The notes under the pieces are model-generated. The model was not told where the DNA came from. It searched no databases and saw only the letters and a program-made list of their open reading frames with translations. Below are positions 1 through 54,510 of a DNA stretch of 54,510 bases, piece by piece (positions within the stretch are counted from its first letter, which is position 1; every line of letters starts with the position of its first letter). A program made the position numbers and the translations under genes. The DNA lies in NCBI GenBank assembly GCA_029243385.1, contig JAQWSC010000013.1, forward strand, positions 1 to 54,510, in the 5' to 3' direction. The stretch comes from Flavobacteriaceae bacterium. GTDB lineage: Bacteria; Bacteroidota; Bacteroidia; Flavobacteriales; Flavobacteriaceae.

Positions 1-725
1 CCCAAATCCTGACACTCCAAATACCCTCCTCTTTTGGACAATTGTCGAGCAAATAATTGTTTGGTACCGAGTTTGTTTGACCAATAGGGAATTAATTTTG
101 TATGCGCTGAGCCTGTAACAGGATCTTCATCTACGCCGCAATTGGGAGCAAAAAAACGAGAAACAAAATCAACAGAATTACCGGGTGCGGTAGCTATAAC
201 TCCTCGCCATCCACATCGAGAAAGTTTTCCAAAATCAGGAGAAAGCGCTTCGATCTGTTTTTGATTTTTATAAACCAACATACAATCGTCTTTTCCTTTG
301 TAACTTTCCATAGGAACGGTTCCCATAGCTTCTAGAAGTTCTTTTGAAGGACTCATAGAATCAACAAAGTCTGCGGGGAAGTTTAGGGTAAATAAGTCGT
401 TGTTTTTGGCAACGCTCAACGCACCGCTCTTGGGAGAATAAAAGTGGATTGTCGTCGCTTGCTTCTCATAGTAAGTGAATATCACAAAAGCAGACGCGAG
501 AGTGGCATGACCGCACAAATTGACTTCAAACATTGGGGTAAACCATCGGATTTGGTATAAGTTATCCTTTTTAACAACAAAAGCCGTTTCCGACAAATTG
601 TTTTCCATTGCTATTTGCTGCATGAGCGTATCATCTAGCCACGCGTCGAGAACACAAACTGCGGCAGGGTTGCCAGAAAACAATTCGCTTGCAAAAGCAT
701 CAATCTGATACAGGGTAAGCTTCAT
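1..725 (-). CDS. PhzF family isomerase/epimerase-like protein (partial, runs off the left edge)
   Basis: The gene reads leftward from an ATG at 725 and leaves the window, so about 241 N-terminal residues are visible and the C-terminus is missing. PhzF-family features are clear: GNPAAV near residue 18, the SETAF motif whose Glu (about E46) is the catalytic acid/base in the family, CGHAT near residue 71, and a second-half motif DEDPVTGSAH. Members share the diaminopimelate-epimerase fold and act as small-molecule isomerases; the substrate cannot be told from sequence. It lies downstream of the ABC-F gene on the same strand, 39 bases away, with a palindrome (740-759) between them. There is no phenazine gene nearby, so a role in phenazine synthesis is not suggested. 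Confidence 0.9.
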   Translation of the reverse strand, partial: MKLTLYQIDAFASELFSGNPAAVCVLDAWLDDTLMQQIAMENNLSETAFVVKKDNLYQIRWFTPMFEVNLCGHATLASAFVIFTYYEKQATTIHFYSPKSGALSVAKNNDLFTLNFPADFVDSMSPSKELLEAMGTVPMESYKGKDDCMLVYKNQKQIEALSPDFGKLSRCGWRGVIATAPGNSVDFVSRFFAPNCGVDEDPVTGSAHTKLIPYWSNKLGTKQLFARQLSKRGGYLECQDL

Positions 726-739
726 ATGTCAAGAAGTAG

Positions 740-759
740 TTTCGTATAAATATACGAAA
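740..759. promoter_or_regulatory. 20-bp near-perfect palindrome upstream of the PhzF-family gene
   Basis: The arms TTTCGTATA and TATACGAAA are separated by only two bases (AA). The site lies 15 bases before the PhzF-family start and 6 bases past the ABC-F stop codon. Read on the minus strand it contains TATATTTA, close to the Bacteroidota -7 element TAnnTTTG. The very short loop favours a protein-binding operator over an RNA hairpin. This is inferred from symmetry only. Confidence 0.4.
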
Positions 760-764
760 TCAAT

Positions 765-2462
<1,698 letters not shown>

Positions 2463-2506
2463 TTAACTTTAACGTGTTTTTAACACTGTTGGTGCTTCAA
2501 CATTGT

Positions 2507-2514
2507 TACATTTG
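2507..2514 (+). promoter_or_regulatory. Candidate promoter -7 element for the TlpA-like lipoprotein gene
   Basis: TACATTTG matches the Bacteroidota -7 consensus TAnnTTTG and lies about 75 bases before the likely start codon. Two similar 9-mers, AACACTGTT (2482-2490) and AACATTGTT (2499-2507), lie just upstream 17 bases apart and could be regulator half-sites. The -33 element is poor. Confidence 0.35.
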
Positions 2515-2588
2515 GATTGTCAAAATAGAGCATCTTCGAAACGGACATTTATAATTTATGATCCGTTTTATTGCTAAAATTTAAACGA

Positions 2589-3962
2589 GTGAAAAGACTT
2601 TTACTGTTTTTTTGTGGCTTACTTGCAGTTGGATGCGGATCGGAATCCAAAAAATCGACCTATTTCGGTGGGAAAATCCTCAAGCCGACAGATTCGAGAG
2701 TCTTGCTTTACGAGGATAATACGCTGATCGATTCGATACCGATTCAATCCGATGGCACTTTTTTAAAACAAATCGATTCACTCTCTAGTGGGTTGTATAA
2801 TTTCATTCACAAACCTGAATTCCAATACGTCTTACTTGAAAAAGGCGACAGTCTTTTGGTGCGTATCAACACCATTGACTTTGATGAATCCCTTGTTTAT
2901 TCTGGAAGAGGCGCTGTCAAAAATAACTTTTTAATCAATCTATTTCTTCAAATTGAGGCAGACAATGCGTCTATTCAACGCTATTATCAGCAAGCTCCCT
3001 CCAAATTCAAAAATCATATTGAATCTTTAGTTGAATTTCAATTGAATCAGCTTCGGGAGCTCGTTCAATCAAATAATATTTCTGACTTTTCGCAGTCCAT
3101 CCTCAAAGCCGCCGTGTATTACAATTATTACACCAATATGGAGCAATATCTTCAGCTGCATCGTGATCATCCAGATTGCAAACACCTAAATGCATTGAAC
3201 GATGCATTTTACAGTTACAGGAGCCAAATGGACTTGAACGATGAAATTTTAAGCGGTTTCCGTCCCTATTTGCGTTACATACTAAGGCGGATTAATAACG
3301 AAGTGATTAGCGAACATCCCAACAGCACCTCTGTTGCTTTGTTTCAACAGAATCGATTGCTGTTTATGAATCAATCGATTAAAGCTTCGGTTATAAAAAA
3401 TAAAATTGCGCGGTATATTGCCTACGACTACTTGTTGAATCACCATACTATTTCGTCCAATGATGCCTTTCTAGAATTGTTTTATTCCTTGTCGGTTGGC
3501 GATGATATAAAAGATGAAATTAAACGTTTGGCAAGCAATATTATGGGGTTACAACCCAATAAACCCTTGCCCAATCTGTTAGTAAGCGACATACATGGAA
3601 ATCAACACATCCTTTCTAAGGTTCAAAACCGATTTCCAACAGTTTACTTTTTTTGGTCGTATGAACAAAATGCGCACCAACTGGCTACGTTTTCACGCAT
3701 TCGAAACTTATCGAAAAAACACCCTGCCGTTTCATTTGTGGGAATTAATATCAATAAAGAAGAAAGACCTTGGAAACAAGCCCTACAATCCACACCAAAA
3801 TTCAGAAACAATGTTCGGAATTTTCAGGCCGTTGACTTTGAAATTTTGAGTAAAAAACTTGTTTTATCAAATTTAAACAAAGTTGTTTTTACCAATTCCA
3901 ATCGCCAAATCATCGATGGGTTTTCAAATATTGTCGAAGTAACCAATCATTTAGAGAAATAA
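2589..3962 (+). CDS. Lipoprotein with TlpA/thioredoxin-like C-terminal domain lacking CXXC
   Basis: I prefer the GTG at 2589, which gives a compact lipoprotein signal (KRLLLFFCGLLAVGC, lipobox cysteine at residue 16); an in-frame TTG at 2571 would add six residues. The N-terminal third contains the GDSLLVRIN and SGRGAVKN type motifs seen in Bacteroidota DUF4369/TlpA-like lipoproteins. The last 120 residues look like an AhpC/TSA-TlpA thioredoxin fold (PNLLVSDIHGNQH, then VYFFWSYEQNAHQ). The place where TlpA proteins carry WCxxC reads WSYEQN, so no redox cysteine pair is present. It is probably anchored in the periplasm or outer membrane, in a structural or binding role rather than as a thiol reductase. 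It is followed by a terminator shared with the convergent aldolase gene. Confidence 0.75.
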   Translation: MKRLLLFFCGLLAVGCGSESKKSTYFGGKILKPTDSRVLLYEDNTLIDSIPIQSDGTFLKQIDSLSSGLYNFIHKPEFQYVLLEKGDSLLVRINTIDFDESLVYSGRGAVKNNFLINLFLQIEADNASIQRYYQQAPSKFKNHIESLVEFQLNQLRELVQSNNISDFSQSILKAAVYYNYYTNMEQYLQLHRDHPDCKHLNALNDAFYSYRSQMDLNDEILSGFRPYLRYILRRINNEVISEHPNSTSVALFQQNRLLFMNQSIKASVIKNKIARYIAYDYLLNHHTISSNDAFLELFYSLSVGDDIKDEIKRLASNIMGLQPNKPLPNLLVSDIHGNQHILSKVQNRFPTVYFFWSYEQNAHQLATFSRIRNLSKKHPAVSFVGININKEERPWKQALQSTPKFRNNVRNFQAVDFEILSKKLVLSNLNKVVFTNSNRQIIDGFSNIVEVTNHLEK

Positions 3963-3996
3963 AAAAAGGCGTGAAATTCATATTCATGCCTTTTTT
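3963..3996. terminator. Bidirectional intrinsic terminator
   Basis: A run of A, then GGCGTGAA, a short loop, TTCATGCC and a run of T. The stem has one G-U wobble, and the flanking A and T tracts allow it to act for both convergent genes (TlpA-like lipoprotein on plus, aldolase on minus). Confidence 0.8.
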
Positions 3997-4016
3997 ATTT
4001 GATTTTAAAGGTAAAT

Positions 4017-4670
4017 TTAATTCCCTTTGTTATAGTCTGCTAAAAATTGTTTCAAACCACTATCAGTAAGCGGGTGTTTTAACAGCCCTACGATTGAACT
4101 TAGCGGACCGGTCATTACATCCGATCCTATTTTTGCACAATCCAACACATGCATAGTGTGTCTTACAGAAGCCGCAAGAATTTGCGTATCAAAAGCATAA
4201 TTGTCATAAATCGTTCGGATTTCAGCAATCAAATTCAGTCCATCCGTAGAAATGTCATCCAATCGTCCAATAAACGGAGAAACATATGTTGCACCTGCTT
4301 TGGCTGCTAACAAAGCTTGTCCGGAAGAAAACACAAGCGTACAGTTTGTACGAATGCCCTTATCAGAGAAATATTTTATTGCCTTAATACCGTCTTGAAT
4401 CATAGGGATTTTGACGACAATTTGAGGATGCAATTTTGCTAAGGCTTCTCCTTCTTTTACCATTCCGTCAAAATCTGTAGCAATGACCTCTGCCGACACA
4501 TCACCATCAACAATGTTGCAAATAGCTACATAGTGTTTGAGAATGTTTTGTTTTCCAGTAATGCCCTCTTTGGCCATAAGTGATGGGTTGGTCGTAACAC
4601 CGTCAAGAACACCCAAAGCTTGGGCTTCTCTAATTTGATCCAAATTGGCAGTGTCAATAAAAAATTTCAT
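4017..4670 (-). CDS. fsa: Transaldolase / fructose-6-phosphate aldolase family protein
   Basis: 217 residues, the size of the short transaldolase (subfamily 3, TalC/Fsa) group. Visible marks are FIDTANL at the start, DGVTTNPSL (23-31), VVKIPM with the Schiff-base lysine at about K87, NCTLVFS, and SPFIGRLDD. Family enzymes either move a dihydroxyacetone unit between sugar phosphates (pentose phosphate pathway) or cleave fructose-6-phosphate; short members of this group in many bacteria act as true transaldolases, and sequence inspection does not separate the two. It lies 23 bases downstream of the SDR gene on the same strand, so the two are probably co-transcribed. The gene symbol is by family only. 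Confidence 0.9.
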
Positions 4671-4693
4671 ACTTAGTGATTTTTAAATGTTAG

Positions 4694-5509
4694 TTATAAA
4701 TTGTGGTGATTGAAAATCAATCGTTCAAATATGCTGTCGGGTAAAATGCGCTTCAATACTATTGAAAATTTTTGGAAAAACGAGCCTGTTTTGTAATGAA
4801 TTTTTGGATTCTGTTGATTCATTATTTTTACAACAGCTTTGGCAACCTTTATGGGGTCCAATCCTTTATCAACGTGCTGATTGATCAATTGAAGTGTATT
4901 TTGGTAGGAGTGTTCGTAGGGCGAACCTTTGATTACAGGAGCGTGAAAGCGCCGCTGAGCAATATCGGTAGCAAAATCTCCTGGAGCCAAGTTGGCTATA
5001 CGAATTCCAAAATCTTTTGTTTCGGCTCGTAAACTTTCGGTGATTACTTCCAAAGCGCTTTTAGTGGCAGAATAAATCCCGCGATACGGCAATCCCATGT
5101 ACCCTGCAATGGAAGTAATATTAATAATCAGGCCGCTGTACTGAGCGCGCATATAAGGCAAAACGGCTTTAATCATATCAATCGGTCCAAAGAAATTAAC
5201 AGAAAATGCTTTGAGAATTTCCTCATGGGGCGTTTCTTCCACAGGCCCAGTTATGCCAATTCCAGCATTATTAATCAACACATCAATACGTCCTTCTTTG
5301 GAATGAATTTCTTTCACAACAGCGTTAATTTGATCTTTTAAAGCAACATCTAGGGGTAATAAAGGAAAGGTAGAATTGGGGTATTTGGTGGGATTGCGAC
5401 TGGTTCCGTAAACTGTATATCCTTTGGACAACAACAAATTACCAATCGATTTTCCTATTCCAGAAGAACCACCGGTAATCAAAATTACTTTGGTTTCAGC
5501 AGCATTCAT
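4694..5509 (-). CDS. SDR family NAD(P)-dependent oxidoreductase
   Basis: 271 residues of a classical short-chain dehydrogenase. The cofactor loop TGGSSGIG is at 12-19, NNAG at 80-83, and the catalytic set is Ser133 (ITSIAG), Tyr146 and Lys150 (YSATK). The C-terminal region (about 225-271) resembles SDRs that act on lipids or retinoid-like substrates, but the substrate cannot be inferred. It is upstream of the transaldolase-like gene with a 23-base gap, and its start is followed on the far side by the SRP RNA gene on the same strand. The start ATG at 5509 fits the family N-terminus well. Confidence 0.88.
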   Translation of the reverse strand: MNAAETKVILITGGSSGIGKSIGNLLLSKGYTVYGTSRNPTKYPNSTFPLLPLDVALKDQINAVVKEIHSKEGRIDVLINNAGIGITGPVEETPHEEILKAFSVNFFGPIDMIKAVLPYMRAQYSGLIINITSIAGYMGLPYRGIYSATKSALEVITESLRAETKDFGIRIANLAPGDFATDIAQRRFHAPVIKGSPYEHSYQNTLQLINQHVDKGLDPIKVAKAVVKIMNQQNPKIHYKTGSFFQKFSIVLKRILPDSIFERLIFNHHNL

Positions 5510-5544
5510 ATCATGTCAAATAAAAAGAGAAAGGACAAAAAAAA

Positions 5545-5641
5545 GGGCAAGCTACCTACATCACACCGCTACGACCGCCTACCCTTGCTGCATTCCTGCC
5601 CTGGGGGGATTCAACAGGAGCTGGTTGTATAGGACTTGCCC
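5545..5641 (-). ncRNA. ffs: Signal recognition particle RNA (small bacterial type, 4.5S-like)
   Basis: Read on the minus strand, the ends GGGCAAG and CTTGCCC pair to close a long hairpin of about 97 nt. The apical part contains CAGGGCAGGAATGCAGCAAGG, the Ffh-binding helix-8 region with the conserved GGAA-type loop and the asymmetric GCAGCAA side; this form is typical of Bacteroidota SRP RNAs. A T-rich run follows the 3' end (5537-5544 on plus is all A), acting as terminator. A -7-like element TATATTTG sits just upstream on the minus strand at 5646-5653, at the right distance for transcription to begin at the first G. The RNA works with Ffh and FtsY in co-translational membrane targeting. Confidence 0.93.
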
Positions 5642-5645
5642 GATG

Positions 5646-5653
5646 CAAATATA
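5646..5653 (-). promoter_or_regulatory. -7 promoter element of the SRP RNA
   Basis: CAAATATA on plus is TATATTTG on minus, matching TAnnTTTG, and ends four bases before the RNA's first base. No strong -33 TTTG is seen. Confidence 0.55.
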
Positions 5654-5728
5654 CTATGAATTCGTTAAGTTTTCACTTTTTTTATCCTAAATAAATGAAT
5701 AATTTAGAGCGTTCTAATTTGTATCAAA

Positions 5729-6766
5729 ATGAAACCCAATTTTTTATTATTTATTGCTTTTTTTAATGCGCTACTGCTGTCGAGTTGTGGATCGGTTTCC
5801 TCTAAAAATTTTTCGATTCAATTTATTGAAGCTCCAAAAATTATACAAGAGGGCAGTTCTGTTTCGTGGAAACTTCACAATCCATCGGATTATGTTATCG
5901 AAAATTTGACTTTTAAATTAAACAATGAAATTACCGCTGATAATTCTATAACCTTCAACGAAAACCAATTGGGTCATCACGAACTCAAGGCATCATTTGA
6001 AGTGAATGGAAAGCCTATTGAAATTTCTAAAAATATGACCGTTTTTGCTTCCAAAAAACCGGTTTTGTACGGGTATAAAATCATCAACACTTATCCTCAC
6101 GACATCAACGCTTATACTCAGGGACTCGAGTTTTATAAAGATGCATTTTATGAAAGTACTGGACAGTACGGCGCTTCTTCATTGCGCAAGGTTGATTTTA
6201 AAACTGGAAAAGTCATTCAAAAACTGCCTTTAAATAATTCGTATTTTGGTGAGGGTATCACGGTAGTAAATGATCAAATCATTCAATTGACATGGAAATC
6301 CAAAATGGGCTTTGTCTATGATCCAACTACTTTTGAACTTGTAAAGTCTTTTTCTTATAACCAAAGCCTTCAAGGTTGGGGTTTGTGCAATGATGGCTCC
6401 CAACTCTATAAATCTGATGGGTCGGAACATATTTGGATATTGGATGCCGAAAATCAATCTGAATTAGGGAAAATTACGGCCGTTACCAATAATAAAGTCA
6501 TTAAAAACATTAATGAACTGGAATGGGTTGACGGAAAAATTTATGCAAACACCTATCAGTTTAACAAAGAAGTTGGAATTATCATTAACCCAGACACTGG
6601 AGCAGTGGAAGGTGTTATTGACTTTTCCGGTTTGAAACAAAAAGTAAAAAAGCACCCCAAATTGGATGTGATCAACGGAATTGCTTTCCATCCCACACGA
6701 AAAACATTTTTTGTCACAGGAAAAAACTGGAACAAGCTATTTGAAGTTGTAATTTTTAAAAAATAA
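5729..6766 (+). CDS. Glutaminyl-peptide cyclotransferase family lipoprotein (Glu_cyclase_2)
   Basis: 345 residues. The first 20 form a lipoprotein signal ending in LLSSC (Cys20). Residues about 115-345 show the five-bladed propeller type glutamine cyclotransferase family: YPHDINAYTQGL, FYESTGQYGASSLRKVD, YFGEGIT, QLTWK, and GWGLCNDG. Enzymes of this family convert N-terminal glutamine to pyroglutamate, which protects exported proteins from peptidases. An N-terminal part of about 90 residues (22-110) precedes the propeller and resembles an Ig-like domain seen in Bacteroidota members. The following lipoprotein gene starts 11 bases later, suggesting one transcript. Confidence 0.88.
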   Translation: MKPNFLLFIAFFNALLLSSCGSVSSKNFSIQFIEAPKIIQEGSSVSWKLHNPSDYVIENLTFKLNNEITADNSITFNENQLGHHELKASFEVNGKPIEISKNMTVFASKKPVLYGYKIINTYPHDINAYTQGLEFYKDAFYESTGQYGASSLRKVDFKTGKVIQKLPLNNSYFGEGITVVNDQIIQLTWKSKMGFVYDPTTFELVKSFSYNQSLQGWGLCNDGSQLYKSDGSEHIWILDAENQSELGKITAVTNNKVIKNINELEWVDGKIYANTYQFNKEVGIIINPDTGAVEGVIDFSGLKQKVKKHPKLDVINGIAFHPTRKTFFVTGKNWNKLFEVVIFKK

Positions 6767-6777
6767 TCACGTTGTAA

Positions 6778-8340
6778 ATGCGTATGTTGATCAACAAAGG
6801 AATGTTAGTTTTAGGATCGATTCTCCTCATCGTATGCTGGAGTTCATGCCGTTCTGACTTTGATTTTGAACCCTCACAAGGAGAACTTCGGTTTAGCAAA
6901 GACACCGTTTACTTGGACACCCTATTCAGCAATATCGGATCGAGTACTTATACCTTAAAAGTATTCAATACTTCGGATAAAAACCTGTCCATTCCCTCGA
7001 TTGCATTAAGCCTTTCCGACTCAAAATACCGATTGAATATCGATGGAATGAGTGGAAATTCTTTTGAAAATGTAGAATTACTCGCCAAAGACAGTATGTA
7101 CGTTTTTATTGAAACTACCCTGGATATCAAAGATTTTACAACCACACAAACTCAATTTCTATATACAGATAAACTGGTTTTTAATCACATGGGAGCCACC
7201 CAAAGTGTTGACTTGGTTACTTTGGTTCATGATGCTGTTTTTTTGTATCCAAAAAAATACAACGATGGCACCTACGAGTTCCTTGAATTGGGAACTGACG
7301 ACGACGGAAACCCTATCGCAATTGAAGGTTTTTATTTGAATGATAGCGAGCTTGTTTTTACAAACAACAAACCTTATGTCATTTATGGATATGCGGCTGT
7401 TCCTTCAAACAAAACTGTGGTTTTTGAAGCAGGAGCACGCGTTCATTTTCATGAAAACTCAGGTCTTATTGCTGCTAACAATTCTACCGTGTTGGTTCAG
7501 GGACTTCCCGGATCACAACCGGATGACACGTCAAATAAAGTAATTTTTGAGGGAGATCGCCTAGAATCCAATTACGAAGACTTGGCCGGACAATGGGGAA
7601 CGATTTGGCTAACAGCAGGAAGTACGGCACATTCATTCAATCATTGCATTATTAAAAATGCTACGGTAGGAATTTTGAGTGATTACAACGATGAATCAGG
7701 AAATCCAACCCTAACTTTAAAAAACACAGAAATATACAACAGTGAAGCCTATGGACTTTGGGCTAAAACAAGCCATATTGATGCTGAAAACTGTGTGTTT
7801 GGAAATGCAGGGCAATCGGTTTTTTATGGAAACATTGGAGGAAAATACAATTTTAGACATTGCACATTTGCCAATTATTGGAATCAAAATTTTAGAGATA
7901 ATCCGGCTGTGTGGTTAGATAATTATTTAGAACTTGCAGATGGTAGTTATTATACCGCGCCGCTGGAACAAGCAACTTTTGAAAACTGTATGATTACTGG
8001 AAGCCAACCTATAGAGTGGCGACTTGATTCCATAGACACCACAGATTTTCAATTTCGGTTAAGCCATACATTACTCCAGTTCAATGACACTTCAGGAGTA
8101 TTTTCAGAAAATTCCCTCTATTCTATTGCGGATACAACTAAATACGATCAAATAACATTGAATGGAATTCCAGACTTCAAATCCCCGAATAATTTGGATT
8201 TTAGAATTGGAATAGAAAGCGATGCCATTGGAAAAGGCAATACAGCTGTATCGAACTTAGTGCCTTTGGATATACTCGACACCTCACGAACAGCTTCCCC
8301 AGACTTGGGAGCTTATCAGCACATTGAATTTGATGATTGA
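6778..8340 (+). CDS. Secreted lipoprotein with predicted right-handed beta-helix
   Basis: 520 residues with a hydrophobic N-terminus ending at cysteines 20 and 24, so it is probably a surface or periplasmic lipoprotein. The N-terminal 150 residues contain an Ig-like pattern (LDTLFSNIGSSTYTLKVFNTSDKNL) typical of Bacteroidota surface proteins. From about residue 210 to 400 repeated short strands (VFEAGARVHFHENSG, SFNHCIIKNATVGI, TLKNTEIYNSEAYGLWAK, DAENCVFGN) fit a pectate-lyase-like parallel beta-helix. No catalytic motif is recognised; function is unknown. It follows the glutaminyl cyclase gene by 11 bases. Its TGA is immediately followed, with no spare base, by the stop of convergent glyA. 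Confidence 0.75.
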   Translation: MRMLINKGMLVLGSILLIVCWSSCRSDFDFEPSQGELRFSKDTVYLDTLFSNIGSSTYTLKVFNTSDKNLSIPSIALSLSDSKYRLNIDGMSGNSFENVELLAKDSMYVFIETTLDIKDFTTTQTQFLYTDKLVFNHMGATQSVDLVTLVHDAVFLYPKKYNDGTYEFLELGTDDDGNPIAIEGFYLNDSELVFTNNKPYVIYGYAAVPSNKTVVFEAGARVHFHENSGLIAANNSTVLVQGLPGSQPDDTSNKVIFEGDRLESNYEDLAGQWGTIWLTAGSTAHSFNHCIIKNATVGILSDYNDESGNPTLTLKNTEIYNSEAYGLWAKTSHIDAENCVFGNAGQSVFYGNIGGKYNFRHCTFANYWNQNFRDNPAVWLDNYLELADGSYYTAPLEQATFENCMITGSQPIEWRLDSIDTTDFQFRLSHTLLQFNDTSGVFSENSLYSIADTTKYDQITLNGIPDFKSPNNLDFRIGIESDAIGKGNTAVSNLVPLDILDTSRTASPDLGAYQHIEFDD

Positions 8341-9615
8341 TTAATAGGCAAACAACGGACGTGAGCTCATCATATCATGAACGCGTTTCCCAACACGCTC
8401 CAGAACACTATCGTCGGTATGGTTTTGAATCACTTCATCAATAAGAGAAACAATAATTTCCATATCAGCTTCTTTCAATCCTCTGGTAGTAACTGCGGCA
8501 GTTCCGACACGGATTCCAGATGTAACAAAGGGTGATTTGTCATCAAAGGGAACCATATTTTTGTTGGCAGTAATCTCAGCTTTTACGAGGGCTAACTCGG
8601 CATCTTTTCCAGAAACATCTTTGTTACGAAGATCAATCAACATCATGTGATTGTCCGTTCCTCCAGAAATCAAATTATAACCTCTTTCTACAAATGCCTT
8701 TGCCATGGCTTGGGCATTCTTTTGAACTTGAATCATATAATGTAAAAAATCATCGCTAAGTGCTTCTTCGAAGGCAATGGCCTTGGCGGCAATTATATGC
8801 TCCAAAGGACCGCCTTGATTCCCTGGGAACACAGCACCGTCTAATAAAGAAGACATTTTGCGAAGTTTTCCGTTTTTTAGTGTGATTCCAAAAGGATTGT
8901 CAAAATCTTTACCCATCAAAATCAAACCACCACGAGGACCTCGAAGTGTTTTGTGAGTGGTAGTCGTTACTACATGACAATGCGGAATTGGATCGTTGAG
9001 GATTCCTTTGGCAATCAATCCAGAAGGATGAGAAATATCAGCAAGTAACAAGGCTCCAACCTTATCAGCGATGGCTCTAAAACGTTTAAAGTCAATATCT
9101 CTGGAATAAGCAGAAGCTCCGGCAATAATCAGTTTGGGCTGTTCTTTCACAGCGATAACTTCAATGGCATCGTAGTCCAATCGTCCCGTTTCTTTGTCCA
9201 CTCCATAAAAAGAAGGCTTGTACAAACGTCCCGAAAAATTGACTGGCGAACCGTGAGTTAAATGCCCACCATGAGATAAATCAAAGCCTAAAATTTTATC
9301 ACCTGGCTTGATGAGCGCATGAAAAACCGCAGTGTTGGCTTGAGAACCTGAATGAGGTTGTACATTGGCATATGCTGCACCAAACAACGCTTTGGCGCGT
9401 TCAATAGCGAGTATTTCTACTTCATCGACCACTTCACAACCTCCGTAATACCGTTTTCCAGGATATCCTTCGGCGTATTTGTTTGTCAATACGGATCCAG
9501 CAGCCTCCATAACTTGGGAGCTGGTAAAGTTTTCAGATGCAATCAACTCAATACCGTTCAGTTGGCGTTGGTGTTCTGCCTCAATCAATTCAAAAATTTG
9601 CGCGTCTCTTACCAT
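8341..9615 (-). CDS. glyA: Serine hydroxymethyltransferase
   Basis: 424 residues, the usual length. It interconverts serine and glycine while loading a one-carbon unit on tetrahydrofolate, using PLP. Seen in the sequence: [10 protein letters not shown] near the N-terminus, [15 protein letters not shown], the substrate and cofactor loop SGSQAN, and the PLP-lysine motif [14 protein letters not shown] at about residue 220. All key positions are intact. It is cytoplasmic. A good promoter (TTG, 20 bases, TATATTTG) lies upstream on the minus strand, so it is probably a single-gene transcript. Confidence 0.98.
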
Positions 9616-9632
9616 GATTCATTTTAAAAACG

Positions 9633-9663
9633 CAAATATAACTAACCCCACTACCCTACGCAA
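9633..9663 (-). promoter_or_regulatory. glyA promoter
   Basis: On the minus strand, TTG (9661-9663 complement), a 20-base spacer and TATATTTG (9633-9640 complement) match the Bacteroidota -33/-7 pattern. The leader would be only about 10-15 bases long. Confidence 0.6.
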
Positions 9664-9713
9664 CGGAAAACAACAGAAAGAGAACGAATGTTATTAAAAA
9701 TAAATTAACAATT

Positions 9714-10097
9714 TTAAAGAAACTCAAGAACCGAGTCAAAACTAATGGCATCGTGGGAGGCGGTATAAACAGCTTTTCCGTCTTTTAGCACAATAATTTG
9801 TGGAGATTGATGATGAACGAGGGTGTCTTTGGCAATGGCATCGGAAACCGAACGATACGATAGCAAATCTAAAAGATAAAACGTTTGAGGAGTTCCAGCT
9901 GTTAGCCCTGATGATTGAAAGTTATTGAGTGCAGAACGACTGATAAAACAACGCGTGGAATGTTTAAAAACCACCACGGTATTTTGAAACGATTGTTCTA
10001 CAAGTTGACTCCAGTGGTCCAACGATTCCAAAGCATTCCAATTTTCAGAAGAACTTTTGTCAGATTTTGACGAAAACAACGAACCAAAAATACTCAT
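9714..10097 (-). CDS. Monothiol bacilliredoxin-like protein (YtxJ/BrxC family)
   Basis: 127 residues from the ATG at 10097 (the upstream ATG at 10118 adds seven residues unlike the family). It has a thioredoxin-like pattern with VVVFKHSTRCFISRSAL, that is Cys50 followed by FIS, a single-cysteine CxxS active site as in YtxJ/BrxC. Later PQTFYLLDLL and the SPQIIVLKDGKAVYTASH strand complete the fold. Family members reduce bacillithiol-mixed disulfides on proteins, so its presence hints that the organism makes bacillithiol. It is divergent from clpB, and the shared intergenic region has two copies of AAGACAATTTG. Confidence 0.85.
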   Translation of the reverse strand: MSIFGSLFSSKSDKSSSENWNALESLDHWSQLVEQSFQNTVVVFKHSTRCFISRSALNNFQSSGLTAGTPQTFYLLDLLSYRSVSDAIAKDTLVHHQSPQIIVLKDGKAVYTASHDAISFDSVLEFL

Positions 10098-10111
10098 AAT
10101 GTATTGATAAT

Positions 10112-10154
10112 AAGACAATTTGACATCAAAATATACTATTTTAAAGACAATTTG
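10112..10154. repeat. Paired direct repeat in the bacilliredoxin-clpB intergenic region
   Basis: AAGACAATTTG occurs at 10112-10122 and again at 10144-10154, 32 bases start to start, close to three helical turns. The site is in the promoter region of both divergent genes. Operator function is an inference. Confidence 0.45.
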
Positions 10155-10209
10155 TCGGTTAATTGAAAGCGGTATTAAAGTTGGACAAAGGTATTTAAAA
10201 TATACGATT

Positions 10210-12816
10210 ATGAACCTACAAAAACTAACAATAAAAGCACAGGAAGCATTGCAACAAGCTCAATTGTTTGCACAAGAACGTTCACACGGGCAAATTGAAA
10301 ACGAGCATGTATTTCATGGAATTCTTTCTGTTGATGAAAACATAGTGTCGTTTTTACTTAAAAAACTAGGAGTCAACGAGCCTTTACTAAAGCAGGTTTT
10401 GGATAAAGAAATTCAAAGCAAAGCCAAAGTATCCGGTGGCGAATTGTCGATGTCGCCCGAAACAGGTAAAACGAATAACAATGCCTTGATTGTTGCTCAA
10501 AAAATGAAGGATGAATTTGCTTCCATTGAACATTTGTTTGTGGCGATACTGAAATCCAAAAGCAACATTGCTCAATTTTTAAAAGATCAAGGGGTTACCG
10601 AAAAAAACACCCTTAGTGCTATCAAAGAATTGCGTAACGGAGCCCGAATTACTTCGCAAACCGCAGAAGATACTTATCAATCGCTGGAAAAGTTTGCCAA
10701 AAATTTAAACCAACTTGCCAAAGAGGGCCGACTGGATCCTGTGATTGGTCGTGATGAAGAAATCAGACGTATTCTACAAATACTTTCCCGACGTACCAAA
10801 AACAACCCTATTTTGGTGGGAGAACCTGGAACAGGCAAAACGGCCATTGCCGAAGGATTGGCGCATCGAATTGTAGATGGCGATGTTCCCGAAAACTTAA
10901 AAAACAAACAACTGTATGCACTGGATATGGGAGCCCTGATTGCAGGCGCCAAATACAAAGGCGAATTTGAAGAACGCCTCAAGTCAGTAATCAAAGAAGT
11001 AACTACCAGTAGCGGAGAAATTATTTTGTTTATTGATGAAATTCATACGTTGGTTGGCGCTGGCGGTGGTGAAGGCGCTATGGATGCAGCCAATATTCTA
11101 AAACCTGCCCTTGCACGCGGCGAACTCAGAGCTATTGGCGCCACCACACTCAATGAGTATCAAAAGTATTTTGAAAAAGACAAGGCTTTGGAACGTCGTT
11201 TTCAAAAAGTGATGGTCGATGAACCCGATACCGAAAGTGCGATTTCCATTCTACGCGGTATCAAGGAAAAGTACGAAACCCATCACAAAGTTCGCATTAA
11301 AGACAGTGCTATTATTGCTGCTGTGGAACTTTCACAACGGTATATTTCCAATCGGTTTTTGCCCGACAAAGCCATTGATCTCATGGATGAAGCTGCATCA
11401 AAATTGCGTATGGAAATGAACTCCAAACCCGAAGAATTGGATGCATTGGATCGAAAAATCATGCAGTTGGAGATTGAAATTGAAGCTATTAAACGAGAAA
11501 AAGATGTCGAAAAACTAAAAAGCTTGAATGCCGAATTGGGCGATTTGAAAGAGGAAAGAAACATTTTTTATTCCAAGTGGAATGCAGAAAAAGAATTGGT
11601 CGATCAAATTCAACAAGCCAAATCGGATTTGGAACAATGTAAAATCGATGCCGAACGTGCCGAACGCGATGGCGACTACGGTAAAGTTGCTGAACTTCGT
11701 TACGGAAAGATGAAATCCATTGAAGAGCAACTACACCAGTTAAACGACCAACTCGTTTCGCAACAACAAAAAGATTCGCTTATTAAAGAAGAAGTCACTC
11801 ACGAAGATATTGCCGAAGTGGTTGCCAAATGGACAGGGATTCCGGTTACCAAAATGCTTCAAGCAGATCGAGATAAGTTGCTGAACTTGGAAACAGAAAT
11901 CCACAAACGCATGGTAGGTCAAGACGAGGCGATTCAAAGAGTTTGTGACGCGGTAAGACGCAGTCGCGCTGGTTTGCAAGATCCCAATCGTCCTACAGGA
12001 AGCTTTTTGTTTTTGGGAACTACCGGAGTGGGTAAAACCGAGCTTGCCAAATCTGTAGCAGCCTTGTTGTTTGACGATGAAAATGCCATGACACGTATTG
12101 ATATGAGCGAGTACCAAGAGCGACACTCAGTAAGTCGATTGATTGGAGCCCCTCCTGGTTATGTGGGATACGACGAGGGCGGACAACTCACAGAAGCCGT
12201 TCGAAGACGCCCCTATTCGGTGGTGTTGCTCGATGAAATTGAAAAAGCCCATCCCGACACGTTTAATATTTTGTTGCAAGTGTTGGACGAAGGACGATTG
12301 ACCGACAACAAAGGTCGCGTTGCCGATTTTAAAAATACCATTATTGTCATGACTAGCAACCTGGGAAGTGAATTGATTCAAGAAACATTTGAAAACATCA
12401 AAGACCTTGATCAGGCCACCGAGCAATCAAAATTGAAAGTATTGGAGTTGTTGCGCACTACAATTCGCCCAGAATTTATCAATCGGATTGACGATATTGT
12501 TATGTTTTCGCCTTTGAATTTAGACGATATTGCCAAGATTGTACAATTACAGATACAGCAAATTGCAGTTCGCTTGGCGCAACAAAACATTGGATTGGAT
12601 AGCACACCCGAAGCCATAGAATGGTTGGCCAAAAAAGGATTCGATCCGCAATTTGGAGCCCGACCCGTCAAAAGAGCCTTACAAACCCATGTGTTAAATG
12701 CACTGTCCAAAGAGTTGCTCAGCGGAAATATCAGTTCCCAAAAAAACATTTTGATTGACGCCTTTGACGATCAATTGGTGTTTCGAAATGCCACTCCGAA
12801 AGATGTGCAACCCTAA
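10210..12816 (+). CDS. clpB: ATP-dependent disaggregase ClpB
   Basis: 868 residues from the ATG at 10210, where the family N-terminus ([14 protein letters not shown]) begins; an open frame back to 10120 is not coding-like. Order: Clp_N domain (1-150), first AAA+ module with GEPGTGKT near 203-211, the coiled-coil middle domain rich in Lys/Glu (about 400-530) that distinguishes ClpB from ClpA/C, second AAA+ module with GTTGVGKT near 603 and GYVGYDEGG pore loop, then the ClpB C-terminal domain. It rescues aggregated proteins with DnaK in the cytosol. It is divergent from the bacilliredoxin-like gene, with smpB 24 bases downstream. Confidence 0.98.
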
Positions 12817-12828
12817 AGGAATAGTTAG

Positions 12829-12836
12829 TACCTTTG
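12829..12836 (+). promoter_or_regulatory. Possible smpB promoter -7 element (leaderless start)
   Basis: TACCTTTG matches TAnnTTTG and ends four bases before the smpB GTG, so a transcript from it would start at or close to the start codon. No clear -33 element is present; smpB may simply be read with clpB. Confidence 0.35.
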
Positions 12837-12840
12837 CGGT

Positions 12841-13299
12841 GTGAACAAACAGGTCAACATCAAAAACAAACGGGCGCGCTTCGAATACGAACTGCTAGAT
12901 ACTTATACAGCAGGCATTGTATTAACAGGTACCGAAATCAAATCGATACGAGCGAGCAAGGCTTCTATTGCCGAAAGTTTTTGTGAATTTAATGACCGTG
13001 GAGAGCTTTTTGTGGTCAATATGACCGTGGACGAATACAGTCACGGAACGCATTACAACCACCGTCCCAAAGCCACTCGAAAATTGTTGCTCAACAAAAA
13101 AGAGTTGCAAAAATTGTGGAAACAAGTCAAAAATGTGGGACTTACCATTGTTCCTCTCAATTTGTTTGTCAACGAAAAAGGCTATGCCAAGTTGCGTATT
13201 TCGTTGGCCAAAGGAAAAAAACTCTACGACAAACGCAATACCCTAAAAGACCGCGACAACCAACGGACTCTCGCTCGGGTAAAAAAGAATTTTAAGTAG
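12841..13299 (+). CDS. smpB: SsrA-binding protein SmpB
   Basis: 152 residues starting at GTG 12841. It binds tmRNA and guides it to stalled ribosomes in trans-translation. Visible family marks: NKRARFEYELLDTYTAGIVLTGTEIKSIR, SFCEFNDRGELFV, the basic stretch RKLLLNKKEL, and the C-terminal tail KGKKLYDKRNTLKDRD, which reaches the decoding centre. Length and all blocks are normal. No tmRNA gene is seen in this window. Confidence 0.97.
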   Translation: MNKQVNIKNKRARFEYELLDTYTAGIVLTGTEIKSIRASKASIAESFCEFNDRGELFVVNMTVDEYSHGTHYNHRPKATRKLLLNKKELQKLWKQVKNVGLTIVPLNLFVNEKGYAKLRISLAKGKKLYDKRNTLKDRDNQRTLARVKKNFK

Positions 13300-13491
13300 C
13301 CTTTTTTGTGATTTCTTTTTTTTTTATAAATTAGCAGTAGAAACGCACCCTAATCGATTCTACAAACATGAATAACCTACAAAGACTCCTATATCCAGAA
13401 AGTTTTTTTGATTCATTTAGTATTTCTAATGTATGATATAGTGTTGTTTAAACCTAAAATTAAAATGAATAATAACCCTAATATCTTAATC

Positions 13492-14062
13492 ATGAATTTT
13501 AAGCAAACAAATCGACAATTAAAAACAATTCTTCTCGCAATGGCTACACTGATTCTTTATTCTTGTGGCTCTACTAGCTCATTGTCTTCATCAAACAAAG
13601 AAATTAAATCTTTCGCAATATGAATATCTGGTCGTTGAAAAAGTGGTAGACAAAACAAAAAAAAAGAATACGCCTGATTATTTTTTAGAAAAATTTCAAG
13701 ATAAATTAGTGTCTTCATTAAAACAGAAAAATATTTTTATATCCGTTGATAAAGAGCTCAAAGATTCTATTTATTTAGACAAAACACTATTATTGCGAGC
13801 AGGTGTAACGAGATATTCCGAAGGTAATCCTGCCTTAAAAATGCTCGTTGGTTTTGGTGCTGGAAGCTCATATTTAGATGCTTTAGTTTTTTTGGTTAAT
13901 GCAAAAAACAACTCCATAATTGGCAACATTAAGATTGACAAAAACAGTTGGGCTCTTGGTGGAGCAATAGCAGCTAGCCAAAGTGTAGATACTTTTTTGG
14001 ATGGTAGTTGTAAAAAAATAGCAAGTGAAATTGAAAAAGCAAAAACAGGAATATCAAATTAA
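13492..14062 (+). pseudogene. DUF4410-like lipoprotein gene, interrupted by a frameshift
   Basis: The ATG at 13492 opens a lipoprotein signal (ILLAMATLILYSC, then GSTSSLSSSN), but this frame stops at 13621-13623. The mature part continues in the next frame to 14062: YEYLVVEKVVDK, EKFQDKLVSSLKQ and the core VGFGAGSSYLDALVFLV, which resembles DUF4410 (conserved GFGAG block). The second frame is open only from about 13550, so one base appears gained (or two lost) between 13565 and 13620. Joined, the product would be about 189 residues. Either the gene is recently inactivated or the read has a single indel error. The remaining 3' part has no signal peptide of its own. Function is unknown. Confidence 0.65.
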
Positions 14063-14111
14063 CTTGAAAGTTGAAAAGCGAATAAACCCTTGAATTATTT
14101 ACTAATTTCCG

Positions 14112-14255
14112 CTGGCGCGCGTCTGTGACGCGTGTCTTTCTTTAAAAAATGGTGTCCTTAAGTATCCAAAAAATCCTAGTTATGACAAATAATGCTAACT
14201 TATTTTTTAAAACAAATTGCCACAAAGGTTGGTCACGCGTTAAAACGCGCGCCAG
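14112..14255. repeat. REP-like inverted hairpin pair (REPIN-like element)
   Basis: Two G+C-rich units face each other: CTGGCGCGCGT...ACGCGTG at 14112-14134 and its inverted counterpart CACGCGT...ACGCGCGCCAG at 14234-14255. Each folds into its own hairpin. The inner stem differs but stays paired: GTC-TGT-GAC in the first, GTT-TT-AAC in the second (read in the same sense), a compensatory change. This matches REP sequences mobilised by REP-associated tyrosine transposases. No such transposase is in the window. The 100 bases between the units are A+T-rich and hold no gene. Confidence 0.6.
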
Positions 14256-14334
14256 TCGGGCTGTTTACAGGTTAACGAGAATTGTTGTTAGAATGTCTAT
14301 TTTTATTCCGTTTGGGTTTATTGGACTTGTTTCC

Positions 14335-15570
14335 CTAATGCCTGTTTTGTCCACCCGCATGTGAATTGCGTCCGTTTCGGTTTCTAGTACTTCTCGTATT
14401 TCGTTGTTTCTTTTTGGGAGGAGCACTTGGCGCATTGGGGTCGGGTTCAAAACCTTCAATAATTTCTACAGGAAGTTGTAATCCAACCAATTTTTCGATG
14501 GATTTCAAATACGCTCTTTCTTCGCCACAAACAAGAGAAATGGCTACGCCGCTTGCCCCTGCTCTACCCGTACGTCCAATTCGGTGAACATAATCTTCTG
14601 AAATATTGGGCAATTCAAAATTCACCACATGAGGCAACAAAGGAATGTCCAAACCTCTTGCGGCAATATCGGTAGCAACCATAACTTGAACCTCGCCGCT
14701 TTTAAATCCAGCCAAAGCTTTGGTTCGTGCACCTTGACTTTTGTTTCCATGAATAGCAGCCGCTGAAATTCCTGCACTTACCATTTTTTTGCACAATTTA
14801 TTGGCACCGTGTTTGGTTCGTGTAAAAACCAATACTTGTTGCCATCCGCCTTCAAGAATGAGTTTTATAATCAATCCTGTTTTGAGTCCTTTCGCAACGC
14901 GATATACCTTTTGATTGATACTCTCTACAGTAGAATTTTCGGGAGTGGCTTCTACTTGAACGGGACTATTCAGAATGCCGTGAGCCAATTTTTTAATTTC
15001 CTTTGAAAAAGTTGCCGAAAACATCAAATTCTGACGGTTTTTAGGAAGGAGCCTCATAATGCGCTCAATGTCTCTCAAAAATCCCATATCAAGCATTCGA
15101 TCGGCTTCGTCCAAAACAAAAAAATCGACTTTCGAAAGCGACAATGCCTTTTGGTTTTCTAGATCAATCAAACGCCCAGGTGTGGCGACCAAAATATCCA
15201 CGCCTCTGCGAAGAGTGGCTATTTGTGGATTTTGGTTGACTCCACCAAAAATAACAGTGGAACGAATGTTTAAGAACTGACTATAGGTTTTGATATTGGC
15301 TTGAACTTGTGCAGCCAACTCGCGTGTGGGTGTTAACACCAATGCCCGAATAGGACGGTGTTTTACCGTTTGATGTTGCGAAAGTTTATGAAGCATCGGC
15401 AAGGTAAATCCTGCGGTTTTACCAGTTCCTGTTTGAGCCGAGGCCAAAACATCGCGCCCTTTCAATACTTCAGGAATGGCTTTTTGTTGAATAGGTGTTG
15501 GCTCGGTGTAACCTTGTTTACTGATTGCTTTTAGTATCGCATCAGAAAGCCCTAATGAGGTAAATGACAT
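14335..15570 (-). CDS. rhlE: DEAD-box ATP-dependent RNA helicase (RhlE-like)
   Basis: 411 residues. Q motif region ([27 protein letters not shown]), motif I AQTGTGKT near 44-51, motif Ia PTRELAAQ, motif II DEAD near 150, motif III SAT, and helicase C-terminal motifs [12 protein letters not shown] and [10 protein letters not shown] are all intact. The last 35 residues are basic and low-complexity (Lys, Arg, Asn), a likely RNA-contacting tail. Such enzymes unwind short RNA duplexes in ribosome assembly, RNA decay or cold adaptation. RhlE is the closest family by the order of motifs and size. The 3' end lies 80 bases from the REP-like pair. Upstream there is a TACTTTTG -7 element (15625-15632, minus). 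Confidence 0.93.
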
Positions 15571-15605
15571 ATAAAATGGTTTGGCAAATGACCATCTAAT
15601 CGTTT

Positions 15606-15694
15606 AGTGTCATTTTCTTAGCAGCAAAAGTACGGCTATTTTGAGTCGTAATAGGTGGTTTTGATGTTTTTATTCTAAAATAAAAAATGACACT
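15606..15694. repeat. 11-bp inverted repeat between helicase and ychF
   Basis: AGTGTCATTTT (15606-15616) and AAAATGACACT (15684-15694) are perfect complements 67 bases apart, and the similarity extends loosely inward (CTTAG / CTAAA). They flank the putative helicase promoter. They could be operator half-sites or a long hairpin in the ychF read-through transcript. Confidence 0.4.
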
Positions 15695-15729
15695 GCACCT
15701 GTAGGGTTGAATACCAAAGATCGTATGTA

Positions 15730-16824
15730 TTACACATTAAAACGAAAATGCATTACATCGCCGTCTTTCACGATATACTCTTTTCCTTCCACTCGCATTT
15801 TTCCTGCATCTTTGACTTTGGCTTCTGACTGGTAAGTTTGATAATCGGTAAAGGCAATCACTTCGGCACGAATAAATCCTTTTTCGAAATCGGAATGAAT
15901 CACTCCAGCAGCTTGCGGTGCTGAGGCACCAATAGGAATGGTCCACGCGCGTACTTCTTTTTCTCCAGCGGTAAAATACGTTTGCAAATCGAGCAATGCG
16001 TAGGCAGCCCGAATAAGCTTCGAGGCTCCTGCTTCTTCCAATCCGATGTCTTCCAAAAACAATTGGCGTTCTTCGTAATCTTCAAGTTCAGCAATATCGG
16101 CTTCTGTTCCCACAGCCAAAACCAATACGTCAGCCTGTTCGTTTGCAACCGCTTTTTTGACCTGATTTACATAATCGTTTCCCGACACAGCAGCACTTTC
16201 GTCAACATTACAAACATACAAAACCGGTTTGTCGGTTATCAGTTGTAATGGTTTTACATAGGCCGCTCGATCATCATCAGAAAGTGCTATTGCACGAACC
16301 GATACAGCCGCTTCCAATCCTTTTTGAAGTGTTTCCAAAACCGCTAATTCTTTTTGTGCTTCTTTGTTTCCTGTTTTGGCTGCACGCTTGGTTTTATCCA
16401 TTTTCTTTTCAACAGCTTCCAAATCTTTGAGTTGCAATTCGATGTCGATGGTTTCTTTGTCTCGAACTGGGTTTACAGAATTATCAACATGCACAATATT
16501 ATCGTTATCAAAACAGCGAAGTACATGCAAAATGGCATCCGTTTCACGAATATTGCCCAAAAACTGATTACCCAAACCTTCTCCCTTACTGGCTCCTTTA
16601 ACCAATCCAGCAATATCAACAATTTCGACGGTGGCTGGCAGAACTTTTTCAGGATTGACCAATTGTTCCAAAACTTGGATGCGAGGATCGGGTACGTTTA
16701 CGACTCCCACATTGGGCTCTATTGTACAAAAAGGAAAATTAGCACTTTGTGCTTTGGCATTGGATAAACAATTGAACAATGTGGACTTTCCAACATTAGG
16801 AAGCCCTACGATTCCTGCTTTCAT
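15730..16824 (-). CDS. ychF: Redox-regulated ATPase / Obg-family GTPase-like protein YchF
   Basis: 364 residues, normal for the family. G1 is GLPNVGKST (residues 7-15), followed by [20 protein letters not shown]3 [10 protein letters not shown], and the family-specific G4 region (CNVD, giving ATP preference). A coiled segment is followed by a C-terminal TGS domain ([19 protein letters not shown]... [14 protein letters not shown]). YchF binds ribosomes and is linked to translation and oxidative stress; it is cytosolic. A -7-like TATATTTG lies at 16841-16848 on the minus strand. Confidence 0.97.
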
Positions 16825-16951
16825 GAATTTAAAATTTTGGCAAATATACTACCATTTATTTCAAAAAAATTAGTAATTCAATTGAGAAATATTTATTTAC
16901 TGTAGCATTTTTTTGATATATTCGTATAATATTAATCAAATTTTAACAACT

Positions 16952-19630
16952 ATGATGAAATTAAAAATTACAATGCTGTTTCTAATCGGAGCGACATTCA
17001 TCTCTGCCAAACAAGGGGTGTCAGGTGTTGTGTCTGATGCTAATGGAAACCCAATTCCAGGGGTAAATGTGGTCGAAAAGGGCACATCCAATGGAACCGC
17101 TTCTGACTTCGATGGAAACTACTCGATTTCAACAAGCAGCAATGCCACGCTAGTATTCAGCTATGTTGGATACGGTACGGTAGAGCAAGCTGTAAGTGGA
17201 GCCTCTATGAACGTAACACTATCTGAGGGAGAAAAACTCGATGAAATAGTGTTAACAGGTAACCGCTCTAAGCCAAGAACGATTCTTGACTCAGCTTCAC
17301 CGATCGACAACATTAGCTTTGAAGAGCTAACCAGTGGTGGTCAAAACAACATCGAAGCGATGCTGACCTTTAAGGTGCCTTCGTTTAATGCGCAAAACCA
17401 AGCCATTTCCGATGCAACTGCTCACTACGATCCAGCTGATCTGCGTGGATTAGGACCTAGTAGAACATTGGTTTTGGTAAACGGAAAACGTAAAAATCAA
17501 AGTGCCCAAGTGTACTTGAACCGAACTCCTGGTAAAGGTGAAGTTGGGGTTGATTTAAAAAGTATCCCAACAGCAGCTATTGAGCGTGTTGAGATCCTTC
17601 GAGATGGAGCTTCTGCACAATACGGTTCTGATGCAATTGCTGGGGTTATTAATATGGTTTTGAAAAAAGATGTTCAGTATTCTACGTTCAACGTAAAATC
17701 AGGAATCACTTCACAAGGAGATGGATTTAATTTTGCTGCGGATTTTAACACATCTATGCCTTTTGGTGATGGAGGGTTTGTTAACCTAACATTGGGGTAT
17801 TCTGACCAAAAACTAACCAACCGTGCAGGAACACCAGGTACAGACGACTTGCCTGGAGCACCTGATTCTGCTGACTTTGATACAACTGCAGAGTACAACA
17901 CAGCTAATGATTACCATAACGAGCATATTGGTCATTGGACTGAATGGGCTACTGAAAATCCCGATTTGGGAATGCATGTAGGTCAACCGGATATCACTAA
18001 GCGTGATTTGTTTGTAAACATGGGTCATCCCATTGGAGACAACATGGAATTGTACTCATTCCATGGATTAACTTCACGTTCTGGACGAAGTTTTGCATAT
18101 TATAGAGCTCCTTATTGGAGACAAGACACTGTGGGTGATCTTGATTTTATTACTAAATCACAAGATTTTATTGGATATCAACCAACTTTTGAAACTCAAA
18201 TTGAAGATCATATCAATGTTCTTGGTTTGACGTTTCAAGCTGCAGGATGGGACGCAGACGCTAGTATTACTTACGGAAAAAATAGTGTAAACTACACTGT
18301 AAATAATTCTGTAAATCGTGATTATTTAGCTCAAAACGGAACTTCTCCACGTACATTCCATCCGGGTGGATACAGTTTAAGCAATGTAATTACCAACTTG
18401 GATTTTTCTAGAGTTTATAACGATATGGTTAGTGCGTCTTTTGGGATTGAGCACAAAACTGAATATTTTGAGGCTATAGAAGGAAATCCTCTATCATATT
18501 ATGGGTCTGGTTCCGATTCTTTTGCTGGAATCAAGCCTGCTGAGGCTGGAGAATGGAATCGAGACAACTTTGCTGCCTATGCGGGAATTGATTTGGATAT
18601 GTCCGATGATTTATTAATCAGTTTTGCTGGACGCTTTGAGGACTACTCTGATTTTGGAGATAACTTTTCATGGAAAGCTGCTGGTCGATACAAACTTGGT
18701 GATAGTGGAGTTCTTAGAGCTTCTCATAGTACTGGGTTTAGAGCACCTACACTTCACCAGCGTCACTTGACAAACAGTCAATACATTATTGTTGCAAGTT
18801 CACCTGAGCCATTGCTTCAAGGAACGTTGTCAAACAACAATCCTGCTGTAGAAGCCTTAGGAGTTCCTAATTTGTTTGCTGAAACATCAATGAACACATC
18901 TGTTGGATTTACGTACAAGCACAATAGCAATTTCTCTGCTTCATTGGATTTTTACCAAATCAAAGTAGACGATCGTGTATTGTTCTCGTCTCAAATTGGT
19001 TCGGATGCTGATGACACTACAACAAATCCTGTTGAGCAAATTCTTGAGGACAATGGAGTTGTAGCTGTACAATTCTTTATCAACGCCGGAGATACTAAAA
19101 CTACGGGGGTTGATTTTGTAATGAATTACAGAAATATGGAATTGGGGAACGGTACGTTAGACGCAAGTTTGGCTGCCAACTTCAACAAAACCACGATTGC
19201 ATCTATTAATACTCCAGATGCACTAGCAGAAAACGGATATGATATCTTCGCTCGTATTGAAAAAGGATTGATTACCAATGCACGTCCACGTTCCAAAGTA
19301 ATTTTAGGACTGGATTATAACTTAGACAATTGGGATATCGGTTTGTACAATACTGCTTTTGGTGAAGTTACAATTACTTCTCCAAACGGAGCATCATTCG
19401 ATCAAACGTTATCGTCTAAAATAGCTACTGATATCAGTGCTTCTTATAATATTACTGAAAACCTAAGTTTGACAGGTATTATAAACAACTTGTTTGATGT
19501 ATATCCTGATGTGACAGATGCGTCCACAGGAACTGCTCAAGCTGGAAGTCGATTTGTGTACTCTTCAGAGGTACAACAATTGGGTCAATTGGGTACAGTT
19601 TATAATGTAGCTTTACGATACCAATTCTAA
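16952..19630 (+). CDS. TonB-dependent outer-membrane receptor with carboxypeptidase-regulatory-like domain
   Basis: 892 residues from the ATG at 16952 (the upstream frame start at 16913 lies in promoter-like sequence). A signal peptide of about 20 residues precedes a CarboxypepD_reg-like domain (GVVSDANGNPIPGVNVVEKGTSNGT), the plug (ALRGLGPSRTLVLVNGKR-like segment, RVEILRDGASAQYGSDAIAGVINMVLKK), and a beta-barrel ending in the typical C-terminal Phe (VALRYQF). It imports a substrate across the outer membrane using TonB/ExbBD. No SusD partner or degradation enzymes are adjacent, so this is not a SusCD-type polysaccharide locus, and the ligand is unknown. It is followed by a strong terminator. 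Confidence 0.93.
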   Translation: MMKLKITMLFLIGATFISAKQGVSGVVSDANGNPIPGVNVVEKGTSNGTASDFDGNYSISTSSNATLVFSYVGYGTVEQAVSGASMNVTLSEGEKLDEIVLTGNRSKPRTILDSASPIDNISFEELTSGGQNNIEAMLTFKVPSFNAQNQAISDATAHYDPADLRGLGPSRTLVLVNGKRKNQSAQVYLNRTPGKGEVGVDLKSIPTAAIERVEILRDGASAQYGSDAIAGVINMVLKKDVQYSTFNVKSGITSQGDGFNFAADFNTSMPFGDGGFVNLTLGYSDQKLTNRAGTPGTDDLPGAPDSADFDTTAEYNTANDYHNEHIGHWTEWATENPDLGMHVGQPDITKRDLFVNMGHPIGDNMELYSFHGLTSRSGRSFAYYRAPYWRQDTVGDLDFITKSQDFIGYQPTFETQIEDHINVLGLTFQAAGWDADASITYGKNSVNYTVNNSVNRDYLAQNGTSPRTFHPGGYSLSNVITNLDFSRVYNDMVSASFGIEHKTEYFEAIEGNPLSYYGSGSDSFAGIKPAEAGEWNRDNFAAYAGIDLDMSDDLLISFAGRFEDYSDFGDNFSWKAAGRYKLGDSGVLRASHSTGFRAPTLHQRHLTNSQYIIVASSPEPLLQGTLSNNNPAVEALGVPNLFAETSMNTSVGFTYKHNSNFSASLDFYQIKVDDRVLFSSQIGSDADDTTTNPVEQILEDNGVVAVQFFINAGDTKTTGVDFVMNYRNMELGNGTLDASLAANFNKTTIASINTPDALAENGYDIFARIEKGLITNARPRSKVILGLDYNLDNWDIGLYNTAFGEVTITSPNGASFDQTLSSKIATDISASYNITENLSLTGIINNLFDVYPDVTDASTGTAQAGSRFVYSSEVQQLGQLGTVYNVALRYQF

Positions 19631-19652
19631 AAGACTTCACGTCTTAAAATGC

Positions 19653-19683
19653 AAAAAGCCCAAACATAGTTTGGGCTTTTTTT
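19653..19683. terminator. Strong bidirectional intrinsic terminator
   Basis: A 13-bp stem (AAAAAGCCCAAAC with GTTTGGGCTTTTT) and a three-base loop, with a T run on the plus side and A run on the other. It sits between the convergent receptor and ferredoxin genes. Confidence 0.9.
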
Positions 19684-19703
19684 ATTAGTAGTAGCTTTCT
19701 ATT

Positions 19704-20057
19704 TTAATCTTCTGGATGCATAAAGCGTTGTTTTCCCAAAAGTGCTTCTTCAGTTTCTACGTGCTCATCGTCAGGAACGCAACAATCTACAGGACATACA
19801 GCAGCGCATTGAGGCTCATCATGAAATCCTTTACACTCAGTACATTTGTCAGGAACAATATAGTAGAGTTCATCCGATATGGGTTCTTGTATATCGTCTG
19901 CATTTGCTTGTTTTCCATTAGGCAACACAATATCACCGGAAAGACTGGTTCCTTCAGAAAATTTCCAATCATACGCCCCTTCATAGATGGCTGTGTTTGG
20001 ACATTCAGGCTCGCAAGCTCCACAGTTAATACATTCGTCAGTAATGATAATTGCCAT
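19704..20057 (-). CDS. 4Fe-4S dicluster ferredoxin
   Basis: 117 residues from the ATG at 20057 (an upstream ATG at 20084 adds nine residues that overlap the promoter). The N-terminal cluster motif is [12 protein letters not shown] and the second is [22 protein letters not shown], giving two [4Fe-4S] sites separated by an acidic insert of about 50 residues. It is a cytosolic electron carrier; the partner is unknown. It is divergent from the LuxC-like acyl-CoA reductase gene, 59 bases away. Confidence 0.93.
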
Positions 20058-20081
20058 GAGAAAAAATTGATTAATTTTGGG

Positions 20082-20113
20082 CAAAAATAAAGCCTAAACC
20101 GTTCCTAAACAAA
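20082..20113 (-). promoter_or_regulatory. Ferredoxin gene promoter
   Basis: On the minus strand TTTG (20110-20113 complement), 20 bases, TATTTTTG (20082-20089 complement). It fits the Bacteroidota consensus well and overlaps the leader of the divergent acyl-CoA reductase gene. Confidence 0.6.
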
Positions 20114-20116
20114 TTT

Positions 20117-21163
20117 ATGATTGTATTTAAAGACCGCTTGAGTTCATTTATCGAATTAGGAAATGTATTGAGAAACCTTGAACAGGCTCCTCCTCTTCAA
20201 AACGACTCAAAGAGTGTCACTAAAATAAAAGAGGTAATACCTACCCTAAAACATCACAATGGATGGTTTATCGAAAAGGAAGTTCACAAAGCACTAAGCG
20301 CTTGGGGAAACCTTTTAACTGAAAAAAATATAAACGAGTGGCTCCAACCCTACTCGATTGCCACAAAAACACCTAAAACAGTAGGTCTTATTATGGCGGG
20401 AAACATTCCTTTGGTTGGTTTGCACGACTTATTATGTGTTTTAATTTGCGGACATCGCGCATTGATTAAGCTATCATCAAACGACGCTATACTCCTTCCT
20501 TTGCTATGTGACGTACTTATCGAAATTGAACCTTCTTTTGCAAATTACATCACCTTTACAGATTCAAAATTAGAAAACTTTGATGCTGCTATTGCTACCG
20601 GAAGTAACAATTCAGCACGATATTTTCACCATTATTTCGATGCCTATCCCAATATTATACGAAGCAATCGAAATTCAGTTGCACTACTTACAGGAAATGA
20701 ATCCGAAGAAGATTTAAAAGCGTTAGGGAGCGATATATTTGATTATTTTGGATTGGGATGTCGCAGTGTTTCCAAGTTGTATGTGCCTGAAAATTATAAT
20801 TTTGATCTGTTTTTTAACGCAATTTATTCTTTCAGCAGCATTATTGACTACTCCAAATACGCTAACAATTATGACTACAACAAAGCCGTGTATTTGATGA
20901 GTGAATTCAAACTACTAGACAATGGTTTTTTAATTCTAAAAGAAGACAAACAACTTTGTTCTCCATTAGCAACAGTATTTTACGAGTTTTATACTGATAC
21001 AAACAGCGTTAAAAAAAGCATCGAGTCCAACCAAAATGCTATTCAATGTGTGGTTTCTCAGGATCAAGAATTATCCTCTATAACGTTTGGACAAGCCCAA
21101 AGCCCCAAGCTAAATGATTATGCCGACCAAGAAGACACTGTACGTTTTTTATTAAACATCTAA
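20117..21163 (+). CDS. Acyl-CoA reductase (LuxC-like family)
   Basis: 348 residues, shorter than bioluminescence LuxC (about 480). Features: MAGNIPLVGLHDLLCVLICGHRALIKLSSND (the aldehyde-dehydrogenase-type nucleotide region), ATGSNNSARYF, and FGLGCRSVSKLYVPENY, where Cys215 is in the position of the acyl-accepting cysteine. The family reduces acyl-CoA or acyl esters to aldehyde with NADPH. No luxAB or luxDE genes are nearby, so luminescence is not suggested. It is divergent from the ferredoxin and upstream of serC; that neighbourhood recurs in flavobacteria as far as I recall, but the physiological substrate is not known. Confidence 0.88.
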   Translation: MIVFKDRLSSFIELGNVLRNLEQAPPLQNDSKSVTKIKEVIPTLKHHNGWFIEKEVHKALSAWGNLLTEKNINEWLQPYSIATKTPKTVGLIMAGNIPLVGLHDLLCVLICGHRALIKLSSNDAILLPLLCDVLIEIEPSFANYITFTDSKLENFDAAIATGSNNSARYFHHYFDAYPNIIRSNRNSVALLTGNESEEDLKALGSDIFDYFGLGCRSVSKLYVPENYNFDLFFNAIYSFSSIIDYSKYANNYDYNKAVYLMSEFKLLDNGFLILKEDKQLCSPLATVFYEFYTDTNSVKKSIESNQNAIQCVVSQDQELSSITFGQAQSPKLNDYADQEDTVRFLLNI

Positions 21164-21232
21164 TTTTTTTAACAAAAAAAAGCATTTGTATTCATTGATT
21201 TTGTTTCTTTGTAAATTGAAAAAAATAGCTGC

Positions 21233-22297
21233 ATGAAAAAACATAACTTTAGTGCTGGACCAAGCATTTTGCCTCAAGAAGTATTACAAAAAGCTTCTGA
21301 AGCTGTAGTAAATTTTAATAATCTTGATTTATCTCTGGTTGAAATTTCCCACCGAAGCAAAGATTTTATTTCCGTAATGGAAAACGCAACTTCTCTTGCT
21401 TTGGAATTATTAGGACTCGAAAACAAGGGATACAAAGCTCTTTTTCTTCAAGGAGGTGCTAGTATGCAATTTTTAATGGCAGCCTACAACTTATTGGAAA
21501 ACAAAGCCGCTTATCTCAATACGGGTACTTGGTCTGAAAAAGCAATTAAAGAAGCCAAAATATTTGGCGAAGTAGTCGAAGTTGCTTCTTCCAAAGACGC
21601 TAACTTTAATTACATTCCAAAGAACTACAGCGTTCCTTCGGATGCTGATTATTTTCACATTACTACCAACAATACAATCTTCGGAACGCAGATCAAAGAA
21701 TTGCCTGACACACATGTTCCTTTAGCGGCTGATATGAGTTCTGACATCTTTTCAAGACAAATTGATTTTTCAAAATTTGGACTGATATACGCCGGTGCTC
21801 AAAAAAATATGGGACCTGCTGGAACAACATTGGTCGTAGTCAAAGAAGAACTGCTTGGAAAAGTATCCAGAGCCATTCCCTCCATGCTTAACTATCAAAT
21901 CATGGCAGACAAAGAGAGTATGTTTAACACACCTCCTGTCTTTGCAGTGTACACTTCAATGCTAACCCTTGAATGGTTAAAAGAGTTGGGAGGAATCAGT
22001 GCCATTGAAAAAATGAATAATGCCAAATCCCAATTGATTTATAACGAAATTGATCGCAATCCCCTTTTCAAAGGGTTTGCAGCATTTGAAGACCGAAGCA
22101 CCATGAGTGTTACTTTTAATCTTTCAGATGCTACTCACAAAGATCGTTTTGACGCATTGTGTAAAGAAGGAGGCATTAATGGACTTAACGGACACCGTTC
22201 GGTGGGAGGCTACAGAGCTTCTATATACAACGCCATGCAAATTGAATCTGTTCAAGTACTTGTAGATATCATGCAAACACTTGAAAAAAATTCTTAA
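21233..22297 (+). CDS. serC: Phosphoserine aminotransferase
   Basis: 354 residues, class V aminotransferase fold. It makes phosphoserine from 3-phosphohydroxypyruvate and glutamate with PLP (serine pathway, also vitamin B6 synthesis). The start KHNFSAGPSILP is diagnostic; FLQGGASMQF binds the cofactor phosphate; YAGAQKNMGPAG carries the PLP lysine (K191). The C-terminus GLNGHRSVGGYRASIYNAM is typical. serA follows 28 bases later, so the two are co-transcribed. A TTTCTTTG element near 21204 may be the -7 box. Confidence 0.98.
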   Translation: MKKHNFSAGPSILPQEVLQKASEAVVNFNNLDLSLVEISHRSKDFISVMENATSLALELLGLENKGYKALFLQGGASMQFLMAAYNLLENKAAYLNTGTWSEKAIKEAKIFGEVVEVASSKDANFNYIPKNYSVPSDADYFHITTNNTIFGTQIKELPDTHVPLAADMSSDIFSRQIDFSKFGLIYAGAQKNMGPAGTTLVVVKEELLGKVSRAIPSMLNYQIMADKESMFNTPPVFAVYTSMLTLEWLKELGGISAIEKMNNAKSQLIYNEIDRNPLFKGFAAFEDRSTMSVTFNLSDATHKDRFDALCKEGGINGLNGHRSVGGYRASIYNAMQIESVQVLVDIMQTLEKNS

Positions 22298-22325
22298 ATA
22301 AAAACATAACTAACAACAATACACT

Positions 22326-23276
22326 ATGAATATTTTAGCAAACGATGGTATTTCTCAAAGCGGAATTGATGCTTTAACACAAGCCGGTTTTAACGTAAGT
22401 ACAACCACAGTTGCGCAAGAGCAATTAATGGATCACATCAATTCTGAAAACATCGTTGTATTGCTTGTACGAAGTGCTACCACTGTCAGAAAAGATCTCA
22501 TTGACAGTTGCCCTAATTTAAAAATCATTGGTCGTGGTGGTGTTGGTATGGATAATATTGATGTAGATTATGCTCGTGAAAAAGGACTTCATGTAATCAA
22601 TACTCCAGCTGCTTCTTCTGCTTCAGTAGCAGAATTGGTCTTTGCTCACCTTTACGGGTCGGTTCGTTTTTTACACGATTCCAACCGAAATATGCCTTTG
22701 GAAGGGGACAGCAACTTTAAAAAATTAAAAAAATCATACGGTGGTGGTGTTGAACTTCGGGGAAAAACAATGGGAATCATTGGTTTTGGTCGTATTGGTC
22801 AAGAAACTGCTAAAATAGCTTTAGGAGTAGGTATGAAAGTGGTTGCTTATGACAAGTTCATGGAAGAAGCAACGGTTACGGTTCCGTTTTTTGATGGAAG
22901 AACTATTGATTTTTCTATACAAATAGCTTCTTTTGAAGAAGTACTTCAGTCATCTGATTTTATCAGTTTACACGTTCCCGCTCAAAAAGAGTACGTTATT
23001 GGGAAAAAAGAATTCGATAGCATGAAGCAAGGCGCAGGACTAATCAACGCTGCCCGAGGCGGTGTAATTGACGAAGTAGCATTGGTGGAAGCGCTTGATA
23101 GTGGCAAACTATCTTTTGCGGCTTTGGATACCTTTGAAAACGAGCCCAAACCCGAAATGAAATTGCTCATGCATCCTAATATTTCTTTAACCCCTCATAT
23201 TGGTGCGGCTACTGGTGAAGCGCAAGATCGTATAGGAACAGAATTGGCAGAACAAATCGCTAGTATTTTATCCTAA
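22326..23276 (+). CDS. serA: D-3-phosphoglycerate dehydrogenase (short form)
   Basis: 316 residues, a D-2-hydroxyacid dehydrogenase. It oxidises 3-phosphoglycerate to 3-phosphohydroxypyruvate, the step before SerC. Seen: GRGGVGMDNIDVDYA, Rossmann GFGRIGQETAKIA, the catalytic Arg region NAARGGVIDE, and LTPHIGAATGEAQDRI with the catalytic His. It ends after the catalytic fold and has no ACT or ASB regulatory domain, so serine feedback through ACT is not expected. It directly follows serC and precedes the DUF6787-like membrane protein by five bases. Confidence 0.96.
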   Translation: MNILANDGISQSGIDALTQAGFNVSTTTVAQEQLMDHINSENIVVLLVRSATTVRKDLIDSCPNLKIIGRGGVGMDNIDVDYAREKGLHVINTPAASSASVAELVFAHLYGSVRFLHDSNRNMPLEGDSNFKKLKKSYGGGVELRGKTMGIIGFGRIGQETAKIALGVGMKVVAYDKFMEEATVTVPFFDGRTIDFSIQIASFEEVLQSSDFISLHVPAQKEYVIGKKEFDSMKQGAGLINAARGGVIDEVALVEALDSGKLSFAALDTFENEPKPEMKLLMHPNISLTPHIGAATGEAQDRIGTELAEQIASILS

Positions 23277-23281
23277 TTGAA

Positions 23282-23584
23282 ATGAAAAAATTAAAAGAAC
23301 GTTGGGGAATTACCTCCAATTTTCAAGTTCTTATTATTTTCGTTGTTTTTGGAATTACGGGTAGTACATCCGCAAAACTAGCAGGACCAATCGTCGAATT
23401 GTTAGGGATTACTGCAGAATCAGTTAGCCTTTGGTTGTATTGGCCTTTACGCATACTGATAATCTTCCCTCTATATCAAGTGCTATTGATTTTATTCGGG
23501 TTTATTTTTGGTCAATTCGCTTTTTTTTGGAATTTCGAGAAAAAAATGCTCTCCAGACTGGGTTTTAAAAAATTCCTAGACTAA
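23282..23584 (+). CDS. Small membrane protein (DUF6787-like)
   Basis: 100 residues with two hydrophobic stretches (about 14-40, VLIIFVVFGITGSTSAK; and 48-82, LYWPLRILIIFPLYQVLLILFGFIFGQ), and a charged C-terminus FWNFEKKMLSRLGF. I recognise it as a small conserved family next to serCA in flavobacteria (probably DUF6787); the function is unknown. It begins five bases after serA and is almost certainly in the same transcript. Confidence 0.7.
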   Translation: MKKLKERWGITSNFQVLIIFVVFGITGSTSAKLAGPIVELLGITAESVSLWLYWPLRILIIFPLYQVLLILFGFIFGQFAFFWNFEKKMLSRLGFKKFLD

Positions 23585-23611
23585 TTACACCAACTTTATT
23601 TGTCACAAAAA

Positions 23612-23634
23612 TAACTGCAAGTAATGGGCAGTTA
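23612..23634. terminator. Possible hairpin between convergent serA-DUF6787 and msrA
   Basis: TAACTGC and GCAGTTA form a 7-bp stem with a 9-base loop. There is no T run, so a terminator role is uncertain. Confidence 0.3.
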
Positions 23635-23640
23635 ATCGGT

Positions 23641-24171
23641 TCAATTTTTTAGTTGATTCGAGAAATTTAGTAGTAGCCTATTGATTTTTGGAGAAATTAC
23701 AGCCCTGCAATACGGTTGGTTTTTATTCAAATCGTAGTACTCATGATGCTCCATTTCTGCTTCGTAAAAAGGAGTTGCTTGTGTCACTTCGGTTACTACT
23801 GGAGCGTCAAATTCAGATGATGCATTCAATCGCTCTATAAAAGATTCTGTAAGTTTTCGCTGGCTTTCGGTGTGGTAAAACACTCCTGATCGATACTGAG
23901 AACCTACATCGCCTCCCTGTCGGTTTAAAGTCGTGGGATCGTGGGTTGCAAAAAATATTTCTAATAAAGTTTCTACAGGTATTTTGGAAGGATCAAAATC
24001 AATTTGAACACATTCGGCATGACCCGTTCTTCCAGTGCAAACCTCTCTGTAACAAGGGTTCTTAATGGTTCCGCCGATATAGCCAGAAACCACCTTGTTG
24101 ACTCCCTCCACGCGATTAAAAACAGCTTCTGTACACCAAAAGCAACCTCCTGCTAATGTAATTTTTTCCAT
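23641..24171 (-). CDS. msrA: Peptide-methionine (S)-S-oxide reductase
   Basis: 176 residues from the ATG at 24171 (an ATG at 24180 adds three residues). It repairs methionine-S-sulfoxide. The active-site GGCFWCTEAVF (Cys10) is intact, as are GYIGG, YREVCTGRTGHAE, VQIDFDP and the DPTTLNRQGGDVGSQYRSGVFY block. Cysteines 10 and 13 are close; a resolving cysteine nearer the C-terminus (QPYCRAVI) may act as the resolving residue. Cytosolic; single gene, convergent with the DUF6787-like gene. Confidence 0.97.
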   Translation of the reverse strand: MEKITLAGGCFWCTEAVFNRVEGVNKVVSGYIGGTIKNPCYREVCTGRTGHAECVQIDFDPSKIPVETLLEIFFATHDPTTLNRQGGDVGSQYRSGVFYHTESQRKLTESFIERLNASSEFDAPVVTEVTQATPFYEAEMEHHEYYDLNKNQPYCRAVISPKINRLLLNFSNQLKN

Positions 24172-24307
24172 GCAATACAAACTTTAATTTATGCAAATTA
24201 AAGAAAAAATGATGGGAATACGATTCATTAACATTGGCTATTTATTCTCAACAAAATTGAGGTTAAAGATTGTGGATTTGAATAAAAAAAGAATTAATTT
24301 TAGCCTC

Positions 24308-24976
24308 ATGATTGAAGCAAGTCATATAGTAAAAAGTTACGGCTCTTTGAACGTAATCAAAGATTTGTCGCTTGCTGTTAAAAAGGGAGAAATAGTTGCT
24401 ATTGTGGGACCTTCGGGAGCTGGAAAAACTACCTTGTTGCATATTTTAAGCACACTAGACACCCCAGATAGATCCTCAAAAACTAGTATTGTTTTGAATG
24501 GAACCGACATAACCCAGCTTTCTGACAAGCAAATGGCTCGATTTCGAAACGAAGAGATTGGATTTATTTTTCAATTTCACCAATTACTTCCTGAATTTAC
24601 AGCCCTTGAAAATGTTTGTATTCCTGGATATATTCAAGGAGATACTGACCGAAATATTGAAAAAGAAGCCTTGGAGTTGCTTTCCCTTTTGGGGCTTGAA
24701 AACAGAGTCCACCACAAACCCGGTGAACTTTCTGGAGGCGAGCAACAGCGAGTAGCAGTCGCTAGAGCGCTTATCAACAAACCTTCTTTACTATTTGCCG
24801 ATGAGCCAAGTGGCAATTTGGACTCCGAATCGGCAGAAACATTACACGACTTGTTTTTTGATTTAAGAGACCGGCTAGGGCTTACAATCATTATTGTAAC
24901 TCACAATCCTAAATTAGCCGCTAGAGCAGATCGAAAAATTACTATGATTGATGGGCACTGGAGCAATGAATCGTAA
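24308..24976 (+). CDS. lolD: ABC transporter ATP-binding protein, LolD-like
   Basis: 222 residues from ATG 24308; the frame is open back to 24191 but the family N-terminus (MIEASHIVKSYG) starts here. Walker A GPSGAGKTT at 34-42, signature LSGGEQQRVAVARAL, Walker B LLFADEPSGNLD, and the LolD/MacB subtype features LTIIIVTHNPKLAARADR. LolD works with the membrane proteins LolC/E to release lipoproteins from the inner membrane; a MacB-like role is an alternative. No permease gene is adjacent. Its last 11 bases overlap the next gene. Confidence 0.85.
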   Translation: MIEASHIVKSYGSLNVIKDLSLAVKKGEIVAIVGPSGAGKTTLLHILSTLDTPDRSSKTSIVLNGTDITQLSDKQMARFRNEEIGFIFQFHQLLPEFTALENVCIPGYIQGDTDRNIEKEALELLSLLGLENRVHHKPGELSGGEQQRVAVARALINKPSLLFADEPSGNLDSESAETLHDLFFDLRDRLGLTIIIVTHNPKLAARADRKITMIDGHWSNES

Positions 24977-25730
24977 GGAATTGAAAGACTTTTTAGACCA
25001 AAAAGCACAACAATACAATCACCCTCAATTTATTACTTCTGATCCCATTCAGATACCGCACCGATTTTCTCGTAAAGAAGATATAGAAATTGCAGGATTT
25101 TTAGCTGCTACCATCGCTTGGGGCAATCGTAAAAGCATTATAAGAAGCGCCAACAACATGATGAAAGCATTGGAAAACACTCCTTTTGATTTTATCAATA
25201 ATGCTAGCGATCAAGAAATTGAGGCTCTTGATGGGATTGTTCATAGAACTTTCAACCCCATTGATTTTCGTTTTTTTGTAAAAGCACTGAAACATCTCTA
25301 CAAAAATTACAACGGACTGGAAGGTGTTTTTATGGAATCCCAACACGACTCATCGTTGCACAAAGGCATTCATAGGCTAAAACAAGTGTTCTTTGAGATT
25401 CCCCATCCCAAAAGAACGCAAAAACACTTAGCAGATCCTTACAAAGGATCGGCTGCCAAACGAATTCATATGTTTTTACGTTGGATGGTTAGAAACGATC
25501 AAAACGGAGTTGATTTTGGATTGTGGAAAGGCTTGCAGCCAGCTCAGCTGTCTTGCCCATTAGACCTGCATTCAGGCAATGTCGCGCGATCTTTGGGGTT
25601 GCTTAAACGAAAACAAAACGACCATAAGGCCGTTGTTGAACTTGATAAAGCATTAAGAGAAATGGATGCTATAGATCCTGTTAAATACGATTTTGCATTG
25701 TTCGGCTTAGGAGTTTTTGAGTCATTTTAA
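24966..25730 (+). CDS. TIGR02757/DUF2400 family protein
   Basis: 254 residues from ATG 24966, inside the end of the lolD-like gene. Family motifs are FLAATIAWGNRKSIIRSA, HRTFNPIDFRFF, KGSAAKRIHMFLRWMVR, and LSCPLDLHSGNVARSLGLLKRKQND. The second half, with its CPLDLHSGNVAR and KYDFALFGLGV segments, is reminiscent of helix-hairpin-helix DNA glycosylase folds, but no catalytic Lys/Asp pair is assured. Function is unknown. Translational coupling with lolD is suggested by the overlap, but a functional tie is unproven. Confidence 0.85.
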   Translation: MNRKELKDFLDQKAQQYNHPQFITSDPIQIPHRFSRKEDIEIAGFLAATIAWGNRKSIIRSANNMMKALENTPFDFINNASDQEIEALDGIVHRTFNPIDFRFFVKALKHLYKNYNGLEGVFMESQHDSSLHKGIHRLKQVFFEIPHPKRTQKHLADPYKGSAAKRIHMFLRWMVRNDQNGVDFGLWKGLQPAQLSCPLDLHSGNVARSLGLLKRKQNDHKAVVELDKALREMDAIDPVKYDFALFGLGVFESF

Positions 25731-25763
25731 TGCGTTTAAAACCCATATTCAAAATCAAATATG

Positions 25764-25771
25764 TATCTTTG
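25764..25771 (+). promoter_or_regulatory. -7 promoter element and leader hairpin before the dihydroorotase-like gene
   Basis: TATCTTTG matches TAnnTTTG exactly. Just downstream CAACATTT (25774-25781) and AAATGTTG (25788-25795) form an 8-bp stem with a 6-base loop at the very 5' end of the expected mRNA, 20 bases before the ATG. Confidence 0.5.
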
Positions 25772-25815
25772 CGCAACATTTATTTAAAAATGTTGACTTA
25801 GATATTCGAGTTTCG

Positions 25816-27069
25816 ATGATCATACTCATAAAAGCTGCTCAAGTCATAGATGCCAAAAATACTTTCAATGGCACACAACAAGATATTTTAATTACCGACG
25901 GAAAAATTACCAAAATTGGCAAGCAGCTTACTGCGAAAGATGCTATTGTGATAAACTTCAAAGGCCTGTGTATATCCCGAGGTTGGTTTGATAGCAGTGT
26001 TAGTTTTGGAGAACCTGGATTGGAGGAGCGCGAAACCATTTCTAATGGTCTGGAAACTGCTGCTAAAAGCGGGTTTACTCGAATTGCTCTGAATTCTAAT
26101 ACACAACCCAAACTTGACAATCACGCTCTAGTTGCTCATGTAATTTCAGAATCTAAAAAGAAGGCTACCTTCTTACACCCTATTGGTAATTTGACCCAAG
26201 CCGGTGACGACAGTCAACTTGCTGAGCTGTACGATCTCAAAAATGCAGGAGCTGTTGGTTTTGGTAATTTTAAGAAGGATATTGCTGACCCCAATTTGTT
26301 TAAAATAGCACTTCAATACTGCCAGCACATAGACGGATTGGTAGTGGCATTTCCACAAAATAGTGCGATTGCGCGTCGTGGTATCATCAACGAGGGTGTA
26401 TTAAGCACACAATTGGGAGTTCAAGGAATCCCATCATTGGCAGAAGAAATCCAAGTTGCAAGAGACTTATCACTGCTTGAATATACGGGTGGAAAATTAC
26501 ACATCCCAACCATTTCTACGCAAAAATCAATTGCGCTAATCCAACAAGCTAAGAAAAATGGTCTCAACGTAACTTGTAGCGTTGCTATCCATAATTTATG
26601 CTTTAACGAGAGTCAATTAAGTTCATTTGATACACGGTACAAAGTATTGCCTCCTCTACGAACAGAAAAAGACAGAATTGCACTTGTAAAGGGCGTTAAA
26701 AAAGGAATAATAGATTTTGTCACTTCCGATCATTGCCCTATTGATGTGGATCATAAAAAAATGGAAATTGACCACGCCGAATACGGAACCATAGGTTTGG
26801 AGTCGGCTTTTGGTGCTTTGATGAATCATTTTTCTTTGGATGAAACCATCGCTCTTCTGACCAAAGGAAAAGAACGTTTTGGTATCGAAGATTACCCTGT
26901 AGAAGTAGGTACTCCTGCAGAATTAACCTTATTTACTACTCATAAGCCCGTTCCTTTTGAGCGAAATGATATTCTGTCCGCTTCTAAAAACAGTGCTTTT
27001 TTAGGATTTCCCATGAGCGGAAGTGCTTTAGGAATTGTTTCAAAAGGAATGCTTTCTTTGAAAAAATAA
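25816..27069 (+). CDS. Dihydroorotase-like protein lacking the metal-binding HxH (probable pseudo-enzyme)
   Basis: 417 residues from ATG 25816, where the amidohydrolase N-terminal strand (MIILIKAAQVIDAKNTFNGTQQDILI) starts. The fold is that of type I dihydroorotase, the cyclase of pyrimidine synthesis: EPGLEERETISNGLETAAKSGFTRIA, GKLHIPTIST, DFVTSDHCPID, and GTIGLESAFG. But the strand that normally reads DxHxHxREPG is D59-S-S61-V-S63-F-G65-E-P-G, so both zinc-ligand histidines and the substrate Arg are replaced. A carboxylated lysine position is uncertain. This resembles the inactive PyrC-like (PyrC') subunits that scaffold aspartate transcarbamoylase in some bacteria. It may carry out a structural role with PyrB. 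An esterase gene follows one base later. Confidence 0.8.
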   Translation: MIILIKAAQVIDAKNTFNGTQQDILITDGKITKIGKQLTAKDAIVINFKGLCISRGWFDSSVSFGEPGLEERETISNGLETAAKSGFTRIALNSNTQPKLDNHALVAHVISESKKKATFLHPIGNLTQAGDDSQLAELYDLKNAGAVGFGNFKKDIADPNLFKIALQYCQHIDGLVVAFPQNSAIARRGIINEGVLSTQLGVQGIPSLAEEIQVARDLSLLEYTGGKLHIPTISTQKSIALIQQAKKNGLNVTCSVAIHNLCFNESQLSSFDTRYKVLPPLRTEKDRIALVKGVKKGIIDFVTSDHCPIDVDHKKMEIDHAEYGTIGLESAFGALMNHFSLDETIALLTKGKERFGIEDYPVEVGTPAELTLFTTHKPVPFERNDILSASKNSAFLGFPMSGSALGIVSKGMLSLKK

Positions 27070-27070
27070 C

Positions 27071-27718
27071 ATGGTATCACTCTCATTAGAACATCGTGTT
27101 CGACATCCCAAAACACCCACTGAGCAACCGCCACTTATTTTACTATTGCACGGTTATGGTAGCAATGAGGACGATTTGTTTTCCTTTGCAGATTCATTAC
27201 CAGAAAATGCAATGGTTATATCAATTAGAGCTCCCTACGCAATTCAACCAGCTGGTTATGCGTGGTATAGCATTTATTTTGATGAAGTTCGCGGAAAATG
27301 GTCTGACGACCAGCAAGCCATTCAAGCTAGAGATCGTATTGCTTCTTTGATTGATGAAATTGTTGAAACTTATCAAGTAAACGCCCAAAACATAACTTTG
27401 ATGGGATTTAGTCAAGGTGCTATTTTGAGTTATGGAATTGCGTTGACATATCCAGAAAAAGTTAAAAATGTAATCGCTATGAGCGGTTATGTGAATGAAA
27501 ACATCATAGAAGAGAAAGAATCGAGTTACGACCATCTTGACTTTTATTGTTCGCACGGAACAATGGATCAAGTAGTTTTGTTTGAATGGGCAAAACAAAT
27601 CCCTGATTATTTAAAGTCAAAGGGAGTTCAGTTTGTCTTTGAAACTTTTCCAATTGGACACGGAGTGTCTCCAAAAAACTTTTACTCATTATCGGGATGG
27701 TTATCAAACAGGCTCTAA
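27071..27718 (+). CDS. Carboxylesterase/phospholipase-like alpha/beta hydrolase
   Basis: 215 residues, cytosolic, of the phospholipase/carboxylesterase (YpfH-like) family. HGYGSNEDDL forms the oxyanion loop, GFSQG carries the nucleophile Ser, GTMDQVV the Asp, and IGHGVS the His. Members hydrolyse short acyl esters or depalmitoylate; the substrate is unknown. It starts one base after the dihydroorotase-like gene and its TAA shares bases with the stop of the convergent gene (CTAA). Confidence 0.88.
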   Translation: MVSLSLEHRVRHPKTPTEQPPLILLLHGYGSNEDDLFSFADSLPENAMVISIRAPYAIQPAGYAWYSIYFDEVRGKWSDDQQAIQARDRIASLIDEIVETYQVNAQNITLMGFSQGAILSYGIALTYPEKVKNVIAMSGYVNENIIEEKESSYDHLDFYCSHGTMDQVVLFEWAKQIPDYLKSKGVQFVFETFPIGHGVSPKNFYSLSGWLSNRL

Positions 27719-28203
27719 TTTGTTTGGTAAAACAAGGAGGAAATTAATTCGAAAGTTACTGCTGTTTCCGAAACCATTGTATAGTCAAGAAGCAACTCTC
27801 CCCATTGATTGCCATCACTAACTTCTACAATCAACCATTGATGGTTTAAAATCGAAAAGGTGTTTGTAATCCAATTATTGGGATTGGATGGAAACGAAAA
27901 AGACTGATTCCACTGATTTGATTGGGCCAACTCATTGAGCGCATTTTGAATGCTGCTTTCAACTTCAGTTGCAGAATATGAATATTGTTGGGCAGCATGT
28001 TGATTTTTAGACAACGAAAAATAAGTTGCTTTGGCATTTGTCTCCAAAAGCTGTAAAATGGAATCTTGAAGCTTTTCTATTTTAACACTTTTCGTGTTTA
28101 TTTGCTTGGATTGATATTCATAAATATTGGAATTATTAACATACAGAAAAAGGGCTAATAATGCGGTAAATATTAAGGAATAAGAAAGAACTTTCGTTTT
28201 CAT
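27715..28203 (-). CDS. Hypothetical protein with N-terminal membrane anchor
   Basis: 162 residues. An N-terminal hydrophobic segment (about 6-21, LSYSLIFTALLALFLYV) after MKTK is a signal anchor. No domain is recognised. The middle region is rich in Gln, Asn and Ser, with a weak helical heptad pattern (KIEKLQDSILQLLETN). The Trp-containing C-terminal half (NNWITNTFSILNHQWLIVEVSD) looks like a small beta domain. It follows the MBL-fold hydrolase by 26 bases on the same strand and could be co-transcribed with it. Its TAG stop overlaps the esterase's TAA by four bases. Confidence 0.6.
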   Translation of the reverse strand: MKTKVLSYSLIFTALLALFLYVNNSNIYEYQSKQINTKSVKIEKLQDSILQLLETNAKATYFSLSKNQHAAQQYSYSATEVESSIQNALNELAQSNQWNQSFSFPSNPNNWITNTFSILNHQWLIVEVSDGNQWGELLLDYTMVSETAVTFELISSLFYQTN

Positions 28204-28229
28204 CTGTTGTTGTTATTTTTGAAGATTAA

Positions 28230-28994
28230 TTACAAATCAATTGTTAGGGTGTCGTAGGCTAAAAAAACAGAATTGGGCAAAGAGGCTTCAACCTCTTTAT
28301 GAAAACCTAAATGATGACTTATATGTGTGAAATAGGTTTTTTTGGGAGATAGTTTGCTTACAATATCCAGAGCCTCCTCAATATTAAAATGAGAATGATG
28401 TGGCTCATGTCGAAGCGCATTGATCACAAGTACATCCAAGTCTTTTAGCTTGTTTAATGCATGCGCATCCAAAGTCTTCATATCCGTTAAATAAGCAAAT
28501 TTATCAAAGCGATATCCAAATACTTGCAGTCGATTGTGGTAACCATTAATTGGAACAACAGACAAACCGCCCAATTCAAAATTTTGATTTTCTACAACTT
28601 CATTTTGAATGACAGAAGGAGCTCCCGGATATTTAACATCGTTCAACAAAATGTAATCAAATCGTTTGGAAAGATTGTCTAAAACCCGTTGATGTGCATA
28701 AATTGGGATATCTCCCTGGCGAAAAAAAAAGGGGCGAATATCATCCAATCCTGCTGTATGATCAGCATGTTCGTGAGTAAACAAAATTCCATCAATTGAC
28801 TGACAATCAGAGCGGAGCATTTGTTGTCTAAAATCGGGGCCGCAATCAATAACATAAGAAAATTGTTCCCATTCAACAAGCACAGAAACGCGTAAACGTT
28901 TGTCTCTAAAATCATCACTCAAACAAACAGGATGTTGGCTTCCTATGATTGGAATACCTTGAGAAGTGCCTGTTCCTAAAAATGTGATTTTCAA
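28230..28994 (-). CDS. MBL-fold metallo-hydrolase (PhnP-like)
   Basis: 254 residues. The start MKITFLGTGTSQGIPIIG and the zinc motif THEHADHTAGLDD, later HVL-type GYRFDKFAYLTDM and EPHHSHFN (third metal ligand region), and THISHHLG near the C-terminus are typical of the RNase Z/PhnP phosphodiesterase group. PhnP acts on cyclic phosphodiesters; a broader nucleotide or tRNA-related role is possible. Catalytic histidines and aspartates look intact. The gene is upstream of the hypothetical protein with a 26-base gap and divergent from the 478-residue protein gene. Confidence 0.87.
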   Translation of the reverse strand: MKITFLGTGTSQGIPIIGSQHPVCLSDDFRDKRLRVSVLVEWEQFSYVIDCGPDFRQQMLRSDCQSIDGILFTHEHADHTAGLDDIRPFFFRQGDIPIYAHQRVLDNLSKRFDYILLNDVKYPGAPSVIQNEVVENQNFELGGLSVVPINGYHNRLQVFGYRFDKFAYLTDMKTLDAHALNKLKDLDVLVINALRHEPHHSHFNIEEALDIVSKLSPKKTYFTHISHHLGFHKEVEASLPNSVFLAYDTLTIDL

Positions 28995-29050
28995 AACAAT
29001 TTTTTTTCAAATTTAGCTATTATTTTTAAGGCTTTAAACAATAATCTTTC

Positions 29051-29058
29051 TAACTTTG
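29051..29058 (+). promoter_or_regulatory. -7 promoter element for the 478-residue conserved protein
   Basis: TAACTTTG matches TAnnTTTG exactly and ends 17 bases before the ATG at 29076. The -33 region is not clear. Confidence 0.4.
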
Positions 29059-29075
29059 TTGTAAATATTCCCAAT

Positions 29076-30512
29076 ATGTCTCTAGCATTATTTGGTGACA
29101 AGCCATTCGAAAACAAGCCCTCACTCGAGAGCAAAGCATTAAGAATAAATTTAAACGAACACATTTACGGAACGTTTGCAGAAATCGGAGCGGGTCAAGA
29201 AGTCGCTAGGCATTTTTTTAGGTGCGGAGGTGCTTCAGGCACAATTGCCAAAACGATAAGTGCCTACGATAAAGATTTCAGTGACGCTATTTATGGTGAA
29301 GACAAAAATCATCAGTACGTTTCAGAGTCGCGTTTGAAAAAGATGTTGAACTATGAGCTTCAATTGATTGAGGACAGAATGCCTCGTGATGAATTTCCAA
29401 ACAAAATGTTCTTTTCATTTGCAAATACAGTTGCAACGATAGATTTTGCAAAAAAATACAAAGGCCATGGATGGATGGGAATCAAGTTTCAGGCAGATCC
29501 AAACCAAGATTATAGCGAGATACTTATTCACGTTCGCTTTCATCAAATTGATGCGCTTTCACAACAAGAATCTGTCGGGATTTTGGGGCTGAATTTAATT
29601 TATGGCGCATTTTATTGCCACGACAAACCTCGCAAACTCATAAAATACTTGTACGACCATCTGGATAAAGATGCCATTGAAGTAGATACCGTCAATTTTT
29701 CGGGACCACTTTTTAAGGATGTTGACAACCGATTGATGAGTTTGGACTTGGTGAAAAACGGACTGACTGAAGCCGTAATGTTTGGTCCCGACGGAAACAA
29801 CGTACTGCCAGCAAGAGTTTTATACAAAAAAAACATTCTTGCGCTTCGTGGTAGTTTTCGACCGGTTACCAAAGTGAACATTGATATGTTTCAAAAATCC
29901 TACGATATTCTGACAAAAACGGAGGGTGTAGAAGAACAAAATACCATCGTGATTTTTGAAATTACATTGTCCAATTTGATGTCAACAGGCGAAATTGACG
30001 AACAAGACTTTATGGATCGTGCCAAACTGCTTTGCTCATTAGGACATACAGTAATGATCTCCAATTTTCAAGAATACTATCGTTTGGTTGAATATTTTTC
30101 CAATTATACCAAAGGAAAAATGGCATTGACCATGGGAGTGAGTAATTTTGTTGAAATATTTAACGAAAAATACTATCGCAATTTAAGCGGGGGTATTTTG
30201 GAAGCTTTTGGAAGATTATTTTTCAAAAATTTGAAAATTTATCTCTACCCAATGAAAGATCCTCAAACAGGAGAAGTCATAACAAGCAACAACCTAAAAG
30301 TGCATCCACGTGTTAAAGAATTGTACAAATTCTTTAAATACAATGGAAAAGTGATTGATATTTTTGAATTCGACGAAAAAAGCCTGAGTATCTTTTCACG
30401 GACTGTGCTTGATATGATTGTCAACAAGGAAAAAGGCTGGGAAGAAATGCTTCCCGAAGGTATCGCCAACGTAATCAAAGAAAAGGAGCTGTTCGGATAT
30501 ATTGGTGACTAA
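29076..30512 (+). CDS. Conserved protein of unknown function (about 480 residues)
   Basis: 478 residues with no signal peptide and no membrane segment, so probably cytosolic. I recognise it as a member of a conserved family present in flavobacteria and other bacteria, but cannot assign a reaction. I recall inconsistent database labels for it (TonB-dependent receptor, nicotinate-nucleotide adenylyltransferase), and neither fits: there is no signal, beta-barrel or HxGH motif. Conserved-looking parts are EIGAGQEVARHFFRCGGASGTIAKTISAYDKDFSD (start), FPNKMFFSFANTVATIDFAK, and MGVSNFVEIFNEKYYRNLSGGILEAFGRLF (about 355-385). The plus-strand TAA shares four bases with the stop of convergent bcp. Confidence 0.75.
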   Translation: MSLALFGDKPFENKPSLESKALRINLNEHIYGTFAEIGAGQEVARHFFRCGGASGTIAKTISAYDKDFSDAIYGEDKNHQYVSESRLKKMLNYELQLIEDRMPRDEFPNKMFFSFANTVATIDFAKKYKGHGWMGIKFQADPNQDYSEILIHVRFHQIDALSQQESVGILGLNLIYGAFYCHDKPRKLIKYLYDHLDKDAIEVDTVNFSGPLFKDVDNRLMSLDLVKNGLTEAVMFGPDGNNVLPARVLYKKNILALRGSFRPVTKVNIDMFQKSYDILTKTEGVEEQNTIVIFEITLSNLMSTGEIDEQDFMDRAKLLCSLGHTVMISNFQEYYRLVEYFSNYTKGKMALTMGVSNFVEIFNEKYYRNLSGGILEAFGRLFFKNLKIYLYPMKDPQTGEVITSNNLKVHPRVKELYKFFKYNGKVIDIFEFDEKSLSIFSRTVLDMIVNKEKGWEEMLPEGIANVIKEKELFGYIGD

Positions 30513-30970
30513 CCAATCAATTCTAGTAGTTGAGAGGCGTGCTCTTTTGTTTTGACTTTATCAACCACATGAGTGACCACTCCATGTTCGTCCAATACAA
30601 AGGTTTTTCTGTGAATACCGTCATATTCTTTTCCCATGAATTTTTTAGGTCCCCAAACGCCAAAAGCATTAATTACCTCGTGTGATTCGTCTGCTAATAA
30701 AGGATAAGGAAACGAATATTTGTTTTTAAAATTGGCTTGTTTTGCAACGCTATCTGCACTCACTCCTAGAATAGAAAACCCTTTGCCAATAAGCACCTGA
30801 TACGAATCTCTTAAATCACAAGCTTCGGCAGTACATCCGGGAGTATTTGCTTTTGGGTAGAAAAAAACAATCAGTTTTTTCCCCGTATAATCTGAAAGTT
30901 GGACATTATCCCCTTGATCGTCAAGGCATGTAAAAGCAGGTACAGTATCGCCTATTTTAAGTGTATTCAT
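30509..30970 (-). CDS. bcp: Thioredoxin-dependent thiol peroxidase (BCP-type peroxiredoxin)
   Basis: 153 residues. It reduces hydroperoxides using thioredoxin. The peroxidatic site is FFYPKANTPGCTAEACDLRD, with the peroxidatic Cys in TPGCT and a resolving Cys five residues on, as in the BCP 2-Cys type. The AhpC/TSA blocks (VQLSDYTGKKLIVFFYPK, VSADSVAKQANFKNKYSFPYPLLAD) are intact. Single gene, with its stop overlapping the convergent gene. A cytosolic peroxide defence role. Confidence 0.96.
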   Translation of the reverse strand: MNTLKIGDTVPAFTCLDDQGDNVQLSDYTGKKLIVFFYPKANTPGCTAEACDLRDSYQVLIGKGFSILGVSADSVAKQANFKNKYSFPYPLLADESHEVINAFGVWGPKKFMGKEYDGIHRKTFVLDEHGVVTHVVDKVKTKEHASQLLELIG

Positions 30971-31010
30971 AGTTGTGATTAGTTTATATTATAGATATTT
31001 AAATGTTTCT

Positions 31011-31018
31011 TATTTTTG
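31011..31018 (+). promoter_or_regulatory. -7 promoter element for nth
   Basis: TATTTTTG matches TAnnTTTG and ends 17 bases before the nth ATG at 31036. A -33 TTTA is 24 bases upstream, wider than ideal. Confidence 0.4.
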
Positions 31019-31035
31019 TTAAAAATACATAAAAA

Positions 31036-31680
31036 ATGAACAAAGCAGAACGTGTTTCCTTTGCAATGAAAACTTTAGATGCTTTGTATCCTGAAATTCC
31101 CATTCCCCTCGACCATAAAGATCCTTACACGCTGTTGATTGCCGTTTTGCTGTCAGCACAAAGTACGGATGTTAGGGTTAACAAAATAACCCCTCTATTG
31201 TTTGAAAAAGCGGATAATCCCTACGATATGGTAAAATTATCTGTTGAGCAAATACGAGAAATCATTAAACCAGTGGGCCTATCACCTATGAAGTCCAAAG
31301 GCATACATGGGCTCTCTAAAATTTTAATTGAAAAACACGATGGAGAAGTGCCAGCAGATTTTGAAGCTTTAGAAGAATTACCTGCCGTAGGCCATAAAAC
31401 AGCCAGTGTTGTCATGTCTCAAGCCTTTGGAATTCCTGCTTTTCCTGTTGACACTCATATACATCGGTTGATGTATCGTTGGGGGTTTTCTAACGGGAAA
31501 AACGTTGTGCAAACCGAACGTGACGCCAAACGACTTTTCCCAAAAGATGCTTGGAATCGCTTGCACCTTCAAATCATTTGGTACGGAAGAGAATATTCCC
31601 CCGCAAGAGGCTGGAATATCGAAAAAGACATTATTACTCAAAAAATAGGAAGAAAATCTGTACTTAACAAACTCAATTAA
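31036..31680 (+). CDS. nth: Endonuclease III (cysteine-free, no Fe-S cluster)
   Basis: 214 residues, a DNA glycosylase/AP lyase that removes oxidised pyrimidines. The helix-hairpin-helix LPAVGHKTASVV carries the catalytic Lys121, and VDTHIH carries Asp139 (equivalents of E. coli K120 and D138). The N-terminal LLSAQSTD is also typical. The C-terminal end, where most endonuclease III proteins have four Cys for a [4Fe-4S] cluster, reads WYGREYSPARGWNIEKDIITQKIG, and there is not one cysteine in the whole protein. The catalytic fold is otherwise complete, so it is expected to be active without a cluster. Confidence 0.93.
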   Translation: MNKAERVSFAMKTLDALYPEIPIPLDHKDPYTLLIAVLLSAQSTDVRVNKITPLLFEKADNPYDMVKLSVEQIREIIKPVGLSPMKSKGIHGLSKILIEKHDGEVPADFEALEELPAVGHKTASVVMSQAFGIPAFPVDTHIHRLMYRWGFSNGKNVVQTERDAKRLFPKDAWNRLHLQIIWYGREYSPARGWNIEKDIITQKIGRKSVLNKLN

Positions 31681-31869
31681 AAAACCTAATTTTTATTAAA
31701 TTCAATAAAACCGTTTGATTTTCTGTGCGCTACATGATACGATTTTGAGTAACTCAAAAGAAATTCAATTGTCCTCAAAGAAGGTTTGATTTCATTATTT
31801 TGATGGGTAGTTGAATTGTAAAATTTCTGCATACAAGTTGTTTATTAAAACAACGAGTAAAAAAAAAGG

Positions 31870-32451
31870 TTATTGCGTTAAGCTTATGTTTTTATCAACA
31901 ACCATTTTTCGAATGTTGATAAGTGCGTAGCGCATTCTTCCCAAAGCTGTATTAATACTAACGTTTGTCAATTCAGCAATGTCCTTAAAATTCATTCCTT
32001 TATACAGTCTCATCAGTAAAACATCGGCTTGATCTTGGGGTAATTCGGCAATCAAGTCAGATAAAACAGATTCAATTTGTTTATCTATAATAAAAGATTC
32101 AATGTCTTTTTCGGGTTCAGAAATGTGCGAAAAAATATCGTAGTCATCCCTGTTTTCAAACTTTGGAAAACGCTTATTTTTTCGAAAATGATCAATGACC
32201 AAATTGTGTGCGATTCTTAGTACCCAAGGCAAGAACTTTCCTTCTTCGTTATACTTCCCTTTTTTTATAGTTTGAATTACTTTGATAAAAGTATCCTGAA
32301 AAACATCTTCTGTAATATCGCGGTTCATTACTTTGGAGAAAATAAAGCTATAAACTCGCTGTTTGTACCTTGTTAATAAGATTTCAAAGGCATGTTCGTT
32401 TCCTTGAATGTAAGAAACTATTAAGTCTGCGTCTTTTGTGGAATGGGCCAT
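31870..32451 (-). CDS. ECF-type RNA polymerase sigma factor
   Basis: 193 residues from the ATG at 32451 (an upstream ATG at 32496 adds 15 atypical residues). Region 2: HAFEILLTRYKQRVYSFIFSKVMNRDITEDVFQDTFIKVIQTI and LPWVLRIAHNLVIDHFRKNKR; region 4: ELPQDQADVLLMRLYKGMNFKDIAELTNVSINTALGRMRYALINIRKM. This is a sigma-70 family, ECF-like protein with only regions 2 and 4. No anti-sigma gene is adjacent, so the stimulus is unknown. It is divergent from uvrA, and its own promoter (32552-32581) uses the primary consensus, with a leader of about 100 bases. Confidence 0.93.
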   Translation of the reverse strand: MAHSTKDADLIVSYIQGNEHAFEILLTRYKQRVYSFIFSKVMNRDITEDVFQDTFIKVIQTIKKGKYNEEGKFLPWVLRIAHNLVIDHFRKNKRFPKFENRDDYDIFSHISEPEKDIESFIIDKQIESVLSDLIAELPQDQADVLLMRLYKGMNFKDIAELTNVSINTALGRMRYALINIRKMVVDKNISLTQ

Positions 32452-32551
32452 AAATTTACTTTCTAAGTTGACTATTGCCAAACTTGTTAAACTCAATGAT
32501 TTAATTTAAAAGTAAATGTATGTATAGGCGTTTGTGTATGAATTAATAGTT

Positions 32552-32581
32552 CAAATATAATTAAAAAATCAAACTGTCAAA
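32552..32581 (-). promoter_or_regulatory. Promoter of the ECF sigma factor gene
   Basis: Minus strand: TTTG (32578-32581 complement), 18 bases, TATATTTG (32552-32559 complement). Both boxes match the consensus. Confidence 0.6.
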
Positions 32582-32584
32582 AAA

Positions 32585-32613
32585 TTGGACGTGATTTTAA
32601 AAAGATACTTTTG
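32585..32613 (+). promoter_or_regulatory. uvrA promoter
   Basis: TTG (32585-32587), 18 bases, TACTTTTG (32606-32613). Its -33 end nearly abuts the divergent sigma-factor promoter, so the two are back to back. Confidence 0.6.
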
Positions 32614-32661
32614 TTTTAAAGCGTATATTTATAGCTTGATTTTTACAGCAAAAACCAACTA

Positions 32662-35436
32662 GTGAGTAAACAAAGTTCTACCAAAAAAATTGATATTCAA
32701 GGTGCAAAAATGCACAACTTAAAGAATATCAGCCTTCAAATACCACATCGAAAAATGGTGGTTATTACGGGCTTGTCTGGCTCTGGTAAGTCAAGCCTAG
32801 CCTTTGACACTCTATACGCTGAGGGACAAAGACGTTATGTTGAAAGTCTTTCCTCTTACGCAAGACAGTTTTTAGGAAGATTAAACAAACCCAAAGTTGA
32901 TAAAATATCAGGCATTGCTCCTGCTATTGCTATAGAACAAAAGGTAAATAGCACCAACCCACGTTCGACCGTTGGAACTTCTACAGAAATTTATGATTAT
33001 TTGAAACTTCTTTTTGCTCGAATTGGGAAGACCTACTCGCCAATTTCTAACAAAATTGTAAAAAAAGACACTGTTGAATCGGTTTTAGGGGCAATAAAGA
33101 AGCACCCGATTGGAGAAAAGCTCTTGATACTTTCGCCCATAAAGTTGGAAAACCATTCTTCTCCCGAAAAGCTTTTATCAGTACTGCAACAGCAAGGATA
33201 CGCTCGACTAAGGATTGAAGGAGAAATCGTACGGATGAATGCATTGCAATCCAAGCTTCCTAAAACGTTTGAGCTTGTTGTTGACAGAGTGGTGCTAAAA
33301 GACGACGAAGATTTTTACAACCGATTGGCAGACTCGATAGAAACAGCTTTTTTTGAAGGAAAAGGACATCTGAATCTACTTATAATGCGTACCAATGAAA
33401 TCCATACGTTCAGCAATCTTTTTGAAAAAGATGGGATGAAATTTGTGGAACCTACGCAACATTTGTTTAGTTTTAATAACCCAATGGGTGCCTGTCCCAA
33501 GTGTGAAGGTTATGGAGATATTATAGGAATTGATCCTGAATTGGTAATTCCCAATACAGCCCTTTCTGTATTTGAAAGTGCTATTGCGCCCTGGCGAGGC
33601 GAACGAATGAAAAAACACAAAGAAGATTTTATTCAAAACGCTTATTTGTACGATTTTCCTATTCACAAACCCTATTACGAATTGTCTGACTCTCAGAAAG
33701 AATTGATTTGGGAAGGAAAAGGCAAACTCAAAGGAATTCATACTTTTTTTAAGAAAATTGAACGAAAAAACTACAAGATTCAAAATCGTGTCATGCTTTC
33801 CCGCTACCGAGGCAAAACCCAGTGCGACGGCTGTAACGGCAAGCGATTACGTCCCGAGGCAAACTATGTCAAAGTAGGAACCAAAACACTAAGCGAGCTT
33901 GTAAATCTTCCTTTCTATGAACTTCAACACTATTTTGATTCACTTACTCTCAACGACTATGACTATTCAATAGCCAAAAGGTTGTTAAAAGAAATTCGAA
34001 GCCGAATTCGTTTTTTGTGTGAAGTTGGATTGGAATACTTAACTCTTAACAGAAAATCCAATTCTCTTTCAGGAGGAGAATCTCAACGTATTAATTTGGC
34101 TACTTCGTTAGGAAGTAGCTTGGTAGGTTCGTTATACATATTGGACGAACCCAGCATTGGATTGCATCCAAAAGACACACAACGACTGGTAAAAGTATTG
34201 TCCAAATTAAGAGATTTGGGCAATACCGTTTTAATTGTTGAGCACGATGAAGAAATCATGAAAGCATCGGATGAAATTATAGACATAGGTCCTGAAGCAG
34301 GCACCTTTGGCGGTGAAGTTGTCGCACAAGGAACTTTTCAAGAATTATTACAATCACAAAGTCTAACAGCTCAATACCTTAACGGACAACTCGAAATCAA
34401 AGTACCCCAAAAACGACGAAAATCGAATAAAGAAATTCGTATTGAAGGAGCAAGACATCACAACCTAAAAAATATAGATGTCTCATTTCCCTTAGAACAA
34501 TTGGTAGTAATAACGGGGGTTTCAGGCAGTGGAAAAAGCACCTTGGTTGAGAAAATATTGTATCCTGCTTTGGAACGAGAAAAAGAAATTTTCAATCACA
34601 AACCGGGACAATTTACAGCAATTCAAGGAGATTTAGACGCTATTGATCACATCCAATACATTGATCAAAACCCCATTGGATTGTCCTCACGATCCAATCC
34701 AGTGACCTACATAAAAGCTTATGACGATATCCGAGCGCTGTTTGCTGGGCTCAAAGGATCAAAAGTTAGAGGATTTCAAGCCAAACATTTTTCTTTCAAT
34801 GTAGATGGTGGTCGATGCGAAACCTGTAAAGGTGAAGGAACGATAACCGTTGAAATGCAATTCATGGCTGACGTTAAACTTACTTGCGAAACTTGTAATG
34901 GGAAACGGTTCAAGAAAGAAGTCTTGGAAGTGTGTTTTGAAAATCAAAACATCCACGATGTATTGAACATGTCAATCGAAGAAGCAATTGCTTTCTTTTC
35001 AAAATACCAACAACAAAAAATTGTATCAAAACTCCAACCCCTCCAAGACGTTGGAATGGGATATGTTGCGTTGGGACAATCCTCTTCAACCCTTTCGGGT
35101 GGTGAGGCACAACGAATCAAATTGGCTTCTTTTCTGCTTAAAGGAAATAAAGGAGGAAAGACCTTATTTATTTTTGACGAACCTACTACGGGTCTTCATT
35201 TTCACGATATTAAAAAGCTATTGAAATCATTCAATGCGCTAATTGATAACGGGCATTCCCTGATAGTAATTGAACACAATATTGAATTGATTAAATCCGC
35301 TGACCACATCATTGATTTGGGACCGCACGGAGGCAATAAAGGAGGCGAACTTATGGCTTCGGGAACTCCTGAAGAAATTGCCACCCATCCCAAATCGTGT
35401 ATTGCTCCCTTTTTAAAGCAGAAGATTGAAGTTTAG
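32662..35436 (+). CDS. uvrA: Excinuclease ABC subunit A
   Basis: 924 residues starting at GTG 32662. Damage-recognition ATPase of nucleotide excision repair, acting as a dimer with UvrB. First ATPase: GLSGSGKSSLAFDTLYAEGQRRYVESLS at about 36-62; signature LSGGESQRINLATSLGSSLVGSLYILDEPSIGLHP. Zinc fingers: CPKCEGYG, CDGCNGKR, then CETCKGEG and CETCNGKR. Second ATPase: GVSGSGKST and LSGGEAQRIKLASFL, with IFDEPTTGLHFHD. All motifs are intact and length is normal. It is convergent with pcm. Confidence 0.98.
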   Translation: MSKQSSTKKIDIQGAKMHNLKNISLQIPHRKMVVITGLSGSGKSSLAFDTLYAEGQRRYVESLSSYARQFLGRLNKPKVDKISGIAPAIAIEQKVNSTNPRSTVGTSTEIYDYLKLLFARIGKTYSPISNKIVKKDTVESVLGAIKKHPIGEKLLILSPIKLENHSSPEKLLSVLQQQGYARLRIEGEIVRMNALQSKLPKTFELVVDRVVLKDDEDFYNRLADSIETAFFEGKGHLNLLIMRTNEIHTFSNLFEKDGMKFVEPTQHLFSFNNPMGACPKCEGYGDIIGIDPELVIPNTALSVFESAIAPWRGERMKKHKEDFIQNAYLYDFPIHKPYYELSDSQKELIWEGKGKLKGIHTFFKKIERKNYKIQNRVMLSRYRGKTQCDGCNGKRLRPEANYVKVGTKTLSELVNLPFYELQHYFDSLTLNDYDYSIAKRLLKEIRSRIRFLCEVGLEYLTLNRKSNSLSGGESQRINLATSLGSSLVGSLYILDEPSIGLHPKDTQRLVKVLSKLRDLGNTVLIVEHDEEIMKASDEIIDIGPEAGTFGGEVVAQGTFQELLQSQSLTAQYLNGQLEIKVPQKRRKSNKEIRIEGARHHNLKNIDVSFPLEQLVVITGVSGSGKSTLVEKILYPALEREKEIFNHKPGQFTAIQGDLDAIDHIQYIDQNPIGLSSRSNPVTYIKAYDDIRALFAGLKGSKVRGFQAKHFSFNVDGGRCETCKGEGTITVEMQFMADVKLTCETCNGKRFKKEVLEVCFENQNIHDVLNMSIEEAIAFFSKYQQQKIVSKLQPLQDVGMGYVALGQSSSTLSGGEAQRIKLASFLLKGNKGGKTLFIFDEPTTGLHFHDIKKLLKSFNALIDNGHSLIVIEHNIELIKSADHIIDLGPHGGNKGGELMASGTPEEIATHPKSCIAPFLKQKIEV

Positions 35437-35523
35437 ATTTAATCTTTTAACGAATAATTAATGTCGAAGGAGTTATTTTTGGGTTTTCGTTTTAATTTTC
35501 AATAAAATACGTAAAATCAAATA

Positions 35524-36165
35524 CTAATTACGATCTCCCAACATGGGAACAAAGCGAAAATCGCCAAAAGTTTGTTTGTCAAAACTCGCTATTCCTGTTC
35601 TAATATACAAAGTCATTACTTGCGTCTCTACTCCTAGAGGAACAACCATTCTACCTCCTATTTTTAATTGGGAAAGCAATGTTTTGGGAGCTTCGGGGGC
35701 ACCTGCAGTGACTATTATTTTATCAAAAGGGGCCTTTTCTGGCAATCCTTTGTATCCATCTCCAAAGAATAGTGAAACCGAATGGTAACCCAACTTCGGC
35801 AGCATTCGTTTGGCATTTCGAAACAACTCATGTTGCCGCTCAATAGAATATACTTCTGTTTTCATTTCAAGAAGTACCGCCGTTTGATATCCCGAACCCG
35901 TTCCAATTTCAAGTACGCGATCGGTTTCTAAAAGCTGAAGTAGCTGTGTCTGAAAAGCAACTGTAAAGGGTTGAGAAATCGTCTGCTCAGCTCCAATAGG
36001 AAATGCCTTGTCTTGATACGCATGGGCTTCAAAACTACTGTCCAAAAACAAATGACGAGGAATGGATTCAATAGCTTTTAAAATACGAACATCTTCGATA
36101 CCCTTATTTTTAAGGGATTCTGCTAATTTTTTTCGAAGTCCAAGATGTTTGGTGGTATCTTTCAC
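35524..36165 (-). CDS. pcm: Protein-L-isoaspartate O-methyltransferase
   Basis: 213 residues. Uses SAM to methylate isoaspartyl residues and start their repair. The fold shows FLDSSFEAHAYQDKAFPIGAEQTISQPFTVA, the SAM loop LEIGTGSGYQTAVL, FGDGYKGLPEKAPFDKIIVTAGA and GGRMVVPLG. The Ser/Thr region binding the isoAsp peptide (QTISQPF) is present. It is a single gene with no obvious partner, ahead of the divergent Gfo/Idh/MocA run. Confidence 0.95.
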   Translation of the reverse strand: MKDTTKHLGLRKKLAESLKNKGIEDVRILKAIESIPRHLFLDSSFEAHAYQDKAFPIGAEQTISQPFTVAFQTQLLQLLETDRVLEIGTGSGYQTAVLLEMKTEVYSIERQHELFRNAKRMLPKLGYHSVSLFFGDGYKGLPEKAPFDKIIVTAGAPEAPKTLLSQLKIGGRMVVPLGVETQVMTLYIRTGIASFDKQTFGDFRFVPMLGDRN

Positions 36166-36267
36166 AGCTTAGTTTGTACAAAAATACAAAATGGTTTGCA
36201 TCTATTTTAGATCAAAATGAGCAATTGTATGTCATAGTGTTGTATTTTTACAAAAAATCAATGACCA

Positions 36268-37227
36268 ATGATTAAAGCGGGCGTTTTGGGTGCTGGACAC
36301 CTTGGGAAAATTCATTTACGACTCTTACAACAATCCGATCAATACGAATTGATAGGATTTCACGATCCCAATCCAGCAGTTGCTGCTTCAATAACCGAAG
36401 AATTTGGATATCAACATTTTACACAACTGGATGACTTGCTAGATGCTGTGGATATGATTGATATCGTAACCCCTACCCTTTTTCATTTTGGAGTAGCTCA
36501 AAAAGCAATTTTAAAAGGAAAGCATGTATTTATTGAAAAACCTATAACAGCCACCGTTGAGGAAGCACAAACTATTATTGCATTGGCCAAAAAACAAGGA
36601 GTTTTGGGACAAGTAGGTCATGTAGAACGGTTCAATCCCGCTTTTTTAGCCGTTCAAAATGAAATTCAAAATCCAATGTTTATTGAAACGCATCGTTTGG
36701 CTGAATTCAACCCTAGAGGAACCGATGTGCCTGTTGTTTTGGATTTGATGATTCATGATATCGACATCATTCTTAGTGTGGTGAACGCACCCGTTAAAAA
36801 AGTTACGGGTAGCGGAGTTTCGGTAATTAGCGATACTCCCGACATCGCCAATGCGCGCATAGAATTTGAAAACGGATGTGTTGCCAATTTAACCGCCAGT
36901 CGAATTTCTCTCAAAAACATGCGAAAATCACGTTTTTTTCAAAAAGATGCCTATATATCTGTGGACTTTTTAGAAAAGAAAGTTGAAGTAGTAAAAATGA
37001 AAAATGCTCCCAAAGAGGCTGATGAATTTGCTATGATTCTTCAAAACGCAGAGGGTGTCAAAAAGCAAATTTATTTTGACAACCCAACTGTTCAAAATAA
37101 TAATGCTATACTGGATGAATTAAATTCATTTGCCAATGCCATCAATACCAGCAGTACACCTGCTGTTTCTTTGGCACAAGGAGGAAAAGCGCTGGAAGTA
37201 GCCCTTCAAGTGATTGCTGATTTCTAA
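36268..37227 (+). CDS. Gfo/Idh/MocA family oxidoreductase
   Basis: 319 residues. The Rossmann start IKAGVLGAGHLGKIHLRLL, the EKP motif HVFIEKPITATVEEAQTII, and the C-terminal alpha/beta domain with HDIDIILSVVNAPVKKVTGSG are family marks. Family members oxidise or reduce sugars, inositols, amino-sugars or biliverdin; the substrate is not shown. It is first in a tightly spaced set (DUF1015, YggS, exonuclease/GIY-YIG, K+ channel, miaA); the next gene starts 10 bases after its stop. Confidence 0.88.
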   Translation: MIKAGVLGAGHLGKIHLRLLQQSDQYELIGFHDPNPAVAASITEEFGYQHFTQLDDLLDAVDMIDIVTPTLFHFGVAQKAILKGKHVFIEKPITATVEEAQTIIALAKKQGVLGQVGHVERFNPAFLAVQNEIQNPMFIETHRLAEFNPRGTDVPVVLDLMIHDIDIILSVVNAPVKKVTGSGVSVISDTPDIANARIEFENGCVANLTASRISLKNMRKSRFFQKDAYISVDFLEKKVEVVKMKNAPKEADEFAMILQNAEGVKKQIYFDNPTVQNNNAILDELNSFANAINTSSTPAVSLAQGGKALEVALQVIADF

Positions 37228-37237
37228 AAGGTTTGAA

Positions 37238-38389
37238 ATGGTACACCTACACCCATTTTCAGCATATCATGTAGCTCCCAATCAAGCCAAGGAGTTTGTT
37301 TCACTTCCTATTGATCTCTACAATTCTTCTCAAATCGATAATACAATTGACACCTACCCTCATTCATTTTTGAGTATAATTCAACCCAATCTAAAAGAAG
37401 ATTTCAAAAACATTCGGAAACGTTTTCTTACATCTCCTTATTTAAAACAAGATCTAACTCCCTCATTTTATGTATATGAAATTGTTGAAAATGCTACTGT
37501 TTGCAAAGGGATAATAGCGGGTGTTTCTTGCAACAAAGATTCTAAGGAATTTGTACTGCCTCATGAAAACACCTTGAAAAAACGCGAAAAACTCTTTGAA
37601 AAATACCTAAAAACCGTTCGATTCAACGCCGAACCCGTTTTATTGGCTTTCGAAGATTCAAAATCGATTGAACATTTGATAGATGCCTACTCCAAAAAGA
37701 CTCCGTTTTACGATTTTACTTTTTACGATCAAAGACATCGTTTGTGGAAAATTTCTGACACCTATCAAGTAACATCATTAGTTGCCGCCTTTAATAAAGA
37801 ATCAAAATTATACATTGCAGACGGACACCATCGGTGGGCTTCGTCTTCAAGGGTTTCTAAATCATCTTCAAATCAAGAGGCACAATATTGTATGTGTTTT
37901 TTGCTGCCCACTTCATCGTTACAACTGGACAGTTTTTATAGAATAATTGATATTTCTGATCTATTGAACGGAAAAGAATTTTTAAAACGCTTGTCAGATT
38001 CGTTTGCTGTTTATTCTACAACATCTTACCAAACGCCAAGAAACAAAAACTCGTTTAGTTTTTATGTAAACGGAAGTTGGTATGCTGCTGATTACCCGAA
38101 AAATACATCGTTAAACTCTGTGGAATTGTTGCATGAAAAAATAATTAAACCCATTCTAGGTATTGAAGATTTTAGAAAAAACCCATGTATAGAATACGGA
38201 TACTCACAACGCCCAAATAAAGAGATTGAGAAAAAAACCAAACAAGAGTCCGACTTTTTGGGTATTACACATTTTCCGATTAATTTTGACGAGATAAGAA
38301 GCAACGCAGATCAAGGTATTATGCTGCCTCCCAAAAGCAGTTTTATACAGCCAAAATTACCTAGCGGATTGCTTTTACATGCATGGTAG
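37238..38389 (+). CDS. DUF1015 family protein
   Basis: 383 residues from ATG 37238 (an alternative start at 37214 overlaps the preceding gene and adds eight residues). The start VHLHPFSAYHVAPNQAKEFVSLPIDL and the conserved IAGVSCNKD, VLPHENTLKKREKLFEKYLKTVRFNAEPVLLAF, and IADGHHRWASS motifs identify DUF1015. The HHR motif is suggestive of a phosphate or nucleotide site; I would not go beyond family level. In many bacteria DUF1015 genes sit near serine-pathway genes; here the serine genes are elsewhere in the window. Confidence 0.9.
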   Translation: MVHLHPFSAYHVAPNQAKEFVSLPIDLYNSSQIDNTIDTYPHSFLSIIQPNLKEDFKNIRKRFLTSPYLKQDLTPSFYVYEIVENATVCKGIIAGVSCNKDSKEFVLPHENTLKKREKLFEKYLKTVRFNAEPVLLAFEDSKSIEHLIDAYSKKTPFYDFTFYDQRHRLWKISDTYQVTSLVAAFNKESKLYIADGHHRWASSSRVSKSSSNQEAQYCMCFLLPTSSLQLDSFYRIIDISDLLNGKEFLKRLSDSFAVYSTTSYQTPRNKNSFSFYVNGSWYAADYPKNTSLNSVELLHEKIIKPILGIEDFRKNPCIEYGYSQRPNKEIEKKTKQESDFLGITHFPINFDEIRSNADQGIMLPPKSSFIQPKLPSGLLLHAW

Positions 38390-38398
38390 AAAACACAA

Positions 38399-39061
38399 AT
38401 GAGTATTCAAAAAAACTTAGAATTTTTAAAAAGTCAACTTTCAGAGGGAATTGATTTGGTAGCAGTTTCCAAAACAAAACCCATTGAGGACATCCTCAAA
38501 GCATACGAGGTAGGTCATCGCATTTTTGGGGAGAACAAAATTCAAGAAATGACCCAAAAGCAAGAATTGCTTCCAAAAGATATTCAGTGGCACATGATTG
38601 GGCATGTGCAACGAAACAAAGTCAAGTACATGGCTTCTTACGTTAGTTTGATTCATGGAGTTGACAGTCTAAAACTTTTAAGAGAAATCAACAAACAGGC
38701 CTTAAAAAACAAACGTGTTATAGACTGCTTGTTACAGGTACATATTGCTCAAGAAAGTTCAAAATTTGGTTTTGATGCTAACGAAATAAACGCTGTTTTT
38801 GATGAATTGAAAGAAAATACTTTATCCAATATTCGGGTAGTGGGTTTGATGGGAATGGCTAGTTTTACTGAAAACAAAGATCAAGTAAAAGAAGAATTTT
38901 TATCCTTAAAAAAAACATATGATATCCATCAAAGCAGTCAAAAATTATCAATTCTATCGATGGGTATGAGTGGCGATTATGAACTCGCCATTGCCTGTGG
39001 TAGCAACATGATTCGTGTAGGAAGCCGAATATTTGGAGAACGAAACACCCCGCCTTTATAG
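38399..39061 (+). CDS. yggS: YggS/PROSC-type PLP homeostasis protein
   Basis: 220 residues, a single-domain PLP-binding TIM barrel. Key features are VAVSKTKPIEDILKAYEVGHRIFGENKIQEM (PLP lysine in SKTK), WHMIGHVQRNKVKYM, and LSMGMSGDYELAIACGSNMIRVGSRIFGER. These proteins balance cellular pyridoxal phosphate and have no known enzyme activity. It starts nine bases after DUF1015, and its stop shares one base with the GTG of the next gene (TAGTG), so translation is coupled. Confidence 0.95.
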   Translation: MSIQKNLEFLKSQLSEGIDLVAVSKTKPIEDILKAYEVGHRIFGENKIQEMTQKQELLPKDIQWHMIGHVQRNKVKYMASYVSLIHGVDSLKLLREINKQALKNKRVIDCLLQVHIAQESSKFGFDANEINAVFDELKENTLSNIRVVGLMGMASFTENKDQVKEEFLSLKKTYDIHQSSQKLSILSMGMSGDYELAIACGSNMIRVGSRIFGERNTPPL

Positions 39062-40428
39062 TGTATGCCATTCTTGATATAGAAACCACTGGAGGTAAAT
39101 TTGACGAAGAAGGAATTACCGAAATAGCCATTTATCAATTTGATGGACATCAAATTACGGATCAATTTGTGAGTCTAGTCAATCCCGAAAAACCGATTCA
39201 GCCCTTTGTAGTCAATCTTACTAAGATTACACAAAAAATGCTAGTAAACGCTCCCAAATTTTATGAGGTTGCCAAGCGGATTGTTGAAATCACTACCGAT
39301 TGTGTAGTTGTAGCACACAATGCCTCCTTTGATTACCGAATTTTACAAACAGAATTTAGACGATTAGGGTTCGAATTTAACAGATCTTCATTGTGTACCG
39401 TTTCACTTTCTAAGAAACTGATTCCTGAAATGAAATCCTACAAATTAGGCAAACTGGTTCGTTCTTTAGGAATACCTATCAGTGACCGCCACCGAGCTTC
39501 TGGAGATGCCAAAGCAACAGTTGAATTGTTTAAAATATTGTTGTCAAAAGACATTGACAAACAAATCATAAAAACACATTTAAAAAACAATATAGAAACA
39601 GCTTTGTCAGGTAAGTTTTTAGAAATGCTAACTGATTTGCCTACCACAACGGGTGTGTATTATTTGCACAATGAAAAAGGAGATGTTATTTATATCGGTA
39701 AAGGAAACGATATCAAAAAACGAGTGCGACAACATCTTACTGGAACAAACAGAAAGTCCCTAAGAATACAATTAGAGATTGCAGGAGTCACTTTTGAAGA
39801 AACAGGAAGTGAGTTGATTGCTTTGCTCAAAGAAAATGATGAAATCAAAAGGCATAAGCCCAAAAACAATAGAGCACTCAAAAACTCGATGATGAAATTG
39901 GGTGTTCTTTCAGAGGTCAATCCTAATGGATATATCGCATTGAAATTGACTAAGTACTCCGATTTAGAAAAATACCACGCCGAATTTAAAAACTTGAATG
40001 AAGCCAGGCGAGTATTGTTTCATTTTACTGAAAAACACAATCTTTGCCAACGGCTTACACAAGTTGATCCCGGTGACGATGCTTGCTTTAATGTTTCGAT
40101 AAACAAATGTTTGGGGGCCTGTAAAGCAGAAGAACCTTCTGAAAATTACAACAAAAGAATTCTTCAATTGTTCGAAGAATTTAAATTTCCATATTCCGAC
40201 ATGGTAGTCATTGACAAAGGACGAGCTGTTGATGAACGCAGTGTAATTCTTATAGAAAATGATAATTTTATGGGGTATGGCTATGTCAATTTAAATCATC
40301 AAATCAGTAATATTGAAATTCTTCGTTCGCTGATTCGACCCATGAAAAACAATCGGGACGCAAGGCATATCATTCAACGTTATTTGCGAAAATCGAAGTC
40401 CCTAAAAATCATTAAATTGAACCCATAA
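39061..40428 (+). CDS. DnaQ-type exonuclease fused to GIY-YIG/UvrC-like endonuclease
   Basis: 455 residues from GTG 39061. The N-terminal 165 residues are a DEDD 3'-5' exonuclease (DIETTGG with Asp and Glu, HNASFDYRIL, HRASGDAKATVEL). From about 200 to 280 there is a GIY-YIG nuclease: GVYYLHNEKGDVIYIGKGNDIKKRVRQH with GSELIALLKENDEIKRHKP. The C-terminal region carries a UvrC-type Cys patch CFNVSINKCLGACKA. Such polypeptides are known as DNA polymerase III epsilon-like/Cho-like proteins in several phyla. The likely role is incision and trimming in repair. It is part of the six-gene run and starts with a one-base overlap with yggS. Confidence 0.9.
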   Translation: MYAILDIETTGGKFDEEGITEIAIYQFDGHQITDQFVSLVNPEKPIQPFVVNLTKITQKMLVNAPKFYEVAKRIVEITTDCVVVAHNASFDYRILQTEFRRLGFEFNRSSLCTVSLSKKLIPEMKSYKLGKLVRSLGIPISDRHRASGDAKATVELFKILLSKDIDKQIIKTHLKNNIETALSGKFLEMLTDLPTTTGVYYLHNEKGDVIYIGKGNDIKKRVRQHLTGTNRKSLRIQLEIAGVTFEETGSELIALLKENDEIKRHKPKNNRALKNSMMKLGVLSEVNPNGYIALKLTKYSDLEKYHAEFKNLNEARRVLFHFTEKHNLCQRLTQVDPGDDACFNVSINKCLGACKAEEPSENYNKRILQLFEEFKFPYSDMVVIDKGRAVDERSVILIENDNFMGYGYVNLNHQISNIEILRSLIRPMKNNRDARHIIQRYLRKSKSLKIIKLNP

Positions 40429-40437
40429 TCGCATACT

Positions 40438-41244
40438 GTGACTCTCAAAAACAAACTACACGAAATTATTTATGAAGCTGACACCAAAGCAGGCAAAGCT
40501 TTTGATGTCGTATTGTTCTTTTTAATTGTATCAAGTGTTGTATTGGTAATGCTAGAAAGTGTACCTTCAATTGATGCTCAATATCATAAACAACTCAACA
40601 TTGCCGAATGGGTAATTACCCTGTTTTTTTCCATTGAATATATTTTACGAATAGGAGTCGTAAAGCGACCATGGAAATATATTGTTAGCTTTTACGGAAT
40701 CATCGATTTTCTCTCTATTTTACCAAAATATATTTCATTAATTATTGGGGGTGCACAAGGATTGGCAGTGTTGAGAGCCATTCGACTGCTTCGTGTTTTT
40801 AGGGTTTTAAAGCTCACACGATTCATTGGAGAGTCTCGATACTTACTGCTAGCTTTACGAAAAAGTCGTCCTAAAATTATGGTCTTTTTATTTACCGTTT
40901 TTCTTCTCTGTATTATTTTGGGGTCGGTAATGTATTTGATTGAAGGAGAAAAAGGCGGTTTTACGAGCATTCCTAGAAGTGTTTATTGGTGCATTGTAAC
41001 CATGACCACTGTGGGTTATGGCGATATTGCTCCGATTACTCCTCTAGGACAGGCCTTTGCTTCTGTGATTATGATTTTAGGATATGGAATCATCGCTGTT
41101 CCTACCGGTATTATTGGAGTTGAAATTGCCCAAGCTAAAAAGGTAGAAACCAATACACAAAGCTGTAAGCACTGTTTGGAGTCATACCATTTAGATGATG
41201 CAAAACATTGTCATCAATGCGGAAAAATACTGAACAATGAGTAA
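40438..41244 (+). CDS. Voltage-sensor type potassium channel with C-terminal zinc ribbon
   Basis: 268 residues from GTG 40438. Six membrane segments: S1 (about 20-40), S2 (53-75), S3 (80-103), an Arg-rich S4 (RAIRLLRVFRVLKLTRF, 108-127), S5 (142-163) and S6 (198-222). The selectivity filter is TVGYGD at about 190-195. This is a Kv-like channel. After S6 the soluble tail carries CKHC at about 242 and CHQC at about 258, a compact zinc ribbon replacing the usual cytosolic regulatory domains (no RCK or cyclic-nucleotide domain). The gene overlaps miaA by 8 bases, so their translation is coupled. Confidence 0.88.
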   Translation: MTLKNKLHEIIYEADTKAGKAFDVVLFFLIVSSVVLVMLESVPSIDAQYHKQLNIAEWVITLFFSIEYILRIGVVKRPWKYIVSFYGIIDFLSILPKYISLIIGGAQGLAVLRAIRLLRVFRVLKLTRFIGESRYLLLALRKSRPKIMVFLFTVFLLCIILGSVMYLIEGEKGGFTSIPRSVYWCIVTMTTVGYGDIAPITPLGQAFASVIMILGYGIIAVPTGIIGVEIAQAKKVETNTQSCKHCLESYHLDDAKHCHQCGKILNNE

Positions 41245-42130
41245 GCGATTGATTACGCTTTCAGGACCCACTGGAATTGGAAAAACAGCGTTGGCAATTG
41301 AATTGGCGCAACATTACAACACCGAAATCATTTCATGTGATTCACGTCAGTTTTATAAAGAAATGTCCATCGGAACTGCCGTTCCCTCCATGGAGGATCT
41401 TAAGAGCATTCCTCATCATTTTATCCAGCATCTTAGTATTCACGATAATTACTCAGTTGGAACTTTCGAAAAAGAGGCTTTGCAATTAATAGATATATTG
41501 TTTCAAAAATTCGATACACTTATTCTTGTCGGAGGTTCGGGATTATACATGAATGCTGTTATTCATGGAATGGATTCGTTTCCTGAGGTGCCTAAAAAAA
41601 TTCGTGAGGAATTAAACGCTGCTTATCAAGAAAAAGGAATTGAATATCTTCAAAATGAATTTTTAAAGTGGGATCCTATTTATTCACAACAAATTGACCC
41701 AAACAACCCACACAGATTGATCCGAGCTCTCGAAGTTTGTATTGCCTCAGGAAAACCTTACTCCTCGTTTTTGAATCAGCCTAAACAACCCCGAACGTTT
41801 GAAGTTCTTTCCTTTGCTTTGAATGCTCCCAGAGACTGGCTCTATCAACGAATCAACAAGCGGGTTGATATCATGTTTGAAAAAGGATTGGTAGAGGAAG
41901 CCAAAAGTCTTTTTCCGCTAAAACATCTAAATGCACTTCAAACTGTTGGCTATAAGGAGTTGTTTTTGTATTTTGAGGGAGTACATTCCTTAGAATTTGC
42001 CAAAGAGGAAATAAAAAAGAATACCCGAAGATATGCCAAACGGCAGCTCACTTGGATTCGGAACAAGAAAACCATCGAGGTAATTTCATGTGACAATTCA
42101 CTGTCCAAAATTGTTTCAAAAACAAACTAA
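41237..42130 (+). CDS. miaA: tRNA dimethylallyltransferase
   Basis: 297 residues. It adds a dimethylallyl group to A37 of tRNAs reading U-starting codons. GPTGIGKTALAIELA (P-loop), CDSRQFYKEMSIGTA, GTFEKEA, VGGSGLYMNAVIHG, and QTVGYKELFLYFEG are standard, and the C-terminal RRYAKRQLTWIRN contacts tRNA. Start ATG at 41237 lies within the end of the channel gene. Confidence 0.97.
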   Translation: MSKRLITLSGPTGIGKTALAIELAQHYNTEIISCDSRQFYKEMSIGTAVPSMEDLKSIPHHFIQHLSIHDNYSVGTFEKEALQLIDILFQKFDTLILVGGSGLYMNAVIHGMDSFPEVPKKIREELNAAYQEKGIEYLQNEFLKWDPIYSQQIDPNNPHRLIRALEVCIASGKPYSSFLNQPKQPRTFEVLSFALNAPRDWLYQRINKRVDIMFEKGLVEEAKSLFPLKHLNALQTVGYKELFLYFEGVHSLEFAKEEIKKNTRRYAKRQLTWIRNKKTIEVISCDNSLSKIVSKTN

Positions 42131-42180
42131 ATATTGGCATAATTATTGTTATTATCGAACAGACCCTAATTGAACATATC

Positions 42181-43386
42181 ATGTCAAATTCAAAATATTA
42201 CTTACTTGTCTTCCTTCTTATAGTAAGTGCCTGCACCACTGATGAAGAGATTACAGATGCTCCAAAAGAACAACATAAAAACTAGGTTCTAGTAGATGCT
42301 GAAATAGTTAAAAAAATTAGCAGTACAGAAATTGATCTACTTTTTAAAAATGCAATTGAGTTAGCAGGGATTTCTGAAGAACTCGTTCCACCACTACAAT
42401 TTAAGGGCATTACTGTTTATAAACTTACCTACAAAACTTCGTATCCGGGAATGTCAGATAAGATAATTGCCTCAGGGGCACTCGTTATACCCGATGATAG
42501 CAAAAACAACTCCATCATTTCATACCAGCACGGAACCATAACCGACCCAAAGCATGCGCCATCATTTTCTAGCGAAACAGCTAGCAACGGTTTTGCTGCC
42601 TTAATGGCATCATTAGGATTTTATGTTTCTGTTCCTGATTATTTGGGATATGGTGAAACCGCAAACCTTCACCACCCCTACGAACACGGTGAAAGTTTAG
42701 CTACAGCATCTTACGATATGATCTTAGCATCGAGAGAGTTTATTGCTTCAAACGAATACGGCGTAGGAGACAAATTGTTTTTAACGGGCTATTCTGAAGG
42801 TGGCTATGCCACTATGGCGCTGCATCAATACATAGAAGAAAAAGGGGATTTAACCGTTACTGCAAGTGCTCCAGCAGCAGGAGCTTACAACAAATCAGAG
42901 TTAGCTTCGGAAATTATTTCAAAAGACGAACCACTTCCGTTTATTCGCAACTATTTATGGGTGTTAGACACCTACAATTGGGTTCACAAAATCAATAAGC
43001 CTTGGTCATACTTCATCAACGAACCTTATGCGTCAAATATTGACCCCAACAACCCGTTGAGTGTCTTTGATGCTGAATTAGATTCGAATCCTAGCAAATT
43101 ATTTACAGAATCGTTTAGAAACGAAATTTCAAGCGAAGAAACATCTTCTTTTAAAATGGCTTTGAAAGAAAACGATCGATTTGATTGGAAAGCAAACGCC
43201 AAAGTGAGATTGTATTATGGAACTAAAGATGACTTTGTGTATCCGTTGAATTCTACCTCTGCACACAAAGCCATGAAAGAAAAAGGGAGTGTTGTAGAAT
43301 TGTTTCCTTTTGAAGGAAAAAATCATTTTACAGCCGTTAACGACTACAGTATCGGGGTTTTAATTTGGTTTTTATCCCAAAAATAG
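42181..43386 (+). pseudogene. Lipase/esterase-type secreted lipoprotein gene with internal TAG
   Basis: From ATG 42181 the frame encodes a lipoprotein signal (YYLLVFLLIVSAC, lipobox Cys18), then stops at codon 35 (TAG, 42283-42285), but continues open in the same frame to 43386. The downstream part (from the internal ATG at 42451, 311 residues) is a complete alpha/beta hydrolase of the secretory-lipase type: GYSEGG nucleophile elbow, GTKDDFVYP with the Asp, and GKNHF with the His. Codons 36-90 are also protein-like (DLLFKNAIELAGISEELVPPLQF). One base change would restore it. It is either a recent pseudogene, a read error or a stop read-through. It is not in the miaA run's reading frame and lies 50 bases after it. 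Confidence 0.75.
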
Positions 43387-43395
43387 TGAAACCCT

Positions 43396-44340
43396 TTAAG
43401 AGAAATACGAGTTGAGATTGGATTGAATACGCTCCTGAATATTTTGAGTATCTTCCTTAACAAAGGTCTTACCCGTGATGTTTTCATATAATTCAATATA
43501 TCGGTCGGAAACCGATTGAACATAGCTATCAGACATCGTTGGCACTAATTGTCCGTCAAGACCTTGAAAATTATTGGAAATCAACCATTGTCTTACAAAT
43601 TCTTTAGACAATTGTTTTTGCGGCTCACCCCTATCCTGACGCATTTGATAGCCATCGGCATAAAAATAACGTGAAGAATCTGGGGTATGAATTTCGTCTA
43701 TCAAAACAATTTGACCGTCTTTATTTTTCCCAAATTCATATTTGGTATCCACCAATATAAGTCCTTGTTTGGAGGCCAATTCGGTTCCTCGTTGAAATAA
43801 AGAGCTTGTATATGTCGCCAATTGAGCGTAGTCATCTGCAGAAACAACGCCACGAGCAATTATATCTTCCTCGGAAATATCTTCATCATGGTCGCCCATT
43901 TCAGCCTTGGTTGCTGGGGTAATAATTGGAATTGGAAATCGATCGTTTTCCTTCATGCCTTCTGGCATTGCTACCCCACAAAGTGTTCGAATACCCTTAG
44001 AGTATTCTCTGGCGGCATGTCCTGAGAGGTATCCTCTAATTACCATTTCAATTTTAAAAGGCTCACAAAGTTGTCCAATAGAAACATTCGGATCAGGAGT
44101 TGCAATGAGCCAATTGGGAACAATGTCTTCGGTAGCTTTCATCATCTGAGTTGCAATCTGATTTAGAATTTGACCTTTGAAAGGAATGCCTTTGGGCATT
44201 ACGACATCAAAAGCAGACAAGCGATCGGTGGCAACCATTACCAAAATATCGTTTTCTAAAGAGTAAACTTCGCGAACTTTTCCAGTATATTTTGAAAGCT
44301 GACCAGGCAGTTGAAAATGGGTTTCCATCAAAGTATTCAT
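43396..44340 (-). CDS. purC: Phosphoribosylaminoimidazole-succinocarboxamide synthase
   Basis: 314 residues. It joins aspartate to CAIR in purine synthesis. [89 protein letters not shown] and the long C-terminal extension typical of the eukaryote-like/Bacteroidota SAICAR synthetases are present. It is co-oriented with phoH, 11 bases downstream of it. Confidence 0.97.
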
Positions 44341-44351
44341 GCGTTGAAAGT

Positions 44352-45305
44352 TTAACTATTGTGTTCTGTTTTTTTATAAGCATCTATGACTTTACGAACC
44401 AAGCGATGGCGAATAACGTCGGATTCGTTCAAATAAACCATTCCAATGCCATCAATATCTTTTAAAACAAGAACAGCCTCTTTCAAACCTGAAATAACCC
44501 TTCTGGGAAGATCAATTTGTCCTGGATCGCCTGTAATCATAAATTTGGCGTTACAACCCATTCGAGTCAAAAACATCTTCATTTGGTTGTGAGTTGCATT
44601 TTGAGCTTCGTCAAGAATAACAAAAGCATCATCTAATGTTCTACCACGCATAAAAGCCATCGGAGCTATTTGTACGACACCTGTTTCGAGATAATGGGCT
44701 AATTTTTCTGCTGGAATCATATCTCTAAGTGCATCGTAAAGAGGCTGCATATAAGGATCCAACTTTTCTTTCATGTCACCTGGGAGAAATCCCAAGTTTT
44801 CGCCTGCTTCTACTGCAGGACGCGTTAATATGATTTTACGAACTTGTTTTTCTTTAAGCGCTTTAACAGCTAACGCAACACAAGTATAGGTTTTCCCAGT
44901 ACCTGCAGGACCAATCGCAAAAACCATATCGTTCTGTTGCAACGACTCAACAATTCGAATTTGATTGGCAGTTTGTGCTTTGATAATTTTTCCGTTCACG
45001 CCATGCATAATGGGTTGAGCAGCAGAGGAAGACTCTAGAAGAGCATCTTCTGGATTGGAGGTAATTATCCGCTCAATGGTGTGCTTGTCTAGTGAATTGT
45101 ATTTACCAAAATGGGCTACCAAACGATCCATTTGCTTTTCAAACTCTTCCAAAATGGAAGGCTCTCCATAGGCTTTGACTTTGTTTCCTCGGGCAACTAT
45201 TTTAAGTTTTGGAAAATAGGTTTTTAAAAGATCAATGTTCAAATTTTGACTCCCAAAAAATTCTCTGGGGTTAACTTCAGTCAGTTCGAGAATGAGTTCG
45301 TTCAA
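44352..45305 (-). CDS. ybeZ: PhoH family protein (PhoH/YbeZ-like ATPase)
   Basis: 317 residues. A RecA-like ATPase with [50 protein letters not shown], then [31 protein letters not shown] and [19 protein letters not shown]. An N-terminal region precedes it as in YbeZ. The function is linked to ribosome and RNA metabolism, usually next to YbeY, which is not here. It is upstream of purC and divergent from the SAM hydroxide adenosyltransferase gene; the -7-like element TAAATTTG is at 45357-45364 on minus. Confidence 0.95.
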
Positions 45306-45320
45306 ATGGTTCTAATTAAG

Positions 45321-45352
45321 TTGTTCTTCTCAAGATGTTTTTGGTAACTTTG
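45321..45352 (+). promoter_or_regulatory. Promoter of the SAM hydroxide adenosyltransferase gene
   Basis: TTG (45321-45323), 21 bases, TAACTTTG (45345-45352). A 60-base leader follows, in which ACATTTTT (45398-45405) and AAAAATGT (45408-45415) form a palindrome that covers the ATG. Confidence 0.5.
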
Positions 45353-45356
45353 TGAA

Positions 45357-45364
45357 CAAATTTA
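45357..45364 (-). promoter_or_regulatory. -7 promoter element for phoH
   Basis: CAAATTTA on plus is TAAATTTG on minus, matching TAnnTTTG, with a leader of about 45 bases to the phoH start. No clear -33 box. Confidence 0.4.
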
Positions 45365-45411
45365 CATTTTTTTGATTTTGAATCATAAAAAATAAATACA
45401 TTTTTGTAAAA

Positions 45412-46242
45412 ATGTCTATAATAACATTAACTACTGATTTTGGATACAAAGACCACTTTGTAAGTGCTGTTAAAGGCGCTATTCATTGTGAATTAAAAGA
45501 TCCTAAAATAATAGACATTTCTCACAATATTTCTCCATTCAATATTGTCGAGGGAGCCTATGTTTTACAAAATGCTTTCGTAAACTTTCCCAAGGGAAGC
45601 ATTCATATTATTGGTATTGATTCCGAAAAAAGCCCTGAAAATCAACACATTGCAATGTTATTAGAGGGGCATTATTTTATATGCGCTAACAATGGAATTA
45701 TGTCGCTAATTGCAGCTCAAGTCACACCTGCCAAAGTAGTAGAAATAGACATACACGATGCGATTCAGTCCAATTTTACGGTATTGGATGTTTTTGTAAA
45801 AGTCGCTGCGCATATTTCTCGTGGAGGCACTTTAGATGTTATTGGAAAGCCTTTAAAAGAATTGAAAGTATTGGTGGACATTACTCCAAAAATAAACGAA
45901 CAAAGCACTATCATTAAGGGAAGTGTGTTATATGTTGACAACTATGGAAACGTAATTACCAACATTCGAAAAAGCACCTTTCAAGAAATTGGAAAATCAA
46001 GGTCTTTTACTGTGAATGCTCGCAACCATCAATTCAACATTATTCATTCGTGCTACAGTGATGCTATTCGGTTCGATATTCCAAAATCACAACGGGAAGA
46101 AGATGGAAAAAGATTGGCGCTGTTTAATTCGGCTGGATATCTGGAATTAGCAATCTACAAAAGCAATCCCCAAACCAGCGGAAGTGCTAGTAGTTTGTTT
46201 GGTTTGAACTACAGAGATGCTGTAACAATTACGTTTGATTAA
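45412..46242 (+). CDS. SAM hydroxide adenosyltransferase (DUF62 family)
   Basis: 276 residues. IITLTTDFGYKDHFVSAVKGAI (N-terminal Asp motif), DISHNISPFNIVEGAYVLQNAF, HIIGIDSE, and the two-domain layout of PF01887 are clear. Members hydrolyse SAM to adenosine and methionine using water/hydroxide; relatives are the fluorinase and chlorinase, but the insertion loop and halide-site residues of those enzymes are not suggested here. It lies 92 bases upstream of dnaN on the same strand. Confidence 0.92.
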   Translation: MSIITLTTDFGYKDHFVSAVKGAIHCELKDPKIIDISHNISPFNIVEGAYVLQNAFVNFPKGSIHIIGIDSEKSPENQHIAMLLEGHYFICANNGIMSLIAAQVTPAKVVEIDIHDAIQSNFTVLDVFVKVAAHISRGGTLDVIGKPLKELKVLVDITPKINEQSTIIKGSVLYVDNYGNVITNIRKSTFQEIGKSRSFTVNARNHQFNIIHSCYSDAIRFDIPKSQREEDGKRLALFNSAGYLELAIYKSNPQTSGSASSLFGLNYRDAVTITFD

Positions 46243-46303
46243 AATAATCAACAACATCTTCAAACTGTTAATAAGTTTGTTTCTGTTTGCAAAGTCTTTA
46301 CAA

Positions 46304-46311
46304 TATCTTTG
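46304..46311 (+). promoter_or_regulatory. dnaN promoter -7 element
   Basis: TATCTTTG matches TAnnTTTG exactly and ends 23 bases before the dnaN ATG. TTTG occurs 14 bases upstream (46286-46289) and 24 upstream (46276-46279), neither at ideal spacing. Confidence 0.5.
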
Positions 46312-46334
46312 TAAGTATCGAAAAACATTTACGT

Positions 46335-47453
46335 ATGAAATTTATAGTCTCAAGTACTGCATTATTCAAACAACTTCAAACGCTAAGCGGCGTTCTCAAC
46401 AATAACAACACCCTACCCATTTTAGATCATTTTTTGTTTGAACTAAACCAAAACGTCCTTACGGTAACGGCATCCGACTTGGAAACCACGCTTTCCGCCA
46501 AACTTACTGTTGAGTCGGGCGATCAACAAAATATTGCCGTTCCAGCAAGACTTTTATTAGATACATTAAAAACCTTTCCAGAGCAGCCGTTGACTTTTAT
46601 GCTGACTGATCAAAATACGATTGAGATTAATTCTAATCACGGAAAATACGCATTGGCCTATGCAAATGCCGAAGAATTTCCAAAAACCATTGCAATCAAC
46701 GATCCTTTTTCGACTTCAATAAAAGGAGACATTTTAGCAACTGCCATTGGCAAAACAATATTTGCTTCTGGTAACGATGACTTACGCCCAGTAATGAGCG
46801 GTGTATTCTTTCAATTTTCTCAGAATGGACTCAATTTTGTTGCTACCGATGCTCATAAATTGGTAAAATACGAACGTACTGATTTAGCCACAGAACAAGT
46901 AGCCGAATTCATCACTCCAAAAAAACCATTGAATTTGCTAAAAAGCATTCTCGTAGGCAGTGAATCGGATGTTTTGATAGAATACAATGAGAGTAATGCT
47001 AAGTTTTCTTTTGACGACACTGTTTTGGTCTGTCGACTTATCGACGGAAAATACCCCAACTATGAAGCAGTAATTCCAAAAGAAAATCCCAACGTATTAA
47101 CCATAGATCGTGCTCAATTTATGAGCTCTGTCAAGCGAGTGAGTATCTTTTCTAATAAAACAACCCACCAAATTCGACTTAAAGTTGCTGGGGCACAACT
47201 TCAGGTCTCTGCTGAAGACATTGATTATAGCAATAAAGCCGAAGAACGCTTAAGCTGTTCTTATCAAGGTGACGATATGCAAATTGGTTTTAATGCTCGG
47301 TTTCTTTCAGAAATGCTTACCAATTTAAATTCTAACGAAGTACAATTGGAAATGTCATTGCCCAACCGCGCAGGAATTCTTACTCCTTTGGACGGTTTGG
47401 ATGAAGGAGAACGCATCACAATGTTGGTCATGCCAGTGATGTTAAACAACTAA
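46335..47453 (+). CDS. dnaN: DNA polymerase III beta subunit (sliding clamp)
   Basis: 372 residues from ATG 46335, where the family start MKFIVSSTALFKQLQTLSGV lies; the open frame back to 46287 covers the promoter and is not coding-like. Three clamp domains are visible (NTLPILDHFLFEL; RPVMSGVFFQFSQNGLNFVATDAHKL; PNRAGILTPLDG), ending MLVMPVMLNN. It encircles DNA and tethers polymerase III. The gene is downstream of the SAM hydroxide adenosyltransferase with its own promoter and ends in a strong terminator. Confidence 0.97.
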   Translation: MKFIVSSTALFKQLQTLSGVLNNNNTLPILDHFLFELNQNVLTVTASDLETTLSAKLTVESGDQQNIAVPARLLLDTLKTFPEQPLTFMLTDQNTIEINSNHGKYALAYANAEEFPKTIAINDPFSTSIKGDILATAIGKTIFASGNDDLRPVMSGVFFQFSQNGLNFVATDAHKLVKYERTDLATEQVAEFITPKKPLNLLKSILVGSESDVLIEYNESNAKFSFDDTVLVCRLIDGKYPNYEAVIPKENPNVLTIDRAQFMSSVKRVSIFSNKTTHQIRLKVAGAQLQVSAEDIDYSNKAEERLSCSYQGDDMQIGFNARFLSEMLTNLNSNEVQLEMSLPNRAGILTPLDGLDEGERITMLVMPVMLNN

Positions 47454-47473
47454 TATTCTTCTTAAATAAAAAC

Positions 47474-47505
47474 AAAAAAACCGATGTTAGACATCGGTTT
47501 TTTTT
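47474..47505. terminator. Strong bidirectional intrinsic terminator
   Basis: A run of A, CCGATGT, loop TAG, ACATCGG and a run of T: a perfect 7-bp core extended by A/T pairing. It serves dnaN on plus and the ilv-gapN operon on minus. Confidence 0.9.
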
Positions 47506-47523
47506 ATTTATAGTAATTGAAAT

Positions 47524-49104
47524 TTACAGCAAATGCTTGGTACTTATAAAGTTGGAAGAATCTGAATCCAACAAATCCCTTAAAATTTTGTTATTTGCAT
47601 CATTATCCTTAGCCGCCACAAAAGTACGGATAGAAAAAGAACGCAATGCATCCCTAACACTCAATGTACTTACAGCAGAGTCTTTTCTACCGGTAAACGG
47701 AAAGATATCAGGTCCACGTTGGCAAGAACTGTTAAGGTTAACTCTACATACCAAATTTACCAATGTATCGATTAAAGGTGCAATTTGCTTTATGTTTCTA
47801 CCAAACAAACTTACCTGTTGTCCGTAATTAGAAGCTGCCATATCATCAAGAGGCGTATTGATATCTGTAAATGAAATAATAGGAATCACGGGTCCAAATT
47901 GTTCCTCATGGTACACATCCATTTCCTTAGAAATGGGATGAAGCACTGCTGGGAAAATAAAATTTTCAGTTTGCTTACCGCCTCGTTTATTGACCACTTT
48001 GGCGCCTTTTTCAACAGCGTCGTCAATCAATCCTTTGATGTATGCGGGTTTACCCGGCTCGGGTAATGGAGTGAGGAGTGTGTTGTCCCAAGGCATTCCC
48101 AATTGAAGTTCATCAACCTTTTGAGAGAAACGCTTTAAAAACTCATCTTTGACATCATCGTGAACGTATATTATTTTTAAAGCCGTACAACGCTGACCGT
48201 TAAAGGATAGCGACCCCGAAATACACTCTGAGATGGTTAAATCCAAATCAGCGTCGGGTAAAATTATAGCAGGATTTTTGGCTTCAAGACCCAAAACCAA
48301 ACGCAATCGGTTTTTGTTTGGGTGTAAATCTTGTAAGGAAATCGCAGAAGAGCTATGTCCAATAAGAGCCAAAACATCTACTTTTCCTGTTTTCATAATC
48401 GGAGAAGCAATTTGTCGTCCTCTACCAAACAAAATATTTACAACGCCGGGAGGAAAACTTTCCTGAAAGGCTTCAAGTAATGGAGCGATTAACAAAACTC
48501 CGTGTTTAGCTGGTTTAAAAACCGTTGTGTTCCCCATAATAATTGCGGGAATCAACAAAGAAAACGTTTCGTTCAATGGGTAATTGTAAGGCCCTAGACA
48601 CAATACAACTCCTAGAGGAGCACGACGAATTTGAGCGCGTACACCACTGTTTTTATGAAAACGAGCACTGTCAATATCTATATCTTTGTATTCTTCAATA
48701 GTGTCATAGATATAATCAACCGTTCTGTCAAATTCTTTTTGGGAGTCGGACAAATTTTTTCCTATTTCCCACATCAAGAGTTTAACAATCTCTTCGCGTT
48801 TTAACTTCATTTTTTCAACAAACTTCTCCATACATTTGATTCGAGAAGCCACTTTCATAGTTGGCCACTGACCTTGTCCTTTACCAAATGCATCATAAGC
48901 CGCATCAACAGCTAATGTAGCTGAATCGCCATCCATTGATGGAATAGAGCCCAATAAAGTTGGTTTTGAATGCGTTTGAATTGTAGAATAAACCTCCGAT
49001 GTATCACCGCTCCATTTTACAATTTTACCGCCTAACAAGTAGTGCGAGTGGTGAGTAGGTTTAATTTGGTATTCTTTGGGAATAATTAGTTCATTATTCA
49101 TCAT
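47524..49104 (-). CDS. gapN: NADP-dependent glyceraldehyde-3-phosphate dehydrogenase (GapN-type ALDH)
   Basis: 526 residues, aldehyde dehydrogenase superfamily. [43 protein letters not shown], catalytic Glu in [10 protein letters not shown], nucleophile Cys in [12 protein letters not shown], and the C-terminal [25 protein letters not shown]-like block, which is the ALDH11/GapN signature for phosphate-binding. It converts glyceraldehyde-3-phosphate to 3-phosphoglycerate with NADPH formed, bypassing the ATP-yielding step of glycolysis. It is the last gene of the ilv operon, 11 bases after ilvA. Confidence 0.87.
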
Positions 49105-49115
49105 GATTTCATTGT

Positions 49116-50363
49116 TTAAATTAAAAACTGAAATAAATCAGGTTTGTCATTCAGATAATCGCCAAAAAAATTATGGGCATTCATCCTTTCTATTAATGGA
49201 GCTAAATCCTTTTTATCTTTCAACTCAACACCTACAACAGCCGGTGCATTTTCTTTACTGTTCTTTTTAGAAAATTGAAAGTAAGTGATATCATCGGTTT
49301 CTCCTAAAATTTCAGCAACAAATTCTTTCAATGCGCCCGCTCTTTGGGGAAAACGAACAATAAAGTAATGCTTTAGTTGAGCGCTTAGCAAAGCTCTTTC
49401 TTTAATCTCAGCCATACGAGTAATATCATTATTACTCCCACAAACGAGACAAACTACCGTTTTTCCTTTGATTTTATCTGCGTATTGATCCAAAGAAGCA
49501 GTTGACATTGCTCCAGCAGGTTCCACAACAATGGCGTCTTTATTATACATTTCTAGAATGGATTGACAAATAGCTCCTTCATCCACCAACACAATATCGT
49601 CTAGGTGTTTTTTACAATATGAAAAGCTAATTTCTCCGACTCGTTTAACAGCAGCACCATCCACAAAGTTATCGATGGAATCAAGTGTTGAATTCACCCC
49701 TTTTTCTAAAGATGATTTCATAGAAGGAGCTCCTGAAGGCTCTACACCTATAATTTTTGTATTGGGAGATAGCTGTTTGAACACAGTAATAACACCCGAA
49801 ATCAATCCACCACCTCCAATAGGAACAAATATATAATCGATTGGCGAATTAGTTTGTTCTAAAATCTCCAAAGCCAAGGTCGCCTGTCCCTCAATAACCT
49901 TAGGGTCATCAAAAGGGTGAACAAAAATCTTGTTTTTGCTTTCTGAAAATTTAATAGCTGCCTCATAGGCACCATCATATGTATCACCTACCAAAACAAC
50001 TTCGGTAAAATCTCCACCAAACATGGTAACCTGAGCAACTTTTTGCTTGGGAGTTGGAATGGGCATAAAAATAGTTCCTTTGATACCCAACTGTTTGCAG
50101 GACAAAGCAACTCCTTGCGCATGATTCCCAGCACTAGCACATACAATTCCTTGAGAACGATTGTCTCCTAATGAGGATATTTTATTGTAAGCTCCTCGGA
50201 TTTTAAAAGATCGTACCTGCTGAAGGTCTTCTCGTTTCAATAATACACGTGCTTGATACTTTTCGCTTAGGCGAGCATTTTCTTGCAAGGGTGATTCAAT
50301 AACTACGCCGTCAAGAATGCTTTTAGCTTTTTTTATAGTATCAATACTGGCTAAATTAGACAT
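49116..50363 (-). CDS. ilvA: Threonine ammonia-lyase (biosynthetic threonine deaminase)
   Basis: 415 residues. Turns threonine into 2-oxobutanoate, the isoleucine precursor, with [23 protein letters not shown] has the PLP lysine; [15 protein letters not shown] and [11 protein letters not shown] bind cofactor phosphate. The C-terminal 85 residues ([22 protein letters not shown]...) are one ACT-like regulatory domain, shorter than the two in E. coli IlvA. It starts one base after ilvC. Confidence 0.96.
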
Positions 50364-50364
50364 G

Positions 50365-51834
50365 TTACACTATTTTTTTCATAGCAGTCATAGATGCGCG
50401 TAATTCTTTACCGATAATTTCAACAGGGTGATTGCGAAGCGCTTCATTAATTTTGATGAGCTCTTGGTTGTCAACTCCTTCGCCTTCACCAAAAGCAGAC
50501 CCAATAACATCAATATTGATTTTTTTCATAAAATCAGTCAACATGGGTTTACAAGCATGATCGAATAAATAACATCCGTACTCTGCAGTATCAGAAATCA
50601 CTCGGTTCATTTCATACAATTTTTTACGTGCAATGGTGTTAGCAATTAAGGGTGTTTCGTGAAGCGACTCATAGTATGCAGAAGCATCCTTAATACCCGC
50701 TTGAATCATAGTTTCAAATGCTAACTCTACTCCCGAGCGTACAAATGCAACCATCAACACACCGTGATCAAAATATTCTTGTTCTGAAATATCTTGCGTT
50801 GTATTGGTTGTTTTTTCAAAAGCAGTCTCACCAGTAGCAGCTCTCCAGCTCAATAGATTATTATCATTATTGGCCCAGTCTTCCATCATCGTTTTTGAAA
50901 AATGACCCGACATAATATCATCCATGTGTTTTTGGAACAATGGACGCATAATATCTTTCAATTCCTCAGACAATTCCCAAGCTTTTACTTTTGCTGGGTT
51001 TGAAAGACGATCCATCATATGGCTAACGCCTCCGTGCTTGAGCGCTTCTGTAATGGTTTCCCAACCGTATTGAATCAACTTAGAAGCATACGAAGCCTCT
51101 ATCCCCTGATCTACCATTTTGTTGAATGATAAAATAGATCCTGTTTGAAGCACTCCACACAAAATAGTTTGTTCTCCCATAAGGTCGGACTTAACTTCGG
51201 CCACAAAAGAGGACAATAACACACCTGCTCTGTGACCACCGGTAGCAACTGCATACGCTTTTGCTTGGGCTAGTCCAATACCTTGTGGATCGTTATCAGG
51301 ATGAACAGCTATAAGTGTTGGCACACCAAATCCGCGTTTGTACTCTTCACGAACTTCCGAACCGGGACATTTAGGAGCCACCATGATTACCGTTAAGTCT
51401 TCCCGAACTTTCATTCCTTCCTCAACAATATTGAAACCGTGAGAATACGAGAGTGTTGCTCCTTTTTTCATCAAGGGCATCACTGCCTTGACAACCGACG
51501 TGTGGTTTTTGTCCGGCGTCAAATTTATAACCAAATCAGCTGAAGGAATCAATTCTTCATAAGTTCCAACAGAAAAATTATTTTCAGTAGCATTCACATA
51601 GGAAGCTCTTTTTTCTGTAATTGCTGATTCTCGAAGCGTGTAGGATATGTCCAAACCAGAATCTCTCATATTGAGGCCTTGGTTAAGTCCTTGAGCTCCA
51701 CAGCCCACAATGACAATTTTTTTTCCTTTTAGCGCGTCAATTCCATCATTGAACTCGGAAGAATCCATGAATTTACATTGAGCTAGTTGAATGAGTTGTT
51801 CGCGTAACGATAGGGTGTTGAAATAATTTTCCAT
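50365..51834 (-). CDS. ilvC: Ketol-acid reductoisomerase (class II)
   Basis: 489 residues, the long class II form as in E. coli. Rossmann motif [24 protein letters not shown], then [26 protein letters not shown], and two knotted C-terminal repeats with [16 protein letters not shown] and the acidic Mg-binding residues. It uses NADPH to isomerise and reduce acetolactate and acetohydroxybutyrate. It sits 18 bases after ilvN and one base before ilvA. Confidence 0.98.
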
Positions 51835-51852
51835 TATATAAAGTGTTCTGTT

Positions 51853-52368
51853 TTATTTTAAAATATCTGAAATTTCCATAGGTGTTTTGGTAACTGAAAT
51901 TCGACCGGATCGGACAAATTGCAGCAAACCATAAGGTGCCAAATCTTCGTAAAGTTTTTCTGTTTCGTGGCGGAATCCTGTTTTTTCAATAACAAAAAAA
52001 TCACGGGATACAGTTACAATATTGGCATGACTGTCTTTGATAATATTTTGAATATGGCGTTCATCAAACAAGGAATCGGATTTGACCTTATAAAGTGCCG
52101 ACTCTTGATAAATGGTTTCTTCATCAGTATGGTAAAACGCCTTAATGACTTCAATTTGTTTTTCGAGTTGCTTAACAACTTTTTTAACTTTTTCTTCTGT
52201 CATTTTTACAACAATTACAAATCGAAATACATTTTCAATTTCTGATGGAGAAGTATTTAAACTTCGAATGTTGATATGCCGTTTCAGAAAAATTGCAGAA
52301 ATACGATTGAGCAATCCTACATTGTTTTCTGAATAAATGGATATTGTAAATATTTGTGTTGCTTCCAT
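51853..52368 (-). CDS. ilvN: Acetolactate synthase small (regulatory) subunit
   Basis: 171 residues. An ACT domain at the N-terminus (FTISIYSENNVGLLNRISAIFLKRHINIRSLNTSPSE) and a C-terminal regulatory domain (SRDFFVIEKTGFRHETEKLYEDLAPYGLLQFVRSGRISVTK) form the valine-sensitive subunit that activates IlvB. Length is close to the IlvH/N family. It lies four bases after ilvB and 18 before ilvC. Confidence 0.94.
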   Translation of the reverse strand: MEATQIFTISIYSENNVGLLNRISAIFLKRHINIRSLNTSPSEIENVFRFVIVVKMTEEKVKKVVKQLEKQIEVIKAFYHTDEETIYQESALYKVKSDSLFDERHIQNIIKDSHANIVTVSRDFFVIEKTGFRHETEKLYEDLAPYGLLQFVRSGRISVTKTPMEISDILK

Positions 52369-52372
52369 AAAA

Positions 52373-54106
52373 TTATTCTAATCGAATATCAGAAACCGAT
52401 GCTCCTGAAGGAATCATCGGAAATACATTATTTTCTTTTTCTACACACACTTCCAGGAAATACGGTTTTTTGGAAGCCATCATAGTTTGAACCGCATCGG
52501 CCAAATGTTCTCTTTTGGTAACGCGTTGGGCATCAATAAAATATCCTTTGGCAATAGTTACAAAATCTGGATTAACCATTTCGGTAGATGCGTAGCGTTT
52601 GTCAAAAAACAGTTGTTGCCACTGTCGAACCATTCCTAAAAAATCGTTATTAAGCACCACTATTTTCACAGCAGCTTGGGTTTGGAATATAGTTCCCAAT
52701 TCTTGAATGGTCATTTGATATCCTCCATCACCTATAATAGCTACGACCTCTCTTTCTGGAGCACCCATCTTAGCGCCCAAAGCGGCAGGAAGTGCAAATC
52801 CCATGGTTCCCAATCCTCCGGAAGTAACGTTACTTTTGGATTGGTTGAATTTTGCATAACGACAAGCTATCATTTGGTGTTGACCTACATCGGTAACAAT
52901 CACAGCATCGCCTCCTGAAGCATTGTTGATTTCTTTTAAAACTTCACCCATACTCAAACCTTCTTTGCTAGGGTTCAATTCTTCTTTAATCACTTTATCG
53001 AATTCAATAGCATCAAATTCTTTGAATTTTTCAAACCAACTCGTATGAGATTTTTCTTCGACAAGCGGCGTAATCTTTGTCAAGGTTTCTTTGATATTTC
53101 CCATAACAGCAATATCTGCCATCACGTTTTTATCAACCTCAGCAGGATCAATTTCAAAATGAATCACTTTGGCTTGTTTGGCATAGGTATCTAAATTACC
53201 CGTCACACGATCATCAAATCGCATTCCCATTGCTAGCAATACATCGCATTCATTTGTCAGCATATTGGGTCCATAATTTCCATGCATACCCACCATTCCA
53301 ACATTGGAAGGATGATCGGTAGGCAATGCAGACAATCCCAAAATAGTCCATGCTGCCGGTATTCCTGTTTTTTCAACAAACGCTTTAAATTCAGCTTCTG
53401 CTTCTCCTAATATAACACCTTGACCAAATACAATCAATGGTTTTTTAGCTTGATTTATAAGCGTAGCTGCAGCTTGAATTTGGTCCATTTCCATAGGAGG
53501 AACCGCTTTATAGCTTCTAACTAAGTTGCATTTTTTGTATGAAAAATCAAAGGTGTCAAATTGAGCATCTTTGGTAATGTCGATTAAAACAGGTCCTGGT
53601 CGTCCCGAACGAGCAATATAAAATGCCTTCGCCATAATTTCCGGGATTTCAGAAGCCTTTGTAATTTGGTAATTCCACTTGGTTACCGGAGTGGAAATTC
53701 CAATAATGTCGGTTTCTTGAAAAGCATCGGAACCCAAAAGATGAGACCCCACCTGACCTGTAATGCAAACCATGGGTGTGGAGTCGATTTGTGCATCGGC
53801 AATTCCGGTCACTAAATTGGTTGCTCCAGGACCAGATGTTGCAATGGCTACTCCCACCTTTCCTGAAGTTCTGGCATATCCTTGAGCGGCATGTGTAGCG
53901 CCTTGCTCATGGCGTGTCAATACATGATTCAATTCATCCTGAAACTTGTACAATTCATCATAAACGGGCATAATCGCTCCACCGGGATAGCCGTAGATCA
54001 AGTCTACCCCTTCGGCCAAAAGACACCTTATTACGGCTTCTGCACCGGAAATTTTTATGCTTTCACTTTCGACCTCTTGCAAGGCGATTTGTTCTTTTGT
54101 TTTCAT
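52373..54106 (-). CDS. ilvB: Acetolactate synthase large (catalytic) subunit
   Basis: 577 residues. The TPP enzyme that condenses pyruvate. IYGYPGGAIMPVYDELYKF, catalytic Glu in LTRHEQGATHAAQGYARTSGKVGVAIATSGPGATN, FAD region GMVGMHGNYGPNM, and TPP motif VVAIIGDGGYQMTIQEL are intact. It is preceded by ilvD four bases away and followed by ilvN. All enzymes for valine and isoleucine in this window are in one transcript. Confidence 0.97.
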   Translation of the reverse strand: MKTKEQIALQEVESESIKISGAEAVIRCLLAEGVDLIYGYPGGAIMPVYDELYKFQDELNHVLTRHEQGATHAAQGYARTSGKVGVAIATSGPGATNLVTGIADAQIDSTPMVCITGQVGSHLLGSDAFQETDIIGISTPVTKWNYQITKASEIPEIMAKAFYIARSGRPGPVLIDITKDAQFDTFDFSYKKCNLVRSYKAVPPMEMDQIQAAATLINQAKKPLIVFGQGVILGEAEAEFKAFVEKTGIPAAWTILGLSALPTDHPSNVGMVGMHGNYGPNMLTNECDVLLAMGMRFDDRVTGNLDTYAKQAKVIHFEIDPAEVDKNVMADIAVMGNIKETLTKITPLVEEKSHTSWFEKFKEFDAIEFDKVIKEELNPSKEGLSMGEVLKEINNASGGDAVIVTDVGQHQMIACRYAKFNQSKSNVTSGGLGTMGFALPAALGAKMGAPEREVVAIIGDGGYQMTIQELGTIFQTQAAVKIVVLNNDFLGMVRQWQQLFFDKRYASTEMVNPDFVTIAKGYFIDAQRVTKREHLADAVQTMMASKKPYFLEVCVEKENNVFPMIPSGASVSDIRLE

Positions 54107-54110
54107 CTGA

Positions 54111-54510
54111 TTAATTATCGGTTACACAACCATCCGAGGCTGTCGATACACTTTTTATGTATTTGTACAAAACGCCCTTCGAAAATTTGTAGGGAGGTTG
54201 TACCCAATTGTTTTTTCTTTTTTCTATTTCTTGTTCGGATAAATCCACACTCAAGGTATTGGTTTCGGCATCAATGGTGATGATGTCCCCATCTTGTAAC
54301 AAACCGATGGCCCCACCTTCTTGAGCCTCGGGTACAATATGTCCCACCACAAAACCGTGGGTTCCACCGGAAAATCTCCCGTCAGTGATCAAAGCAACCT
54401 CTTTCCCCAATCCAGCACCCATGATGGCTGCAGTTGGTTTGAGCATTTCCGGCATTCCCGGACCTCCTTTGGGCCCTTCGTATCGGATCACCACTACATC
54501 GCCTTTTTTG
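54111..54510 (-). CDS. ilvD: Dihydroxy-acid dehydratase (C-terminal part, runs off the right edge)
   Basis: The last 133 or so codons of the gene are visible, ending at 54111; the N-terminus is outside the window. [63 protein letters not shown], and [12 protein letters not shown] are the IlvD/Edd C-terminal blocks; the GGTHG region contributes to substrate binding. The Fe-S ligand cysteines would be upstream. It is the first visible gene of the ilv operon. Confidence 0.95.

Follow-up and report, generated by a model that had tools for sequence, protein, structure and literature searches.

Two hairpins in a flavobacterial contig face each other across a short AT-rich spacer, and their arrangement resembles that of a REPIN, a unit of two inverted REPs. 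The preliminary description took them for such a unit and assigned its movement to a REP-associated tyrosine transposase (RAYT) acting in trans. We asked whether this reading holds in the organism itself and, if not, what kind of element the pair is. The window, that is, the whole stretch of DNA analysed (54,510 nucleotides), is one whole contig (C5) of a 15-contig genome of 1.69 Mb that is 99.02% complete.

The entire element, an inverted hairpin pair of REPIN-like form, spans 144 bases (14112–14255). Both hairpins have the form CTGGCGCGCGT-loop-ACGCGTG and were located where they had first been reported: the left one at 14112–14134 on the plus strand (CTGGCGCGCGTCTGTGACGCGTG) and the right one at 14234–14255 on the minus strand (CTGGCGCGCGTTTTAACGCGTG, as read on that strand), separated by a spacer of 99 bases (14135–14233). 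The pattern CTGGCGCGCGTN{2,8}ACGCGTG occurs exactly twice in the window and 0 times in 100 dinucleotide shuffles of it. The left stem reads CGCGTC-TGT-GACGCG and, with G-T wobbles included, extends over 10 pairs to 14136, and the right one, on the minus strand, reads CGCGTT-TT-AACGCG. The contrast of GTC/GAC with GTT/AAC, on which the preliminary description had relied, is therefore correct on both arms.

The outer 11 bases of the element are perfectly complementary, and both hairpins together fold into one long hairpin. As DNA, 14112–14255 folds better than all 200 shuffles (z −4.75), and a similar value was obtained for RNA (z −4.5). Single arms also fold alone as DNA, at −8.4 and −8.6 kcal/mol (z −2.3 and −2.6). 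Thus, the locus holds two REP hairpins that are inverted, close together and able to pair. The stem contrast had been called strong evidence of a preserved shape, which is too much for two copies, since they differ by only one compensated base pair and one base of length.

In its own genome, the element is solitary. The many copies that characterise a REPIN in its host were absent, and the hairpin pattern is present in the 1.69 Mb as a single pair (2 places). A looser search with up to 3 mismatches returned 13 places, two of them the element itself, versus 20 for the reversed control, so that no further copies emerged. Five loci considered as decayed extra copies (L008, L011, L012, L015 and L017) form no hairpin and look by eye like gene sequence.

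The expected transposase was likewise missing. Pfam Y1_Tnp had 0 matches in the own genome, while the same search was positive in 5 of 14 control genomes. A 12-row RAYT profile gave 0 matches in the assembled own genome and 0 in a genome of the same genus; it matches 108 of the 299 host-family genomes searched. As for an IS200/IS605 reading, an IS200-type TnpA beside hairpins is absent from the own genome. With a unique pair and no Y1 protein detected, no link emerges between the element and a transposase in this organism, and this is the very state that the preliminary description had named as refuting its proposal.

A different picture comes from other genomes. A contig scan for the hairpin pattern yielded at least 120 stretches, which were sorted from record titles into 73 of Bacteroidota, 7 of Aggregatibacter and 40 of other phyla. 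The Bacteroidota carriers include Hymenobacter, Bacteroidales, Cytophagales, Cesiribacter, Rufibacter and Flavobacteriales, along with others. Of the Bacteroidota copies among the matches listed, 96 of 99 have a Watson-Crick pair on top of CGCGT/ACGCG (62 C-G and 34 T-A, with 53.5 expected for independent sides), as do 9 of 9 copies from Aggregatibacter. The corresponding figure for other phyla is 7 of 23 (5.9 expected), again among the matches listed, in a group that counts a Babeliaceae MAG (L098) whose copy pairs and which may be a mis-binned Bacteroidota contig; a Bacteroides MAG with an inner length of 3 (L125) also sat in this group, outside the pairing counts. Inner lengths run from 1 to 6 in other phyla versus 5–6 in Bacteroidota, among the matches listed. 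Given this near-random pairing and these variable lengths, most of the other-phyla matches look like chance.

Of the distinct Bacteroidota inner sequences among the matches listed, 23 of 26 pair, the copies not being independent events. Together with the top-pair statistics, this indicates that the shape of the stem is kept while its sequence changes. It is through these copies, then, that the earlier claim of a preserved shape gains its support. The inner stretch of the window's right hairpin (4 bases) is shorter than the 5–6 bases of all 108 Bacteroidota and Aggregatibacter copies among the matches listed, which is possibly a sign of decay.

The pairwise arrangement recurs as well. Of the 108 copies from Bacteroidota and Aggregatibacter among the matches listed, 31 face an inverted partner, scored as a relaxed hairpin, that is no more than 300 bases away and has its feet outward; for the rest, the partner is feet inward in 2 cases and in tandem in 22, and 53 copies have none. 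Spacings of outward pairs are 70–220 among the matches listed, and the window's pair is outward at 144. Copies per genome range from 1 to 36 in 41 genomes, among the matches listed, with 0 for the reversed control pattern; these genomes were chosen from pattern matches, so that a copy in 41 of 41 holds by construction. Within the host family, the motif is present in 4 of 397 genomes and absent from 393.

Two further observations concern the copies themselves. Two related IMG/VR contigs, 3300031215_000036 and 3300031216_000041 (L138, L142, L143 and L144), carry the hairpin: their examined stretches contain 2 and 7 copies of the exact pattern, some of which have G-C as the top pair, and no RAYT was found in them. 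In Hymenobacter, the copies (L021, L024, L053, L059 and others) are followed by a common stretch like CCGACTGGGTTCGAGCCT, possibly the second half of a Hymenobacter REP.

Y1_Tnp was detected in 38 of the 41 motif genomes, with many of the matches IS200-like. From the longer list we picked 60 weakly scoring Y1 places, mostly RAYT-like but including other Y1 proteins (e.g. L180 and L241), and 20 IS200-like places. The motif lay within about 2 kb of 11 of the 60 weak places (8/40 and 3/20) and near 0 of the 20 IS200-like ones. In L178, L187, L196, L211, L212, L213, L215 and L217, the gene stands between hairpins of this type on both sides. Counted from the hairpins, a RAYT lies within 1 kb of the motif at 5 of the 73 Bacteroidota loci, at 1 of the 7 from Aggregatibacter and at 0 of the 40 others, among the matches listed; the profile used drew in part on RAYTs from these same genomes. 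As 68 of the 73 Bacteroidota loci are thus free of a RAYT within 1 kb, most copies lie away from one.

All three proteins scanned with the NCBIfam REP-associated tyrosine transposase model pass it at 93–107 bits (cut-off 80), and the solved structure closest to the RAYT profile is TnpA_REP (4er8, E 1.4e-6). The alignment contains HUH, WQ and YIH(Q/N)NP motifs over about 180 residues, with exceptions: SH(L/V)H replaces NHLH in several members, and those of Aggregatibacter come from outside Bacteroidota. According to PMC6006769, subclass 2.6, which equals RAYT group 5 and is found mostly in Bacteroidetes, consists of proteins of about 180 residues with NH(L/I/V)H, WQ and YIH(Q/N)NP; the secondary structures on either side of their genes are called "atypical" and lack GT(A/G)G, and copies of the hairpins occur elsewhere in the genome. 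Judged by motifs and length, the partner genes would fit TnpA_REP subclass 2.6 (RAYT group 5).

The association extends to the host family. In each of two of its genomes (G418 and G512), one copy lies, inverted, within 400 bases downstream of a RAYT; no RAYT was found in the examined loci of the remaining two G512 copies and the single G460 copy. The REP type is therefore tied to a RAYT in other genomes, two of the host family included, but not in the own genome.

These partners do not form one group. On a RAYT tree of 40 of the 60 proteins (20 were left out, among them the motif-bearing L187), the 9 motif-labelled rows need 6 changes, against a shuffled mean of 8.3, and 13 of 500 shuffles are as low; in this labelling, L243, L209 and L259 (near-variant hairpins) and L254 (a copy about 700 bases off) were scored "no motif". 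A single RAYT clade for this REP is not supported. Since the strict CGCGT motif reaches beyond one clade, the stem type is either common to several lineages or was reached repeatedly.

Some individual loci deserve mention. In L187, inverted hairpins of this type enclose a RAYT (645–1196, minus strand) whose tyrosine is replaced by S (SIHNNP), so that the enzyme may be inactive. In two Bacteroidota-type genomes, the Y1_Tnp match falls inside ORFs of 864 and 1111 amino acids (L180, 1978–2314; L241, 1921–2125). These ORFs, which contain a DPACGSGAF stretch, resemble a restriction-modification enzyme.

Many RAYTs are accompanied by hairpins with other stems (CGGAT, CTCGT etc.) on the same foot, (A/G)GCG before the stem and TG after it. 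Under this foot rule, which is post hoc in that it was written after viewing the hairpins, an (A/G)GCG-variable stem-TG hairpin lies within 400 bases of 31 of 80 RAYT loci (49 do not fit), and 18 of the 80 have an inverted pair, one hairpin upstream and one downstream. Two of the 80 loci (L311 and L313) were chosen by motif, and many others come from motif-bearing genomes; 12 of the 92 scanned loci had no RAYT and were left out of the count. Near the RAYT gene, the density of such hairpins is 1.25 per kb (77 in 61,556 bases), compared with 0.10 per kb at more than 1 kb from it (10 in 97,819); in the surroundings of IS200-like genes, where 1 of 20 loci has one, it is 0.012 per kb. Of 30 host-family loci taken by RAYT score (L281–L310), 11 have a hairpin and 8 an inverted pair.

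A hairpin family that adjoins RAYTs elsewhere and a lone pair without a RAYT here are both accounted for if the element is an orphan REPIN of the subclass 2.6/group 5 RAYT kind, a reading in which we have high confidence. On this interpretation, the pair is probably a remnant of mobile DNA that is ordinary in kind and unusual in its isolation. The proposal of a REPIN moved in trans by a tyrosine transposase is thus supported as to the kind of element and falls as to a RAYT-bearing REPIN family in this genome. Among the matches listed, the 53 of 108 copies that are alone within 300 bases and the 68 of 73 Bacteroidota loci without a nearby RAYT count against the orphan REPIN, as do the uniqueness of the element in its genome and the spread of motif-bearing RAYTs over more than one clade.

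The strongest competitor, which we nevertheless consider unlikely, is a cut-down RAYT unit that lost the gene and kept its two inverted REP ends. RAYTs elsewhere do stand between inverted hairpins, as in the 18 of 80 loci under the foot rule, and 108 of 299 host-family genomes have a RAYT. However, the 144 bases are within the normal range of outward pairs (70–220, among the matches listed), and the 99-base spacer is by eye unlike RAYT flanks. The spacer was also inspected as a possible remnant of a RAYT gene and has no likeness to one by eye. Its two weak matches to plasmid records (E 0.2 and 0.5) were taken as chance.

On the left of the element is smpB, 88% identical to that of the same-genus genome up to 13299, followed by a DUF4410 lipoprotein gene (13492–14062, plus strand). 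The latter is split over two frames: a lipoprotein-like start with its lipobox runs from 13492 to a TGA at 13621–13623, and the DUF4410 body occupies an ORF of another frame (13565–14062). The element does, then, stand beside a frameshifted gene, as originally observed. A search for DUF4410 next to smpB in relatives gave 0 matches in 24 other smpB loci.

On the right, a DEAD-box helicase gene (14335–15570, minus strand) is convergent with the lipoprotein gene and 84% identical to its counterpart in the same-genus genome. Relative to that genome, it has a premature in-frame stop, and a tail of 20 residues is still readable (14272–14337, minus strand). VF530, which in the same-genus genome begins at the helicase stop, was detected in 19 of 40 genomes searched and was not found in a search of the own genome. 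Among 21 VF530 loci, 8 have this helicase (52–92% identical), one has a 30% helicase match and 12 have none.

Directly beside the element, 14 of the 20 bases at 14256–14275 equal the same-genus genome by eye, and 14256–14274 (minus strand), likewise aligned by eye, is an apparent relic of the first VF530 codons and the old helicase stop. Because these bases align with the start of VF530, the gene seems to end at the edge of the element, whose right end would lie where VF530 probably once began. This sequence alignment suggests that VF530 may have been removed by the element or by a deletion ending at it. The comparison stops short of an insertion, since the left flank is not common beyond smpB, and no empty site for the element was found. 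An Rfam scan of the window gave one match, away from the element, to Bacteroidales_small_SRP RNA (5541–5648, minus strand, 107 bits).

The convergent neighbours could also point to a native bidirectional terminator or a transcript-protecting hairpin with no relation to a transposase, and the left hairpin is followed by TTTCTTT, which is terminator-like by pattern. A terminator scan, however, found 2 overlapping sites versus 1.2 (sd 1.1) in shuffles and hence no excess. Moreover, a native terminator would not explain an exact sequence that recurs across Bacteroidota beside RAYTs and is missing from 393 of 397 family genomes, and we regard this account as very improbable. A later, passive terminator role of the orphan REPIN is possible: its present effect, if any, would be that of a passive hairpin between convergent genes, which may end or protect transcripts. 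Least probable is a MITE whose inverted terminal repeats are those of a DDE-type insertion sequence, for although inverted ends flank an AT-rich core, no target duplication is visible in the flanks by eye, each end is itself a hairpin with a compensated stem, and the partners across genomes include RAYTs. Integron attC and CRISPR repeat readings were set aside on the basis of what we take to be their motifs.

How would an orphan REPIN of this kind have moved? Two inverted REP hairpins around a short spacer are thought to be copied as a unit in trans by a RAYT. Each hairpin, as single-stranded DNA, would be recognised through its foot and stem; the HUH/Tyr enzyme would cut near the foot, and the unit would be pasted elsewhere. 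TnpA_REP is strand-specific and binds the REP in its folded, single-stranded form; in E. coli, the cut falls at a CT next to the REP (PMC8266576). Here, a T before (A/G)GCG recurs and the base preceding it varies, so that a CT cut site would be a guess. With no RAYT detected in the genome, the element should now be immobile. It may have been brought from another bacterium or left behind when the lineage lost its RAYT.

Among known systems, subclass 2.6 as described in PMC6006769 shares with this case Bacteroidetes hosts, gene-flanking hairpins, the lack of a GT(A/G)G foot and the same protein motifs; unlike it, the own genome has no RAYT and a single pair, the published hairpins being compared by description only. 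REPINs of Pseudomonas fluorescens SBW25 (PMC3116915) are also composed of two inverted REPs and a spacer, thought to be a copied unit, but their REP sequences are different and they number hundreds of copies per genome, whereas one pair is present here. The E. coli REP/TnpA_REP system (PDB 4er8; PMC8266576) is similar in that a related enzyme of the HUH/Tyr type recognises an imperfect stem in single-stranded form; it differs in that its REPs require GTAG (PMC8266576), which the hairpins here lack.

Earlier publications describe REPINs, RAYTs flanked by inverted REPs, and palindromes that are preserved (PMC3116915, PMC2817692), and CGTC-tagged repeats in Bacteroidetes are mentioned in PMC3733652. 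Our literature search, with the supplementary repeat table of PMC6006769 outside its scope, found no publication on this REP. The pair belongs to a known kind of REPIN and is in an orphan state. What the analysis adds is the foot rule and one hairpin type with several transposase lineages.

As far as the available portion of PMC6006769 goes, subclass 2.6 repeats are published only as atypical structures. To these the foot rule, often with an inverted pair around the gene, adds a recognition code that can be put to the test, with foot and stem varying independently of each other.

It is also conceivable, though rather doubtful, that several RAYT lineages have one REP hairpin type in common and that this type passes between hosts independently of them. 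This idea draws on the occurrence of the hairpin in Bacteroidota, in Aggregatibacter and on two related IMG/VR contigs and on the lone pair, which stands in a small genome without a RAYT, at the border of a VF530 gene that was probably lost. If true, the REPINs of this group would be spreading by horizontal transfer, and non-cognate RAYTs could move them. This would contrast with the vertical, one-RAYT-one-REP picture; PMC8049555 states that RAYTs are inherited vertically and that, at the species level, evidence for significant horizontal transfer of REPINs is lacking. A REPIN orphaned from its RAYT, as in this flavobacterium, bears on whether REPINs outlive or outrun their transposase.
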